Below, in pieces: positions 1 to 64,000 of a DNA stretch of 64,000 nt. Where the stretch lies: positions 1 to 64,000 of the forward strand of contig JAFIGH010000008.1 of assembly GCA_020831525.1 (NCBI GenBank), read 5' to 3'. Source of the stretch: Opitutales bacterium (lineage in GTDB: Bacteria; Verrucomicrobiota; Verrucomicrobiia; Opitutales; Oceanipulchritudinaceae). How positions within the stretch are numbered: the stretch's first letter is position 1; each line of letters starts with the position of its first letter. Position numbers and translations under genes: made by a program. The notes below the pieces were generated by a model that had not been told where the DNA came from, did not search any database, and saw only the letters and a program-made list of their open reading frames with translations.

Positions 1-183
1 CAACCGCACCCGCCCGTTGATCCGGCTGACCACATGGTAATACCCGTCGCACCCCGCAGGCGCGCACGCCCGCGGCAGCCGCCGCACCTTTCCCGGCACG
101 CGCCGCGCCACCACCGGATTCCGCGGTGGATCTTCCGGTGCTGACGGCGTCGACGCTTCCGAGTCTTTCTTCTCCTTGCTCAT
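1..183 (-). CDS. REP-associated tyrosine transposase (RAYT), N-terminal part, runs off the left edge
   Basis: The reverse complement from an ATG at 181-183 reads without a stop to the window edge (61 codons). After a charged, proline-rich leader of about 45 residues comes GYYHVVSRINGR, which matches the beta-strand start of the Y1 transposase/RAYT fold (typically YHVTSRGNNR). The HUH motif and catalytic tyrosine would lie outside the window. RAYTs are single-copy domesticated relatives of IS200/IS605 transposases that act on REP palindromes. The dense palindromic repeats immediately to the right fit that role. The family call rests only on the N-terminus. Confidence 0.6.
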   Translation of the reverse strand, partial: MSKEKKDSEASTPSAPEDPPRNPVVARRVPGKVRRLPRACAPAGCDGYYHVVSRINGRVRL

Positions 184-259
184 GGCCCCACCCTGACCCA
201 ATTTTCCGGTTTGTCAATGATAATCTACCTTGTTTGTTATCTTCCCGGAGGGTTTGGAG

Positions 260-825
260 GCGGCCGTTCCGGGTATCGGGCGATGAATCAGCCCGACAAC
301 CGCGCGCGGCGAACGTCGGCGGTGTGCTTCAGCTTCCGCCCGGAGGCGGCGGGGGGGCGGGCGAAACATCGGCGCACGTGCGGCTTCAGTGTGAGCGCCG
401 GTCGTGCGCCGGGGTGCGGCCGTTCCAGGATCGGGCGATGAATCAGTCCGACAACCTCGCGCGGCGGACGTTGGCGGTGTGCTTCAGCTTCCGCCCGGAG
501 GCGGCGGGGGGGCGGGCGAAACATCGGCGCACGTGCGGCTTCAGTGTGAGCGCCGGTCGTGCGCCGGGGTGCGGCCGTTCCGGGATCGGGCGATGAATCA
601 GCCCGACAACCGCGCGCGGCGAACGTCGGCGGTGTGCTTCAGCTTCCGCCCGGAGGCGGCGGGGGGGCGGGCGAAACATCGGCGCACGTGCGGCTTCAGT
701 GTGAGCGCCGGTCGTGCGCCGGGGTGCGGCCGTTCCGGGATCGGGCGATGAATCAGCCCGACAACCGCGCGCGGCGGACGTCGGCGGTGTGCTTCAGCTT
801 CCGCCCGGGGGCGGCGGGAGGGGTG
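260..825. repeat. 155-bp tandem repeat array, about four copies, with internal palindromes
   Basis: The landmark CGATGAATCA recurs at 281, 436, 591 and 746, exactly 155 bp apart, with near-identical sequence between. A further partial copy, without the second half, starts near 1080 (landmark at 1107). Each unit contains a hairpin with arms TCGGGC/GCCCGA around a 9-nt loop, and a second with CCGCC/GGCGG around CGGA. Every frame is open through several copies only because of the GC-rich repeat, so no gene is called. The array lies next to the RAYT start and looks like a BIME-type repeat cluster. Confidence 0.85.
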
Positions 826-883
826 AGTGTTCCCTGTGGCGGCGGGGATTTGTCTGCCGGGCCAACGGCTTTGCCGGCGGGAT

Positions 884-905
884 CGACGGAGGCGGGGCTC
901 CGTCG
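884..905. repeat. REP-like palindrome, copy 1
   Basis: Perfect 8-bp arms CGACGGAG and CTCCGTCG flank a 6-nt GC loop. It is preceded by a conserved leader containing GCCGGGCCAACGGC (near 857) and followed by the self-complementary GCTACGTAGC. Confidence 0.75.
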
Positions 906-998
906 CTACGTAGCGCATCTTCCCCGGAGATTCGAGGGGGCGGGACGCTTTGGAGGCACGGGGATTTGTTTGCCGGGCCAACGGCCTTCCCAGCGGGT

Positions 999-1020
999 CG
1001 ACGGAGGCGCGGCTCCGTCG
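999..1020. repeat. REP-like palindrome, copy 2
   Basis: Same arms as the copy at 884-905 with a slightly different loop (GCGCGG), and the same upstream leader GCCGGGCCAACGGC at about 972. Leader plus hairpin make a repeat of about 50 bp. Confidence 0.75.
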
Positions 1021-1270
1021 CTGCGGGGCGGATCTTCGGCGGAGGTTCGAGGGGAGCGGGATTGTTTGGGCGGCGTGTGGCGGGGTGCGGCCGTTCCGGG
1101 ATCGGGCGATGAATCAGCCCGACAACCTCGCGCGGCGGACGTTGGCGGTGTGCTTCAGCTTCCGCCCGGAGGCGGCGGGCGCGGGGAGTGTTCCCTGTGG
1201 CGGCGGGGTGCGGACACAAGGTCTCGCACCTACTCTATGGCGTTGCCTGAGCTGCCGGGGCCGGCGGGAT

Positions 1271-1292
1271 CGACGGAGGCGGGGCTCCGTCG
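1271..1292. repeat. REP-like palindrome, copy 3, just downstream of atpC
   Basis: Identical 8-bp arms and loop to copy 1. It lies 18 bp past the atpC stop on the transcribed side, so the ATP synthase mRNA would end in or run through this hairpin. No U-tract follows, so it is not a classical Rho-independent terminator, but it could protect the 3' end or help termination. Confidence 0.7.
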
Positions 1293-1309
1293 CTACCCAG
1301 GCAGCTCCC

Positions 1310-1732
1310 CTACAGCCGCTTGGTGTCGGCGATGATTTTCTGGAGGACGGCGAAGCGGGCTTTGGTTTCGAGTTCTTCGAGGATGGCGGGGTCGGCGCCT
1401 TCTTCGGTGGCCTTGGCGAGGGCTTCCTCGGCGCGGCGGCGGGCTTCGTCGGCCTGCGAGGTATCGATTTTCTCGACCTCAATGGCGGCCTCCGTGAGGA
1501 CGCTGACGGTATCGGCGTAGACGCGGATGAAACCTTTGTCGATGGCGATGGAGTCGGGCTTGCCGTCTTTGAAAAACCGGAGTGCGCCCGGCTCGATGAT
1601 GGTCATGAGCGGGATGTGGCCGGGGAGCACGTCGATCTCGCCGGAGCTGACGGTGGGCAGCACGACATGGTCGACGGTCTCGCGGAAGACCGTGCGCTCG
1701 GGGGTGACAACTTCGAGGGTGATGGACGCCAT
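1310..1732 (-). CDS. atpC: F1Fo ATP synthase subunit epsilon
   Basis: A 140-residue protein with the N-terminal beta-sandwich typical of epsilon (TPERTVFRETVDHVVLPT, then GEIDVLPGHIPLMT) and a C-terminal two-helix hairpin (about residues 90-140) that can regulate rotation. Length matches the family. It is the last gene of the ATP synthase operon, 17 bp after atpD. The subunit sits on the central stalk and contacts gamma and the c-ring. Confidence 0.96.
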   Translation of the reverse strand: MASITLEVVTPERTVFRETVDHVVLPTVSSGEIDVLPGHIPLMTIIEPGALRFFKDGKPDSIAIDKGFIRVYADTVSVLTEAAIEVEKIDTSQADEARRRAEEALAKATEEGADPAILEELETKARFAVLQKIIADTKRL

Positions 1733-1749
1733 GGTTCGCGCGGGGCGGG

Positions 1750-4093
<2,344 letters not shown>

Positions 4094-4135
4094 GGATACG
4101 GTGTCGTCGTGCGGGTGCGGCTAAATCGGGGCGGC

Positions 4136-5674
<1,539 letters not shown>

Positions 5675-5731
5675 GGTTTGGAACGTAAAGGGGAACGAAT
5701 GTGCGGTTGTAGTGCGGAATGGGTGGAAGGA

Positions 5732-6148
5732 TCAGACGAGCGCCTCGGCGGTGGCGCGCTCGAGCCCGCGCAGGCGGGCGGCGACGGAAGCATCGTAGAC
5801 GATGTCGCCGAGAGTGAGGCGCAGACCCCCGAGTAGATCGGGGTTTTCGCGCAGACGGTGACTGAGGCTGCGGCCCGCGCGTCTGCCGAGAGCGGCGACC
5901 AGAAACTCGACGGAAACCGCGTCGACGGGGCCGGCGTGCTCGACGAACACCTCGCGCAGGCCCAGCTCGCGCACCACGCAACTGCGGAAATACTCCAGAA
6001 AGGCGCGCCGCTCGGCGACGGGGCGCCGCCCGAGAACCTTGTCGAGGACGGCGTGCAGCTCCTGCGCGCCGCTGTCCCCCGCCTCGGCGAAGAGGCGCGC
6101 GAGCTTTTTCGCGAGGCGGCGGTCCTTGTGGTTCAGTTTGCGGGTCAT
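5732..6148 (-). CDS. atpH: F1Fo ATP synthase subunit delta
   Basis: 138 residues between atpF and atpA. The family is poorly conserved; the call rests on position and on the C-terminal segment SLSHRLRENPDLLGGLRLTL, typical of delta/OSCP. It is about 40 residues shorter than the E. coli subunit, mostly through a short N-terminal helical domain (KLNHKDRRLAKKLARLFAEA). It joins F1 to the b-subunit peripheral stalk. Confidence 0.85.
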   Translation of the reverse strand: MTRKLNHKDRRLAKKLARLFAEAGDSGAQELHAVLDKVLGRRPVAERRAFLEYFRSCVVRELGLREVFVEHAGPVDAVSVEFLVAALGRRAGRSLSHRLRENPDLLGGLRLTLGDIVYDASVAARLRGLERATAEALV

Positions 6149-6170
6149 CGGGCGGAGAAAAAGGGTCGGT

Positions 6171-6734
6171 TCAGTTCAGCGCCGCGATTTCGCGGGAGGC
6201 CGAAGTGTTGAGGCTCTTCTTTTCCTCCTCGGAGAGGTCCTTGCGCAGGACCTTGCCGGTCGTGAGGACGACGAGACGGGCGATTTCGCCCCGCACCTCG
6301 GCGAGGATGCGCTTGCGCTCCATCTCGTTCGCTTCGTCGGCGCGGCGGCGCATTTCCTCGATCTGGCGGGCGGTGTCGTTGCGCATGCGCTCCTCGAAGG
6401 CCGCCGCGTTGTTCCGCGCCTCCTTGTGGATGCGCTGGGCCTCGGCCTGCGCCTCCTGCAAAATCTGCGCCTGCCGCTTCTCCGACTCGGCGAGACGGGT
6501 CTTGGCCTCCTCGGCGAACTGGAGCCCGTCCGAAATCTTGCGCTGGCGCTCGTCCAGAGTGGCGACCACCGGCTTGAAGGCAAAGCGGTAGAGAAGGTAA
6601 GCGACGATCGCGAAGTTGACGACCTGCGCGAAGAGGATCGGCCACTCCACCCCGAAGCGGCCCGCCACTTCGGCGATCTTGTCGACCGGACCTGCCGAGG
6701 CCTCGGCCATTATTGTGGGAAGGAACGTCAGCAT
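6171..6734 (-). CDS. atpF: F1Fo ATP synthase subunit b
   Basis: 187 residues from the ATG at 6734. The frame stays open further upstream but would overlap atpE, so that extension is rejected; ATG 6710 is an alternative start. A membrane helix ([20 protein letters not shown]) is followed by a long charged coiled coil (about residues 50-165) forming the peripheral stalk. It lies between atpE and atpH. Confidence 0.92.
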
Positions 6735-6795
6735 GACGACGAAAAGGGAAAACCCGCGGGCGGCACCGGCATGCGGCGCCGCCCGCGGAAAAGGG

Positions 6796-7002
6796 TTAAG
6801 CGAGGAAGATGACGAAGAAGATAATCGCCTCGGCAAACGCCATGGCGACGATCGATTGCACGAGGATCTTCGTGCTGGCGCCCGGATTGCGGCCCACGGA
6901 GTCGCAGGCCTTGTAGCCGATGAGTGCGATCCCGAGCGGGATGGCGAGTGCCGCCGCGGCAACAACGAGGTTGCCGGAGATTTCAGCGAGGAGGTTGAAC
7001 AT
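6796..7002 (-). CDS. atpE: F1Fo ATP synthase subunit c
   Basis: 68 residues forming two hydrophobic helices joined by the polar loop GRNP (residues 37-40, equivalent to RQP). The ion-binding carboxylate is Glu58 in [11 protein letters not shown]. The residue after it is Ala and no Gln occupies the helix-1 site, so the Na+ signature is absent and proton coupling is inferred. Helix 1 ([16 protein letters not shown]) has fewer glycines than the usual GxGxGxG packing motif. Confidence 0.95.
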
Positions 7003-7131
7003 GATGTGTATCTATTGGTTGGTTTGTGATGTTTACGGGTTTTCCCCCGCCGCCCACGTTAGCACCACACCCGCGCGGCGGGTGTCGAGGCGGTCCCGAA
7101 GGCCGCCATGGTCACAGCGGAGAAAAGAAAA

Positions 7132-7986
7132 TCAATGCGCATGGGCTTCGTCGTCTCCATGGTTGCACACAAGGCCGATGTAGATCGCCACCAGCACCGT
7201 GAAAATAAAGGCCTGCACCACACCCACCATCACTTCGAAGAAGTAGAACGGGATGGGGAGCACGAAGGCGAAAAGGTGGGTCATGCTGTCGAGGAGATTC
7301 TCCCCCCCGAAGATGTTGCCGTAGAGGCGGAAGCTCAGCGAGAGCGGACGGAAGGCGATAGACACCATCTCGATCACGCCCACGGCGAGAAAGATGGGAA
7401 TGAGGAGCAGGTAGATGACAAAGGGCGTCTCTTTGCGGTCGGCCTTGTTGCCGAACAACTCGAAGAGGAACATCCGCGGCCCGGCGTAGCGCAGGCAGTA
7501 GTAGAGCCAAGCCATCATAGCGACAAGGGCGAGCCCGAGCGTCATGTTGAGGTCGGCGTTGGCCGGGCGCACCCAGTAGAGGAGCGTGCCCGCGTCGTCG
7601 TAATAGCCGAACGACCCCACCCCCGGAAGCATGCCGCTCCAGTTGTGGATCATGATAAACGTGAAGAGCGCGAGGAGAAAGGGGAAGGCACCCTTCATGG
7701 CGTGTTTGCCCACGATCGGCTCAAGAAGATCCTTCAGGCCGCCGACAATGCTCTCCACGACGGCCTGCCCCTTGCCCGGAACGAGTGTCGGTTTGCCCAC
7801 CATGCGCCGCACCAGAAGAATGAGCGCGAGCGAAACGACCCAGCCCGTAAGCATGGAATTGGTGATCGGGATCCCGAAGAACCACGTCGGCTCCGTCAGC
7901 TTGTAGGCGTAGGGAGCCACGCCCTCCGCCGCCGCGGATGCCGTTGCCAATGGAAAAACGAGAACTGAAAAAAGCAGACGGTTCAT
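7132..7986 (-). CDS. atpB: F1Fo ATP synthase subunit a
   Basis: 284 residues from the ATG at 7986. The open frame upstream is non-coding and reaches into the divergent proS region. An N-terminal hydrophobic segment (residues 1-20) looks like a cleavable or anchoring signal. Several membrane helices follow. The essential arginine is Arg220 in [13 protein letters not shown]. The C-terminus is His/Asp-rich (HGDDEAHAH). It is the first gene of the operon; no atpI-like gene is adjacent. It is divergent from proS, with a shared promoter region at 7987-8160. Confidence 0.96.
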
Positions 7987-8160
7987 TCGAAAACCCCGAT
8001 TCAAGGAAGCGCCGGACACACGCCCCCCTTTTTGAGCCGGAAAAAAGAACAGTCTTTGCATGCCGCCTCCGCCCCCGTCAACCCCCGATTGCCCACAATT
8101 CGGAATCGCTTTTGGCGTTGCGTGCCGCTGCTTCATTGACAGAGCGTTCTCCCGCAAACC
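7987..8160. promoter_or_regulatory. Divergent promoter region of the ATP synthase operon and proS
   Basis: These 174 bp separate two divergent starts, so promoters for both operons should lie here. No convincing -35/-10 pair stands out. TTGACG on the minus strand and TTGACA on the plus strand (8136-8141, too close to the proS ATG) are the only -35-like hexamers seen. Confidence 0.4.
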
Positions 8161-9660
8161 ATGGCCAAACAGCAACGCACAGCCGTCTCCCCCACGCGGG
8201 CGGAGGATTATCCCGAGTGGTACCAGCAAGTCATCCGCGCCGCGGACCTCGCCGAAAACTCGCCCGTGCGCGGGTGCATGGTCATCAAGCCGTGGGGCTA
8301 CACCCTGTGGGAGCGCATGCAGCGTGACCTCGACGCGAAGTTCAAGGCCACCGGACACGTCAACGCCTACTTTCCGCTCTTCATCCCCAAGAGCTACCTC
8401 GAAAAGGAGGCGCGGCACGTCGAAGGCTTCGCGAAAGAGTGCGCGGTCGTCACCCACTCGCGCCTCGAACTGGGCGAAGACGGCAAGCTCCACCCCGCCG
8501 CCCCGCTCGAGGAGCCCCTCATCGTCCGCCCCACCTCCGAGACGATCATCGGCGAGATGTACGCCAAATGGGTGCAGAGCTACCGCGACCTGCCCATCCT
8601 CATCAACCAGTGGGCCAACGTCGTGCGCTGGGAGATGCGCACCCGCCTCTTTCTGCGCACGACCGAGTTTCTCTGGCAGGAGGGCCACACCGCCCACGCC
8701 ACCGAGGCGGAGGCATGGGAAGAGACGCGGCGCATGCTCGATGTCTACGCCGATTTCGCTGAAAACCACATGGCCATGCCCGTCCTCCGGGGCGAAAAAA
8801 CCGCCGACGAACGCTTCCCCGGCGCCGTCTCCACGCTCTGCATCGAGGCCATGATGCAGGACCGCAAAGCCCTCCAGGCCGGCACCTCGCACTTTCTCGG
8901 GCAAAATTTCGCCAAAGCGGCCGGGATCCAGTTCCTCAGCGCCGAGGGTCAGCAGGAGTATGCATGGACGACCTCATGGGGCGTCTCCACGCGGCTCATC
9001 GGCGGCCTCATCATGACCCACGGCGACGACGACGGGCTCGTCCTCCCCCCGCGCCTCGCGCCCCTCCACATCGTCATCCTCCCCGTCGCGCCCAAAGAAG
9101 AGCACAGGGCCTCAGTCTTCGAAGCCTGCGACAAACTCGCGGAGGAGCTGGGCGGGCTCGCGTGGCACGGCAACGCGCTCGAGGTCCACGTCGACAAGCG
9201 CGACCTGCGCGGCGGCGAAAAAATGTGGAGCTGGGTCAAAAAGGGCGTGCCCCTGCGCGTCGAAATCGGCCCGCGCGACCTTGAGAATGACGCCGTCTTC
9301 GTCGCCCGCCGCGATACCGGCGAGAAGCAGTCCATGCCGCGCGCCGCCTTCGTCGGCGAAGTGCGGGAGAGGCTCGAAGCCGTTCAAAGCAACCTGCTCC
9401 AGCGCGCGCGCGATTTCCGCGCCGCCAACTCGCGCAACATCGATTCGCTCGCCGACTTCAAGGCATGGTTCGAGGGCGATGGCGGCGGATTCGCATGGGC
9501 GCACTGGAGCGAAGAAGCCGGTCCCGAAGCCGAGGCGCTCCTGCGCGACCTCAAGGTCACCGTCCGCTGCGTGCCCTACACCGATACCGCCGAGCCCGGC
9601 GAATGCATCTTTTCCGGCAAGCCCTCCAAACAGCGCGTCGTCTTCGCCAAGGCCTATTAG
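8161..9660 (+). CDS. proS: Prolyl-tRNA synthetase, archaeal/eukaryote-type (ProS type 3)
   Basis: 499 residues. It charges tRNA-Pro. Class II motifs are visible: IVRPTSET at 121-128, motif 2 with [16 protein letters not shown] (about 165-180), and motif 3 in [10 protein letters not shown]...GLVLPPR. The protein lacks the bacterial-type editing insertion and ends FAKAY; the terminal tyrosine is characteristic of the archaeal/eukaryote-like form. It is monocistronic here, divergent from atpB. A missing editing domain predicts that Ala-tRNA-Pro is cleared in trans. Confidence 0.95.
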
Positions 9661-9686
9661 AGCCGCAAGCGGTGTCGGCGGCGGAA

Positions 9687-9704
9687 GGTTGTCGGGCTGC
9701 TTCA
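9687..9704 (-). repeat. Short inverted fragment of the 155-bp repeat
   Basis: GGTTGTCGGGCTGCTTCA downstream of proS matches the reverse complement of the array landmark (GGTTGTCGGGCTGATTCA) at 17 of 18 positions. The rest of the 140-bp gap to the next gene holds nothing recognisable. Confidence 0.45.
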
Positions 9705-9799
9705 GCGCAAGACAGCTATACGGACGGAACCGCACCCTCAGAACGCCCGCCCCGGATCGACTCCGGACGCGCCCGCCCGTCAGCAACAGTGCCGTCCCC

Positions 9800-10234
9800 C
9801 TACTGCGTGCGCCGCTCGGACTTCGGCGCGCGCACCTCGTCGAGCGTGCGTAGCCACTTCAGGTCGAACATGCGCACGATGAAGAAGAGGATTATCAGCA
9901 CTGCCGCCGCCAGAAAGCTGTAATGCTCCCGCACGATGTCGGGAATCATCTCCATGAGCCGGAAGGCGAAAAAACCGGCCCCCACCAAACTCACAAGAAT
10001 GCCAAGCGGATAGAGGAGCCGCCCCACCTCGAGCGTCAGCTCTCCGTCGAAGTGGCGGATGGACAGGAAAAGAACAAAGACTCCGCACCCGAAACCGGCT
10101 GCCACCAGCAGGTAGGCGATGCTCAGCGCGGGCTCCTGCCGCAGATAAAAGGTGCCCGCCATGATGACGAGATAGACGGCGCAGATCGCCAGAACCATCT
10201 GGGAGAAACGAAGTAAAAATGACCGGAAAAACAT
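9800..10234 (-). CDS. Small membrane protein of unknown function
   Basis: 144 residues from the ATG at 10234. The longer open frame upstream runs antisense through the carbonic anhydrase gene and is rejected. Four hydrophobic segments are seen (about residues 8-28, 33-53, 68-88 and 98-118), followed by a charged tail ending KSERRTQ. No family motif is recognised. It is convergent with proS and divergent from the carbonic-anhydrase gene, with no operon partner. Topology suggests a four-helix inner-membrane protein. Confidence 0.65.
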   Translation of the reverse strand: MFFRSFLLRFSQMVLAICAVYLVIMAGTFYLRQEPALSIAYLLVAAGFGCGVFVLFLSIRHFDGELTLEVGRLLYPLGILVSLVGAGFFAFRLMEMIPDIVREHYSFLAAAVLIILFFIVRMFDLKWLRTLDEVRAPKSERRTQ

Positions 10235-10348
10235 ACGATACCAATAGTTGATTTCACGCAGCGTGGCGGTCGCCCCGCCGCGCCGCAATGAATTTTCCGC
10301 GTGCCGGATTCCCTTGCCGCAAAGGGACGCGCGCGGTTGAGTCGGCCC

Positions 10349-10891
10349 ATGGACTGGAAACCCGCCCTCGAAGAACGCCTCAAGCGCCACCTCCACGCCC
10401 GCCCGAACATCCACCCGACCGCCTACGTCGCCGATACGGCCTGGGTTGACGGCGATGTCACCCTCGGTCCCGAAAGCTCCGTATGGCCGCAGACCGTCCT
10501 GCGCGGAGACATCGAGCGCATCGTCGTCGGCGAAGGTTCTAATATCCAGGACGGCAGCGTCGTCCACCTTGCGGACGACCTGCCCGCCCTCATTGGCGAC
10601 TACGTCACCGTCGGCCACGGTGCCATCATCCACGCCTGCACGGTTGAAAACGAGTGCCTCATCGGCATGCGCGCCACTGTCCTCGACGGCGCCGTCATCG
10701 GCGCGCAGTCCATTGTCGGCGCCGGCGCCGTCGTCACCAAGGGCACCGTCGTCCCTCCCGGCTCCCTCGCCATGGGCATGCCCGCCAAAATCATCCGCCC
10801 CCTCACCGACGAAGAACGCGCCGGCCTTCGCCCATGGGCCGAAAAATACGTCGTCGTCTCCCGTGCCCACCGCGCCAAGCGCGACGGCTGA
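10349..10891 (+). CDS. Gamma-class carbonic anhydrase family protein (left-handed beta-helix)
   Basis: 180 residues from the ATG at 10349. Hexapeptide repeats form a left-handed beta-helix (IHPTAYVADTAWVDGDVTLG onward). Three metal-ligand histidines are in place: His73 (SVVHLA) and His90/His95 (VGHGAIIHAC). The family includes carbonic anhydrases and look-alike YrdA/PaaY proteins. The Cam acid-loop glutamates are not evident, so hydration activity is uncertain. A MGMPAKIIRPL segment near the C-terminus is typical of the YrdA branch. Confidence 0.85.
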   Translation: MDWKPALEERLKRHLHARPNIHPTAYVADTAWVDGDVTLGPESSVWPQTVLRGDIERIVVGEGSNIQDGSVVHLADDLPALIGDYVTVGHGAIIHACTVENECLIGMRATVLDGAVIGAQSIVGAGAVVTKGTVVPPGSLAMGMPAKIIRPLTDEERAGLRPWAEKYVVVSRAHRAKRDG

Positions 10892-10967
10892 GCGCCCCGC
10901 ACGCCCCAAGGGAAAGCGGATGTGATCTTTCGATATGTCGTCGCTGCGCTCCCCGGATCTTGTTCGT

Positions 10968-11157
10968 GGCGAAATTGGCACGGGTAAGAAAACCTGTGCT
11001 CCGTTCGCCAAGCGTGCATGGTCTCCCAACGGAGCACGGACTTTCCTGTCCGTGGCAAAACGGGCACGGGTAAGAAATCCTGTGCTCCGTTCGCCAAACG
11101 TGCATGGTCTCCCAACGGAGCACGGACTTTCCTGTCCGTGGCAAAACGGGCACGGGA
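10968..11157. repeat. 86-bp direct repeat (2.2 copies) carrying two hairpins per unit
   Basis: Landmark GCATGGTCTC occurs at 11016 and 11102, period 86; a third, partial copy ends at 11157. Each unit has a long hairpin with perfect 10-bp arms GTGCTCCGTT/AACGGAGCAC around 22 nt. Immediately after is a compact hairpin CACGGAC-TTTCCT-GTCCGTG. The array fills most of the 347-bp gap between the carbonic anhydrase and the TolC-like gene; nothing else is seen there. Confidence 0.85.
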
Positions 11158-11238
11158 TGCACCGCAGAGTTCACCCGAAACGAGGGAAGAACTTGAGGAA
11201 TTACGCGCCATAGGTTCTCTTGACCTCTTTCCGCCGCC

Positions 11239-12561
11239 ATGAACCGCACACTTTTCTTTCTCGGGTTGATCTTCGCCGTCCTCTTTCCGGTCTCTCCGGT
11301 CCACGCGCAGCAGACTGTCGAACTCGACCTCGCCGGAGCCCTCGCCCGCGCGCGTGACGCCAATTTCGCCATCCTCATCGAGCGCGAAAACGTCGAGAGC
11401 CTCCGCCAGAGCGCCCGCCGCGCGCGCGCGGAGTTGCTCCCGCAGGTTACGGCCACCGCCGCGCAATCCCGCGCCATGCAGCCCAACGTCGGCGGATTCA
11501 CCGAAGGCATCGAGGGCATCCCCGACCGCAGATTCACCAACCGCTTCGACGCCCTCCTGCGCGCGCGCCTCTCCACCCTCGACGCCACCCGCATCGCCGA
11601 ATACCGGGTCGCGCAATACGACGCCGAGCTTTCCACCTTCGACCTCGAGTCCACCGTGCAGGACATCCTCGAAGCCATTGCCGACGCCTTTTTCACGCAC
11701 GTGCGCAACCTCGCCCGCCTGGACGTCATCGCGGCCAACATTGAGCGCGACCGTGCCCTCCTCGAACTCTCCGAAAACCAGTTCGAAGCCGGCGTCGCGA
11801 CTCCCATCGACGTCACGCGCGCCGAGGTCCAGCTCTCCCAAAACGAACTCGCCCTCCTCCAGCAGGAGACCCTCGTCTTTGAAAGCGAACTGCGCATCAA
11901 GCGCATCCTCAACATCAACCTCGGCGCCGACCTGCGCGTCGTTCCGCCCCCGCTTAGCGAAGCCGCCATCGACAGCGCGCAGGCCATCGGCCTCCAAGCC
12001 GTTCTGCGCGACAACTCCGATTACCAACGCGCCACCCGCACCCTCGAGCGCAACGAATACGCCCGCCGCGCCACCAACTGGGAACGCCTTCCCAGCCTCG
12101 AACTCACCGGCGAATGGGGCTACGCCGCGCGCAGCCTCACCAGCGACATGCGCGAGCAATGGCGCATCCAGGCAGGCATTTCGGTCCCCATCTTCGAGGG
12201 CTTTCGCATCCAGACCAACCAGCTTCGGGCCGACGCCGCCATACGCCGGCAGGAGTTCGTCATCGCCGACCTCGAAAACGAACTCGACGCCGACCTGCGC
12301 CTCGCCCGCCAGGACCTGCGCTCCCGCTTCAGCCAGATAGCCATCGCGCGCAAACAACTCGAACTCAGCGAACGCGAGCTCGAACTCGCCCGCACCCGCT
12401 TCGAAGAAGGCGTCGCCGACAACCGCGACGTCGTCAGCGCCCAAGCCAACGTTGCCGCCGCCGAAGACGGTGTCGTGGAAGCCGAATACTTCTACAACCG
12501 GGCCCGCCTGCGCCTCGCGCGGGTCAGCGGCGATGTTTCGCGCCTCGCCGGGAACAACTGA
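11239..12561 (+). CDS. TolC-family outer-membrane efflux protein
   Basis: 440 residues with a signal peptide (NRTLFFLGLIFAVLFPVSPV, cleavage near HAQ-QT). The mature part has two related halves of long amphipathic helices (residues 30-215 and 230-430) typical of OEP/TolC monomers, which trimerise into an outer-membrane duct. No inner-membrane pump or adaptor gene adjoins it, so the partner transporter must be elsewhere. The maf gene starts two bases after its stop, implying co-transcription. Confidence 0.88.
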   Translation: MNRTLFFLGLIFAVLFPVSPVHAQQTVELDLAGALARARDANFAILIERENVESLRQSARRARAELLPQVTATAAQSRAMQPNVGGFTEGIEGIPDRRFTNRFDALLRARLSTLDATRIAEYRVAQYDAELSTFDLESTVQDILEAIADAFFTHVRNLARLDVIAANIERDRALLELSENQFEAGVATPIDVTRAEVQLSQNELALLQQETLVFESELRIKRILNINLGADLRVVPPPLSEAAIDSAQAIGLQAVLRDNSDYQRATRTLERNEYARRATNWERLPSLELTGEWGYAARSLTSDMREQWRIQAGISVPIFEGFRIQTNQLRADAAIRRQEFVIADLENELDADLRLARQDLRSRFSQIAIARKQLELSERELELARTRFEEGVADNRDVVSAQANVAAAEDGVVEAEYFYNRARLRLARVSGDVSRLAGNN

Positions 12562-12563
12562 CC

Positions 12564-13169
12564 GTGCCCGCCTCCGACGCCCCGTCCCCCGCCTTCGACG
12601 GCCTCCTCCTCGCATCCGCCTCCCCGCGCCGCCGCGAACTCCTCGCCGAGGCAGGCTACTCCTTTGCCGTGCATTCGCCCCACGTCGACGAACTCGACGA
12701 CCCGCACGGCGACCCCGTCGCCCTCGTCTTCGAAAACGCCCGCCGCAAAGCCGCCGCCGCAGCGACCGCGTTTCCGCGTGCCCGCATTCTCGCCGCCGAC
12801 ACCACCGTTGCCCTCGGCAGCCGCATCCTCAACAAGCCCGCCGGGCGCGAAGACGCCCTCCGCATGCTTCTCTCCCTCCGCGGCAAAACACACCGTGTCC
12901 ACACCGCCGTCGCCACCGCCGCGCCCGGCGCCCCGCCAAGCCTCTTCGTCGAAACCAGCGAAGTCACCTTTCACGACCTCCCGGAAGCCGAAATCGCCGC
13001 CTACGTCGACACCGCCCGGCCCTTCGACAAAGCCGGAGCCTACGGCATCCAGGATGCCAACAATCCGCTCGTCCGCGCTTACACCGGCCTTCTTTCCAAC
13101 ATCATCGGCCTGCCCGTCGAGCGCCTCGCCGCGCCCCTCGCCGCCCTCGGCATACGCCCGCAGAAGTAA
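12564..13169 (+). CDS. maf: Maf-family nucleoside triphosphate pyrophosphatase
   Basis: 201 residues from a GTG at 12564, two bases after the tolC-like stop. Upstream ATG codons in this frame lie inside the tolC-like gene. Family motifs: SASPRRREL at 18-26 and AADTTVALG (catalytic Asp79), followed by GKTHRVHTAV and DKAGAYGIQ. The family hydrolyses non-canonical nucleotides such as dTTP/UTP analogues and has been linked to septum control. Confidence 0.92.
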   Translation: MPASDAPSPAFDGLLLASASPRRRELLAEAGYSFAVHSPHVDELDDPHGDPVALVFENARRKAAAAATAFPRARILAADTTVALGSRILNKPAGREDALRMLLSLRGKTHRVHTAVATAAPGAPPSLFVETSEVTFHDLPEAEIAAYVDTARPFDKAGAYGIQDANNPLVRAYTGLLSNIIGLPVERLAAPLAALGIRPQK

Positions 13170-13224
13170 AACGCGCATCGCCCGCGAGTGCGGTGATCCT
13201 TCACCGCCTTGGAGGGCCGGAAGT

Positions 13225-14754
13225 TCAGCCGGAGACCTCACGGTCGAGGCTGCGGTATTGGATGGCCTCGAGGAGGTGGGAGGTCTCGATTTCGGCGGCG
13301 GTGTCCAAGTCGGCAATCGTGCGGGCAACCTTGAGGATGCGGTCGTAGGCGCGGGCGCTGAGGCGTAGGCGCTCCATGGCGCTCTCCAGAAGGTCGCCCT
13401 GCTGGCGCGAGACGGCGCAGTAGCTGCGGATCTCGCGCGGGCCCATGTGCGCATTGGTCTTCAATCCGGTGCCGGCAAAGCGTTCCGACTGGATATCGCG
13501 CGCGGTCTGCACACGCTCGCGGATTGGCGCGGAGGCCTCGCCGAGACGCTTGTCGCGCAGTTCTGCGACGGAAAGCGCGGGGGCTTCGACATGGAGATCG
13601 ATACGGTCGAGGAGCGGTCCGCTCACCCGCGCACGGTAGCGCCGGATCTGGCTGCCGGAGGAAAGGCTCTCAGCCCGCCCGTAACCGTCCGGGCTCGGAT
13701 TCATGGCGGCGACGAGCATGAAGCGCGCCGGGAGAGTGACGCGTCCGGCGCTGCGCGAAATCGTCACGTCGCCGTCCTCCATGGGCTGGCGCAGCACCTC
13801 CAGCGTGCTCCGGCGGAACTCCGGCAATTCGTCGAGAAAGAGGACTCCGTTGTGCGCGAGAGAAATCTCCCCCGGTCCCGGAACGGCACCGCCGCCGATG
13901 AGGCCGACATCGGAGATGGTGTGGTGCGGGCTGCGGAACGGCCGCCCGAGAGAAAGCGAGCCGCTCTGCACCGTCTGGCCGCTTGCCGAGTAGACGCTGA
14001 GGATCTCCAGATACTCGTCCGGACGCAAGCGAGGCATGATCGAAGGTATGCGCTTCGCAATCATGCTCTTGCCGGATCCCGGCGGTCCGATAAGCAGCAG
14101 ATTATGGCCGCCGGCGACCGCGACTTCGACGGCCCGCCGCACGGCGTGCTGCCCCTTCACTTCGGCGAAATCCGCCACCGTGTCGACCACCTCCTCGAGG
14201 AGCGCTTCCGGCAATCCGCTGCGCAGGGGCTCGATGAACCACTCCCCTTTGAGGAAACGTACGGCCTCGTCGAGCGAGGCGACGCGGAAGACGTCGACGT
14301 CTTCGACCAGCGCGGCCTCCTCGGCGGTCTGCGGCGGCACGATAATGCCCCGCTTCCCTTGGTCGCGCGCGAGGCGCGCCAGCGCCAGTCCGCCGCGAAC
14401 CGGACGCGTCTCACCCCCGAGGCTCAACTCGCCCGCAACGAGGTAGTCCGGCAATCCAGGCAGGCCGTCCTGCAGGCTCGCGCTGACAAGGGCGAGGGCA
14501 ATCGGAAGATCGTAGAGCGGACCCTCTTTGCGCAGATGCCCCGGAGCAAGATTGATCGTTGTGCGGTCGTAGGGCGTCTTATACCCCGAGTTGGCGAGCG
14601 CGGCGAAGACCCGGTCCTTCGATTCCTTCACTGCCGCAGTGGGAAGACCGACAACGACCGTGTGCGCCTCGCCCGGCTCGCCGGTGTTCACCTCGACTTC
14701 CACGGGGACCGCGTCGATCCCCTGCAGAGCACCCGATGAAGCCATCGCCAACAT
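13225..14754 (-). CDS. comM: YifB/ComM-family Mg-chelatase-like AAA+ ATPase
   Basis: 509 residues from the ATG at 14754. A GTG two codons earlier is possible, but [15 protein letters not shown] aligns with the usual start. An N-terminal Lon-protease-like fold is followed by the Mg-chelatase AAA+ core with GPPGSGKS at 223-230, and then a C-terminal domain ([20 protein letters not shown]). ComM is a hexameric helicase that promotes branch migration during natural transformation. A comF homologue lies about 7 kb away. The gene is convergent with maf. Confidence 0.93.
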
Positions 14755-14866
14755 ACACACAAACCGTAAAACCCACCGAAGCCAAGTCCAGCGCGAATCA
14801 CCGTTTGCGGATTACCCTTGTCCCGGCCCGCCATCCCGTTACGACACACCCCTTACGAAACGCTCC

Positions 14867-15721
14867 ATGAAATACCAGACCTTGAATTACCTCTTCGGCG
14901 CATGCGCCTTTCTCGCAGCCACCGCCGTGTGCCACGGCCAGCGGCAACTCTTCATCGTGGACGATGAGGAAATCCGTATCGTCCGCTCGGTGACGGAGAC
15001 GCACTTTGAATACCTCGCCGAGGGCGGCGGCACGGAACGCCAGCCCTTTAATGAAGCGCAGACGATCCTCGCGCCCGCCGCGACTTATGTGCCCGGCTAC
15101 ATCCGCATCGAGGACGGGACCCTGCGCGAGGACGACACGGAGGCGGACAGCGGAATAATCCGCCTCGACTACACCGCCCGCCTCGTCGCCAACCGAGCCG
15201 TCCGCAATGTTTTCCTGCTCGTCGTCGTCGCGGGCGACGCGGAGGAGGACGTGCAAGTCTTCGGTCGCCCGGTGGGCGATCTCGAGCGCAACACCCCGCG
15301 CGAGGTGGAGTTCGTCATCAAACTGCCCGAGGACATCGGGGATGTCGCGATGGACGCCTTCTTTCTCTCCAACGGCATCGAAATCCGCACAGGCGACGAC
15401 CGCTTTCCGCGCTCCAGCCCCTACGACCGCTACCTGCGCGATGTCGCCCGCGGCACGCCGGAAGACGGGCCCGTCCGCGTTATGCGCAGCCACCAGCCCG
15501 CCACCGTGCGCGACTCCCTCGATATGCGGGTAAATGGAAAGGTGACTCTCCAAGTGCGGGTCGACGCCCAAGGCTACGTGAGCGAGGCCAGTGCCCTCGA
15601 ATTCGACGACTGGCGCCTCGTCGAAAGCGTCATGCGCGTGATTCCGCTTTGGCAATTCAAGCCGCGCATCGAGGACGGCGAGCCCCTGCCCGGCACCGCC
15701 CGCCTGCCCTTCGTTTTTTGA
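14867..15721 (+). CDS. Secreted protein with a TonB-like C-terminal domain
   Basis: 284 residues from the ATG at 14867, with an N-terminal signal (NYLFGACAFLAATAVCHG). The last 70 residues (VNGKVTLQVRVDAQGYVSEA, then WQFKPRIEDGEPLPG) match the TonB C-terminal/energy-transducer fold, including the WQFKP motif. The middle (residues 70-190) is beta-rich and unrecognised. No proline-rich spacer or true membrane anchor is seen, so it is probably a periplasmic TonB_C-like protein rather than a working TonB. Confidence 0.72.
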   Translation: MKYQTLNYLFGACAFLAATAVCHGQRQLFIVDDEEIRIVRSVTETHFEYLAEGGGTERQPFNEAQTILAPAATYVPGYIRIEDGTLREDDTEADSGIIRLDYTARLVANRAVRNVFLLVVVAGDAEEDVQVFGRPVGDLERNTPREVEFVIKLPEDIGDVAMDAFFLSNGIEIRTGDDRFPRSSPYDRYLRDVARGTPEDGPVRVMRSHQPATVRDSLDMRVNGKVTLQVRVDAQGYVSEASALEFDDWRLVESVMRVIPLWQFKPRIEDGEPLPGTARLPFVF

Positions 15722-15737
15722 CGGGCGCCGTTCCACC

Positions 15738-16676
15738 CTACCCGCGCGGCTCCGCTTCTTCGTCCGGCTCTTCCTCCGGTTCGGCCCCGACCGTTTTCGC
15801 TTCCACCGGCACCGGTTCTTTCTCTCCGGAGACCAAGCGGATGGGAAACGGCTCGGTGGCGGCGCCAGTGTAGAGTGTTCTGTGCGGAAACGGAATCTCA
15901 ATCCCCTTTTGGTCAAAGGCATCCTTGACCTCCTGCATAATGGAATTGCGCAGGGCGAGAAAGTCCGTCCGCAGCGCCCACACGGCGAAGAGGAACTCCA
16001 GCCCGGAATCCCCGTACTTCATGAAAATGATAAGCGGCGCCGGCTCGTCGAGACAGTGGGGATTGCGGTCCGCCACGTCCTTCAACACGTCGCGCACGAC
16101 CGCGACATCCTCCTTGTAGGCGACCGAGACGTTGATATCGAGCCGCCGGATGGGAAAGCGGGTGTTATTGATAAACTCGCGCTGAATGAGCAGCGAACTC
16201 GGGATGCGGACAAAGCGGTTGTCGAAGAGGCGCACCTTTACCGACATAAGGTCGATGGAGAGGACGATACCCGTTGTGTCACCGACGGTAATGACATCGC
16301 CGATGGCAAACGGCTTTTCCGTGATCAGAAAAAGACCGCTGATAAAGTTGGAGAGCGTCGTCTGCGCGGCGAATCCGATCGCGATCCCCATGATTCCGGC
16401 CGCACCGAGCAGCGGGGTCAGTTTGAACCCGAGATCGGTGAGCACCATGATGAAGATCAGCACCGACCCTCCGTAGGTGATTGCCTTGCGCACCATTTGC
16501 CCCAGATGCGCCGTGTAGCGCTTTTCCATGAAGCGACCGGCATAGCGCGCCCCCATCCACAGCAGAGGCAGCACCACAAAGAGAAGAAACACCACGCGGA
16601 AAATGGACTCCACCCGCCCCGGTGTGACCCACTCCGGGTCTGTATTGGCAAAAATCGGATACAGTGTGTTGATCAT
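15738..16676 (-). CDS. mscS: MscS-family small-conductance mechanosensitive channel
   Basis: 312 residues. Three hydrophobic helices; the pore-lining one is rich in Gly/Ala (PLLGAAGIMGIAIGFAAQT). The MscS beta domain follows (SGLFLITEKPFAIGDVI), then the C-terminal alpha/beta domain. An extra acidic, Pro-rich tail of about 30 residues (PEEEPDEEAEPRG) ends the protein. It opens under membrane tension to release solutes on hypo-osmotic shock. Sixteen bp separate it from the upstream DUF432-like gene on the same strand. Confidence 0.93.
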   Translation of the reverse strand: MINTLYPIFANTDPEWVTPGRVESIFRVVFLLFVVLPLLWMGARYAGRFMEKRYTAHLGQMVRKAITYGGSVLIFIMVLTDLGFKLTPLLGAAGIMGIAIGFAAQTTLSNFISGLFLITEKPFAIGDVITVGDTTGIVLSIDLMSVKVRLFDNRFVRIPSSLLIQREFINNTRFPIRRLDINVSVAYKEDVAVVRDVLKDVADRNPHCLDEPAPLIIFMKYGDSGLEFLFAVWALRTDFLALRNSIMQEVKDAFDQKGIEIPFPHRTLYTGAATEPFPIRLVSGEKEPVPVEAKTVGAEPEEEPDEEAEPRG

Positions 16677-16692
16677 GGCAATTCCTTGAATC

Positions 16693-17499
16693 CTAGATCT
16701 GCGCGAACATGCGGAAGCCGCTCAGCCCCCGGCGCAGGAAGCTCTTCTTGACGGGATCGCGCGGTTCGGAAAGCTGCCGGCTTATCTTCTCAAACGAGGG
16801 CGGCTCCTGTGCAAACTGCACGTGCAGTTCCTCCTTTTCCGCGCGGTGGGTCACCTCAACGGCGTTGGCCCACAGGAAAAACTCGCCGCTGTAGCACCCG
16901 AGGTGTTTCGACTGCACGCAGATCCGCTGTAAATCGAGGCTCTTCTCGCTGCGGTTCACGACCGTCACCGGACAGATCGCACGCCACTTCCGGCGTGTCA
17001 CCGTTTCGAGACGATGCTTTGCCGTCGTCTTAAGGGCATAGCAGAGTTCGCCCCCCGTCGTGTCCCCGAACCATGTATTCGACAGCACCGCGGTCATAAT
17101 CTCGGTCACCTGCAAGGCATCGTCCGCCGCAGCGCCCATAAGCTCCACCCGGATCATGATGGGAATGCTCACAAAAAACTGCGACTTCTGCCCGTTGAGC
17201 ACCTTCAGTGCGTTTTCCGGGCGCACGACAATCGAGCGGTCCGGCAGCATCGGGACGGCGCGCACCCGCTCAAGGGGCCCGTCGTAAGTGAACCGCTCGC
17301 TGGCTTTCACATCGTCCGGCGGCGGCGCAGAGTCGACCAGACAGATAATCTCCTCCGCCGCTTCACGGCGCGTATGAAGAATCAGGTCCGTGTCCGCCCG
17401 CCGCAGCCAAAACTCCAGTGGACCGAAGCGGCAATGAAACGTTCCGCCCTCCGGCAGAGGGCGCGGCTCCCACAATTCGTCAGAAATCAGTTCACTCAT
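16693..17499 (-). CDS. DUF432-like protein, partner of MscS
   Basis: 268 residues, soluble, no signal peptide. It is beta-rich in the N-terminal half and has RFGPLEFWLRR and the segment PENALKVLNGQKSQFFVSIPI, with TWFGDTTGGELCYALKT in the middle. I recall DUF432 proteins encoded next to MscS channels with a similar pattern, but the assignment is from memory and tentative. It is transcribed first, 16 bp before mscS, so a cytosolic accessory role for the channel is a reasonable inference. Confidence 0.5.
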   Translation of the reverse strand: MSELISDELWEPRPLPEGGTFHCRFGPLEFWLRRADTDLILHTRREAAEEIICLVDSAPPPDDVKASERFTYDGPLERVRAVPMLPDRSIVVRPENALKVLNGQKSQFFVSIPIMIRVELMGAAADDALQVTEIMTAVLSNTWFGDTTGGELCYALKTTAKHRLETVTRRKWRAICPVTVVNRSEKSLDLQRICVQSKHLGCYSGEFFLWANAVEVTHRAEKEELHVQFAQEPPSFEKISRQLSEPRDPVKKSFLRRGLSGFRMFAQI

Positions 17500-17625
17500 G
17501 GTGGCTCACTCCTTCGAAGCGTGCCCACGTCGTCGGGCCGCGCAACCGGAAAACAGAAAACGCGGAAATTCCGCTTTGCGGTTGCCCGCCTCCGAATGCG
17601 CGCCTCTGATCACCGCTTTGCCGTT

Positions 17626-18468
17626 ATGAACTGGATCCTACGCAACGAAGGCATCGTCCCCCGCGCCCAAGCGCGCGTCGACATCGACGACCGCGGCCAC
17701 CAGTTCGGCGACGGCATCTACGAAGTCATCCGCGTCTACGGCGGCACCGCCTTCCTCATGCAGCCGCACCTCGACCGCCTGCGGCGCAGCGCCCGCGAAA
17801 TCGGTATGGTCCTGCCGTGGAACGACGACGCCCTCGCCGCCCGCGGCGAAGAACTCATGGCGCGCGAATCCATGAGCGACGGCATTCTCTATTTCCAGGT
17901 CACGCGCGGGGTCTGCCCGCGCCTCCAGGTTTTCCCGCCCGAAGACGTCACCCCGCAGATCACCGCTTACGCCCGCCCCATGCCGCGCCCGTGCGGGGAA
18001 GCCGACGAGGGACTGCACGCACACCTCGTCCCCGACATCCGCTGGCTCCGCTGCGACATCAAGAGCATCAACCTGCTCCCCAACATGCTCGCCCGCCAGA
18101 AGGCGAAAGAACACGGTTGCGCGGAGGCCCTCCAGCACCGCGACGGAATCGTCACTGAAGGTGCGTTTTCCAATGCCTACATCGTCGCGGGCGGCACCGT
18201 CCACACCCACCCCGCCGACAACCGTATCCTCGCCGGCATCACACGGGTGCACATCCTCGGTCTCTGCGCCGCCGCCGGCATCCCGGTCAGAGAAGAACCG
18301 TTCCGCGTCGAAGACCTGCGCGGGGCCGATGAGATCTTCATCTCCAGCACGGCGAGCGAAGTCGCCCCCGTCATCCGCCTCGACGGTCAGCCCGTCGCCG
18401 CCGGCAAACCCGGCCCCCTCACACGCCGCCTCCAGGCCGCCTTCAGAGAAACGCTTCCCGCAGACTGA
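17626..18468 (+). CDS. dat: D-amino-acid (D-alanine) aminotransferase, PLP fold type IV
   Basis: 280 residues from the ATG at 17626. The PLP lysine is Lys146 in CDIKSINLLPN and the conserved Glu178 is in TEGAFSNAY. ITRVHILGLCAAAGIPV and STASEVAPVIRLDG follow the Bacillus D-AAT pattern closely; so do HRDG and TRGV. The enzyme interconverts D-alanine, 2-oxoglutarate, pyruvate and D-glutamate, supplying D-Glu/D-Ala for peptidoglycan. A branched-chain aminotransferase is the main alternative but fits less well. Confidence 0.88.
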   Translation: MNWILRNEGIVPRAQARVDIDDRGHQFGDGIYEVIRVYGGTAFLMQPHLDRLRRSAREIGMVLPWNDDALAARGEELMARESMSDGILYFQVTRGVCPRLQVFPPEDVTPQITAYARPMPRPCGEADEGLHAHLVPDIRWLRCDIKSINLLPNMLARQKAKEHGCAEALQHRDGIVTEGAFSNAYIVAGGTVHTHPADNRILAGITRVHILGLCAAAGIPVREEPFRVEDLRGADEIFISSTASEVAPVIRLDGQPVAAGKPGPLTRRLQAAFRETLPAD

Positions 18469-18517
18469 TAAGGCGGGAGTGAAGTCGCGTTGTCTTGTGT
18501 ATTTCTCCGGAAATGAA

Positions 18518-18535
18518 ACGTATGTAATAATACGT
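18518..18535. terminator. Hairpin between convergent genes (possible bidirectional stop)
   Basis: ACGTAT and ATACGT arms flank a 6-nt loop in the 149-bp gap between the transaminase gene and the pilin-like gene. AT-rich sequence surrounds it, but there is no clear T-tract on either side. Confidence 0.35.
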
Positions 18536-18617
18536 CGGATGCAACGAGACAAGTCCTCGGACAATCGTCAAACGGATCGACCGCAATTGACCCCGTTAAG
18601 GTGGCATGATCAATAGC

Positions 18618-19076
18618 TCAACCGCCGATCTGGCGGAGGAGACGGCGGCGGCGCTCGGAGTCTTCCGCGCTGGCGCGGAGGTTGTCGCGTTCGAGGGCGG
18701 TGGCCTCGTAGCCCACGGAGGGACCGTTGGGAAGGGAAACAGCGATGCTTAGGTCGCCCTCGCCGATACGCATGCGGGTGTAGTCCTCGCCGTAGACGCT
18801 GATGAGGCGCGGCAGGTAGCGACCGGGACCGACAAGGTCGTCGTAGCGGGTTTCCTCCGCACCGGTATCGACAAAATAGATCTGAGCGGCGACGAAGAGG
18901 GACTCGAGGTTGGCTTCGACCGGCCCCATGCGGAAAGTTTGCTCGCGGCCGGTGGATTCGGCGCGCATGACGTGATAGACGCCGTAGCCGAATGCGGCGA
19001 GCAGAAGCAGGACAACAATGTACCCGCTGGCTCCTTCTTTCCGGAACTGCTGTGGTATGCGCGAAGGGCGGCCCAT
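18618..19076 (-). CDS. Membrane-anchored protein with a type IV pilin-like periplasmic domain
   Basis: 152 residues. A single membrane helix (residues 18-37, GYIVVLLLLAAFGYGVYHVM) is followed by a domain reminiscent of verrucomicrobial pseudopilins: LESLFVAAQIYFVDTG, then YDDLVGPGRYLPRLISVYGEDYT. A prepilin peptidase motif (G-F-[TS]-L-[IV]-E) is absent, so it would be a fixed membrane protein rather than a fibre subunit. It starts 5 bp after the folC stop, hence the same operon. Function unknown. Confidence 0.65.
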   Translation of the reverse strand: MGRPSRIPQQFRKEGASGYIVVLLLLAAFGYGVYHVMRAESTGREQTFRMGPVEANLESLFVAAQIYFVDTGAEETRYDDLVGPGRYLPRLISVYGEDYTRMRIGEGDLSIAVSLPNGPSVGYEATALERDNLRASAEDSERRRRLLRQIGG

Positions 19077-19081
19077 GGCGG

Positions 19082-20377
19082 TCAGTCCTGCAAAACGTGT
19101 TCGGCGACGGGGATCTCATGGAAGACGGCCTCCATGATCTCTCCAATAAGATAAATCGAACCTGTGGCCACAATGGTGTCGCCCGGCCCGCCCGCCGCGC
19201 ACTCCCCGACGGCGGGAAAGATCCCGCGCACGGCCGAGCGTCGCACCGGACCGGCGAAGCCGGGCGGTATCGCAGCCTCCATCTCCTCAAAGGCGGAGGC
19301 GCGCGCCTGCCGCGGACGCACGAGAACGATCTCCCGCGCGAACTCCGCCACGACAGGGAAAAGCCCGCGCGCCCGTCGTTCACCGAGTACCCCCGCGGCC
19401 ACTACCGGGCGGCGGCCCGTCTCCTCGACAAGGCGGCGGAGATTCCGCTCCAGTTGGATCGCACCCTCGGGGTTGTGCGTGGCATCGAGGATGAGCGTGC
19501 GGTCATGGAGGGCGTAGCGATCCCAGCGCCCCGCCCAGCGCACCGCGCGCAGGGCCTCCTTTGCGCCTGCCTCGGTGAGCCCGTGGCGGTCGGCGAGAAG
19601 CCGGGCCGCGAGCATTGCAACAGCGGCGTTGCGGCGCTGGAACTCGCCGGCGAGCGAGGTCTCCGGATAACGCGCAGGATCGTCGCCGAATGCCTCCCGG
19701 ATGCTGTGCACGGCGCAGCCACGCTCCGCCGCGATTTCCCGGATGACGGCTTCGGCGGCGGGACACAACTCACCGAGGACCACGGGCTTACCGGGCTTGA
19801 GGATACCCGCTTTTTCCCGGGCGATGACTTCCACGGAGTCACCGAGGATCTCAGTGTGGTCAAGGCTGATGGAGGTAATGACGCTCACTTCGGGGTTAAC
19901 GACGTTCGTCGAGTCAAGACGACCGCCGAGACCCGTCTCGATAATACCGATGTCGACGGCGGACTCGGCGAACTTCAGAAATGCCATTCCCGTCATGAAT
20001 TCAAAGAAGGTCGGGTGTAGGTCGGGGTCGTGCCTGGCGATCTCCGCCGCCACGGCGCTGAGGCGGCGCGTGTAGCCGACAATCTCGTCATGACCGAGAA
20101 TCCGCCGGTCGACTTGGATGCGCTCCCCTTGGTGGACGAGATGCGGCGACGTGAATAGACCCGTGCGCCGGCCGTGGTGGCGGAAAATCGCTTCGAGCAT
20201 CGCGCAGGCGGACCCCTTGCCATTGGTCCCCGCCACGTGGATGAGCGGGAACCGTTGCTCCGGGTGGCCCAGTGCATCCGAGAATACGCGCATTCGTTCG
20301 ATACCGTATTTCGCGCCGGTATTCTTGAGGCCGTAGAGCCAGTCCTTGACGGCAGCGTATGTCGACAAATCGGGCAT
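19082..20377 (-). CDS. folC: Bifunctional folylpolyglutamate/dihydrofolate synthase
   Basis: 431 residues. The Mur-ligase family P-loop is GTNGKGS at 50-56. [14 protein letters not shown] is the folate-binding segment, and [14 protein letters not shown] and [20 protein letters not shown] are the conserved central motifs. The protein adds glutamate to dihydropteroate and to tetrahydrofolates in the cytosol. The accD-folC gene order occurs in many bacteria; accD starts the group 48 bp upstream. Confidence 0.95.
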
Positions 20378-20425
20378 GGAAGGGGAGCGTGCGTCTTCCC
20401 TCGGCGGCGGACACGGGCAAATCCG

Positions 20426-21313
20426 TCAGCCCGCGGCCGCGACGGTCCCCTCCCCCGCCTCCGGCAGTCCCCGCCCGGCAAACGCGCGCAGATACAGAAT
20501 GATCCGCCGCCGCAACTGGCGCCGGTCGACGATCTGGTCGATGAGTCCGCGGTCGAGAAGAAACTCCGCCCGCTGGAAGCCCGGCGGCAGCTCTTGGTTG
20601 GTCCCTTCCTTGATGACGCGCGGGCCCGCAAAGCAGATGAGGGCTTCCGGCTCCGCCAGAATAACGTCGCCGAGGGTCGCGAAACTGGCCGTCACGCCGC
20701 CCGTCGTCGGGTTCGTAAGCACGGAAATAAAGGGAAGGCCCTTGCGGTCGAGCCGTGCAAGGGCGGCGCTCGTCTTTGCCATTTGCATCAGGCTGTAGAT
20801 ACCTTCCTGCATGCGCGCTCCGCCGGACGCCGACACAATTATGAGCGGAGTGCCCTCCGCCGTCGCCCGTTCCGCCGCGCGGGCGATCTTCTCGCCCACC
20901 ACGCTGCCCATGGACGCCCCGCCGAAACGGAAGTCCATGACTGCGAGCGAAACCTCCATGCCGTCCATCTTGCCCGCGCCGCTCACGACAGCGTCCTTCA
21001 GGCCCGTCTTCGCCTTGTATCCTTCAAGACGCTCGGCATAGGGTTTGATGTCCTTGAACTTGAGGACATCGACCGACTCAAGGCTGGCGTCCATCTCCTC
21101 CCACGTCCCTGCGTCGATGAGCGAAGCCACCCGGCGCGGAGCGTCGAGCGGAAAGTGGTAGCCGCTCGTCGGCACCACCATCAGGTTTTTCTCCAGCTCG
21201 CGCGTATAGATCAGCTCACCCGTCTTGGGACACTTCGTGTAGAGGTCCTTGGGGATGTCCTTTTTGCGCGGCGCGGTGACCGTCGAGTATCTGGGTTTTG
21301 AGAAGAAACGCAT
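20426..21313 (-). CDS. accD: Acetyl-CoA carboxylase carboxyltransferase subunit beta, degenerate zinc finger
   Basis: 295 residues. The crotonase-like carboxyltransferase core is intact ([41 protein letters not shown]). The N-terminal CxxC...CxxC zinc ribbon is not: only Cys28 remains ([10 protein letters not shown]), while positions 31, 47 and 50 are Thr, Val and Ser (VVPTSGYHF). The enzyme transfers carboxyl from biotin to acetyl-CoA with AccA in the first step of fatty-acid synthesis; accA is not in the window. Confidence 0.94.
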
Positions 21314-21361
21314 CGTATGGTGTTCTGCATGAGCGTGGCCGCACGCCGCCGTCCCTCCGGT

Positions 21362-22114
21362 TCAACCATGCGCCAGCGCAAGGACGCGCACAGAGCCCGC
21401 GCCGCCGTCAAGGAGCGCGCGCGCGCAGGCGTCGAGGGTGGAACCGGTTGTATAGACGTCGTCGATCACAATGAAATTCTTCTTCTCACGGATAGCGTAT
21501 CCGGGCGCGATGGCAAAGGCATTTTTGACGTTGCCCGCCCGCTCCTCGCGGCGCAGCCGCGTCTGCGAATCCGTGTCGCGCGTGCGCACGAGGGCGTCCT
21601 CCACCGCCGCACCCTCCGCGGTCGCCGCGAATAGCTCCGCGAGAACGCGGCTCTGGTTGAATCCACGCTCCCGTTCCTTGCGCGGGTGCAGCGGTACGGG
21701 GACAAGTACGGCGTCCCCGATGTACACCTCCAGATCCGCGAACCGGCGGATTAGACGGGCGAGGTCATTGCGCAGAAACAGGCCGCGGCGGTACTTCAAC
21801 TCGATGATGAGACGCCCGCCCAGTCCGCGGTGCAGCAACAATGCCCGACCCCGCTCGAAGACCGGGCGCAGTTCGCGGCAGTTCGGGCACACCCGGTCCG
21901 CCGTTGACATTCCGAGGTATGGGTAGCCGCAGGCCCGGCAATAGGCCCCGTCGATAAAGTAAAGATCCGCCCGGCAGGGTGCGCACATAAAGGCATATAC
22001 CTCATCCTCCACCGGACCACCGCAACCCACGCAATGCCGCGGGAAGACGAGATCGAGCCCCGCCCGCGCCGCCTCAACCGCCCGCGCTTTCCACGTTTCG
22101 ACGATAGAACCCAT
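21362..22114 (-). CDS. comF: ComF-family phosphoribosyltransferase-like protein
   Basis: 250 residues from the ATG at 22114; an ATG at 22129 is possible. Either start overlaps the upstream CPBP gene by 41-56 bp, so the two are probably translationally linked. Four CxxC pairs (HCVGCGG, CAPC, YCRACGYPY, CPNC) suggest two zinc sites. The PRPP loop reads IVIDDVYTTGSTLDA. ComF assists ssDNA handling during natural transformation; with ComM nearby, competence potential is plausible. Confidence 0.9.
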   Translation of the reverse strand: MGSIVETWKARAVEAARAGLDLVFPRHCVGCGGPVEDEVYAFMCAPCRADLYFIDGAYCRACGYPYLGMSTADRVCPNCRELRPVFERGRALLLHRGLGGRLIIELKYRRGLFLRNDLARLIRRFADLEVYIGDAVLVPVPLHPRKERERGFNQSRVLAELFAATAEGAAVEDALVRTRDTDSQTRLRREERAGNVKNAFAIAPGYAIREKKNFIVIDDVYTTGSTLDACARALLDGGAGSVRVLALAHG

Positions 22115-23039
22115 ACCAAAGCCCACCAATCAACACGCAAAGAATGAACACCGGCACCACGCCGTCAACCACACCGCGCCCGCCGAGCCAGAAGACCCCC
22201 GCTTCGCTCTCCAGCGAAACGCTCTTTGCCCACGTTTGCCGAACCACCACCCAGCCGGCGTGCAGCCCCACACACGCCATCAATCCGCCCGTGCGCACGA
22301 AGAGAAGATTCAACGCCACCCCCGCCAAAAACAGATTTACAAACGGAAAGAACTCAAACGTATAAACCACCGCGAGAAACGACTGCCACGCCACCGCAAA
22401 ACCCGACCACCACTGCAACTCCGCCTCCGGGTCGAACGACACTCCTTTGAAGTGTACCGCCGCGAACACCAGTGCCGAAAGCACGACCGCCGCCGCCGGG
22501 CGCACCGCCGTGTAGAACATGCGGAACACCATTCCGCGGAAAATCGCTTCCTCCAGAAATCCAACCGCAAGCGCGGTCGCCAAAGCCCCCGTCACGGTCC
22601 GCGCCAACCGGTCCGGTCCCGCACCCGCCGCCCACTCCGGTCCCAGAAAAATCCACTGCAATCCCGTCATCGCCGCGAGCATCGCCGCGCCGACGCCAAA
22701 CCAGCACATGAACTCCACCGCACCGCGCCGGTCCCACACAAAGCCAAACCGTCCCCAGAGCCGGCAGTACCCGATCAGCCATAGCGTCGCCCCCAGCGCG
22801 AACAGCAGTCGCACCCGGTCCACATACACATCCAGCTGCTTCCCCGCCAGATAGTGCAGCAGCGTACCTGCCTCCGCGCCCGCCCCCAGCCAAATCACAC
22901 CCGCGTACAACGGCGGCGCCACCACCGCCCCGACCGCAAACGCCGCGGCAAACAACAACGCGAACCACCCCACCCCGTGCCAGTCAAACCGGTCCGGAGG
23001 TGTCCCGAACAACAAGAACCGCTCGTCTCGCCCCGCCAT
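22074..23039 (-). CDS. CPBP-family intramembrane glutamic endopeptidase
   Basis: 321 residues with about eight hydrophobic helices. The CPBP/ABI signature is present: FLEEAIFRGMVFRMF (EExxxR) and later LSALVFAAVHF. The C-terminal histidine motif reads LMACVGLHAGWVVVRQTW. Substrate unknown; relatives process prenylated proteins or signalling peptides. The stop lies inside the comF reading frame. Confidence 0.85.
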   Translation of the reverse strand: MAGRDERFLLFGTPPDRFDWHGVGWFALLFAAAFAVGAVVAPPLYAGVIWLGAGAEAGTLLHYLAGKQLDVYVDRVRLLFALGATLWLIGYCRLWGRFGFVWDRRGAVEFMCWFGVGAAMLAAMTGLQWIFLGPEWAAGAGPDRLARTVTGALATALAVGFLEEAIFRGMVFRMFYTAVRPAAAVVLSALVFAAVHFKGVSFDPEAELQWWSGFAVAWQSFLAVVYTFEFFPFVNLFLAGVALNLLFVRTGGLMACVGLHAGWVVVRQTWAKSVSLESEAGVFWLGGRGVVDGVVPVFILCVLIGGLWYGFYRRNVESAGG

Positions 23040-23318
23040 TGTCTCTCTCGCGAACCATAATCACCCCGCCCTGGCAACGCCGATTCCACGACTCGGAAAA
23101 ATATCCGCCATCCCGACTGAGACGAACGACCCGCACTCTCCCCGGCAAGCGGTTGCCGTCAGCGAGGAGATGGCTCACGGCATAATGATAATCTGCCGAC
23201 TTCTCGGGATTCCACCTAAATCGTCTCTTTATTTAAACAAGGGAATCTTTCAAGAATTTGATTTATCTCTGAGATTTAGGATTATTTTGGCCAGGAGGGC
23301 CATTGCGGGTGCGGCGGA
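23040..23318. other. AT-rich intergenic region
   Basis: 279 bp between the propeller gene (stop side) and the CPBP gene (start side). The part from about 23205 to 23290 is strikingly AT-rich for this genome and contains CCTAAATC (near 23214) and its complement GATTTAGG (near 23273), a possible weak stop for the propeller operon. No ORF or RNA gene is recognised. Confidence 0.4.
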
Positions 23319-25502
23319 CTACATCCGGAAGCGGTGTGTGTGGACGGCGGAGCGACCGGCTTCGTCGACAACTTCGAGGAGGAGAGTGTGGTTGCCGGCG
23401 GGGAGGTCGTCGAGGCGGATGGTGAAATCGTGTTCGCGAGAATCGAAGAGTCCTCCCTCGGGCCGGACGTGGGTGTGGGGTCCGCCGTTGAGGGACCAGC
23501 GGGCGTCGCGGAGGACGCTCCATTCGTCGGCGGCACGGAAACGAAAAGTGGCTTCGCCGTCGGATACGGTCTCGTCGCGCAGGGAGATGCGCGGGGGCGA
23601 ATTGTCGACGATGACGTAGTCGGAGACGCGGGTGCCTTCGAGAGCTTCGGCGGGCTCGTTGTCCGGGCGGTCGGAGGCGCGCACGCGGAAGCGGTAGAAG
23701 CCCTCATCAAGACCCTTGACGTTCCATGCGAAGAGGGGCTCCTCCAGCCTGTCGGCGATCTTGATCCATGCGTCGTCATCGGCCCGCTGCATCTCAACGG
23801 CAAACTCCATGCGGTCGTTGTTCGGGTCGGCGGGCCGCCAGACGAGGGTGAGGAACCCGTCTTCGGCGAAGCGGCGCAACCGCGCGCGCTGGCGCTGCGC
23901 GCCTTCAAGCCGGTCGCGCCCGCCTGCGCTGAAAGCCATATCGAACTCGAAATTGGGGCCGTTGGCAGTCTGGACATCGAGTTCAAAGCCGCCGTGGACG
24001 ACGGCGAGGTCGGCGATGTGGGGGGCGACATTGGGCAACTGATAGAACCCGCGCACACGGCGCACGGCGCCCTCGCTCTCCGGATCGAGTTCGATGCGAT
24101 ACTGGAGGTAACGGGCGGCAGGCAGATCGGTGGAGACAAGCGCGCGCATCGCCCCGTCGGACCATTCGGTCTCGCGCCAACCGGTCCATGTGGCGTCGGG
24201 ACGGCGGGTATTTCCGGCACGGACTTCGACTTTGGCGAGGGGCGCGCCCTCCTTGAGGATCTCCATATTGCCCCAACGGGCGACCTGTCCCCCGTCGTGA
24301 ACGCGGGAGGTGAAGAAGGAGGTTTCGGAGCCCACGCCGCCGAGGCGGTAGAGCGCGGCGGGATTGCTCGTGACGACGAGGAGGCCGTCGTCCTCCGGAT
24401 CCTCGAGGATGAGGCTGATCTCGCCGCCACGCTCGAACTGTTGAACGAGGCTCCACTGGTTGCGACTTTCAAATCCGTAGATGCGGCCGCGGGTGTTCAT
24501 GCCGACGAGCCAGTAGTCGTCGCCAAACCCGTGCAGGGAGAACATGCCGGACCGCCGCGCCTGCCAAATCGGCCGCACGAAGCCGTTCTCGTCGATTTCG
24601 TAGAGCATGCCTCGCCCCCGCGCGCGTCGCGGACCGCCGTCGGCGTCTCCGTCGGAAGCTCCCTCGCCGGCAACGACGAGCGGCGGCAGAAAGCCGTCGT
24701 CGGCGTCGTCGGCATCACGGGAGGAACCGCCCCGCTCCTCGCCGGAAAACGTGGAAAAAACAAGCTGACCGTTGGGGTGGCGGGCAATGGCTTTGATCTC
24801 GCGCTCATTCGCGTTGAAGGCGGCGAAGGCCTCGTCCTTTCCGTCGATACGGTAGAGAATCCCGTCGGGGCTGGAGCCAGCCCACCACAGGCCGTCCGCA
24901 TCGGGATAGAGCGTCGTGAGGTGGTCAGTGCGGGCCGAAAACCAAGTCTCCGCCTCGGGCGGCGAACCATCGTCGAGCGGTATGCGCAGCAGGCGGGCAG
25001 GCATGCCGGTGGCCACCCAGAGGGCGCCATCGCGCACATGCATGTCCCACAAATAGGCCGGATCGGGGTCGAAAAAGATCTGCGGCAGCCCCCCGTCGGC
25101 GGGAAGCCGGTAGATCGCGCCGCCCGGCGACGTGCCGACATAGGTGTTGCCCTCGCCGTCGACGGCGAGCGCGCGGGCGAGCACTTGATCGGGCCGGAAG
25201 ATCGTCTCCACCCCGCCCTCGCGGTCAACGCGCAGGACACGCCCGCGGTTGCCCGTGCCGAGAATGAGGCGGCCGTCGGGATCGAAGGCGGCGGCCCAGA
25301 CAATCGGCTCGTCGATGACAGTGAGAAGAGAAACTCCCGGCGCGCTCTCGAGGCGGCCGTCGTTTCCGAGCGAGATATCCCTCATCTCGCCTTCGTTGAA
25401 GCTGGAAAAGCCCTCATCGACAAACTCGCTCGTGCGCACGCCGTGCAGGGAACCAAGCGCGGACACAGCGAGGCCCGCGACAATCAATGGAAGTCGTATC
25501 AT
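23319..25502 (-). CDS. Secreted beta-propeller protein with a C-terminal Ig/FnIII-like region
   Basis: 727 residues with a short signal (RLPLIVAGLAVSALGSLHG). Residues 60-400 contain repeated blades (AAAFDPDGRLILGTGNRGRV; ALAVDGEGNTYVGTSPGGAI; LYPDADGLWWAGSSPDGILY) of a seven-bladed NHL/WD-like propeller. An acidic low-complexity loop (DADDADDG) interrupts one blade. Residues 450-727 look like discoidin/Ig-type beta domains ending in VVDEAGRSAVHTHRF. No catalytic motif is seen. It follows the S55 peptidase gene by 12 bp. Confidence 0.75.
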   Translation of the reverse strand: MIRLPLIVAGLAVSALGSLHGVRTSEFVDEGFSSFNEGEMRDISLGNDGRLESAPGVSLLTVIDEPIVWAAAFDPDGRLILGTGNRGRVLRVDREGGVETIFRPDQVLARALAVDGEGNTYVGTSPGGAIYRLPADGGLPQIFFDPDPAYLWDMHVRDGALWVATGMPARLLRIPLDDGSPPEAETWFSARTDHLTTLYPDADGLWWAGSSPDGILYRIDGKDEAFAAFNANEREIKAIARHPNGQLVFSTFSGEERGGSSRDADDADDGFLPPLVVAGEGASDGDADGGPRRARGRGMLYEIDENGFVRPIWQARRSGMFSLHGFGDDYWLVGMNTRGRIYGFESRNQWSLVQQFERGGEISLILEDPEDDGLLVVTSNPAALYRLGGVGSETSFFTSRVHDGGQVARWGNMEILKEGAPLAKVEVRAGNTRRPDATWTGWRETEWSDGAMRALVSTDLPAARYLQYRIELDPESEGAVRRVRGFYQLPNVAPHIADLAVVHGGFELDVQTANGPNFEFDMAFSAGGRDRLEGAQRQRARLRRFAEDGFLTLVWRPADPNNDRMEFAVEMQRADDDAWIKIADRLEEPLFAWNVKGLDEGFYRFRVRASDRPDNEPAEALEGTRVSDYVIVDNSPPRISLRDETVSDGEATFRFRAADEWSVLRDARWSLNGGPHTHVRPEGGLFDSREHDFTIRLDDLPAGNHTLLLEVVDEAGRSAVHTHRFRM

Positions 25503-25514
25503 AAAAAACCGGAA

Positions 25515-27320
25515 CTAGGGTTGGAGGGTAAACGAGAGGCGGAAGTGGCCGGAGAACGGTCCGGTCGTGGGCACCACGCCTTCCCAAACAATGCGCTCGC
25601 GCACGCTCTCGCGCGGGAAATGGGTTGTGTCACTTAGCATCTGCGCCGCGACGGAGGGCGGCAGGCTCTCAATACGCTGCCCACCGACCTGAATTCCTTC
25701 CGAGGGCCGCAGGAGCAGTACATAAGCGGCGTCCGAGGGACGGCGATTGCGCCATTGCGCGGCGATGTCGGCGGGGGTCTCGGCCATGGCGCTGCGGTAA
25801 CCGGAGGCGGCGTCGGCGCGGGTGGAGTCGGCCACTAAGACGACAAACCGGTCGCCCGGCGCGGCATCCTCCGGCAGCGGAACCCGAATCCGCTCGGAAC
25901 GCTGATCGCCCCGGAAACGCTCGAGCATCACGGAAAGTTCGATCCCGCCCTGCCGGGCCGACACATTCTCCTGCAGGAGGCGGACCTCGCGCAGGCGGTT
26001 GACGGCAAGGGAATCGACCTTTTCCAGCTCGAGATCGATGCCTTTCACACGTGCCTCCTCCCGTGGATTCTCCATAAGCCGGCGCAACTCCGACCGGAGG
26101 GCTACCGCCAGCCCGAAGATGGCCCCCGAGCCGGAGGCAACATCGTCGAAAGTGATCGGATCGAGCCCGTCGACATCGATACGGCCGGAAAGGCGGATGG
26201 TCTGCTCATCCCCCGAATCGAGCACGCGCGTGGCCGATTGAAAGGCCGCCATGGCGACGAGCTGCGGGAGGACCTGGCGGTGCCCGAGCATCTCGGCGTT
26301 GTAGAGGCGCTCAACCCCGCCCTCGCCCACGGCGTGGATGCGGAAGGGCACCATCTCCGGCAGCGGACCCACCTTGCCCGCTACTCCGGTAAGGCGGTCC
26401 TGGAAAATCGTGCCGACGACCGGCCCCAGCTTCGACAGCTTGAAGGAGAGCTGCATATTGCGGATGATCGTCACAATTTCGGCGCCCGCCATGGGCACTT
26501 CCACCCCGCCCCACTGCTGAAAGGCGTGGCCGAAGCCGAGGATGCGTTCGCCGTCGGCCCATGTGATCGTGCCGGTGGAGGCGGCGGAGAAATCGCCGTG
26601 CATGAGCACGGCCGCCACCGGAGCACCGGGAACGAGCGGGAAATCCGCCGCCGCTCCGGCGGAAACCCCTCCGGTCCCGCCCTGCAGGAGGTCGAACCCG
26701 GCCTCGGTCCAGTCGTCGCGGAAGGCTGCCACGACCTCCGGGGAAAAGCCCGACAAGGCGAGCGGCGTCGGGAGTTGCCGCATCCAGCCATCGCCGAGTT
26801 CCGCCGCGCCGGAGAGCCTGCGCGGCTCCCCGGAAGCGGCGGAACGGCCCGTCCGCTCGTCGGCGCCGGCCCACCGCACCCGGGCCGAGCCAAAGTCGCG
26901 CTCGGGCGGCGCAAGCGGATAGCGGTCGATGATCTCCAGCATTTGCTCAATCGGTGTAATGCCGATGATCGCCTGCTCCTTGGGCCAGATGTAGCCATAG
27001 GAATAGGCTCCGATGAGTTTGCCGTCGATGTAGACCGGGCTGCCGCTCATGCCTGCGACGGGGCCGCTGAGTTTGTTCTCCGAGTCGAGGGCGCGCGCGA
27101 GGATGGACGTGCGCCCCGGCCCGAGGCCATTGGGCATCGTGCCGATGATCTCGAGGTCGAAGGTCTCGATCGTCGATCCGGACACAACCGTATGCCACAC
27201 GCCCTTCATCCCCGGCTCGACGGCGTCGAGGGGTAGGATTTCGGGCGCTGGGGCGGCCCATCCGCGCCCGGCGGCGAGAATGCCGACGATCACGGGGAGA
27301 AATATGCGGCGGATTTTCAT
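25515..27320 (-). CDS. Secreted SpoIVB-type (S55) serine peptidase family protein
   Basis: 601 residues from the ATG at 27320. A longer frame from a GTG at 27401 adds 27 unlikely residues. Signal peptide: FLPVIVGILAAGRGWA. The N-terminal third holds the S55 signature: PGMKGVWHTVVSG, then SGPVAGMSGSPVYIDGK with the catalytic serine in GMSGSP. The remaining 400 residues are unassigned. S55 peptidases are best known from Bacillus sporulation, but many non-sporulating bacteria carry the domain in envelope proteins. It is the first gene of an operon with the propeller protein. Confidence 0.82.
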   Translation of the reverse strand: MKIRRIFLPVIVGILAAGRGWAAPAPEILPLDAVEPGMKGVWHTVVSGSTIETFDLEIIGTMPNGLGPGRTSILARALDSENKLSGPVAGMSGSPVYIDGKLIGAYSYGYIWPKEQAIIGITPIEQMLEIIDRYPLAPPERDFGSARVRWAGADERTGRSAASGEPRRLSGAAELGDGWMRQLPTPLALSGFSPEVVAAFRDDWTEAGFDLLQGGTGGVSAGAAADFPLVPGAPVAAVLMHGDFSAASTGTITWADGERILGFGHAFQQWGGVEVPMAGAEIVTIIRNMQLSFKLSKLGPVVGTIFQDRLTGVAGKVGPLPEMVPFRIHAVGEGGVERLYNAEMLGHRQVLPQLVAMAAFQSATRVLDSGDEQTIRLSGRIDVDGLDPITFDDVASGSGAIFGLAVALRSELRRLMENPREEARVKGIDLELEKVDSLAVNRLREVRLLQENVSARQGGIELSVMLERFRGDQRSERIRVPLPEDAAPGDRFVVLVADSTRADAASGYRSAMAETPADIAAQWRNRRPSDAAYVLLLRPSEGIQVGGQRIESLPPSVAAQMLSDTTHFPRESVRERIVWEGVVPTTGPFSGHFRLSFTLQP

Positions 27321-27425
27321 ATAGCGGGATGGATGATGCGGGAAATTGCGCCCTCCCACAGCGGAAAACGTGCCGGACGGAGCCCGAAGACGGGCGTCCA
27401 CCCCACACGTGCTGAAGGGAACAGG

Positions 27426-28235
27426 CTAAACATTAGACGAAGGATTGCGGAAACGCTTCAATATAAAATCGGCGACCGGTCCCTGCCAGCGCCGGGGCAG
27501 GCGGCAGGCCAACGCCGACGACACTTTATTGAGGACACCCGGCACCACCACGGCACGGTTGCGGGCGACACCCCGCAAGCCGAGGCGCGCGACCGCTCCG
27601 GCATCCGCCATGCCGACGCCGGGCGGTGCGTCGCCCATCTGAGCGGCCGAAAAAAAGTCGGTGCGTGTGGGCCCGGGGCACAGCACCGTCACACCGATCC
27701 CTGCACCGCGAAGGTCCTCCCGCAAGGCGAGTCCCCACTGGAGAACAAACGCCTTCGAAGCACCGTAGGTGGCCAGCCACGGGGTCGGCTGCCACGCCGC
27801 TGTCGACGCCACGAGCAGAACCGCGCCCTCGCGCTCCCGCAGCGGCCCCATGAGGCGGGCGGTGAGATCAACGACAGAGCGGACGTTCACGTCGAGGAGA
27901 CGCGTCTGTTTTCCGCCGTCAATATCCGGAAACCGACCGTAGGCCCCGAATCCGCTGTTGAGGATGACAAGGAGTTTGCCCGGCGGCGCGGAGGCGACGT
28001 CGCGCCGGACAGCTTCGGCGGCGGCGGCCAGCGCACCGGCGTCCGCGAGGTCGCAGGGATGGTGTCGGAGCCGCCCGTCCAAAGAATCGTTCGGTTCGCG
28101 CCGCGAAAGGTTGCAAACCACACGGAAAGACTCTACCGTCCCCATCAGTCTTAAAAGAGACTCGCCTATGCCGGAGGAGCCGCCAGTCACCACAGCACAC
28201 GAAAAGAGTGAGAGGGATTTGCTGAATTCGTCCAC
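27426..28235 (-). CDS. Short-chain dehydrogenase/reductase (SDR)
   Basis: 269 residues. Cofactor motif TGGSSGIGES near residue 17, NSGFGAYGRF (equivalent to NNAG), and the catalytic set Ser/Tyr/Lys in VASTAAWQPTPWLATYGASKAF (YxxxK). CPGPTRTDFF is typical of classical SDRs. NADP preference is likely from the SRREP segment after beta-2. Substrate unknown; no partner gene. Confidence 0.87.
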   Translation of the reverse strand: MDEFSKSLSLFSCAVVTGGSSGIGESLLRLMGTVESFRVVCNLSRREPNDSLDGRLRHHPCDLADAGALAAAAEAVRRDVASAPPGKLLVILNSGFGAYGRFPDIDGGKQTRLLDVNVRSVVDLTARLMGPLREREGAVLLVASTAAWQPTPWLATYGASKAFVLQWGLALREDLRGAGIGVTVLCPGPTRTDFFSAAQMGDAPPGVGMADAGAVARLGLRGVARNRAVVVPGVLNKVSSALACRLPRRWQGPVADFILKRFRNPSSNV

Positions 28236-28459
28236 GTCCTGCTATCCTCCGGTATATCCATTCGTCACGCAACCCAACCGACGATTACGTGGTTACCCAC
28301 CTTGTACCATTTTCTGACGGGTCCCTGGGCGCGCGCCGGTTCGCGCGGCAAACCTGTCCAAACGGATGCTCCGGGGGAAAGCGAAGGGCCTCGATGCCCC
28401 AGCATGCCCCCGGTCGGCTCCCAAGACAAACACAAGAAACACAGATAGGACAACATCCC

Positions 28460-28834
28460 ATGAAAGATAGAACGAGTGATATCATCATCTCCGGACACAA
28501 CCTCGAACTCACGGAAGCGATTAAATCCGTCGCCCGCGAAAAAGCGTTGAAACTGTTTGAGCATGAAGGACATATCATTCGATTCCGACTTGAGCTGGAA
28601 TACACTCCGAACGTCTCGAAGGAGCGCGAGTTCATCGCCAAAGGACACATTGAGATCCGCGGCAAACCACTCATCTCCTCGGCTGAGACCGAAGACCTTT
28701 ACAAGTCAATCGATCAGTTAATGGTAAAACTCGACCGCATGCTGCGGCGCCGCTCGCGGCTCTTCCGCATCAAGCGCCGCCACCCGCACAACGTTGAGAT
28801 TCCGGCGGAAATTCCCAAGGTGAAGACAGCCTGA
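28460..28834 (+). CDS. hpf: Ribosome hibernation promoting factor, short type
   Basis: 124 residues from the ATG at 28460, preceded by AGGA at 28447-28450. MKDRTSDIIISGHNLELTEA, EREFIAKGHIEIRGK and DLYKSIDQLMVKLDR match the HPF/RaiA fold (beta-alpha-beta3-alpha). A basic C-terminal tail (RRRSRLFRIKRRHPHNVEI) extends slightly past the domain, but the dimerisation domain of long HPF is missing. It binds the 30S decoding region in stationary phase. A strong terminator follows. Confidence 0.92.
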   Translation: MKDRTSDIIISGHNLELTEAIKSVAREKALKLFEHEGHIIRFRLELEYTPNVSKEREFIAKGHIEIRGKPLISSAETEDLYKSIDQLMVKLDRMLRRRSRLFRIKRRHPHNVEIPAEIPKVKTA

Positions 28835-28897
28835 CGGGCGGATTCCCCCGGCAAGCCGGCCGCTTCATTCCGGCCTCCCTATTGCATCCCTTTCTCC

Positions 28898-28924
28898 AGC
28901 CCGGCGCCCGCGCCGGGCTTTTTT
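28898..28924 (+). terminator. Rho-independent terminator of hpf
   Basis: AGCCCGGC and GCCGGGCT arms flank a 6-nt loop and are directly followed by a run of T residues to 28924. It lies 63 bp after the hpf stop. Confidence 0.9.
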
Positions 28925-29257
28925 CTGGCATGGTGCCGTCAGGCTTCATTGCCGCCGCTACGCCAACCACGGGCGGCACGGCACACCACTCCATACCCGT
29001 CCCCGCTACCCCCATTTGCGCTTGGACCCGTCCGGTATCGCTGAACTGGCGGAAACGTTTCGCGGGCTGGCCTCTCCGCCGCCGCCGGGCGCCTCACCGC
29101 AGCGGCGGCGCACGGGGACAGAAGGAGAGGGAGAAGGAGAAGGAGAAGGAGAGGGAGACGAGACGTTCACCGTAAAACACGCGGGTGCCTGCCCGGACCG
29201 GAAAGGTGCTTGGCAGAGCGGTTGACGGCTGCGGGGGCGGGCTGTTGGGATAGGGGG
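28925..29257. other. Gene-free spacer with a GAGAAG microsatellite
   Basis: Between hpf's terminator and the Smr gene. At 29120-29160 lies a purine-only tract built of GGAGAA/GGAGAG hexamers. Open frames across it (EGEGEGEGE or its complement) are low-complexity and are not called. The remainder shows nothing recognisable apart from AGGGGG before the Smr ATG. Confidence 0.6.
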
Positions 29258-29557
29258 ATGGAAGAGACGGAATATCCGGTGGACGGGACGCTGGACCTGC
29301 ACATGTTCCGGCCGAAGGAGTGCGCGGAGGCGGTGGAGGCGTATCTGGAGGCCTGCGCCGAGGCGGGGATCCTCGACGTGCGGATCATTCACGGGAAGGG
29401 CATCGGCACGCTGCGGGAGCAGGTGCGGGCGCAGTTGGAGCGCCATCCCGGGGTGGCGGACTTCACGATCGGCACCGGCGGCAACTGGGGGGCGTCGACG
29501 GTCCGCCTACGTCCGCTCCCGTGGGACATCGGACGGCGGGAGTTGAAAGCTCGTTGA
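29258..29557 (+). CDS. Stand-alone Smr-domain protein
   Basis: 99 residues from the ATG at 29258, with AGGGGG just upstream. The Smr signature is complete: TLDLHMFRPKECAEAVEAYL and IIHGKGIGTLREQV (HGxGxGxLR). Smr domains cut branched DNA or RNA when fused to MutS2, or cleave mRNA at stalled ribosomes. This short form has no MutS part. The wxxGG-like end (GTGGNWGASTVRLRP) closes the domain. Confidence 0.88.
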   Translation: MEETEYPVDGTLDLHMFRPKECAEAVEAYLEACAEAGILDVRIIHGKGIGTLREQVRAQLERHPGVADFTIGTGGNWGASTVRLRPLPWDIGRRELKAR

Positions 29558-29675
29558 AGGCGGCAGAACCACGTCGGCACATCGCGTGGCAACGGTTCCC
29601 TTTCGCGGCCGCGCGAAATTTCGTTGCCTTGCGCGGGGGTGTCGCCCATTCGTCCGTGCTTCTGTTTCTTGCGTG

Positions 29676-29692
29676 GGACCCGCAGCGGGTCC
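29676..29692. other. Hairpin in the moxR 5' region
   Basis: GGACCC and GGGTCC arms around 5 nt, 18 bp before the moxR ATG. Possibly a translational control element; no ribosome-binding site is visible between it and the start. Confidence 0.3.
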
Positions 29693-29710
29693 GAACGACA
29701 AAACTCTGAT

Positions 29711-30709
29711 ATGGCAGACACACTCGACCTACAAAGTCTCACCGAAAAGATCAAAGCCGCCGCGGCATGGATTCCGGAACTCCAGGAGGAGATCGGCAAG
29801 GTGGTCATCGGGCAGCGTTATCTCGTCGACCGGCTGATCATCGGCCTGCTGGCGAACGGTCACGTGCTCCTCGAGGGCGTGCCGGGACTGGCGAAAACGC
29901 TTTCCGTGCGCACCCTCGCCTCGGCCATCCGGGCGGACTTCGCGCGGCTGCAGTTCACGCCCGACCTCCTGCCGGCCGACATCATCGGCACGCTGATATA
30001 CAATCCGAAAACAGGCGAATTCACAACCAAGACAGGTCCGGTATTCGCCAACATCGTCCTTGCCGACGAAATCAACCGCGCCCCGGCGAAGGTGCAGAGC
30101 GCGCTGCTCGAAGCGATGCAGGAGCGCCAGGTGACGATCGGCGATACGACCTTTCCGCTGCCGCACCCGTTTCTTGTTCTCGCGACAGAGAATCCGATCG
30201 ACCAAGAGGGCACCTACCCGCTGCCCGAGGCGCAGGTCGACCGCTTCATGATGAAGCTGAAGATCGGCTATCCCTCGCGCGAGGAGGAGCGCGGCATCCT
30301 CGACCGCATGGCGGTGACGACGGCGGTCCCCGAGGCGCAACCGGTCGTCGACATCGGCAAAATCACGGAAGCGCGCGCCCTTGTGAACGAGGTCTACGTC
30401 GACCCCAAGGTGAAAGACTACATCGTCGAAATCGTCCACACGACGCGGGAACCGGAAGAGCACGGCCTCGACGAACTGCGCGACTTCATCCAGTTCGGGG
30501 CGAGCCCGCGCGCGACCATCGCGCTGACGCTGACGGCGAAAGCGTGGGCCTTTATGAACGGCCGCGGCTACGTGACGCCGCAGGACGTCAAAACGATGGG
30601 CATGGACGTCCTGCGCCACCGCATCATCCTCACCTACGAAGCGGAGGCCGAGGAAAAGAGCAGCGAGGACATCCTCAAGCGAATCTTCGACACCCTGCCC
30701 GTGCCGTAA
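29711..30709 (+). CDS. moxR: MoxR-family AAA+ ATPase
   Basis: 332 residues. Walker A GVPGLAKT at 56-63; Walker B IVLADEIN at 115-122; sensor ATENPIDQEGTYPLPEAQVDR. MoxR ATPases act as chaperones for partners with VWA domains. It begins the Bat cluster: DUF58, DUF4381, two VWA proteins, BatD and BatE follow on the same strand with short gaps or overlaps. Confidence 0.95.
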   Translation: MADTLDLQSLTEKIKAAAAWIPELQEEIGKVVIGQRYLVDRLIIGLLANGHVLLEGVPGLAKTLSVRTLASAIRADFARLQFTPDLLPADIIGTLIYNPKTGEFTTKTGPVFANIVLADEINRAPAKVQSALLEAMQERQVTIGDTTFPLPHPFLVLATENPIDQEGTYPLPEAQVDRFMMKLKIGYPSREEERGILDRMAVTTAVPEAQPVVDIGKITEARALVNEVYVDPKVKDYIVEIVHTTREPEEHGLDELRDFIQFGASPRATIALTLTAKAWAFMNGRGYVTPQDVKTMGMDVLRHRIILTYEAEAEEKSSEDILKRIFDTLPVP

Positions 30710-30776
30710 ACCGCGCCCGGCGCGCGAACGGCCCGCAACCCCGGACCGCCTCCGCGCCCCGGCGCCTCTACCTTCC

Positions 30777-31709
30777 GTGTCCGATCAAGCCGAAAAGACG
30801 CGCGCGATTCTGCGCAAGGTCCGCCAAGTCGACATCCGCAGCCGCCGGTTTGTCGACAACGCCATGGTGGGCGCCTACCACTCCGTCTTCAAGGGGGCGG
30901 GCATCGATTTTGCGGAGGTGCGCGAGTACCAACACGGCGACGACGTCCGTTCCATCGACTGGAACGTCACGGCAAAGATGGACCGCCCGTTCCTCAAAGT
31001 ATACGAAGAGGAACGCGAGCTTTCCATCATGCTCGCCGTTGATGTCTCCGGTTCGAACGACTTCGGCTCGGGCACGACGAGCAAGCGCGAACTCGCCGCC
31101 GAACTGGCGAGCCTCCTCGCCGTCTCCGCCACGCGCAACAACGACAAAGTGGGGCTTCTCCTCTTCTCCGACCGCGTGGAAAAGTTCATTGCCCCGAAGA
31201 AGGGCCGCTCGCACGTGCTGCGCGTCATTCGCGAAATCCTCTTCCACGAACCGGCGGGGCGCGGCACGGAGATTCCCGGGGCCCTCCGCTACATGATGCG
31301 CCTCCTGCGCCGCCGTGCCGTCTGCTTCCTCATCAGCGACTTCCTCACCCCCGGCACACCCGTCCGCGCCGCCGTCGGCGCGGAGCGGCGCGATGAATTC
31401 CAGCGCGTCCTCACCTTGCTCAACCAACGCCACGACCTCATCGGCATCGAGCTGCACGACCCCCGCGAGGACACCCTGCCCAACGTGGGCATCATCGTCC
31501 TCGAAGATGCCGAGACAGGCCAGATCGTCGAAGTGGATACCGCCCGCCGGGAGATCCGCGAAAACTATGCCCGCGAAAACCGGGCGCGGCGCGCGCGTCT
31601 GGCGGAGACCTTCCGCCGCGGGGGCATCGACTTTATCCGTGTGACCACGGACAAACCCTACATCAACGCCGTGCGCGCGTTTTTCCGGCGGAGGGAGCGG
31701 AGGCGATGA
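30777..31709 (+). CDS. DUF58 protein with VWA-like MIDAS motif
   Basis: 310 residues from a GTG at 30777. The DUF58 hallmark EYQHGDDVRSIDWNVTAK lies near residues 50-70, followed by the MIDAS sequence DVSGSNDFGS and a VWA-like fold ending FFRRRERRR. In Bat clusters DUF58 proteins are thought to be MoxR clients at the membrane. The stop overlaps the next start (ATGA). Confidence 0.93.
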   Translation: MSDQAEKTRAILRKVRQVDIRSRRFVDNAMVGAYHSVFKGAGIDFAEVREYQHGDDVRSIDWNVTAKMDRPFLKVYEEERELSIMLAVDVSGSNDFGSGTTSKRELAAELASLLAVSATRNNDKVGLLLFSDRVEKFIAPKKGRSHVLRVIREILFHEPAGRGTEIPGALRYMMRLLRRRAVCFLISDFLTPGTPVRAAVGAERRDEFQRVLTLLNQRHDLIGIELHDPREDTLPNVGIIVLEDAETGQIVEVDTARREIRENYARENRARRARLAETFRRGGIDFIRVTTDKPYINAVRAFFRRRERRR

Positions 31710-32341
31710 AGACGGCACAGCCCATACCCGGCCCCGCTCTGCCGCGCTGCCTCGCCGTAAAAGCCGCCGCGCTTGTCGGCATGCCCGCCGCCCTCGCCGC
31801 GGAGACCCAACTGTTCGACATCCGCGACCCGCTGCGCATCTGGACGCGCCTCGAGTGGTATTTTGTCCTCGGCGGTATCGCCGCTGCCGCACTCCTCGTC
31901 CTTCTTTACCTCCGCCTCCGCAAGCGGCGGGAAGCCGCGGCAGTCCAGTCCATCCGCATCCCCACAGCCTTCGACATCGCGCGCGAGGCGCTGGAGCGGC
32001 TCGAACGCGAGTCCGCCGCAATGACGGCGGAAGCCTTTTCGGTGAACGCCTCGCGTGTCCTGCGCGTCTTCATCGAAGACACCCTGAACCTCCCCGCAAC
32101 CGAACGCACGACGGAGGAATTTTTGCGCGAATTTCAAGACGAAGCGACGATGGACGCACCCGCCCGCCATGCGCTTGAGGCCTTCCTCGAGCAATGCGAT
32201 CTCGCCAAATTCGGACGCCAGGACCTCTCCGCCGAGGCGCGGGCGGGCCTGCTCGCCAACGCCCGCGCGTTTGTCGACGCCGTGGAGCGCGCCCGCCGTC
32301 CACAACCCGGCGCCGCCGAAAACGCCGCCGCCCCCGCATGA
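31706..32341 (+). CDS. DUF4381-like membrane protein of the Bat cluster
   Basis: 211 residues. One membrane helix (residues 51-70, WYFVLGGIAAAALLVLLYLR) is preceded by a hydrophobic stretch that may be a signal. A cytosolic helical domain follows (TAFDIAREALERLERESAAM; FSVNASRVLRVFIEDTLNLP). This arrangement and its place between DUF58 and BatA fit DUF4381. Both ends overlap neighbours by 4 bp, implying translational coupling. Confidence 0.75.
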   Translation: MKTAQPIPGPALPRCLAVKAAALVGMPAALAAETQLFDIRDPLRIWTRLEWYFVLGGIAAAALLVLLYLRLRKRREAAAVQSIRIPTAFDIAREALERLERESAAMTAEAFSVNASRVLRVFIEDTLNLPATERTTEEFLREFQDEATMDAPARHALEAFLEQCDLAKFGRQDLSAEARAGLLANARAFVDAVERARRPQPGAAENAAAPA

Positions 32342-33366
32342 TCTTCCGATTCGACAGTCCGGAGTGGCTCTGGCTTCTCCTTCTCCTTCCTCTTCTTGCC
32401 GTCCTGCACGGCAAGGCGGGCAAGACGGCGGCGTTGCGCTTCTCCGCCGTGGCTATCGTGCGGCAAGTATCGGCCTGCGTGCGGGCCAGCGCCGGACGCC
32501 TCTCCATCGGCGCACGGCTCCTCACCATCGTGCTTCTCATCCTCGCACTCGCACGGCCGCAGGCGGGCGATGAGATCGCGCGCATCGATGAAAGCGGTAT
32601 CGACATCATGATTACGGTCGACCTCTCCGGCTCCATGTGGGCGCACGACTTCGAGATGGAGGGCGAGTACCTCGACCGCCTCACCGTTGTAAAAAAGGTG
32701 CTACGCGAGTTCGTGGAGAGGCGCGCGGGCGACCGCATGGGTCTCATCGCCTTTGCCGGCGAAGCCTACCTCGCCTCGCCCCTCACTCTCGACCACCGCT
32801 GGATCCTTCGCCGCGTCGAACAACTGGAGTTGGGCACCGTCATCGACGGCACCGCCATCGGTACCGCGCTCGCCACAAGCATCCGCCGCCTGCGCGACCG
32901 CGACTCGCCCTCGCGCATCATCGTCCTCCTCACCGACGGCGCGAACAACCGCGGCCAGATCGAGCCCCTGCAAGCGGCGGAAGCCGCCGCCGCGCACGGC
33001 ATCCGGGTGTACACCGTCGGTGTCGGGCGCGAGGGCATCGTGCCCTTCCCCGCCCAGTTCAATGAAAACCGCCAACCCGTGCGCCGACCCGACGGCAGCA
33101 TTCCGTTCGCCCGAGTACGCTCCGACATCGACCTGCCGACGCTCGAAAAAATCGCCGAAATGACGGGCGGTGCTTATTTCCACGCCACCGACACCGAACA
33201 ACTCCAGCGCATCTACGCCGAAATCGATGAACTGGAGCGCGACGAAATCGCCCTCGAGGTGCGCCGCCTCTTCCGCGACATTTTCTGGATCCCCCTCGCC
33301 GCCGCCCTCGGTATTCTCGCCCTCGAAGTCATCCTCTTCAACACGCGCTACCGGCGCCTCCCCTGA
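32338..33366 (+). CDS. batA: BatA-like VWA-domain membrane protein
   Basis: 342 residues from the ATG at 32338. Two N-terminal helices (SPEWLWLLLLLPLLAVL and LLTIVLLILALARPQ) precede a VWA domain with MIDAS DLSGS at 95-99, TDGANNRG and a C-terminal helix (FWIPLAAALGILALEVILF). The topology matches BatA. Bat proteins are tied to aerotolerance in Bacteroides and to envelope stress elsewhere. Coupled by ATGA to the gene before. Confidence 0.9.
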   Translation: MIFRFDSPEWLWLLLLLPLLAVLHGKAGKTAALRFSAVAIVRQVSACVRASAGRLSIGARLLTIVLLILALARPQAGDEIARIDESGIDIMITVDLSGSMWAHDFEMEGEYLDRLTVVKKVLREFVERRAGDRMGLIAFAGEAYLASPLTLDHRWILRRVEQLELGTVIDGTAIGTALATSIRRLRDRDSPSRIIVLLTDGANNRGQIEPLQAAEAAAAHGIRVYTVGVGREGIVPFPAQFNENRQPVRRPDGSIPFARVRSDIDLPTLEKIAEMTGGAYFHATDTEQLQRIYAEIDELERDEIALEVRRLFRDIFWIPLAAALGILALEVILFNTRYRRLP

Positions 33367-33374
33367 GTTCCGCA

Positions 33375-36095
33375 ATGCAGTTCGCGTATCCGGAAATCCT
33401 CTACGCTGTCGTTCCCGCCGTTTTCGTCACCGCCCTCTTTCTCTGGTGGGCGGAGCAGCGCACCCACGCGCGCCTGAGCGCGTTCGCGGCGTCCCCCCTC
33501 CTCGCCGACCTCGCCGCCAGCGCGAGCCCGCGCCGCCGGACGGCTAAGGCCGTGCTCACCGTCCTCGCTGTCGCCCTCCTCGGCACCGCCCTCGCCCGTC
33601 CGCAATGGGGCGTCGTTTACGAAGAGACGGAAGGCCACGGCGTTGACATCATGATCGCCCTCGACACCTCGCGCAGCATGCTCGCGGAGGACGTCCGCCC
33701 CAACCGCCTAGAGCGCGCCAAGCTCTCTATTGTCGACCTCGTCAACAATCTGCGCGGGGACCGCGTGGGGCTCATCGCCTTCGCCGGGCGGGCATTCCTG
33801 CAAGTGCCGCTCACACTCGATTACGACGCCTTCCGCAACACCCTTGGAATTATCGACACAGAGATTATCCCCGTTCCGGGCACGGATATCGGCGGTGCCA
33901 TCCGCGAGGCCCGCGAAGCCATGCGCGATGAGCGCAACCACCGTATCCTCGTCCTCATTACCGACGGCGAAGACCTCGAAGCCCGCGCGCGGCAGGAGAC
34001 CCGCCGCGCGGCGGCGGAGGGCTTTGTCATCTACACGGTCGGGGTAGGCAGTCCGGAGGGCGCGCGCATCCCCGTCACGCGGCCGGACGGCACCCGTGAC
34101 TACCACCGCGACATCAACGGCGAGATTGTCGTCACCCGACTCGACGAAGACACCCTCGTCGACATCGCAGCGGAGACCGGAGGCGTCTACATGAACCTTG
34201 GTTCCGGCGAAGGACTCGAAGCCGTCTACGCGCGCATCGTTGAGACGATCCCGCCCGAGGATCTGGGCACGCGCCTGCAAGCCATTCCCATCGAACGCTA
34301 CCAATGGTTCGCCGCCCTCGCGCTCGCCCTTCTCGCCGTCGAGCGTCTCATCTCCACACGGCGGCGGACATCCGCTCCCGTCCCGGCCGCAGCGGTTCTC
34401 TTTTTTGCCTGTCTGCTCGCGCTGCCCGCGCCCGCGCAGGGCGACACGCTGGAGGGCCGCCGCCTCTTCGACCGCGGCGAATTTGCCGCTTCCGCCGAAG
34501 CCTATGCCCGTGCCCTCGAGCGGCGCCCCGAAGACGCCTCCCTCCACTACAACCACGGTGTGAGCCTGTACCGGTCGGAGGACTACATCGGCGCCCGCCG
34601 TGCCTTCGACCGTGCCCTCTCCCTCGGCACACCCGAAGTGCAGGAGCGCGCCTTCTTCAACCTCGGCAACACTCTCTACCGTCTCGGCGAACGCGCGCTT
34701 GAGGAGGGCGATGTGGCGGCGGCCCGCGATCTCTGGGCCTCCGCCCTCGACAACTACGGCAACACCCTCGAGCTCAACCCGGAGGCCGCCGACGCCGCCG
34801 CCAACGAAGAAGCGGTGCGCCGCGACATCGCCAACATCACCCGCCACCTGCGTGTCGCCGTCCACCCTCCCGAAGGCGGCACCGTGGAGGGCGGCGGCGC
34901 CTTTGCGCGCGGCAACGAAGTTCCCGTGCGCGCCCGTGCCAACGACGGGTGGCACTTCCGCGCATGGGCGGGCGACGGCGTCGACGATCCCGAAAGCGAG
35001 CAGACAACCGTCACCCTCGACCAAGACCGCGAGATCGCCGCCGTCTTCGTCAAAGTATGGAACCTCACCGTGGAATCGGCCGACCCCGAACTCGGCACGG
35101 CGGGGACCTCCGGCGTCTACGAAGAAGGCGCCGACGTTCCCATCGAGGCGGAGGCCTTCGACTACTATGCCTTCACCCACTGGGAAGGCGACGGCCTCGA
35201 AATCGCCGATCCGGAAGCCGCGCAGACGACCGTCCGCCTCTCGCAGGACGCCCGCGTGCGCGCCCACTTCGTCGATGCCTACAGGCTCGATGTCTCGGTG
35301 GAGCCGGAGATCGGCGGCTTCGTGTGGGAGAGCGGCTTTTTCCGGGTAAACAGCGACCAGCCGGTCCTCGCCCAACCGCGCGGCGGTTTCCGCTTCGAGC
35401 ATTGGCGCGGCGAGGGTGCGGCTGATCCAGCCGCCCCGGAGACCAACGTCGCCATGACGGAGGACCGCCGTTTGACCGCCGTGATGGAACGCGAATGGTC
35501 GCTTATTCTCATTCCTGTGGAAGAGGACAGCGGTTTCGTCGAAGGCGGCGGCGATTTCCCCGTAGGCACCCGCACACCGGTCAACGCCGTCCCCAACGAA
35601 GGTTTCACCTTCGAGCGGTGGGAAGGGCCGGGCGTGGACGATCCTATTGCCAAATCCACCCACGTCACCGTGCAGAGCACGGAACACGATCTCTACGCCA
35701 TCTTCCGCCGCGAAGACAGCGACAACGATTCGGAAGACGAAGATGAGTCCGAAGAAGATTCGCCCGAGAGCGATCCGGACGGCCAACCGGAAGACGACGA
35801 CGAAGACAGGGACGACGCCGACCAAGACGAGGAAGAGCAAGAACCGGAGGAACCGGAGCCCGAGGAAGAGCAGCCCGAGGAAGAAGAAGAACCCGCCGAC
35901 GAGGAGGAGCGCGAAGACGAGGCCGAACCTGAACCGGAAGACGCCGAAGAACAACCCGCGCCCGAAGCCCCCGTCGGACTCACCCCCGAGGAAGCCGACC
36001 AAATCCTCAACCTCCTCGACCCCACCGACCGCATCCTTCCACTCACCGACGACACCGTCGACCCCGCCGACCGCACCACCGGCCGCGACTGGTGA
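33375..36095 (+). CDS. batB: BatB-BatC fusion: VWA + TPR + four InlB-like repeats + acidic tail
   Basis: 906 residues, roughly double the size of BatB. Two N-terminal helices; VWA with MIDAS DTSRS at 97-101; helices at 311-325 and 336-353; TPR units at 357-480. Then come four beta repeats at 491-559, 562-633, 637-705 and 708-777, each with an aromatic-W-x-G-x-G motif (RAWAGDGVDDP, THWEGDGLEIADP, EHWRGEGAADP, ERWEGPGVDDP) like divergent InlB B-repeats. An Asp/Glu-rich tail spans 780-858, followed by a short C-terminal segment. The VWA and TPR parts are the usual BatB and BatC; the repeats and tail are extra. Confidence 0.88.
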   Translation: MQFAYPEILYAVVPAVFVTALFLWWAEQRTHARLSAFAASPLLADLAASASPRRRTAKAVLTVLAVALLGTALARPQWGVVYEETEGHGVDIMIALDTSRSMLAEDVRPNRLERAKLSIVDLVNNLRGDRVGLIAFAGRAFLQVPLTLDYDAFRNTLGIIDTEIIPVPGTDIGGAIREAREAMRDERNHRILVLITDGEDLEARARQETRRAAAEGFVIYTVGVGSPEGARIPVTRPDGTRDYHRDINGEIVVTRLDEDTLVDIAAETGGVYMNLGSGEGLEAVYARIVETIPPEDLGTRLQAIPIERYQWFAALALALLAVERLISTRRRTSAPVPAAAVLFFACLLALPAPAQGDTLEGRRLFDRGEFAASAEAYARALERRPEDASLHYNHGVSLYRSEDYIGARRAFDRALSLGTPEVQERAFFNLGNTLYRLGERALEEGDVAAARDLWASALDNYGNTLELNPEAADAAANEEAVRRDIANITRHLRVAVHPPEGGTVEGGGAFARGNEVPVRARANDGWHFRAWAGDGVDDPESEQTTVTLDQDREIAAVFVKVWNLTVESADPELGTAGTSGVYEEGADVPIEAEAFDYYAFTHWEGDGLEIADPEAAQTTVRLSQDARVRAHFVDAYRLDVSVEPEIGGFVWESGFFRVNSDQPVLAQPRGGFRFEHWRGEGAADPAAPETNVAMTEDRRLTAVMEREWSLILIPVEEDSGFVEGGGDFPVGTRTPVNAVPNEGFTFERWEGPGVDDPIAKSTHVTVQSTEHDLYAIFRREDSDNDSEDEDESEEDSPESDPDGQPEDDDEDRDDADQDEEEQEPEEPEPEEEQPEEEEEPADEEEREDEAEPEPEDAEEQPAPEAPVGLTPEEADQILNLLDPTDRILPLTDDTVDPADRTTGRDW

Positions 36096-36150
36096 TACCT
36101 CCCGCCGCGCGGCTTGCCACAGTTGCTTCCATGTGTAGAGTTTCCGGATC

Positions 36151-36354
36151 ATGCCGACAGTCGTTTCCAGTACAGCCGGTTCGGACACCACGCTATGGAC
36201 GACCGACGGCGAATACCTCACCGAGTTTGCTTCGGGCGAAGCGGAAGTGCGTAGCCGTGTCTTCAAGGGACTCGTCCTCCGCCGCGAGTGGCTCGACCCC
36301 AAGGCCCTCCCCGATGTCGAAGCCTGCCTGCGCGAAGCGGAAGGCAAAGCCTGA
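36151..36354 (+). CDS. Small protein, possible remnant of a Uma2-type nuclease
   Basis: 67 residues. The stretch YLTEFASGEAEVRSRVFKGL followed by VLRREWL recalls the C-terminal end of Uma2/DUF820 nuclease-fold proteins (SxxFPGLxLxxxxLW), but the catalytic half is missing. It sits between the BatB fusion and BatD, where neither gene is expected, and is followed by a 31-bp repeat array. It may be a decayed insertion or a genuine short protein. Confidence in the family is low. Confidence 0.4.
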   Translation: MPTVVSSTAGSDTTLWTTDGEYLTEFASGEAEVRSRVFKGLVLRREWLDPKALPDVEACLREAEGKA

Positions 36355-36363
36355 TTCACCGTC

Positions 36364-36443
36364 ACCGGAGAGGGGACATTCCTGTCCCCGGTCCACCGGA
36401 GAGGGGACATTCCTGTCCCCGGTCCGCCGGAGAGGGGACATTG
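36364..36443. repeat. 31-bp direct repeat, three copies, each a hairpin
   Basis: AGGGGACATT starts at 36371, 36402 and 36433 (period 31). Copies 1 and 2 contain the perfect hairpin GGGGAC-ATTCCT-GTCCCC; copy 3 is degraded on its 3' side. The array lies in the gap between the small ORF and batD. Confidence 0.85.
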
Positions 36444-36549
36444 CCTCCGGCCATCGGCGCTTCGCATCCGTCCCCTCCCCGGCGTGGCGGTTGACAAGGC
36501 TGACCTTCCGAAACAACAACGGTATTCATGATTGAGTGGTCAAACGGGT

Positions 36550-38337
36550 ATGGTCGTTGATAAGGCAAAGCGTTTGTTCCGGGCGTTCGCGGCGGCGGCG
36601 CTCGTCTGTCTCTGCACAGCCTCGTGGGTGCATGCGGAAGGGGTCAGTGTATCCGCCTCGGTCGAGCCGCGGGAGATTTCCGTGGGCCAGTCGGCGGTAT
36701 ATATGATCCGCCTCGTCAATACACGCACCGCGCCGGACCTTGACCCGCCGCAGGTGGAGGGGCTCACCTTCGATTCGCCCGGCCAGCGTTCGATGACGAA
36801 TATCGTCAACTTCGAGCGCCGCGATGAACTGCAGCTCACTTTCCGCGTCACGGCGGAGGAAGAAGGCGTCTACCGTATTCCGGGCCGCACGCTCAAAATT
36901 CGGGGCGAAGAGTACACCGTGGAGGAGGTGGTCCTGCGGGTAACACCCATGGACGCGTCCCTTCGGAATCTTTTCGAACTCGTGCTGGAGCGGCCCGAGC
37001 GACCGCTCTACATCGGCGAAGCCGTGCCCGCCACGCTCAAGCTGCGTCTGCGCGAGGACGTGCGGGCAAGTCTCGGCGGGGCACCCGAACGCTCGGGCGA
37101 TGCTTTTGTCCAAAGCGAGTGGACGCGCGAGCCCCGCCAAGGGACGGAGACCGTCGGCGGGCGGCGGTTCCGCTTCGCGGCGTGGGATGTCGTCCTCAAC
37201 CCCGTCCGCGCCGGCACGCAGACCCTCCGCTACCGGCTGCCGCTCGTCTACGAAAACCCGGACCGCATGGAGCGGGATTTCTTCGGCCGCCCGCGCCCGC
37301 AACAGGATCGCACGACCCTCACCACGGGGACCCTCGAAATCGATGTGCGCCATCCCCCGGCGGAGAACCGTCCCGACGCCTTCCGCGATGCTATCGGACG
37401 ATTCGAGGTGGATGCCGCCCTGAGCGAACGCACCGTGCGCGCGGGCGAACCCGTCACCCTGACCGTCTCCCTCACCGGGCGGGGCAACTTCGAGCGCATG
37501 GGAGCGCCCGAACTCGGCGAAGCACCCGGCTGGCGCGTCTATCCGCCGCGCACACGGTTCGAGGCGGACGACCGCGACCCGCGCGGTCTTTCCGGAACAA
37601 AGTTCTTTGAATATCTCATCATCCCGGAAAACGAAGAAGTGAGCCTCGTGCCCGAGTTCACCTTCGCGCACTTCGACCCCGACCGCAGACGCTACTACAC
37701 CACCATCTTCGATCCCGAGCCGGTGGAAGTGCTCCCCGGTATCCGGACGGGCCTCGCGGCGCGTGATTTCCGCCCGGTCGACGGAACGGGCCGCGAACTC
37801 GCACCGCCCGCCGCGCTCCGCCCGATCAAATCTCTCCCCGGCGGGTGGCGGGCCGCCCTCACGCCGCCGGTGGCAACCGTCCGGTTCTGGGCGGGCATGA
37901 CCGCACCGCTTCTCGCGCTCGGCGTCCTCGCGGTCTGGCTGCGCCGCCGGGAGCGCCTGCGAGCCGACTCCCGGCACATGCGCCTGCGCCACCTCACCCG
38001 CGCCGCGCGCGACAACCTCGCCCTCGCCGAAGCGGCCGCCCGCTCCGGCAACGCGCCCGCGTTCTACGCAGCCGCCCAGCGCACCCTGCAGGAAACAGCG
38101 GCGCGCTTGGACACGGAGCACCGTCAGCCGCACAGCCTCGTCGAACAGGAGGTGCGCGAACTCTTCCAGACGGCGGGCGGAGACGACGCTTTGGACACCT
38201 TTACCGCAACCGTCTTTCAGATCAGCGACGCGGGAAAATACGCCGGTGCGCTCCTCGAAGACCGCGACCTCGCCGAAGACGCCCGTGCGCTTCGCGACCA
38301 CATCGAGCGCATCTCCCGCAACAACGTACGCTCATGA
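36550..38337 (+). CDS. batD: BatD-like (oxygen tolerance) membrane protein
   Basis: 595 residues from the ATG at 36550; a TTG 18 bp upstream is in frame but less likely. Signal peptide LFRAFAAAALVCLCTASWVHA. Two or more Ig-like beta domains fill residues 30-430 (VSASVEPREISVGQSAVYMI; VDAALSERTVRAGEPVTLTV, the BatD repeat pattern). A membrane helix (GMTAPLLALGVLAVWLRRRE) leads to a cytosolic helical domain. It forms the periplasmic part of the Bat complex and is coupled to batE by a 4-bp overlap. Confidence 0.9.
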   Translation: MVVDKAKRLFRAFAAAALVCLCTASWVHAEGVSVSASVEPREISVGQSAVYMIRLVNTRTAPDLDPPQVEGLTFDSPGQRSMTNIVNFERRDELQLTFRVTAEEEGVYRIPGRTLKIRGEEYTVEEVVLRVTPMDASLRNLFELVLERPERPLYIGEAVPATLKLRLREDVRASLGGAPERSGDAFVQSEWTREPRQGTETVGGRRFRFAAWDVVLNPVRAGTQTLRYRLPLVYENPDRMERDFFGRPRPQQDRTTLTTGTLEIDVRHPPAENRPDAFRDAIGRFEVDAALSERTVRAGEPVTLTVSLTGRGNFERMGAPELGEAPGWRVYPPRTRFEADDRDPRGLSGTKFFEYLIIPENEEVSLVPEFTFAHFDPDRRRYYTTIFDPEPVEVLPGIRTGLAARDFRPVDGTGRELAPPAALRPIKSLPGGWRAALTPPVATVRFWAGMTAPLLALGVLAVWLRRRERLRADSRHMRLRHLTRAARDNLALAEAAARSGNAPAFYAAAQRTLQETAARLDTEHRQPHSLVEQEVRELFQTAGGDDALDTFTATVFQISDAGKYAGALLEDRDLAEDARALRDHIERISRNNVRS

Positions 38338-39086
38338 ATCCGCGTCCGAACCTCCTCATCCTGCTTTGCCTTGCCGCCGTTTTCGCCGCGCCCGCATCCG
38401 CGCAGGCCGACCGCGGAGAAGCCGAGCGCCTCTTCCAGACAGGCAACGTCTATTACGGCGAGGGCCGCTTTGAAGAAGCGCGCGAGGCCTACGAGCAGGC
38501 CCTCGCCTTCGGCCATTCCGCCGCTCTCCACTTCAACCTCGGCAACACCTATTTCCAGGAAGGCGACGCCGGCCGAGCCATTCTCCACTATATGCGCGCG
38601 CAGGCGCTGCGCCCGGGCGACCCAGACATCGCCGCCAACCTCCGCTTCGTCCGCGAGGCGGCAGGCGTCGATCCCCCGCCCGCGCAGCCCCTCTCCGCCT
38701 TCGCCGCCAGCCTGCCGCGCGCGGTGTGGACAGCGCTCGCCCTCGGCGGCATCTGGACTGCCGCCTTCGCCTTCCTCGTCTTTCCGCGCCTCGCCCGCGC
38801 CGGGCTCCTTTCCCGCCTCACCGGCGGCCTCGCGCTCGCCGCCGCCCTCACCGCGCTCGTCGCCCTCGCCGCCGACCGCGCCCACAGCGGTCTCGGCGTC
38901 GTCCTTGCGCCCGAGGCGAACCTCCGCGTCGCCCCCACCTCCGGCAGCCCCTCCGAGGCCACCGCACGCGCGGGCGAATCCGCCGCCCTCCGCGAGTCCC
39001 GCGAACGCTTCCACAACGTCCGCTTCCCCGACGGCCGCTCCGGCTTCCTCTCCCGCGAGGAGTTCGAGCCGGTGCACACGCGGTAA
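38334..39086 (+). CDS. batE: BatE-like TPR + SH3 protein
   Basis: 250 residues. Signal peptide (LLILLCLAAVFAAPASA), TPR units at 25-105 (AERLFQTGNVYYGEGRFEEA; LHFNLGNTYFQEGDAGRAI), two membrane helices (about 125-145 and 160-180) and a C-terminal SH3b-like domain (VVLAPEANLRVAPTSGSPSE). This is the standard BatE build. It is the last gene of the Bat cluster. Confidence 0.9.
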   Translation: MNPRPNLLILLCLAAVFAAPASAQADRGEAERLFQTGNVYYGEGRFEEAREAYEQALAFGHSAALHFNLGNTYFQEGDAGRAILHYMRAQALRPGDPDIAANLRFVREAAGVDPPPAQPLSAFAASLPRAVWTALALGGIWTAAFAFLVFPRLARAGLLSRLTGGLALAAALTALVALAADRAHSGLGVVLAPEANLRVAPTSGSPSEATARAGESAALRESRERFHNVRFPDGRSGFLSREEFEPVHTR

Positions 39087-39166
39087 CCCGGCCCGGCAGC
39101 CGGTGCAACAGCGCGGATCGAGACCTCCCGCGCCGCGACCCGTTTCCCCGCCCACCCCTCATTCCG

Positions 39167-39256
39167 CTGTCAACAATTATAACTGAGAGTTGTGTTTGCG
39201 CAAATAATTTAATTGTGGGAAATTTTAATCTGTCAATGATATTAATTGTGAGTTTA
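39167..39256 (+). promoter_or_regulatory. Array of a 27-bp AT-rich motif upstream of the C5 methyltransferase
   Basis: Two clear copies, 39167-39193 and 39230-39256, start CTGTCAA and end ACTGAGAGTTGT or ATTGTGAGTTTA. A weaker copy sits midway (around 39199-39225, TTAATTGTGGG), giving a spacing of about 31-32 bp. The surrounding 120 bp is far more AT-rich than the genome average. The same motif recurs at 48845-48935. It lies in the 328-bp gap between batE and the methyltransferase. Confidence 0.6.
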
Positions 39257-39264
39257 ATAAAACG

Positions 39265-39335
39265 TCGGCTACGGCGTCCCGAGTCTATTCGGTGACCATC
39301 GCGGCGCGCGTGTTCTTTTGGATAGCCGTAGCCGA
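39265..39335. repeat. Inverted repeat upstream of the C5 methyltransferase
   Basis: Perfect 11-bp arms TCGGCTACGGC (39265-39275) and GCCGTAGCCGA (39325-39335) separated by 49 bp, between the AT-rich motif array and the methyltransferase ATG. Confidence 0.65.
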
Positions 39336-39414
39336 TTTTCGTGATTCCAATCCTTCGCCGTGACCGCACCACGAGCATTGACCGCGCCGTGCCGCCGCCC
39401 ATGCTCGTCGGGCA

Positions 39415-40428
39415 ATGGGATTCTCCACGTTGGAACTGTGTGCGGGCGCGGGCGGACAAGCCATCGGCTTGGAACGCGCCGGTTTCGAATGCGCCGCCGC
39501 CGTTGAGATCGATCCGCACGCCTGCGCCACCCTGCGCGCCAACCGCCCGGCGTGGAACGTCCTTGAGGCCGACCTCCGCTCCTTTGACGCCCGCCCGTAC
39601 CGTGGCGTCGATCTTGTGGCGGGCGGCGTTCCCTGCCCGCCGTTTTCCGTAGCCGGCAAACAGCTCGGCGACGCCGACGAGCGCGACCTTTTTGCCGAAG
39701 CGCTCCGTGTCGTCGAGGAGGCGCTCCCGACAGCCGTGCTTTTGGAGAATGTTCCCGGTTTCGCTTCGGCAAAGTTCCTGGGCTACCGCCGCCGTCTCCT
39801 CGCGCGCGTCCATGCCATGGGCTACACGGCGGACTTCCGGGTGCTCAATGCATCCGGCTATGGTGTCCCGCAACTGCGCCCGCGCTTTGTCCTCGTGGCC
39901 CTGCGGGAGCGCTTTGCGGAGCGCTTCGAGTGGCCGCAGCCCGCGCCCTGCGAAACGACGGTCGGACGACTCCTCGCCGACCTCATGGGTGCCAACAACT
40001 GGCCCGGATGCGCGCGCTGGGTAGCCAAGGCGGACGGCATCGGCCCCACCATTGTGGGCGGATCGAAGAAACACGGCGGCGCCGACCTCGGCCCCACCCG
40101 CGCCAAGGCAAAATGGCTCGAACTGGGCGTCGACGGCAAGGGTGTCGCCGACGAAGCGCCCGCCGCCGATTTCCCTGTCGACGCCCTGCCCCGGTTGACC
40201 GTGCGGATGGTAGCCCGCTTGCAGGGGTTCCCCAACGATTGGGCGTTCGCGGGACGCAAGACCGCGGCCTACCGCCAAGTCGGCAACGCCTTCCCCGCCC
40301 CCGTCCCCGCCGCCGTGGCCGCAATGATCGCACGCGCCCTCGACGGAACGCGCTCCGTCCCCTACCGCTGCGAGGCCGGAGGACAGGTGTACCACTTCCA
40401 GCGGGGGCGGAAGTCGCTCACAGGGTGA
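39415..40428 (+). CDS. DNA (cytosine-5) methyltransferase
   Basis: 337 residues. All key motifs are present: I (LELCAGAGGQAIGLERAG), IV with the catalytic Cys74 in PCPPFSVAGK, VI (ENVPGF), VIII (QLRPRFVLVAL), IX/X (RLQGFPNDW; AYRQVGNAFPAPV). The target-recognition region (about 190-260) is compact. It forms 5-methylcytosine in a specific site and is probably the modification part of a type II R-M unit with the convergent nuclease gene 49 bp away. Confidence 0.93.
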   Translation: MGFSTLELCAGAGGQAIGLERAGFECAAAVEIDPHACATLRANRPAWNVLEADLRSFDARPYRGVDLVAGGVPCPPFSVAGKQLGDADERDLFAEALRVVEEALPTAVLLENVPGFASAKFLGYRRRLLARVHAMGYTADFRVLNASGYGVPQLRPRFVLVALRERFAERFEWPQPAPCETTVGRLLADLMGANNWPGCARWVAKADGIGPTIVGGSKKHGGADLGPTRAKAKWLELGVDGKGVADEAPAADFPVDALPRLTVRMVARLQGFPNDWAFAGRKTAAYRQVGNAFPAPVPAAVAAMIARALDGTRSVPYRCEAGGQVYHFQRGRKSLTG

Positions 40429-40477
40429 AGGTTGACGTTACGGAAAGTCATCGACACTCGGCTGCTGGCAGCGGTCG

Positions 40478-40951
40478 TCACGATGCGGATTGTTCTCCTT
40501 GGGTATTCTTCCCGGAGACGGCGGTGAGCGCTGCAAGATAATCCGCGATCTGCGACCAATTCTCGCGAAAGATCTCGCGATCCGTGAGATGCTTTAAATC
40601 GACCTTGCTCCATTGCTTGTCGCGAGGCAGATCTCGAATTACACCGACAGGAAACACGTAGTAATCTGGCGACAATACTTGCTTCTTACCATCCTTAGAA
40701 CCACGGTTCAGGAACGCTGCGACCACAAATTCACAATCAAAGTTACTAATCGGAAAACCTGATGCGCCAGTCCGCCAGCGGCTCTTCACTTGGATTCTTG
40801 CGGAGGTGTTGTGCTCGGGATCAGTCGCAATCAAATCGTATCCGGGCATGTTCGTGTAGGTCTTGTAGGCAGCGATCTTGTGCAAGAGTAGCTGTCCGAG
40901 AACCAGAAACTCGGCTCCCTCACTTTCGAGGCGTGTATTGAGTCTCTTCAT
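40478..40951 (-). CDS. PD-(D/E)xK nuclease-like protein, candidate restriction partner
   Basis: 157 residues. A helix with Glu (EGAEFLVLGQLLLHK) is followed by MPGYDLIATD (Asp39) and ARIQVKSRW (Gln54-x-Lys56), a D...QxK version of the PD-(D/E)xK site. The frame is AT-richer than its neighbours. It is tail-to-tail with the C5 methyltransferase and may be its endonuclease; a general hypothetical nuclease is the alternative. Family not identified. Confidence 0.6.
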   Translation of the reverse strand: MKRLNTRLESEGAEFLVLGQLLLHKIAAYKTYTNMPGYDLIATDPEHNTSARIQVKSRWRTGASGFPISNFDCEFVVAAFLNRGSKDGKKQVLSPDYYVFPVGVIRDLPRDKQWSKVDLKHLTDREIFRENWSQIADYLAALTAVSGKNTQGEQSAS

Positions 40952-41034
40952 TTTCTGGAGAAAGGTTGATTCGACTCACCGATCGCACCGACCCCACGCT
41001 CTACAATCGACCGCGGACGCAGCCCCTCTTTCCC

Positions 41035-42255
41035 TCACTCCACATACCGGTAGTCCGCCTGGTAGGCGCGGGCGAAGCCGGAGGGGCTGAGGCGGGTTGT
41101 TTTGCCGGTGTGGGTGTCGAGGACCATGAGGTAGTTGGCCGTGGAGGTACGCCGGTTGAAGAGGAGGTGGCGGCCGTCGCGCAGCCATGTGGGGTGCACG
41201 GCGTCGCCCGCGCCGCGGGTGACGACTTCGCTTCGCCGATCACGGAAGGAGTAGACGCACACCACGAACTGCCCCGCCATGGCGGCGGTGAAGGCGATCT
41301 TGTCGTCGTCGACCGGGTTCCATGACGGCTCGGTGCAGTGGCGGCTGATGTCGGTGGGCACCCGTGTAGGGCGGCCGCCCGAAGCGTCCATGGTGAAGAT
41401 CTGGGGGCGGCCCGGCGCGTCGGAGGCAAAGACAATACGGCGGCCGTCGGGCGACCACGCCGGATCGGCCTCGAGGGCCTCGGTGTGGGTGAGACGGCGG
41501 AGGTTGCGCCCGTCCGCATCGCCGACATAGATTTCGGCGTTGCCCGACCCGCTCAGGACCATGGCGACACGGCGGCCGTCGGGACTGAAGGTGGCACCGG
41601 TGTTTGTGCCGCGGAAACCCGCGAAGACCGTGCGGCGGTTGTTGCGCAGGTCGATCTTGTAGAGATCGGGAAAGTCGTTGCGGTAGTAGCTGGTGTAGAG
41701 GACGGTATCTCCGTCGGGAGAAAGGGTGGGCAGGAGCGCCTGTGCGCGGTCTCGGGTGAGCTGGCGCGCGTTTTGGAAGAGCAGATCGGAAACGTAGATC
41801 TCGGAAGCGCCGGTGCGGGTGGAGACAAATGCGATAGTCCCCGCGAAGAAGCCGGGAATATCAAGCGTACGCTGCACGGCGTAGTCGGCCGCGCGCAGGA
41901 GCGCATTCGTCGAATCCCGCCCGTCCACCGTGCGGCGGAGCAACTCCTGATCGCCGCTGCGGATGCGCAGCTCGACACGCCGCTCGCCGACCGGCTCGAA
42001 ATCAAAGTGAAAGTGCACGTCGCCGCCGGAGCGCAGCTCATAGCCGCCGTGCATGCCAAAGGCCGTCTGCGCGAGGCGCTCCGTCGCGCTGTCCGGCGAG
42101 GTCACACGGATGCGGTACTCGGCGCGGGCACGGCCCTCGATGACGCCGAGATCACCGTCCTGAGCCTCGACCGGAGGCGGCGCAGCGAAGGCAACAAGGG
42201 CCGCCAGAGCAAGGGCACCGTGGAAGACGCTCCTCACGGTGCGGCGTGAAATCAT
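41035..42255 (-). CDS. TolB-like PD40 beta-propeller periplasmic protein
   Basis: 406 residues from the ATG at 42255 (ATG 42285 is possible). Signal peptide SVFHGALALAALVAFAA. An N-terminal TolB-like domain precedes PD40 blades: IAFVSTRTGASEIYVSDL, PTLSPDGDTVLYTSYYRNDF, ATFSPDGRRVAMVLSGSGNA and PAWSPDGRRIVFASDAPGRP. It is divergent from mrp. TolB works with Pal and TolA in outer-membrane constriction; no pal or tolA lies nearby, so it may be a TolB paralogue. Confidence 0.85.
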   Translation of the reverse strand: MISRRTVRSVFHGALALAALVAFAAPPPVEAQDGDLGVIEGRARAEYRIRVTSPDSATERLAQTAFGMHGGYELRSGGDVHFHFDFEPVGERRVELRIRSGDQELLRRTVDGRDSTNALLRAADYAVQRTLDIPGFFAGTIAFVSTRTGASEIYVSDLLFQNARQLTRDRAQALLPTLSPDGDTVLYTSYYRNDFPDLYKIDLRNNRRTVFAGFRGTNTGATFSPDGRRVAMVLSGSGNAEIYVGDADGRNLRRLTHTEALEADPAWSPDGRRIVFASDAPGRPQIFTMDASGGRPTRVPTDISRHCTEPSWNPVDDDKIAFTAAMAGQFVVCVYSFRDRRSEVVTRGAGDAVHPTWLRDGRHLLFNRRTSTANYLMVLDTHTGKTTRLSPSGFARAYQADYRYVE

Positions 42256-42411
42256 GGATGCAGTGGCAATGCGCGGGAAATACATACCGTGTGTGTAGAG
42301 AAAAGTCTGCCCGATGCAAACAGCGAACTGCTCCGCGGCGAGCGATTTATTGCGCACCGCTTCCACAATTGCCCTCGACCGACGCCAGCCGGTCATTTCA
42401 AATAGGCCGCC

Positions 42412-43476
42412 GTGGATAAGGAATCGATTCGTGAAGCCCTTAAGCAGGTGAGATACCCGGGATTCAGCCGGGATATTGTCTCCTTCGGACTTGTGCAGGG
42501 CATTGATGTCGACGGTGACGGCGGGGTGGTCGTGCGCGTGGCAGTAACCACCTCCGACGCAAAAGCACCGAAGGCGATCAAGGACGATGCCGAAGCCGTC
42601 CTCCGCGCCGTGCCGGGTGTGAAGTCCGCGCAGGTCGAAATCGCAGTCTCCGCACCGAAAGGGTCAGCAGGTGCGGCGGGTGATCCCGGCGGGCGTCCGA
42701 AGCGCCTTGAAAAGGTGAAGAAGATCATTGCCGTGGCGAGCGGCAAAGGCGGCGTCGGCAAATCGACCTTTGCCGTAAACCTCGCCTGCGCCCTCGAGCG
42801 CCTCCTCGCCGACGAAGGCAAACCCGGCCGTGTCGGGGTGCTCGACTGCGATATCCACGGTCCGTCCGTCCCGCTCATGATCGGCGTGGGGCAGCAACCG
42901 ACGGTCACGGAAGACACCATTTTCCCGCCCGAGAATTTCGGCGTCAAGGTGATGTCGATGGCCCTCCTGATCGACCGCGACGCCCCCGTCGTCTGGCGTG
43001 GTCCCATGATCAACAACGCCATCGGCCAGTTCGCCCAGCACGTCGAATGGGGCGAGCTGGAGGTGCTCGTCGTCGACCTGCCGCCGGGCACGGGCGACGC
43101 CCAGCTCTCCCTTGTGCAGACCTTTCCCGTCGACGGCGCCGTGATCGTGACAACGCCGCAGGCCGCCGCCGCAACAGTCACCCAGCGCGGCGCCCGCCTC
43201 TTCGAGAAGGTAAACGTCCCGCTGCTCGGCGTGTGCGAAAACATGAGCTACCTCGAACAGGCCGACGGCACGCGATTGGAAGTCTTCGGCTCCGGCGGCG
43301 GCGCCGAATCGGCCTCCGTCCTCGGGACCTCGTTGCTCGGCCAAGTGCCGCTCGATCCCGCCATCCGGGAAGGGGGTGACCGGGGCATCCCGGTGGTCGT
43401 GGCCCACCCCGATTCAACGGCCGCTAAGGCATTTTGCGACATCGCCGCCGCAGTTCTGCGACGATTGGGTGAATAA
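42412..43476 (+). CDS. mrp: Mrp/NBP35-family P-loop ATPase (Fe-S cluster carrier), lacking CPxC
   Basis: 354 residues from a GTG at 42412. An N-terminal MIP18-like domain (residues 1-80) is followed by the deviant Walker A GKGGVGKS at 111-118, DCDIHGPSVPLMIG and DLPPGTGDAQLSL. The segment after ENMSYL, which normally holds a CPxC pair that binds a bridging cluster, reads EQADGTRLEVFG with no cysteine. Function in Fe-S carrying is inferred from the family but may be altered. Confidence 0.9.
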   Translation: MDKESIREALKQVRYPGFSRDIVSFGLVQGIDVDGDGGVVVRVAVTTSDAKAPKAIKDDAEAVLRAVPGVKSAQVEIAVSAPKGSAGAAGDPGGRPKRLEKVKKIIAVASGKGGVGKSTFAVNLACALERLLADEGKPGRVGVLDCDIHGPSVPLMIGVGQQPTVTEDTIFPPENFGVKVMSMALLIDRDAPVVWRGPMINNAIGQFAQHVEWGELEVLVVDLPPGTGDAQLSLVQTFPVDGAVIVTTPQAAAATVTQRGARLFEKVNVPLLGVCENMSYLEQADGTRLEVFGSGGGAESASVLGTSLLGQVPLDPAIREGGDRGIPVVVAHPDSTAAKAFCDIAAAVLRRLGE

Positions 43477-43676
43477 ACCGTGACGTTAGCGCCTCAGATA
43501 GGGTGAAACATTGGCGAATCTCCAACGTTTCAATGATATAAGCTTGTCGCTCAGCAAGCTTGCGGTGCGTAATAAAAAGCAACTTATGCCTCATAGGTAA
43601 CCAAGAGACTCCACTCCCCGACAACGAAAGGTTAAACGCCTCCTGCAGCTCAGGAGCTTTGGCCTCCCTATTTTAG
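43477..43676. other. Hairpin-rich, AT-leaning intergenic region
   Basis: 200 bp between mrp and the next small gene. Three stem-loops are visible: GAAACATTGG/CCAACGTTTC (9 of 10 pairs, 43511-43537), AAGCTTG/CAAGCTT around 8 nt (43542-43563) and CTCCTG/CAGGAG around 5 nt (about 43637-43653). No ORF, tRNA or known riboswitch is recognised. It could encode a structured RNA or be a decayed integration site. Confidence 0.45.
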
Positions 43677-43949
43677 ATGAAACAGCCGGTCAACAACGCA
43701 CGGACACAAGATGTACTCAAACGCTCCAGCCTGTATCAGGAGTTTCTGGCGGAGCGTGAGGAGATTTTGCGTCACAAGTGGATCGAGTCCGAGAAGGTCG
43801 GGCGCGATATCGGCTTTGAGCGCGCGCTACTCGACTGGATCCGCAACCACCGTGACGGGTGGCGCGCGGCGCGGCGGCGCGGTTCGCGTTCGCGGGGCGA
43901 TTCCGGCTCGGCGGAGGCCCTTGCGCGCGGGTCTTCCGCAGTCCGGTAA
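43677..43949 (+). CDS. Small conserved cytosolic protein of unknown function
   Basis: 90 residues. The central part, SLYQEFLAEREEILRHKWIE then SEKVGRDIGFERALLDWI, looks like a conserved helical motif recalling the RHKWxxSExxGxDxG pattern I associate with DUF4032-type proteins; this is a weak memory match. The C-terminus is basic and Ser/Gly-rich. It is convergent with rpmG, with a hairpin in between. Confidence 0.55.
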   Translation: MKQPVNNARTQDVLKRSSLYQEFLAEREEILRHKWIESEKVGRDIGFERALLDWIRNHRDGWRAARRRGSRSRGDSGSAEALARGSSAVR

Positions 43950-43953
43950 AGCG

Positions 43954-43982
43954 CGAGCCGACGGCGGAAAACCATCGGCTCG
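43954..43982. terminator. Hairpin between convergent small gene and rpmG
   Basis: Perfect 8-bp arms CGAGCCGA and TCGGCTCG around 13 nt, five bases past the small gene's stop and about 50 bp past the rpmG stop. There is no T-tract, so the terminator role is inferred from position. Confidence 0.45.
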
Positions 43983-44032
43983 GAAAATGGCGGACTTCGC
44001 GTGCGGGCGGGTGACCGCCAAGCAGTCCTTCC

Positions 44033-44200
44033 TTACTTGATCTCGCGGTGAAGCGTATACCGCCGAAGCGACGGATTGAACTTCTTCTTCTCAATGCGGC
44101 CCTGCTGCAGCTTCTTGTTGCGCGTGGAGCAGTAGCGCGAGGGGCGCTTGTTCTCGGCACGGGCTTCGGTGCACTCAAGGATGATAAAATCGCGTGGCAT
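44033..44200 (-). CDS. rpmG: 50S ribosomal protein L33
   Basis: 55 residues from the ATG at 44200; the upstream in-frame ATG belongs to non-coding sequence. FIILECTEARAENKRPSRYC, then STRNKK and KKKFNPSLRRYTLHREIK, is a typical bL33. Only one of the four zinc cysteine positions pairs is partly kept (Cys10, Cys27), suggesting the zinc-free C-minus form. It lies 68 bp downstream of the EIIA-cyclase gene on the same strand. Confidence 0.93.
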   Translation of the reverse strand: MPRDFIILECTEARAENKRPSRYCSTRNKKLQQGRIEKKKFNPSLRRYTLHREIK

Positions 44201-44268
44201 AACTGGTTTCCTCCGAAAAAGCGCTCCATACAACCGGAGCACACGGCTCTGGCAAGGGAAAAAAGCGG

Positions 44269-45630
44269 CTAACTCATTGAGCCGATGGGCCGCTCCAGGA
44301 GCGGCAGCATGACTCCCTTGCGGAAAAGTGTGACTTGCCCGGTGCTCGAACTCACGCAAATGGCGAGGCAGTCGGCCGCGCGGGAGATCGCGGCGGCGGC
44401 CGAATGGCGCGCCCCGAACCCGCTCGGCAGGTCCTCGTAAAACTCGGACGGCGCGTGGATGAGGCTACCCGCCGATTCGATGACACCGTCGCCGCGGATG
44501 ACGAAACAACCGTCGATCACCGAAAACTCCTTGATCGTCTCGTCCATGAAGGGATTGAGGACATTGCGTTCTTCCTCGCGGTAGCCGTGGAAGGGATTGA
44601 GGACGAGCGACTTGACCATCTGATTCACCTTCCCGGAATCCCCGAGGACAAAGAGGCACCCGACCGGCTTGCCCTCGCGGCCCTCCACCGCCAGCTCCGT
44701 TGCGATCCCCAGCATCCGCTCCACCACCTCGATCTTCACCGAACCGGGCAGGATCTCGCTCTCGCGGTCGATTACACTCTGGAACTCCCGCTCCACGTCG
44801 ACGACAAGTATCGTGTCGAGGAGATTGCTCGATGGAATGCCCCCCACGCAGCAAAGCCGGTCACTGTATTTGAAGAGCCCCCGTGTCAGCCCGATGAGGA
44901 TGGCGCTGCGCACCTGCGAGAGGCGTTGCCGCGAGAAAGACCGCACCTCGATGCACGTCTCCGCACTCGACCCCTGCGTCGATTGGTCGCCAGCCGCGCG
45001 CGTCACGAGGATCGTACGGTAGCGGGGGAAGCCCTCCGTCAGCTCGATACCGCCCGCAAACGTATCACTGAAGATCAGCACGGCGGCGCAGCGGGCGTCG
45101 CGCGCCACTTTCTCCGCCTCGCGCAGAAAGAGGCGGTTGAAGCGGTTGCGGCGGCGCTCGGGCTTTGCGAGGAGGCCGCCGAATGCAAGGAAGACCCGCT
45201 CTTGGAACGTGCGCGTGTCCGGTGCCCCCACGATGCGCTCCACAAGATCGCGGCTGCGGAAGAGCCGCGCGAGCGAGGCGAGAACGTTGAGGTAGTTCTT
45301 CTCCGTCTCGGAGGCAAGAAGGAGGAAGATGAGGCGAACGTCTTTGTAGTCACCGCGCCCGTCGAACTCGATCCCCGACGGCACACGACCCACCGCGAAG
45401 ATGTAGGGCCGCTTCATCTTCACGCGCAGGTGCGGCATGGCCACGCCGTGCCCGAGGTAGGTTGTCATCGTCTTTTCGCGGTTGAGCAACTGCGCGACGA
45501 TACGCTTGGGATTCAGCTCGTCACTCGAGCGGTAGACGGAGACGTTGAGCAGTTCGAGGAGAGCCCCCTGCAAATCGTTGCTCTCGATCTCGATAATGCG
45601 CGACTTGGCGATGTACCGATCAAGCCGCAT
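44269..45630 (-). CDS. PTS EIIA domain fused to a CdaZ-like diadenylate cyclase (DisA_N) domain
   Basis: 453 residues. Residues 1-155 match a fructose-type EIIA domain, with the phospho-acceptor His67 in GHGVAMPHLRV and the following IFLLLASETEKNYLNVLASL. Residues 160-290 form an unassigned alpha/beta region. Residues 293-445 look like the diadenylate cyclase domain of the CdaZ type: AVEGREGKPVGCLFVLGD, LNPFHGY, DGCFVIRGDGVIESAGSL, FGARHSAAAAIS. The catalytic DGA motif is DGC (373-375) and RHR is RHS (408-410). If active it would make c-di-AMP under phosphotransferase-linked control. No other PTS gene is in the window. Confidence 0.8.
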   Translation of the reverse strand: MRLDRYIAKSRIIEIESNDLQGALLELLNVSVYRSSDELNPKRIVAQLLNREKTMTTYLGHGVAMPHLRVKMKRPYIFAVGRVPSGIEFDGRGDYKDVRLIFLLLASETEKNYLNVLASLARLFRSRDLVERIVGAPDTRTFQERVFLAFGGLLAKPERRRNRFNRLFLREAEKVARDARCAAVLIFSDTFAGGIELTEGFPRYRTILVTRAAGDQSTQGSSAETCIEVRSFSRQRLSQVRSAILIGLTRGLFKYSDRLCCVGGIPSSNLLDTILVVDVEREFQSVIDRESEILPGSVKIEVVERMLGIATELAVEGREGKPVGCLFVLGDSGKVNQMVKSLVLNPFHGYREEERNVLNPFMDETIKEFSVIDGCFVIRGDGVIESAGSLIHAPSEFYEDLPSGFGARHSAAAAISRAADCLAICVSSSTGQVTLFRKGVMLPLLERPIGSMS

Positions 45631-45696
45631 GTGCGTTTTTTACGGCCAGGAACGGCCGGTTTTCGGGTATTTCAGATATGCCGGAAAAAAGGCGGG

Positions 45697-46071
45697 TCAT
45701 TTGTCCCATTCGAGCGCGCCTTTCTTCAACTCGTAGACCAAGCCCACGACGAGAACAAGTATGAAAAACAGCACCGGCATCAGAATCGGCAGGTTCTGCG
45801 CCAGAAAATCCCGGTAGACGAGGACCCACGGGATGAGAAAAACGACCTCGATATCGAACACGATGAAAAGCATCGCCGTGAGGTAGAACTTCACGCTGAA
45901 ACGGGTCGTTGCTCCCCCGGCGGCCGGCATCCCGCATTCGTAGGCAGAGTCTTTGACCGAATTGCGCGCCGCCCGCTGGCCGAGCAGATGACTCGCACCG
46001 AGGATGACGACGGCGAGGAAAAGCGCGATCAGAATCTGGATGAGAACCGGCAGGTAGTCGTGCAAAGTCAT
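45697..46071 (-). CDS. nuoA: NADH-quinone oxidoreductase subunit A
   Basis: 124 residues from the ATG at 46071; the longer open frame upstream overlaps the neighbouring gene. Three membrane helices; the conserved loop DSAYECGMPAAGGATTRFSV and FYLTAMLFIVFDIEVVFLIP are diagnostic. This is the small membrane subunit at the quinone-site entrance of Complex I. No nuoB follows; the next genes on the strand are the EIIA-cyclase fusion and rpmG. Confidence 0.95.
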   Translation of the reverse strand: MTLHDYLPVLIQILIALFLAVVILGASHLLGQRAARNSVKDSAYECGMPAAGGATTRFSVKFYLTAMLFIVFDIEVVFLIPWVLVYRDFLAQNLPILMPVLFFILVLVVGLVYELKKGALEWDK

Positions 46072-46141
46072 GATAAAACTCCGCAAGGCAAACGATGCCC
46101 CGTCACCGGCGCAAACGCAAAGATGGAAAAAAGCGCACAAT

Positions 46142-47191
46142 TCACCGTATCCGCTTAACGCGCGCCTGCCGCGCAAGCCCGTGGCCGACACCGAGCTGCA
46201 CCGCGTAGTCCAGTTGAGGCAGGGCCATCGGCAGGGTGTGGAAACGGTTGGCTTCGCGGTGCTCGTTGATCCGCTCGAGCATAAGCGCGTCGAGCACCGC
46301 CGGGTCCGCCGAGAGCAGCACGCGCGGTTCGCTCTTGGAATAGAGCGAGCGGAAGTGCGGCCCGCCAATAAACTGGTAGCGCTCCAGCGTCAGCAACGTC
46401 AGCGCCCAGGAGGCTTTCAACTCCGGGATCGCCGCGATCTCCGCCACCGCGATCGGCGCATTCGCCTCGCTGATGAAAAACCGGCTGTTGTTGCTGATAT
46501 TCCATAGCGTAGCGTTGACGAGCGCACCGTTGACGCCGAGGGCGGGGTGGTCCGTCACCATTGGCAAATTGATCCAGAAATCCACCCCGACGAGTAGATC
46601 CTCCGGAAGAAAGCTCTTCCGCGTCACCACCGAAGGCACGTCGATGTCACCGAAAATCCGTTGTGCCAGCGGACTCGAAAACTCGCGCGGGAGCGGGCTC
46701 TCGTAATACCAAAGATCGCTGAACAACTCACCGGAATCAAGGTAACGCACCGGCACACCGTCAAAGTAATCCCCCTCCGGACGCCGCGAAAGGGGAGGCA
46801 GATAGCCCGCCGCACGCAGTCGCGACTCCTGCGCGTCGAGAAGAAACAGTTCCCCGCGCTCAAATCCGCGGCGGCGCAGCGCCGTGACGACCGCACGCGT
46901 CAGCGCCCGCGGCGTCGCCAGCCCCGGCCCCGAATTGGTGTAGATCTTCAGCCCCGCACGCCGGTGCTCGCCCGGCTCCAGTCGCTTCCCCGTCGCCTCC
47001 TCGAACTCCCGGAAGAGAGCCTCCACCGCGGATTCGTAGTGCTGTTCCGCGAATCCGTCCACGCCGTACTCCCACACCCTTCCGAGAAATGGAGCGCGCG
47101 CCTCGTCCTCGAATCCCCAGAACGCTCCCCCCGACGGAAGCGACAGTAAGAGAATTGCCAAAACGGGAACTCCGATTTTTTCTAAACCCAT
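46142..47191 (-). CDS. Secreted DUF362-like protein
   Basis: 349 residues from the ATG at 47191; the open frame further upstream is antisense to the TPR gene. Short signal ([17 protein letters not shown]). [20 protein letters not shown] then [30 protein letters not shown] and [20 protein letters not shown] follow the DUF362 pattern. No ferredoxin cysteines are seen. Divergent from the TPR lipoprotein gene by 27 bp. The family match is moderate. Confidence 0.6.
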
Positions 47192-47218
47192 TGCGATCAA
47201 GACTCGTCCAACACAACA

Positions 47219-48697
47219 ATGATAAGCTTTCAAGAGAAGACCTTTTTCCGTCTTTCCCTGTTCATGGCGCTGTTTCTCGCCGCCGCCTGCGGCCGCCGCG
47301 AACCCACGGCGGAAGAAACCCTCGCCGAAGCTGAGAGTTTTCTCGCCGCGGGTGAATTCCGCACCGCCATTGAACGCTTGGAAACGTACGACGAATTTGA
47401 CGACGGCCACCCGCAGATTGTGGAAACCCTTGCCGAAGCCTATGCCGCCGAGGGCGACATGGCTCTGTCCGCCTTTCATTACCTGCGCCTCGCCGACATC
47501 ACCCGCGGCGATCCCCTCCCCCTCCTCTTCGCCGCCGGCGCCCTGCGTGAAGCCGGCGACGTCTCCGGCGCGGTCCGCGCCTACGAAAGCTACCTCGAAG
47601 AGGAACCCGAAGACACCGCTGTCTGGCGCACCCTCGCCCAACTGCACCTCGAGCGCGGCAACCGGCAGGATGCCATCGACGCCTTCCTCCGCTCCAACCG
47701 ACACAACGCCGACGGCCCCACTCAGGTCGCCATCGGTCGCCTCTTCCTCGAGGGCAATAATCTCGCCCAGGCCCAGTCGTGGTTCGCCTCCGCCGCCGAA
47801 CACCGCGATGAAGCGCGGCCCGACGCCTTCCTCGGCCTCATCGAAACCGCCCTCGCCGCCAACCGCCCGAGCGACGCCGAGACCGTCCTCCGCCAGATGG
47901 ACGAGGAGTTTCCACGCCTCTTCGACCGCTCCCGTCTCGCTCCGAAGCGCCGCGAACTCGCCGCATGGCGCGAGCGCCAGGACGAAGCCCGCCGCGCCGC
48001 TGAAGCCCTCTCCCGCGCCCGGCGCGAGGCTAGCGAAACCGCCCGGCACGAATCACCGCCGCCCGAGGCACCAGCCGCCGCCGAAACCGCTCCGGCGGAA
48101 GAACAGACGCGCATCGCCCGCCGCGAAACTGAGAGCGCCGCCGAACAGCTTCGCGAAGCCGTAGAAGCCGAAACCGCCCGCGCGGAAAGACGCACCACCC
48201 CCGCACCGCGCGAAGAAACCGCCGCCCGCGCACCTGCGCCGACCACCGACGCCCTCGACCGCGCCCGACGCCTCCTTGAAGAAGGCGACGCCACTGCCGC
48301 CGTCTCCGCCTTTCGCGAAGCTCTCCGCGACGACCGCGACAACCCCGAGGTCTGGATGGGCCTCAGCGAAGCACAGTTGCGCGCCGGCCAGGCCGACTGG
48401 GCGCAGGCCTCCGCCAGCGAGGCCGTGCGCCGCAACCCGAGCAACCCGGTCTACACCATGCAGTTCCTCCGCGCCGCGCACCAGTCGCTCCCACCCGAAC
48501 GGCTCATCCGCGAAATCGAGCGCGCGCGCGACCGCTTTCCCGAGAGCCCCGACATCAACTTCGCCCTTGCCCGCGCCTACGATGAGGTCGGCAACGACCC
48601 CCGCAGCGCCCGCGTCTATTACAGGCGATACCTCGACCTCGCCGGCCCCGAGCACCCCCGCCGCAGCCACGCCGAAGCCGCCCTTCGCCGCCTCTGA
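47219..48697 (+). CDS. TPR-repeat lipoprotein
   Basis: 492 residues. The N-terminal signal ends [11 protein letters not shown], a likely though imperfect lipobox with Cys24. TPR units fill residues 30-245 and 345-490 (e.g. [40 protein letters not shown]). They are separated by a charged Ala/Glu/Arg linker (about 250-345) that may be a coiled coil. Probably a periplasmic scaffold. Function unknown. Confidence 0.8.
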
Positions 48698-48844
48698 TCC
48701 TGATCGCATTCCGGAGATGCGCAAAACAGGTGCCGTCTCCGGCTGGAAGCGCTACGTCGCAACCGTCGCCTATTCCGGCAAGCCGCCTCTGGTATCACCT
48801 GTCGCAGCCCGCCCAGCGTCAATAAATTTTTCTCCGGTTTATTA

Positions 48845-48935
48845 CTGTTAATAATTTAAACTGTGAGTTGTTTACCTGCGACGTCAAATGAATCTTATCT
48901 GTTATATTTTGTAAAGTATATTAACTGAGGGTTGG
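48845..48935 (+). promoter_or_regulatory. Second array of the 27-bp AT-rich motif, upstream of the DUF3516 helicase
   Basis: Copies at 48845-48871 (CTGTTAA ... ACTGTGAGTTGT) and 48909-48935 (TTGTAAA ... ACTGAGGGTTGG), 64 bp apart. A weaker copy lies midway (around 48883-48905). The match to the array at 39167-39256 covers about 22 of 27 positions between the best copies, and the spacing is the same (63 versus 64 bp). The last copy ends 3 bp before the first possible ATG of the helicase gene. Confidence 0.6.
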
Positions 48936-48938
48936 ATA

Positions 48939-51653
48939 ATGGAACGTGCTGCCGGAGACGGCAGAAGTTCGTCGACGACGCCTGTGGGCGTGTGCACTGT
49001 CCGCGCAATGAGAGTGGAAGACAGTCCGGCCTGGCCGCTTGAACCGCCGCGGGAGGCCGCGGCGGACGCCGACGCGATCCTCGACCGCTTCCTTGCGTAT
49101 GTGAAGGCGAAGGGGCTGGATCTGTATCCGGCGCAGGAACAGGCCATCCTCGAACTGCTCGACGGCAAGCACGTGATCCTCAAGACGCCCACCGGATCGG
49201 GGAAGTCGCTCGTCGCGGCGGCGCTCCACTACGAAGGCCTCTGCCGCGGGCTGCGCACCGTCTACACCTCCCCCATCAAAGCGCTCGTCAACGAGAAGTT
49301 CCTCGCCCTCTGCCGCGATTTCGGTCCCGACAACGTGGGCATGTCGACAGGCGACGCGTCCGTCAACCAAGACGCTCCCGTCCTCTGCTGCACCGCCGAG
49401 GTTCTCGCCAACATCGCCCTGCGCGACGGCGCGGACGCCCCCGTCGACGCCGTCGTCATGGACGAGTTCCACTACTACTCCGACCGCGACCGCGGCGTGG
49501 CGTGGCAGGTTCCTCTCCTCACCCTCCCCCGCACGCGCTTTCTTCTCATGTCCGCCACGCTGGGCGAGACGCGTTTCTTCGAGCGCGAACTCGAACGGCT
49601 CACGGGCGTGGGAGCCGTCACCGTCGCCTCCGACGAGCGCCCCGTTCCCCTTGCCCTGAGCTACGAGGAAAAGAGTCTCGAAGAACTCCTCCCCACGCTT
49701 CAGGATGAACGCAAGCTGCCCGCCTATCTCGTGCATTTCACGCAGCGCGGGGCGACCGAGACAGCGCAGCGCCTCACCAGCCTCAATTTCTGTTCCAAGG
49801 CCGAGAAGGAGGCCATCGCCGGTGCACTCGCGGAAATCCGCTTCAACAGCCCGTTCGGCAAAGAATTCCGCAAATACCTTCGCCACGGCATCGGGGTGCA
49901 CCACGCCGGGCTCCTCCCGAAGTACCGCATCCTCGTCGAAAAGCTCGCCCAAGAGAACAAGCTCAAGGTCATCTGCGGCACCGATACCCTCGGCGTCGGC
50001 GTCAACGTCCCCATCCGCACCGTCGTTTTCACCAGCCTCTGCAAATACGACGGCGAAAAGACACGTATTCTCCCCGTGCGCGACTTCCACCAGATCGCGG
50101 GCCGGGCGGGACGAAAGGGATTCGACGACGAGGGATTCGTCATCGCGCAGGCCCCGGAGCACGTCATCGAAAACCTCAAGATGGAGCGCAAGGCCGCCGA
50201 CAACCCGAAGAAGTCCAAAAAACTCGTGCGCCGCAAACCGCCCGAGCGCGGCTATGCCCACTGGGACGAGTCGACCTTCGAACGGCTCGCCGCCTCCCCG
50301 CCGGAGCCGCTCACCAGCTCATTCCGGGTGACCCACGGCATGCTCCTCAACGTCCTCGCGCGCGACGGCGACGGCTGCGCCGCCATGCGGCAGATCATCC
50401 GCGACTGCCACGAGCCTCCCGCCGCACGTAAAAAACTCTTCCGCCGCGGTTGGAGCCTGTTCCGCTCGCTCGTCGACAAAGACATTGTCGCAGTCCTCCC
50501 CGCGCGCGGCGAGAGCGGAGCCAAAGTCCGGGTCCACGCCGACCTGCAGGAAGACTTTTCGCTCAACCACGCCCTCTCCCTCTATCTTGTCGACACCGTC
50601 GATCACCTCGACCGCGATGATCCCGCCTACGCCGACCTTGTCCTCGCCCTCGTCGAGGCCGTTCTCGAAAATCCGGAAGCCATCCTCCGCCGCCAGGTCG
50701 ACCGCCTCAAAGACGAACTCGTGAGGCAGATGAAAGCCGAAGGCATTCCCTACGAGGAGCGCATGGAGCGCCTCGAAAACGTGGAACACCCGAAACCCTA
50801 CCGCGACTTCATCTACGACAGTTTCAACGCCTTCGCCGACGCCCACCCGTGGGTCGGGCAGGACAATATCCGCCCGAAGTCCATCGCCGGGGAGATGTTC
50901 GAACGCTACATGGGCTTCGCCGAATACGTGCGCGAATACGGTCTCCACCGCGCCGAAGGCCTCCTCCTCCGCCACCTCTCCAACACCTACAAAACCCTCA
51001 CCCAGACCGTTCCCGAAAGCCACTGGGACGACGACATCGAAGACCGTATCGTCTACCTCGAGCAACTCGTGCGCGGCACCGACGCCTCCATCCTCGACGA
51101 ATGGGAAGCCCTCCGCGACCCCGCCCATGTCCCCGCCGACGCACGCGGCGATGGCGGCGACCCGCCCGCGCAGCCCGTGCGCCCCCTCGACCCCGTCCGA
51201 GACCGCCCTGCCTTCGAGCGTCTCATGCGCGACGCCGTCTTCCGCTTCCTCCGGCCCCTCGCCGCACGCAACTACAGAGCCGCCTCCGCCGTCCTCGCCG
51301 AACTCGCCGGTCGCCCGCCCGAAGACGCCGCCCCGCCCCCCGTCGTCGCCGTCGACGAATCAACCCTCAACGAAGGGCGCGGCCTCTTCGCATGGCACAG
51401 CGAAGCCCTCGCCGTCGCATGGGAACCGTGGTTCGAGGAGCACGAAGCCCTCCGCCTCGATCCCCCCGCCCGCTCACGCGACAAAACCCGCATCACCGAA
51501 GACCCCATCGACGGCACATGGACCGTCGCCCAGACCCTCGTCGACCCTGACGAAGCAAACGACACCGCAATCGAATTCACCGCCGACATCTCCGCCATCC
51601 AAGCCACCGGCCATGCCCGCCTTCACTTCCTCGGAATCCGGCCATTGGAGTGA
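48939..51653 (+). CDS. Ski2-like DEAD/DEAH-box helicase with DUF3516 C-terminal domain
   Basis: 904 residues from ATG 48939; ATG 49008 ([12 protein letters not shown]) is also possible. Motifs: Walker A TPTGSGKS at 83-90, Walker B DEFH at 175-178, LMSATLG (III), [18 protein letters not shown] (V) and [17 protein letters not shown] (VI). The C-terminal 400 residues resemble the DUF3516 region ([20 protein letters not shown] then WV). The family is thought to act on RNA. Preceded by the AT-rich motif array. Confidence 0.88.
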
Positions 51654-51737
51654 AGGGCTATGCCGTAAGGTTGAGGCAGTTTACGATCCCGCGCATGAAC
51701 TGAGCGCCATTGCCGTCAACCCCACGGCCCTTCCTCT

Positions 51738-52712
51738 TCATAGAAGTGGCAGGAGCGACCCTTCATCCGCGCCTTCGGCGAGGGCGCAGAGGTGATGGAG
51801 GGCGGACCGGGCGAGGCCGCCGGGATCGTAGCCGCCTTCGAGCACGGAGGCGACGGGACAGTCGCCAAGCTCCCGGGCGAGGCGCACGATCCGTCGTGTC
51901 AGGGTGTAGTAATCTTTCTCCGACAATTGCATGTCGCTGAGGGGGTCGCGGTGGTGCGCGTCGAATCCGGCGGAGAGCAGGAGGATATCGGGGCGGAAGC
52001 GGCGGACCGCCGGCTCGACAAGGGATTCAAAGGCGGCTTCGTAGCGGGCGAGATCGGAGCCTGCGGGCAGAGGAATGTTGAGGTTCGTGCCCTTGCCCGC
52101 GCCGCTGCCCGTCTCGGAATCCCATCCGGTGTGCGGATAGAGCAAGTGCTGGTGCAGGCTGACGAAAAGGACGGCAGGCGTGGCGTAAAAGCTTTCCTGG
52201 GTGCCGTTGCCGTGGTGGACGTCGAAATCGATGACACATACCCGCTCGCGCTTCATCGCCTCCTGCGCGTAGACCGCGGCGATCGCAACATTGTTAAAGA
52301 GGCAAAAGCCCATTGCCTGCTCGGCGCGGGCGTGGTGACCCGGAGGCCGCGCGCAGCTGAAGGCCGCACCGTAGCCGTCCCTGCAGACGGCGTGCACCGC
52401 GCGCACCGCGGACCCTGCCGCGAGACGCGCCACACGGTAGGAATCCTCGCAAACAAGTGTTTCGCCGAAGTCCAACGCCCGCTGCCCCTTGAGGCAGGCT
52501 TCCTCGACAAAACAACGGTATTCCCGCGTGTGAATACGTTCGACCCAACGCGTACCGACCAATTCCGGCTGGAGAAAGTCCGTCACCGCCGCCAAGCCGG
52601 AGCCGCGCACGGCCTCCGCCACCCAACGCGCCCGCATCGCTGTCTCGGGATGGCGGTCGCCCGTGTCGTGCGAGGCAAAGGCATCATCATAAACCACAGC
52701 CAACGGCTTCAT
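51738..52712 (-). CDS. Histone deacetylase superfamily (acetoin utilisation/polyamine deacetylase-like) enzyme
   Basis: 324 residues. Zinc and catalytic motifs are intact: RPPGHHA (His126/His127), IDFDVHHGNGTQ (Asp164, His166) and LLSAGFDAHHRDPLSDM. The C-terminal VLEGGYDPGGLARS also fits. Bacterial members deacetylate polyamines or proteins such as acetyl-CoA synthetase. Substrate cannot be read from the sequence. It is divergent from the xre-like gene. Confidence 0.92.
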   Translation of the reverse strand: MKPLAVVYDDAFASHDTGDRHPETAMRARWVAEAVRGSGLAAVTDFLQPELVGTRWVERIHTREYRCFVEEACLKGQRALDFGETLVCEDSYRVARLAAGSAVRAVHAVCRDGYGAAFSCARPPGHHARAEQAMGFCLFNNVAIAAVYAQEAMKRERVCVIDFDVHHGNGTQESFYATPAVLFVSLHQHLLYPHTGWDSETGSGAGKGTNLNIPLPAGSDLARYEAAFESLVEPAVRRFRPDILLLSAGFDAHHRDPLSDMQLSEKDYYTLTRRIVRLARELGDCPVASVLEGGYDPGGLARSALHHLCALAEGADEGSLLPLL

Positions 52713-52988
52713 TGCTTCACCCTGCTTCCCTCCCTAGCCGTGGGCAAGATTTTGACGCCAAGACCTCGCTTTCCCCGTGAGCATTCCACCGCGTCAATAT
52801 TCTTTGCCATGTTTTTATTTGTTTACGGCGTGCAACCCGTCTGCCGCCTTCCGCGATGCTCGCCTGTGCGGCTGGGCACCAATCGCCTGCGACAGGGCAA
52901 ATCCCTTCGCGCCACAGTCCCATCGCGGGGCTCTCCGAGTGACCGAGATAAAATGAATAAATCTTCATGCGTGAACAATCTTTTACCC

Positions 52989-53038
52989 TTGACATCTTTC
53001 GACATGCCGAAAACTCTCATGCCAAAAACCGGCATCAA
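52989..53038 (+). promoter_or_regulatory. Promoter/operator candidate of the xre-like regulator
   Basis: TTGACA (-35-like) at 52989, with overlapping repeats: GACAT at 52991 and 53001; CATGCCGAAAA at 53004 and CATGCCAAAAA at 53019; and the hairpin TTTCG/CGAAA spanning 52998-53013. No clear -10 is present. The rest of the 328-bp gap up to the deacetylase start holds no gene. The layout suggests autoregulation by the downstream HTH protein. Confidence 0.5.
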
Positions 53039-53040
53039 CC

Positions 53041-53376
53041 ATGCAGCAGACCATTGGCGAGACACTCAGAGAACTCCGGAAGGCGAAGGGCCTGAGCATG
53101 CGCCGGACGGCGGCGGCGGCCGACCTTGACCAAGCCGCCCTCAGCCGGATTGAGAACGGTCGCCGCCTGCCCACGGAAGCGCAGTTGGCCGCATTGGCCG
53201 CGATCTACGGGCAGGACCTTCCCAAGTTGCTCGCGATCAACGCTTTTTCCGAAATCAAAGAAAAGCACGGGAGCGCCCCCTACTACGCCGATTGCGTGAG
53301 CCTCCTGCACGAAGACGCCGCCGCCTACAACCGCAAACCCCGGAGCACCGCCCCACCCCGCCCCGCGTGTGAATAA
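53041..53376 (+). CDS. XRE-family HTH regulator, probable R-M controller
   Basis: 111 residues. HTH at 6-60: TIGETLRELRKAKGLSMRRT followed by AAAADLDQAALSRIENGRRL and PTEAQLAALAAIYG. A short C-terminal extension (about 40 residues) follows the domain. Small XRE proteins directly upstream of methyltransferase and endonuclease genes act as C-proteins that time restriction. Here the next two genes are a methyltransferase remnant and a BglII-like nuclease, which supports that role. Confidence 0.85.
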   Translation: MQQTIGETLRELRKAKGLSMRRTAAAADLDQAALSRIENGRRLPTEAQLAALAAIYGQDLPKLLAINAFSEIKEKHGSAPYYADCVSLLHEDAAAYNRKPRSTAPPRPACE

Positions 53377-53381
53377 CCCTG

Positions 53382-53396
53382 TGAACCGAATGTTCA
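53382..53396. promoter_or_regulatory. Palindrome upstream of the methyltransferase remnant
   Basis: TGAAC-CGAAT-GTTCA, perfect 5-bp arms, six bases past the regulator stop and 47 bp before the remnant's ATG. A candidate binding site for the preceding regulator. Confidence 0.4.
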
Positions 53397-53442
53397 TCAG
53401 ATTGTATTCCCTTCCCGCCGCGTTTCGCCAGCTTTAGTAGAA

Positions 53443-53661
53443 ATGAACCCGCCCTTTCTCACCACTTCCCACGGTGCCCTTTTCGACACGGACTGCCTCA
53501 AGATCCTGCGAGCCATGAAGTCGGGCGTGAATGAGCTGAAATTGGTTGTTCCAGCGGGAGCTATCCTGATTTCCACGGACCCCGGCGATTTGGTCTTCAA
53601 ACCATTTGGAAGAGGAGTTCAGCCTCTCCGCCGCGAAAGAACCGGGGTTTCCTTTTTCTGA
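53443..53661 (+). pseudogene. Remnant of a DNA N6/N4-methyltransferase (internal deletion)
   Basis: 72 residues. The start (HGALFDTDCLKILRAM) is the normal opening of a beta-class methyltransferase. It then jumps to AGAILISTDPGDLVFKPFGR, equivalent to the C-terminal SAM site (usual form STDPGDLVLDPFGGSGTT) but with D-to-K, and GRG in place of GGSGTT. The DPPY/DPPF catalytic motif and about 150 intervening residues are gone, and the SAM motif is damaged. The frame stays open across the junction. It cannot be an active enzyme. Confidence 0.7.
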
Positions 53662-53672
53662 CTTGTCCAACC

Positions 53673-54233
53673 ATGAAGATAACGAAGATCAAGTTTTTCG
53701 GAGGATCGAAAGACAAAGTGTGTCGGCTCGGACTGGCACACACTTTTCTTGAACTCCAGGAAATCCTCATAGCTACAGATATTCGCATCCTCGACAAAAA
53801 GCAGGCGAATAGCGCTGGCGTCGTCCGGGAGATGATGGACGCCCACTTTGGAAAGTATCCGGAATGGGTTCAGTCCAAGAGCGGTGATATCGATTGGGTG
53901 AAGCGATTTCGCCACAATCAGACGGTTGTGTCCCGCATTGGTGTGGAAATTCAGGTTTCCGACCAGAGCGACTTTTTCGCCCACGGCATCGTTCAGATTC
54001 GGAACAAGCTCCAGGACAGCCATATAGATGTCGGAATCATCGTCGTTCCGTCGGACGATTTCGGGTATCGAATGACGGGGCGGGTGGCAAATTACTCCTA
54101 TGCCGTTCAATACGTTGAGGAAGAGCTTCGTGAAGCAAAATTGTACCCCATCGTTCTGATCGCCGTGGAAAATGATGGATTTTCGGATACCGCTTTGCCG
54201 AAAGAGACGATGAATCTGGGAAAAGCGTCGTAG
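53673..54233 (+). CDS. BglII/BstYI-like type II restriction endonuclease
   Basis: 186 residues. The BglII-family core is visible: IDWVKRF, then SRIGVEIQVSD with the ExQ catalytic pair (Glu92/Gln94), a DFFAHGIVQIRNKL helix and SHIDVGIIVVPSD. BglII and BstYI use Asp-Glu-Gln at RGATCY-type sites; the Asp here is not certain (Asp74 or nearby). It is AT-richer than flanking genes and begins 11 bp after the methyltransferase remnant. Its protective methylase appears to be missing locally. Confidence 0.7.
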   Translation: MKITKIKFFGGSKDKVCRLGLAHTFLELQEILIATDIRILDKKQANSAGVVREMMDAHFGKYPEWVQSKSGDIDWVKRFRHNQTVVSRIGVEIQVSDQSDFFAHGIVQIRNKLQDSHIDVGIIVVPSDDFGYRMTGRVANYSYAVQYVEEELREAKLYPIVLIAVENDGFSDTALPKETMNLGKAS

Positions 54234-54273
54234 GATCTTGGTCTCAACTCGCTACCATTAGACCCATTTCCCC

Positions 54274-55908
54274 ATGCCGCATCTCCACTTCAAAGGTAAG
54301 ACCTTCGTCCAGAACCACCACCTGGCCGTGCCCTTTCACGAGCTGATCCCGGTGACGGAGAAGGGGTTGAGTGCAAAGCCCAGCCTCCACGACAACCTCA
54401 TCCTGCAAGGGGACAACCTGAAGGCCCTCAAGGCGCTCCTGCCGGCCTACTCCGGGAAGGTGAAGTGCATCTACATCGACCCGCCCTACAACACCGGCAA
54501 CGAGGGCTGGGCTTACAACGACAACGTCAACTCCCCCATGATGCAGAGCTGGCTCGGCCAGACCGTCGACCGCGAGGACCTCACCCGCCACGACAAATGG
54601 TGCTGCATGATGCTCCCCCGCCTCAAGCTCCTGCGCGAACTCCTCACCGAAGACGGGGCCATCTTCGTCTCCATCGATGACAACGAGGTCCACCACCTCC
54701 GCTGCCTCATGGATGAGGTCTTCGGGGAAGAGAATTTTGTCGCGAATGTGATTTGGCACAAAATGGATAGCCCAAAGAACACGGCCATTCACTTGAGCGA
54801 GGATCACGATCACATCGTCTTGTATGCTCGAAACGCCGAAATTTGGAGACCAAATCTATTGCCGCGGTCAGATGAAATGATTGCCAGATACAAAAATCCA
54901 GACAATGACCCACGCGGCCCTTGGCTGCTTAGTGACCTTGCTGCGCGAAACGAATACCGGCAAGGTAGGTACTCGATCAGAACTCCCTCGGGTAAAGTGA
55001 TTCAGGGACCTCCAGCGGGTAGTTATTGGAGAGTAAGCGAAGAGAAATTCGAGGAACTTGATAAAGATGGTCGAATTTGGTGGGGCGATTCCGGGAGTAA
55101 CCGCCCCGGAATCAAACGATTTCTTTCCGATGTCAAAGACGGTGTTGTCCCCCAAACTATATGGCATTGGAAAGAAGCGGGAAGTACACGAAACGCCAAA
55201 CAAGAGCTTAGCAAATTGATGGAATTGGAGTCTTCGCAAGACGTATTCATAACTCCGAAACCGGTCAAACTTCTCGCCCGCATCCTCCAAATCGCCACCG
55301 ACAAAGACTCCATCATCCTCGATTCCTTTGCCGGGAGTGGAACGACGGCGCATGCGGTGGCGGCGTTGAACGCGGAGGACGGGGGCAACCGCCGGTTTGT
55401 ATTGGTCGAGTGCGAGGACTACGCGGACAGCGTCACGGCGGAGCGGATACTGCGGGTCATGCGGGGGGTGCCCACAGCGAAGGATGCGAAGCTCAAAGCG
55501 GGCTACGGGGGCACTTTCAGTTATTTCCAATTGGGCGAAGCGCTGGAGAAACAGGCCATTCTCGACGGCGAGCATTTGCCCGGCTTCGAGGCCCTCGCGG
55601 GATACGTTTACTTCACCGCGACGGGGGAGCAGTTCGACGCCGGGCAGATCGACCGCAAAACGGGCTTCATTGGGGAGAGCCGCAATTTCGATGTTTTTCT
55701 CATCTACGTGGACGATCTGGAAACGCTGAAGGATCTAGCCTTGACCCGCACGATGGCAGAGGGCCTGCCGAGCATCAGCGGCAAGCCCAAGCTGGTTTAC
55801 GCGCCGACGAAGTACCTCGACGACGACCGCCTGCGGGAACTGCGCATCGAGTTCCAGCAACTGCCCTTTGAGATTTACAAGCGCATGGACGGGAGGCGAC
55901 GCGGATGA
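54274..55908 (+). CDS. mod: Type III R-M modification subunit (Mod, adenine methyltransferase)
   Basis: 544 residues. Motif order is beta-class: IYIDPPYNTGNEGW (DPPY) first, then SIILDSFAGSGTTAHAV (SAM site). The ~170 residues between (VIWHKMDSPKNTA to FITPKPVKLL) form the target-recognition domain. In DNA terms, 54740-55270 is clearly AT-richer than both flanks. Mod methylates one strand of an asymmetric site and directs the Res subunit. Its end overlaps res (ATGA). Confidence 0.92.
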   Translation: MPHLHFKGKTFVQNHHLAVPFHELIPVTEKGLSAKPSLHDNLILQGDNLKALKALLPAYSGKVKCIYIDPPYNTGNEGWAYNDNVNSPMMQSWLGQTVDREDLTRHDKWCCMMLPRLKLLRELLTEDGAIFVSIDDNEVHHLRCLMDEVFGEENFVANVIWHKMDSPKNTAIHLSEDHDHIVLYARNAEIWRPNLLPRSDEMIARYKNPDNDPRGPWLLSDLAARNEYRQGRYSIRTPSGKVIQGPPAGSYWRVSEEKFEELDKDGRIWWGDSGSNRPGIKRFLSDVKDGVVPQTIWHWKEAGSTRNAKQELSKLMELESSQDVFITPKPVKLLARILQIATDKDSIILDSFAGSGTTAHAVAALNAEDGGNRRFVLVECEDYADSVTAERILRVMRGVPTAKDAKLKAGYGGTFSYFQLGEALEKQAILDGEHLPGFEALAGYVYFTATGEQFDAGQIDRKTGFIGESRNFDVFLIYVDDLETLKDLALTRTMAEGLPSISGKPKLVYAPTKYLDDDRLRELRIEFQQLPFEIYKRMDGRRRG

Positions 55909-58448
55909 TCCTCAAGGACTATCAGCAAAAGACGCTTGAAACGGTGAAGGAATTTCTCATGGAGCTTCACCGCCGCCGCGAGAAGATGGAGCGTATCCGC
56001 GAAATGGATGCGGATATGGCCGGGGCGGTCGATTGGGTGAAGCCGGCCTTTGACCAAGTTGCGCCGGGGCGCTACACCATCGCGCGAAAAAACGGCATCG
56101 GCGAGGAGCTGCCGAACTTCTGCCTGAAGGTTCCCACCGGCGGCGGCAAAACGCTCCTCGCCACGCGGGTGATTGACCTCGTCAACACCCACTACCGGCA
56201 CAGCCAGCGCGGGCTCGTGCTCTGGATCGTGCCGACCACGCAGATTTACTCGCAGACCCTGCGCACACTGAAGGACCGCAACCACCCCTACCGCCAGCAA
56301 CTCGACATGGCCTCGGCGGGGCGGACCTTGATCCTGGAAAAGGGCAGCGGCTTTGCTCCGGCGGATGTGGAGGACCACCTCTGCGTTCTCCTCCTCATGC
56401 TGCCCTCGGCCAACCGGAAGACAAAAGAGACCCTGCGCATGTTTCGCGACAGCGGCGGCTTCGACCGGTTCTTCCCGCGTGAGGACAACCAACAGGCGCA
56501 CAAGGCCCTGCTGGAGCGTGTGCCGAATCTCGATACTTTTGAAACGGAGAGCGGCTTCTGGGGGCGGCAGATCAAGACTTCCCTCGGCAATACGCTGCGC
56601 CTGCTCCAGCCCCTCATCATCCTCGACGAGGGGCACAAAGCCTACAGCGAAGGAGCCAAGGCCACCCTCGAGGGCTTCAATCCGAACATGATTGTCGAAC
56701 TCTCGGCGACGCCGCCAAAGACCTCCAACGTGCTCGTTGAGATCAGCGGCAAAGCGCTCAATGACGAGGAGATGATCAAGCTCGACCTCAACATCCAAAA
56801 CGCCGGTTCCACGAGCTGGAAAGACACCCTCCTGGCCGCCATCGAGCACCGCGCCAAACTGGAGCAAGAGGCCGGGAAGGAACTCGAGGACGGCAAGGAT
56901 TACATTCGCCCGATTTGCCTCATCCAAGTCGAGCGCACGGGCAGGGACCAGCGCAAGAGCGGCTTCATTCATGCCGAAGAGGTGCGCGAGTATCTCCTCA
57001 CGCGGGCGGATATTCGGCCGGAACACATTGCCGTGAAGAGCAGCCAGACGGATGAACTCAAAGAGGTCGATGATGTCGGCGGCTTGCTCTCGCCGGACTG
57101 CCCGGTCCGCTTCATCATCACCAAGCAGGCCCTGCAGGAGGGCTGGGACTGCCCCTTCGCCTACGTCCTCGCGATTCTGACCAATCCCGGCTCAAAGACG
57201 GCGCTGACCCAACTCGTCGGGCGCATCCTCCGTCAGCCCTATGCGCGCAAGACGGGGAACCGCTGCCTCGATGAGAGCTACGTGTATGCCTTCCAGCGCA
57301 AGGGGAAAGACTTGCTCAATGAAATCCGCAAAGGCTTCGGCCTCGAAGGCCTGGGCGACCTGCAGGGCCACCTCACCCTGGATGGCGAACGCAAAGACCT
57401 CGGCGAAGTCCTCACCAAAGGCGTGCGGGAGGAATTCAAGGAGTCCGCGCGAAAACTGATTTTGCCAGCCTTCATGATCCGCGATGGCGCGAACGGCTGG
57501 CGGCCCGTGCATTATGAGACGGACATTCTCTCGCGGGTGCCGTGGGCGCGCCTCGATCCGGCGGCGGCCCACGGGCTCACCCTGCGCAGACAAAGCGGAC
57601 GCGGGTTGATGCGCTTCGGCCTCGGGGAAAAAATTCTGCAGGACGATGTGGAATACGCCGCCGAGTCGCTGCAGCACGCGTCGGAACAATTGGACTACGC
57701 CTTCGCCGCCTGCCACTTGATCGATGTCTGCCCGAATCCGTGGCGGGGCAACGAGCTGGTGCGGGCAGTCTTCGCGCACTATCTGGAAAAGTATCCGCGT
57801 GAGGTCGTCTGCGATAATCTTGTCCACATCCTCGAGCATATTCGCGTGCAACTGTCGGAGGCGCGCGATGCCCTCGCGCATGAAGTCTTTGAATCGCTCC
57901 TCACTTCCGGCGAGATGCGCTTCATCGTGGTGGCGGAGGACTTCGGCTTCAATCGCATGCCCAGGAAACAGAAGATTCCCGAAAAGGGGCGACGAGCCCT
58001 CAAGACGAACGGCAAGCCGTTTCAGCTCAGCCTCTTCGAGGATGTCATGGAGGACGACTTGAACGACCTGGAGAACGCCGTCGCCTCCTACATGGAAGAC
58101 CAGGCGGAGTTGTTTTTCTGGTACCGCAACGCCCCGCGCAAAGACTACCGGGTGCAGGGCTGGAAACGCGAGCGCATCTATGCGGACTTCATTTTCACGC
58201 TGACAGGGCAAGGCAAGGAGCACCCGGAGCCCTACAACCGCGTGTATGTCGTCGAAACCAAAGGCACCCACTTGAAGAACGAGGATACGGACTACAAACG
58301 GAGCGTTTTCAACCGCTGCACCGAGCTGGCCCGCGAGAGCGATTGGGCGCACCTCGTCCCCGAAATGAAGAGCAAGCGCATGCGCTTCGAAGTCATAGCC
58401 GAACAGGAGTGGCAGACACGCCTGAATCAGTTGCTGACGGCAAAATAG
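55905..58448 (+). CDS. res: Type III R-M restriction subunit (Res, helicase-nuclease)
   Basis: 847 residues. An SF2 translocase with Walker A VPTGGGKTLLATRVID, DEGH box (IILDEGHKAYSEGAKATLEG), LSATPP, and later LTQLVGRILRQP. A C-terminal nuclease: RIYADFIFTLTGQG, then YVVETKGTHL (PD-ExK type). ATP-dependent long-range communication between head-to-head sites triggers cleavage. Complete and co-translated with mod. Confidence 0.93.
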   Translation: MILKDYQQKTLETVKEFLMELHRRREKMERIREMDADMAGAVDWVKPAFDQVAPGRYTIARKNGIGEELPNFCLKVPTGGGKTLLATRVIDLVNTHYRHSQRGLVLWIVPTTQIYSQTLRTLKDRNHPYRQQLDMASAGRTLILEKGSGFAPADVEDHLCVLLLMLPSANRKTKETLRMFRDSGGFDRFFPREDNQQAHKALLERVPNLDTFETESGFWGRQIKTSLGNTLRLLQPLIILDEGHKAYSEGAKATLEGFNPNMIVELSATPPKTSNVLVEISGKALNDEEMIKLDLNIQNAGSTSWKDTLLAAIEHRAKLEQEAGKELEDGKDYIRPICLIQVERTGRDQRKSGFIHAEEVREYLLTRADIRPEHIAVKSSQTDELKEVDDVGGLLSPDCPVRFIITKQALQEGWDCPFAYVLAILTNPGSKTALTQLVGRILRQPYARKTGNRCLDESYVYAFQRKGKDLLNEIRKGFGLEGLGDLQGHLTLDGERKDLGEVLTKGVREEFKESARKLILPAFMIRDGANGWRPVHYETDILSRVPWARLDPAAAHGLTLRRQSGRGLMRFGLGEKILQDDVEYAAESLQHASEQLDYAFAACHLIDVCPNPWRGNELVRAVFAHYLEKYPREVVCDNLVHILEHIRVQLSEARDALAHEVFESLLTSGEMRFIVVAEDFGFNRMPRKQKIPEKGRRALKTNGKPFQLSLFEDVMEDDLNDLENAVASYMEDQAELFFWYRNAPRKDYRVQGWKRERIYADFIFTLTGQGKEHPEPYNRVYVVETKGTHLKNEDTDYKRSVFNRCTELARESDWAHLVPEMKSKRMRFEVIAEQEWQTRLNQLLTAK

Positions 58449-58657
58449 CGAACCCCGTGCATCGGAATTCAAGTCATGCACTGGGGCCTCCGTCCAATGG
58501 CGTTCATACAAGGCCAGAGTCGACCAGTCGGTACCAACGGTCGCACGCGGTCTAAAGACCCGCACTCCTACAAGCGAGCCGCTTATCCGAACGCCATCCG
58601 GCCTCCAGCGGCTCAAAGGGCGGCGGCGCTCAGCCGATGTCCCGTTTCGGCAGCGGG

Positions 58658-60424
58658 TCAGTCGCCAGCGACAGGAAACCGCATGCCTCCCATTCCCGTG
58701 TCGAAGGAGCGCGCCTTCTCCGGCCAGCCGTCCTCGACGATCCACCTCCAGTACCGGTCGGCCGTGTCGGCATCCTTTGCCCACGTCCATTCTCCGCGGG
58801 GGGGCTTCACCGGGTAGCGGCGGATTTCTTGCGCGATTTCCCGCATAGCGAGAAGTCCCCGGCGCGTTTCCCTTGTGACATACACGCTGCGGTGGTCCCC
58901 TCCCCTCGCCCAGACGCGGAAGCCCCAGTAGGCAGCGGCCGTCGCCCGGTAGAGGCGGACGGTGAGGAGGGTGTGCGTGAAGTGGTGCCGCAGTGCGGTC
59001 AAATCCGCCTCCCGCAAATCGGGCGCGGCTTCTTTGATATTCTCCAGCGACTCCTCTGCGAGACGGACGCCGTGGTCCTTTTCGATGAGGATGCAGCGCA
59101 GGTATTCCTCCGTCATACACTCACGCGGCGTCAGCCATCCCGCCTCGACAACCCGCGGAATCTCCCGCAGCCTCGCGCCGCCGGCTTTCGCCCATGCGGG
59201 AGCGATGTGTTCGATGACGTCCTTCCAGTAGTGAAACTTCCGGTTCACTCCGTGCTCCACGAAAACTTCCGGCGGCTCGATCCACTTGCCCGACACATGC
59301 CGCGCATAGCTCGAACTGTAGGGATCGAAATCCATTCTGGAATGATTACACGTGTGGGTCCCGAGCGTGTAGAACACAGAGGATACGATGCCGAAGGCAT
59401 TGGCAAAGGCTTCGCGCAGGCAAGGCACGGCGGTCTCCCCGTAGCGTTCCGCGATAAACTCGCGGTAGACTTGGCCCGCATCGACGCTACGGTCCTCAAA
59501 GAAGCGCCTGAGGGCAAAGAGATTGATTTCCGAGGGCCGGTCGATGATCCGCGTACCGCCATAGCGGTCGGTGCGGGCGGTGTACCCGATGATGTCGCCG
59601 CGCCGCAGGTAATCGCTCCAGCGCCGGAGCATGTACTCCGGCCATGTATTGGCGATGATGCCCTGCCCGTTGAACTCCCCCGCCGCGTCGAACTCGATGA
59701 TTGTGGGCCGCTGGAGAGTTCCCGCAAACCGGTCATTCGGGTGTGTAAGAAAAAAGTCGTGCGGCGCCTCCTTCATCATGAGACGGATCTCGGGCCGCTC
59801 AAACATCTCCACGGCGGGAATGATATTGCGGAACTCCGCCTCGTCGTAGGAGAATGTGCGGGCATACAGATTCAGTCCGCGTTCACCGATCACCACGTCC
59901 GCCACCGCGTTGACCGCCGCCGCGAGCTTTTCATGGTTGGCGGTCAGGCGCTTCGAGTGCTGCTGCTCAACACGGGCACCTGTTTCGATAAAGGTGAGGA
60001 CTATTCCCTGAATGCCGGGCACCATGTCAAGCAATGCACGGTAATCTGCCTTCAGCCACTCCCAAAAGCCGGCGTTGTCGAGATCGAGGGTTCCTTCCGG
60101 CCCTGTCTTGAAGCGGTCCGGGTAATAATCCAGCGGATACAGGACATGATCCCATAGAACAACCTCACGGATGCCGGCGGCGTGCGCGGCGGAGGTCAGC
60201 TCTTTCACCAAAGCCAGTCGACGCTCCTCACGCAGGTGCCGGAGGTCATGCACAATGTGGTGCGACAGTTGGAGGTGGTTGATGGCGTATGCGGGCGCTC
60301 GTTTGATGACGCGTAGTCCGTCCGCCGGACGATCCGAGAGAATCGTCCATCCGCGGACAGGTTCATCCAGCGGCAGAGGGCCGGGCACAGTGGTTTTAAC
60401 TTCGCATACTGTCATTGGAGGCAA
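58658..60424 (-). CDS. Large enzyme-like protein of unknown family, cytosolic paralogue
   Basis: 588 residues, no signal peptide. The first 250 residues look like a (beta/alpha) barrel: APAYAINHLQLSHHIVHDLR, EVVLWDHVLYPLDYYPDRF, IQGIVLTFIETGAR and IIEFDAAGEFNGQGIIANTW. The carboxylates in TFIETG and EFDAAGEF are candidate catalytic residues, which suggests a glycoside hydrolase-like barrel; I cannot name the family. It is about 70% alike to the next gene upstream and follows it by 50 bp. Confidence 0.6.
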   Translation of the reverse strand: MPPMTVCEVKTTVPGPLPLDEPVRGWTILSDRPADGLRVIKRAPAYAINHLQLSHHIVHDLRHLREERRLALVKELTSAAHAAGIREVVLWDHVLYPLDYYPDRFKTGPEGTLDLDNAGFWEWLKADYRALLDMVPGIQGIVLTFIETGARVEQQHSKRLTANHEKLAAAVNAVADVVIGERGLNLYARTFSYDEAEFRNIIPAVEMFERPEIRLMMKEAPHDFFLTHPNDRFAGTLQRPTIIEFDAAGEFNGQGIIANTWPEYMLRRWSDYLRRGDIIGYTARTDRYGGTRIIDRPSEINLFALRRFFEDRSVDAGQVYREFIAERYGETAVPCLREAFANAFGIVSSVFYTLGTHTCNHSRMDFDPYSSSYARHVSGKWIEPPEVFVEHGVNRKFHYWKDVIEHIAPAWAKAGGARLREIPRVVEAGWLTPRECMTEEYLRCILIEKDHGVRLAEESLENIKEAAPDLREADLTALRHHFTHTLLTVRLYRATAAAYWGFRVWARGGDHRSVYVTRETRRGLLAMREIAQEIRRYPVKPPRGEWTWAKDADTADRYWRWIVEDGWPEKARSFDTGMGGMRFPVAGD

Positions 60425-60474
60425 ATCCTAAGAGGTCCAATCATCTCTTTCCAGCCGCAGGAACCGTCTGCCCG

Positions 60475-62355
60475 TCACTCCTGCCCTGACTCGACCGAGA
60501 AGGTGACACCGCCCAAACCGGTGTCATACCCGCGCGTGCGCTCCGGCCAGCCCTCTTCCGCGATCCACTGCCAGTATTGGTCCGCCATGTCGGCGTCCTC
60601 GATCCAATTCCATTGCCCCGCGGGGGGCTTGACGGGGTAGGCGCGAATTTCGCGCGCGACCTCCCGCATGCCGAGAAGACCGTCTCGGGTCTCGCGGATG
60701 ACGTAGTCCGACCTATGCTCGTCACCACGCGCCCACACGCGGAAGCCCCAGTAGGCGGCGGCACTTTTCCGGTAGAGACGCGCGGTGAGCAGGGTGTGGT
60801 TGAAGTGATGATAGAGGAGATCGAAATCCGTCTTGGAAAGGTACGGCTCCGCGTCCCGGATGTGCGCGAGCGACTCCCGCGCCAAACGCACGCCGTAGTC
60901 CTTTTGCGTGAGGATATAACGGAGGTACTCCTCGTTCATCTTCTCTTCGGGCGTGAGCCATCCGGCCTCGACCACCCTCGGGATTTCCCACAACTGCGCA
61001 CCGCCCGCCTTCGCCCAGCGCGGGGCAATGTGTTCGATGACTTCCTTCCAGTAGTGGAACTCGCGGCCCACCCCGTGACCGACCTTGGCAACGGGCGGAT
61101 CGATCCATTTTCCCGATACGTGGCGGGCATAGCTGGAAGGATACGGATCGTAGTTCAGTTTGGAATGGTCCGCCACATTCGTCCCGAGCGTATACATCGT
61201 GGAGGACACGATATCAAAGGCGTTTTCAAAAGCGGCGCGGACGTGCGGGTAGGCTTCCTCCCCATAGTGTTCGGCAATGAACTCCCGGTAGATTGTGTCC
61301 ACATCGACCGTGCGGTCCTCGAAATAGCGTTTGAGGGCAAGCAGATTGATCTCGGACGGGCGGTCGATCATTCGCGTCGTACCATAGCGGTCGGTGCGGG
61401 CGACGTACCCAATGATGTGATCGCGCTCAAGAAATTCGCTCCAGCGGCCGAGCATATATTGCGGCCATGTGTTGGCGATGATGCCCTGCCCGTTGAACTC
61501 TCCGGCCGCGTCGAACTCCATCAGCGTGGACCGCGCAATCGTTCCGGCAAAGCGGTCGTTCGGATGCGTGAGAAAAAAGTCGTGCGGCGTCTCCTTCATC
61601 ATGAGCCGAATTTCCGGTCGTTCGAAAAGATCGACAGCACCAACGATATTTTCATACTCCGCATCGTCGTAGGAAAAGGTGCGGGCGTAGAGATTCAAGC
61701 CGCGCTCGCCGATGACCACATCGGCCACGGCGTTAACGGCCGCCGCGAGCTTTTCCTCGTTCGTGAGCATGACCTCGGAATGCTGCCGCTCCACGCGCGC
61801 CCCCGTTTCGATGAAGGTGAGGATGATTCCCTGAATGTCGGGCGCGAGGTCGAGCATCTCCCGATAGTCGTCCTTGAACCACTCCCAGAATTCCGGGTTA
61901 TCGAGGTCGATGGTCCCGTTCGGTCCTGTTCTGAACCGGTCGGGATAGTAACCCATGTAATACAAAACGCGGTCCCAGAGGACGACCTCCTGGATCCCGG
62001 CCTCATGGGCCGCCTCCGTGAGGGCATGGGCGATTTCGCGCTTGTCGTCGTCGCGGATGTGGCGCAGGTCGTGGATGACATGGTGCGATATCTGGAGGTG
62101 ATTGATATCGTAAGCGGGCGCGCGCTCGATGACACGCAGACCGTCGGGAAGGCTGTCGGACAAGATCATCCAACCGCGGACAGGTTCACCGTCCGTGAGG
62201 GGAGCGGGACGGGCGTCTTCGGCGTGGACGCCAGCGGACAAAAGCGCGGCCGCAAGCAAACCAAGAAATAGAGGGATCCCGCCGGAGGCACGGGCAACAC
62301 GGACACAAACGGTGGCAACCGGGGGAAACGGGGAACGGGGAAAAGTGTTTTTCAT
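60475..62355 (-). CDS. Large enzyme-like protein of unknown family, secreted paralogue
   Basis: 626 residues from the ATG at 62355. A signal peptide (SGGIPLFLGLLAAALLSAGVHA) precedes a body that aligns end to end with the 588-aa neighbour: APAYDINHLQISHHVIHDLR, EVVLWDRVLYYMGYYPDRF, IQGIILTFIETGAR and LMEFDAAGEFNGQGIIANTW. Same barrel and carboxylate positions. Tandem arrangement and a divergent LacI gene suggest a sugar-induced pair with an exported and an intracellular member. Function not established. Confidence 0.65.
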   Translation of the reverse strand: MKNTFPRSPFPPVATVCVRVARASGGIPLFLGLLAAALLSAGVHAEDARPAPLTDGEPVRGWMILSDSLPDGLRVIERAPAYDINHLQISHHVIHDLRHIRDDDKREIAHALTEAAHEAGIQEVVLWDRVLYYMGYYPDRFRTGPNGTIDLDNPEFWEWFKDDYREMLDLAPDIQGIILTFIETGARVERQHSEVMLTNEEKLAAAVNAVADVVIGERGLNLYARTFSYDDAEYENIVGAVDLFERPEIRLMMKETPHDFFLTHPNDRFAGTIARSTLMEFDAAGEFNGQGIIANTWPQYMLGRWSEFLERDHIIGYVARTDRYGTTRMIDRPSEINLLALKRYFEDRTVDVDTIYREFIAEHYGEEAYPHVRAAFENAFDIVSSTMYTLGTNVADHSKLNYDPYPSSYARHVSGKWIDPPVAKVGHGVGREFHYWKEVIEHIAPRWAKAGGAQLWEIPRVVEAGWLTPEEKMNEEYLRYILTQKDYGVRLARESLAHIRDAEPYLSKTDFDLLYHHFNHTLLTARLYRKSAAAYWGFRVWARGDEHRSDYVIRETRDGLLGMREVAREIRAYPVKPPAGQWNWIEDADMADQYWQWIAEEGWPERTRGYDTGLGGVTFSVESGQE

Positions 62356-62359
62356 GCAA

Positions 62360-62373
62360 ATTGAATTTTCAAT
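62360..62373. promoter_or_regulatory. Operator-like palindrome upstream of the secreted paralogue
   Basis: ATTGAA-TT-TTCAAT lies 5-18 bp upstream of the start, in the divergent 188-bp region shared with the LacI-type gene. A candidate site for that regulator; no usual central CG is present, so the match to LacI operators is weak. Confidence 0.4.
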
Positions 62374-62543
62374 CACCGAGATGGAAGACTTCAAGTTTGT
62401 TCCCGGAAAACTGAAGCGTATGACAGGAGGACGAATCATTTCACCGGGAGCTTGCAGGCACGACCCTTGGTTCAGGGCCTTGCGCGGGCAGAGGTCGGCA
62501 CAATGGTGTTGCGCGGAGGCAAACCTCGGCGCTTAATGACGGC

Positions 62544-63611
62544 ATGAAAGGGAATGTCTCGCTCGGAGAGATTGCGAAGCTGGCCAACGTCTCGACGATG
62601 ACGGTTTCCCGCGCGCTGCGCAACAGCCCCAAAGTGTCCGCGGCACGCCGCAAAGAGATCCAGGCCATAGCCAAGAAGCTGGGCTACCAGCCCAATCCGC
62701 GCCTCTCGCGGCTCATGCTGGAGATGCGTATGACGCGCCTGCGCGGGCAGTCTCCTGTACTTGCGGCACTGCACACCTTCGAGAGCGACGACATACTGAC
62801 AAAAGAGCACGGTCCGCACCTCTACGCCTACCTCGAGGGAACGCGCAAGCGCGCCCGCGACCTCGGTTTCCGCGTGGACGTCTTCTCCCTCGGCCGCCCG
62901 CCGATGAAGCTATCGCGCATGGAGCAGATTCTGCTCACGCGCAACGTCGAGGGCATCGTCCTCTTTCCCTATCCCTACGACCGCGAGACCCTCGAGATCG
63001 ACTTTTCGCACTTTCCCGTAGCCGCGCTCGGCCGCAGCCAGTCGCGGGAGAGTTTCCACCGGGCGAGCCCCAACTATTTCCACGCCGTGGAGATGGCCTT
63101 TGAGCGGGCGCTGGACCTCGGTCACCGGCGCATCGGTGCGCTCCTCACCGACATCATCGACGTCCGCGCGGGCGGACGCTATTCAGCGGCCTATCTCCAG
63201 TTGCAGGAAAGGCACACCAAGCTGCCCGAGATTCCCATCCTCCACCTCAAAGAAGCCTCCAACGAGGCCATCAAATCATGGGTCGAGCGGGAGCGCCCGG
63301 ACGTCATCTTCGGCATGGGGCCGCGCACCCATGAGCGCCTTCGCGGGATGGGCTATGAGATGCCGCATGACTTTTCGTATGTCGCGCTGGAGTTGCCCTT
63401 TCCCGATACCGTGGTGTCCGGAATCAACAGCAACCACGGTCTTGTCGCGGAGGCGGCAGTCGACCTTATCATCAACCAGATCAACGCAAACGAGCGCGGC
63501 ATACCGGAGTTTCCGAAGACGGTTCTCATCGACGGGTTCTGGGCCAAAGGCACGACATTCGGGAAGGCACCGAAAAACAAAGCTCGATCCGTCCGCAAAC
63601 GGTCTGCTTAA
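62544..63611 (+). CDS. LacI-family transcriptional regulator
   Basis: 355 residues. The N-terminal HTH (SLGEIAKLANVSTMTVSRAL, residues 6-25) and hinge (KLGYQPNPRLSRLMLEMR) are classical. A periplasmic-binding-like effector domain follows (RNVEGIVLFPYPYD; RALDLGHRRIGALLTDII; NSNHGLVAEAAVDLIINQI). The effector is probably a sugar or glycoside. It is divergent from the tandem paralogue pair, which it likely controls. Confidence 0.93.
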   Translation: MKGNVSLGEIAKLANVSTMTVSRALRNSPKVSAARRKEIQAIAKKLGYQPNPRLSRLMLEMRMTRLRGQSPVLAALHTFESDDILTKEHGPHLYAYLEGTRKRARDLGFRVDVFSLGRPPMKLSRMEQILLTRNVEGIVLFPYPYDRETLEIDFSHFPVAALGRSQSRESFHRASPNYFHAVEMAFERALDLGHRRIGALLTDIIDVRAGGRYSAAYLQLQERHTKLPEIPILHLKEASNEAIKSWVERERPDVIFGMGPRTHERLRGMGYEMPHDFSYVALELPFPDTVVSGINSNHGLVAEAAVDLIINQINANERGIPEFPKTVLIDGFWAKGTTFGKAPKNKARSVRKRSA

Positions 63612-63621
63612 TTCCCCGGCC

Positions 63622-64000
63622 ATGTCATTGCCCGCGCCCAGCCAAGGAGTGGTCGAGCCCCTGCGTGAGCGGCTGGGGCCGTACGCCTGGGCACGCCGCC
63701 TGCGCATTGAGTCGGGCGCTCCCCTCAAAGCGGCGGTGACGCTCGGAGAGCGGATCCTCCACGCCACGCCCGTCTACCCCGCGCTCGTCGCCGCCTTGAC
63801 CGCGTCGGGCCTGATGCCGCGCGCGCGCCGCGAGTTCGCCGCTATGCGCATCGAGCGCACGACGGTGTTCCTGCCGAACCTTCCGCCGTCTTTCGATGGA
63901 TTCCGCATCCTGCAGATATCGGACCTGCACCTCGATGTCGACTGGACGGTCGCCGCGCGGGTGACGGGGCTACTGCCTTCGCTCGATTACGATATCGCGG
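63622..64000 (+). CDS. Metallophosphoesterase, N-terminal part, runs off the right edge
   Basis: 126 codons are open from the ATG at 63622 to the window end. After a helical N-terminal region of about 95 residues comes FRILQISDLHLD (Asp101, His103), the first metal-binding motif of calcineurin-like phosphoesterases, as in YkuE-type enzymes. The remaining motifs lie outside. It starts 10 bp after the LacI-type stop and may be co-transcribed. Confidence 0.85.
   Translation, partial: MSLPAPSQGVVEPLRERLGPYAWARRLRIESGAPLKAAVTLGERILHATPVYPALVAALTASGLMPRARREFAAMRIERTTVFLPNLPPSFDGFRILQISDLHLDVDWTVAARVTGLLPSLDYDIA

Follow-up and report, generated by a model that had tools for sequence, protein, structure and literature searches.

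The window analyzed here, a stretch of 64,000 nucleotides from an Opitutales bacterium, encodes a 453-amino-acid protein in which a PTS EIIA domain, a DacZ_P domain, and a diadenylate cyclase (DAC) domain follow one another in a single chain, and its gene is the sole DAC gene of the genome. The open reading frame lies on the minus strand (44269..45630), with the ATG at 45630 and the stop codon at 44269-44271. The reading that we favor, and regard as reasonably probable, is that two N-terminal sensor modules set the output of this only cyclase, with HPr~P acting on the EIIA domain, with or without a metabolite acting on the middle domain.

Pfam places all 3 domains above its curated cut-offs. 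PTS EIIA of type 2 (PTS_EIIA_2) is found at residues 41-143 (45202..45510, minus strand) with 74.7 bits and E = 1 × 10−20, DacZ_P at residues 162-284 (44779..45147, minus strand) with 60 bits and E = 2 × 10−16, and DAC (PF02457) at residues 314-440 (44311..44691, minus strand) with 71.6 bits against a cut-off of 27 and E = 5 × 10−20. A preliminary description of this DNA, made from the letters alone, had read an EIIA module with a phosphohistidine context in front of a CdaZ/DacZ-type cyclase region, and both parts of that description hold: the motifs GHGVAMPH with His67, LFVLGD, NPF, DGC, and ARHSAA (407-412) are all present. It had suggested a profile search and a structure prediction as checks; the EIIA and DAC models both match as just given, and the predicted C-terminal part folds like CdaA and DisA (Z = 14-16.6). 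It gave no strand, and it missed the pyruvate-kinase-like domain that lies between the other two. The structure model of the full sequence has a pTM score of 0.55, and the packing of the domains on one another is uncertain.

The genome of the host (5.3 Mb in 184 contigs, 100% complete) was searched for DAC, and the 453-amino-acid fusion was the single match. The closest named records, at 98% identity, are metagenome-assembled genomes (MAGs) labeled 'Opitutales bacterium', and full-length homologues with 42-98% identity extend across the order, being found in nearly all relatives searched. An apparently split gene in one genome (G027) was rejected as a candidate, the break in the gene being a contig break. 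The dN/dS ratios against two relatives at 98% identity are 0.009-0.036 across every domain, with 0.012-0.036 for the EIIA part. Because of the order-wide homologues, the low dN/dS, and the explanation of the split gene, the fusion is confirmed as real, neither a chance joining nor a single fusion artifact.

In the order as a whole, DAC is found in 95 of 105 genomes, mostly in one copy and in a frame of about 450 amino acids. Frames of about 300 amino acids lacking the EIIA domain occur in 4 small genomes (G178, G193, G194, and G233). There is also a second, divergent DacZ type with no EIIA and with the motif DGG (G198, G207, and G224); its loci (L160, L162, and L161, in the same order) combine DGG with RHL or RHV, and in 2 of the genomes this gene stands alongside the normal fusion gene. 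A separate DAC gene of the CdaA type is present in a few genomes of a single genus. Two distant members of Verrucomicrobiota (G039 and G069; loci L134 and L135) also have the full-length protein, with the domains confirmed, and the rest of the class, as GTDB defines it, gives matches of the EIIA type only. Two patterns of absence were seen along the way. One family (f20) has Enzyme I (EI) and HPr, and in it the EIIA domain is degenerate in 4 genomes (G189, G200, G218, and G231) and DAC is absent in 4 others (G035, G209, G226, and G237), as if the entire c-di-AMP system were under loss. In another genome (G217, a single contig of 2.3 Mb), DAC, EI, and HPr are jointly absent; its relatives in the genus have DAC and HPr, and all but one have EI.

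The EIIA domain had been called fructose type in the preliminary description, which does not stand, as the nearest relatives by both sequence and structure are PtsN/EIIA-Ntr and not the EIIAs of sugar permeases. By sequence the nearest is PtsN (E = 1.7 × 10−9), and the predicted fold, covering residues ~1-153 (45172-45630, minus strand), matches EIIA-Ntr (PDB ID: 1a6j) with Z = 18.7 over 146 residues at 2.5 Å. Alignment puts the predicted phosphorylation site at His67 in the motif VAMPHLR (45430..45432, minus strand), and the first alignment made of the family has this histidine in 110 of its 111 rows. Arg51 is present in 75/79 order proteins from genomes with EI. At the place of the second conserved active-site His of PtsN there is Tyr113 (45292..45294, minus strand), a replacement shared by 86 of the 88 EIIA-containing proteins from the order.

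What could phosphorylate such a domain was looked for with profile searches of the host genome, which returned one HPr, a full EI, and two EIIA domains. A search for the EIIC family PF02378 (PTS_EIIC), and for that EIIC family only, gave no match in the host genome. With EI, HPr, and two EIIA domains and no PF02378 permease, the host PTS looks regulatory. Pfam shows no GAF domain in the host EI, which sets it apart from a typical EI-Ntr. Besides the fused domain, the host has a single EIIA (L170:1404-2129, on contig C49), which is joined to a helix-turn-helix domain, HTH_17, and adjoins an ABC transporter ATPase gene; it is a second regulatory EIIA of this genome.

If His67 is phosphorylated through the PTS, its retention might be expected to follow the phosphate donor. 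The 105 order genomes were searched for EI (PF05524) and HPr (PF00381), and the DAC genes were fetched and position 67 was read, which gave 92 genomes for comparison after exclusion of the divergent G198 type. Where EI is present, His67 is kept in 71/78 genomes and lost in 7. Where EI is absent, it is kept in 4/14 and lost in 10, including 4 genomes in which the entire EIIA domain is gone and the cyclase is retained. Fisher's test over the 92 genomes gives p = 2 × 10−6, a value that ignores kinship. Because the species are related, trait models were also fitted on a tree of the DacZ_P plus DAC part. In these, His is lost at a rate of 0.93 where EI is lacking versus 0.085 where it is present (LR = 9.57, 1 df, p = 0.002). 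The full model with 8 rates yields p = 0.018, and in a parametric bootstrap under independence the observed LR was reached in 1/150 runs. An independent-pairs test has only 3 pairs to work with, a number that cannot reach significance. EI was lost on only about 3-4 branches, nearly all of them in small genomes (0.8-1.1 Mb) with widespread gene decay, and incomplete MAGs may account for some of the EI absences. The link has exceptions on both sides, namely the 7 losses of His67 in genomes with EI, which belong to two lineages (f4 and f20), and the 4 retentions in genomes without it. Taken together, the statistical dependence of His67 on EI gives moderate support to a working phospho-switch. Since the EIIA domain decays or is deleted in EI-less genomes and the cyclase stays, EIIA is the dispensable part of the protein. 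The proposal in the preliminary description that the fusion would be a PTS-linked c-di-AMP synthase gains support, at the level of genome comparison, from the presence of EI and HPr in the host and from the way His67 retention tracks EI.

The middle domain was predicted alone, with a pLDDT of 81, and all 50 of the matches listed are pyruvate kinases, with Z = 13.2-13.9. They align over the C-terminal allosteric domain of those enzymes. A fold of this PK_C-like kind has been described for DacZ/CdaZ (PMC6741144), in agreement with the prediction. On the strength of that modeled fold, the domain probably adds a second input of a small-molecule kind, through a putative ligand.

In the mechanism that we propose, phosphate would pass from PEP to EI, to HPr, and then to His67 of the EIIA domain. 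Phosphorylated and bare EIIA would pack differently on the neighboring domains, which would probably alter how two cyclase domains face one another. Catalysis by DACs requires two subunits, and a change in their facing would move c-di-AMP synthesis up or down. The pyruvate-kinase-like middle domain would probably serve as the second, small-molecule input, and the likely outputs would be K+ and ion transporters. Because the host is without PF02378 permeases, the phosphorelay would report the PEP/pyruvate or energy state and not the uptake of a single sugar, which suggests that these cells set c-di-AMP by their PEP/energy state.

The strongest competing explanation is that the EIIA domain is a docking module, whose phosphorylation state picks the transporter or regulator (such as TrkA, KdpD, or an antiporter) to which the cyclase is brought, so that c-di-AMP is made beside its targets at an unchanged rate. 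Bare PtsN does bind and control TrkA, KdpD, and YcgO, and with them K+ transport, in Escherichia coli (PMC13104625), KdpD is a target both of PtsN and of c-di-AMP (PMC6488665), and here the EIIA is PtsN-like in a host genome that has TrkA. The fusion itself, however, suggests an intramolecular role, and the dependence of His67 on EI fits docking and rate control alike; we consider docking unlikely. Alternatively, information might flow the other way, with nucleotide binding or c-di-AMP synthesis by the DAC domain controlling an EIIA that acts as the output, either as a phosphate sink or donor or as a regulator. The architecture alone gives no direction, and in proteobacteria it is as regulatory outputs that the free EIIA-Ntr proteins act. 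Against this, it is the EIIA that EI-less genomes lose and the cyclase that they keep, so the cyclase is needed without it, and in haloarchaea the DacZ cyclase is the essential, product-forming part, as in Haloferax volcanii where DacZ makes c-di-AMP with Mn2+ (PMC6741144). We regard reversed flow as quite improbable. That the EIIA is a vestige or a structural spacer with irrelevant phosphorylation could draw on Tyr113 in place of the second active-site His and on the two lineages that have EI and no His67, but it sits badly with the near-universal His67 of the first family alignment, with the high retention of both His67 and Arg51 where EI is present, with the low dN/dS of the EIIA part, and with the concentration of His67 loss in EI-less lineages; we rate it as very improbable.

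For the cyclase itself, the preliminary description had raised the concern that DGA reads DGC (residues 373-375, 44506..44514, minus strand) and RHR reads RHS (residues 408-410, 44401..44409, minus strand), so that the domain could be altered or degenerate. D373, G374, R408, H409, R318, and E319 are identical in 93/93 order proteins. At the third position of DGA, 80 of the same 93 proteins carry A, 6 carry G, 5 carry C, and 2 carry S, with the small-residue variants A, C, G, and S all occurring in the family to which the window belongs. The third position of RHR varies among A, S, G, L, M, and T in the order, A and S being the most frequent. In haloarchaea, proteins with a DacZ annotation have DGA and RHH, and an Opitutales protein of the CdaA type has RHA. 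Alignment gives the DAC part 35% identity to those haloarchaeal proteins, and H. volcanii DacZ, from this related family, is an established Mn-dependent c-di-AMP synthase (PMC6741144). The model NF041371 for haloarchaeal DacZ scores 109.8 bits, above the 28-30 bits of the CdaA and CdaM models, and as its equivalog cut-off of 430 bits is not reached, the protein is a relative and not an equivalog of haloarchaeal DacZ. Given the invariant residues, the variation of the motifs in DacZ- and CdaA-type relatives, the low dN/dS, and the predicted fold, we read DGC and RHS as family variation and not decay; a degenerate cyclase was rejected, and to judge from these comparisons the cyclase is not degenerate. 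The related idea that DGC and RHS mark an inactive domain, kept as an ATP sensor or a scaffold, is hardly credible when most of the order has A at position 375 and the window's own family has C, G, or S there, when the third RHR position is free (H in haloarchaeal DacZ), and when D, G, R, and H are invariant in the sole DAC of the genome.

Directly upstream of the DAC gene and on the same strand is nuoA, encoding NADH dehydrogenase subunit 3 (45697..46071, minus strand), an arrangement found in 74/81 loci. Upstream of nuoA in 60/81 loci comes a conserved protein of ~349 amino acids with no Pfam match (46142..47191, minus strand, with the start codon picked by eye). Downstream and convergent are Mrp and a small DUF4032-like protein in 38/81 loci. 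We set nuoA aside as an operon clue to function; it looks like a conserved linkage and yields no mechanism. Elsewhere in the window, an open reading frame at 39415-40428 (plus strand) reads like a DNA cytosine methyltransferase, and the small adjoining one at 40478-40951 (minus strand) is a possible nuclease partner.

Candidate partners for c-di-AMP are present in the host genome. TrkA_C domains are carried there by TrkA, a Na+/H+ exchanger, a CitMHS protein, and a transporter of the AspT type. RCK_C/TrkA_C domains are a known class of c-di-AMP target, and by analogy the host TrkA and TrkA_C transporters are plausible targets here. A 343-amino-acid DHH-DHHA1 protein in the same genome might degrade c-di-AMP. 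At the gathering threshold, neither a c-di-AMP riboswitch nor another RNA family was found in the window and the stretches near TrkA_C genes. An unusual pairing was noticed on host contig C57 (L150), where a RimK-like ATP-grasp protein ends in a TrkA_C (RCK_C) domain, a potential binding site for nucleotides such as c-di-AMP.

The DAC class names come from Corrigan and Gruendling 2013, where DacD is reportedly a PTS-EIIA fusion. Five DacD representatives, all verrucomicrobial, are given in Braun et al. 2019 (Lacunisphaera limnophila, Coraliomargarita, Puniceicoccaceae, Opitutae, and Verrucomicrobia; PMC6741144). The lineages agree with ours, the Lacunisphaera and Puniceicoccaceae loci carry the full-length EIIA-DacZ_P-DAC protein, and a single DAC per genome is usual in the order, so we file the 453-amino-acid protein as a member of the listed DacD class. 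The preliminary description knew of no experimental characterization of this architecture; our literature search likewise found no experiment on an EIIA-diadenylate cyclase fusion or on DacD, although the class itself was already listed. Among the closest known systems, DacZ and DacY-CdaZ (H. volcanii DacZ and Methanocaldococcus jannaschii CdaZ) share the nearest DAC domain and a pyruvate-kinase-C-like domain in front of it (PMC6741144), whereas the archaeal proteins have ~270 amino acids and no EIIA, and the haloarchaeal N-terminus matches another Pfam model (DACZ_N). EIIA-Ntr/PtsN shares fold, sequence, the phosphohistidine, and Arg51, and the host PTS is likewise without a PF02378 EIIC; it differs in that here the EIIA is part of a cyclase fusion and has Tyr113 in place of the second His, and that the host EI has no GAF. 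CdaA and DisA share the DAC fold and the DG and RH motifs, but the 453-amino-acid protein has neither the CdaA_N transmembrane domain nor the DNA-binding part of DisA. To DacD as listed, the present analysis adds a third domain and the fold predicted for it, the status as sole DAC, the regulatory host PTS, and the dependence of His67 on EI.

As for significance, this would, if the favored reading is right, be the first DAC known to us with such a phosphorylation input, and to our knowledge the signals that set c-di-AMP synthesis are largely open for most cyclases. Here a candidate signal lies inside the protein, as a phosphorelay domain that is prone to lose its phospho-site together with the phosphate donor. 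The genome comparison makes DacD directly testable, with one protein, one His, two helper proteins, and one product. The broader proposal is that PTS histidine phosphorylation and a pyruvate-kinase-like allosteric domain together exert direct control over the main c-di-AMP synthase of the whole order, which would tie the PEP/pyruvate node to a K+/osmotic messenger; we put this forward tentatively, at a little short of even odds. Placing a PtsN-like domain on the sole c-di-AMP synthase would connect the PtsN and c-di-AMP routes of K+ control and, if the proposal is true, unite them in one protein, which offers a possible reason for PtsN and c-di-AMP both acting on K+ transport.
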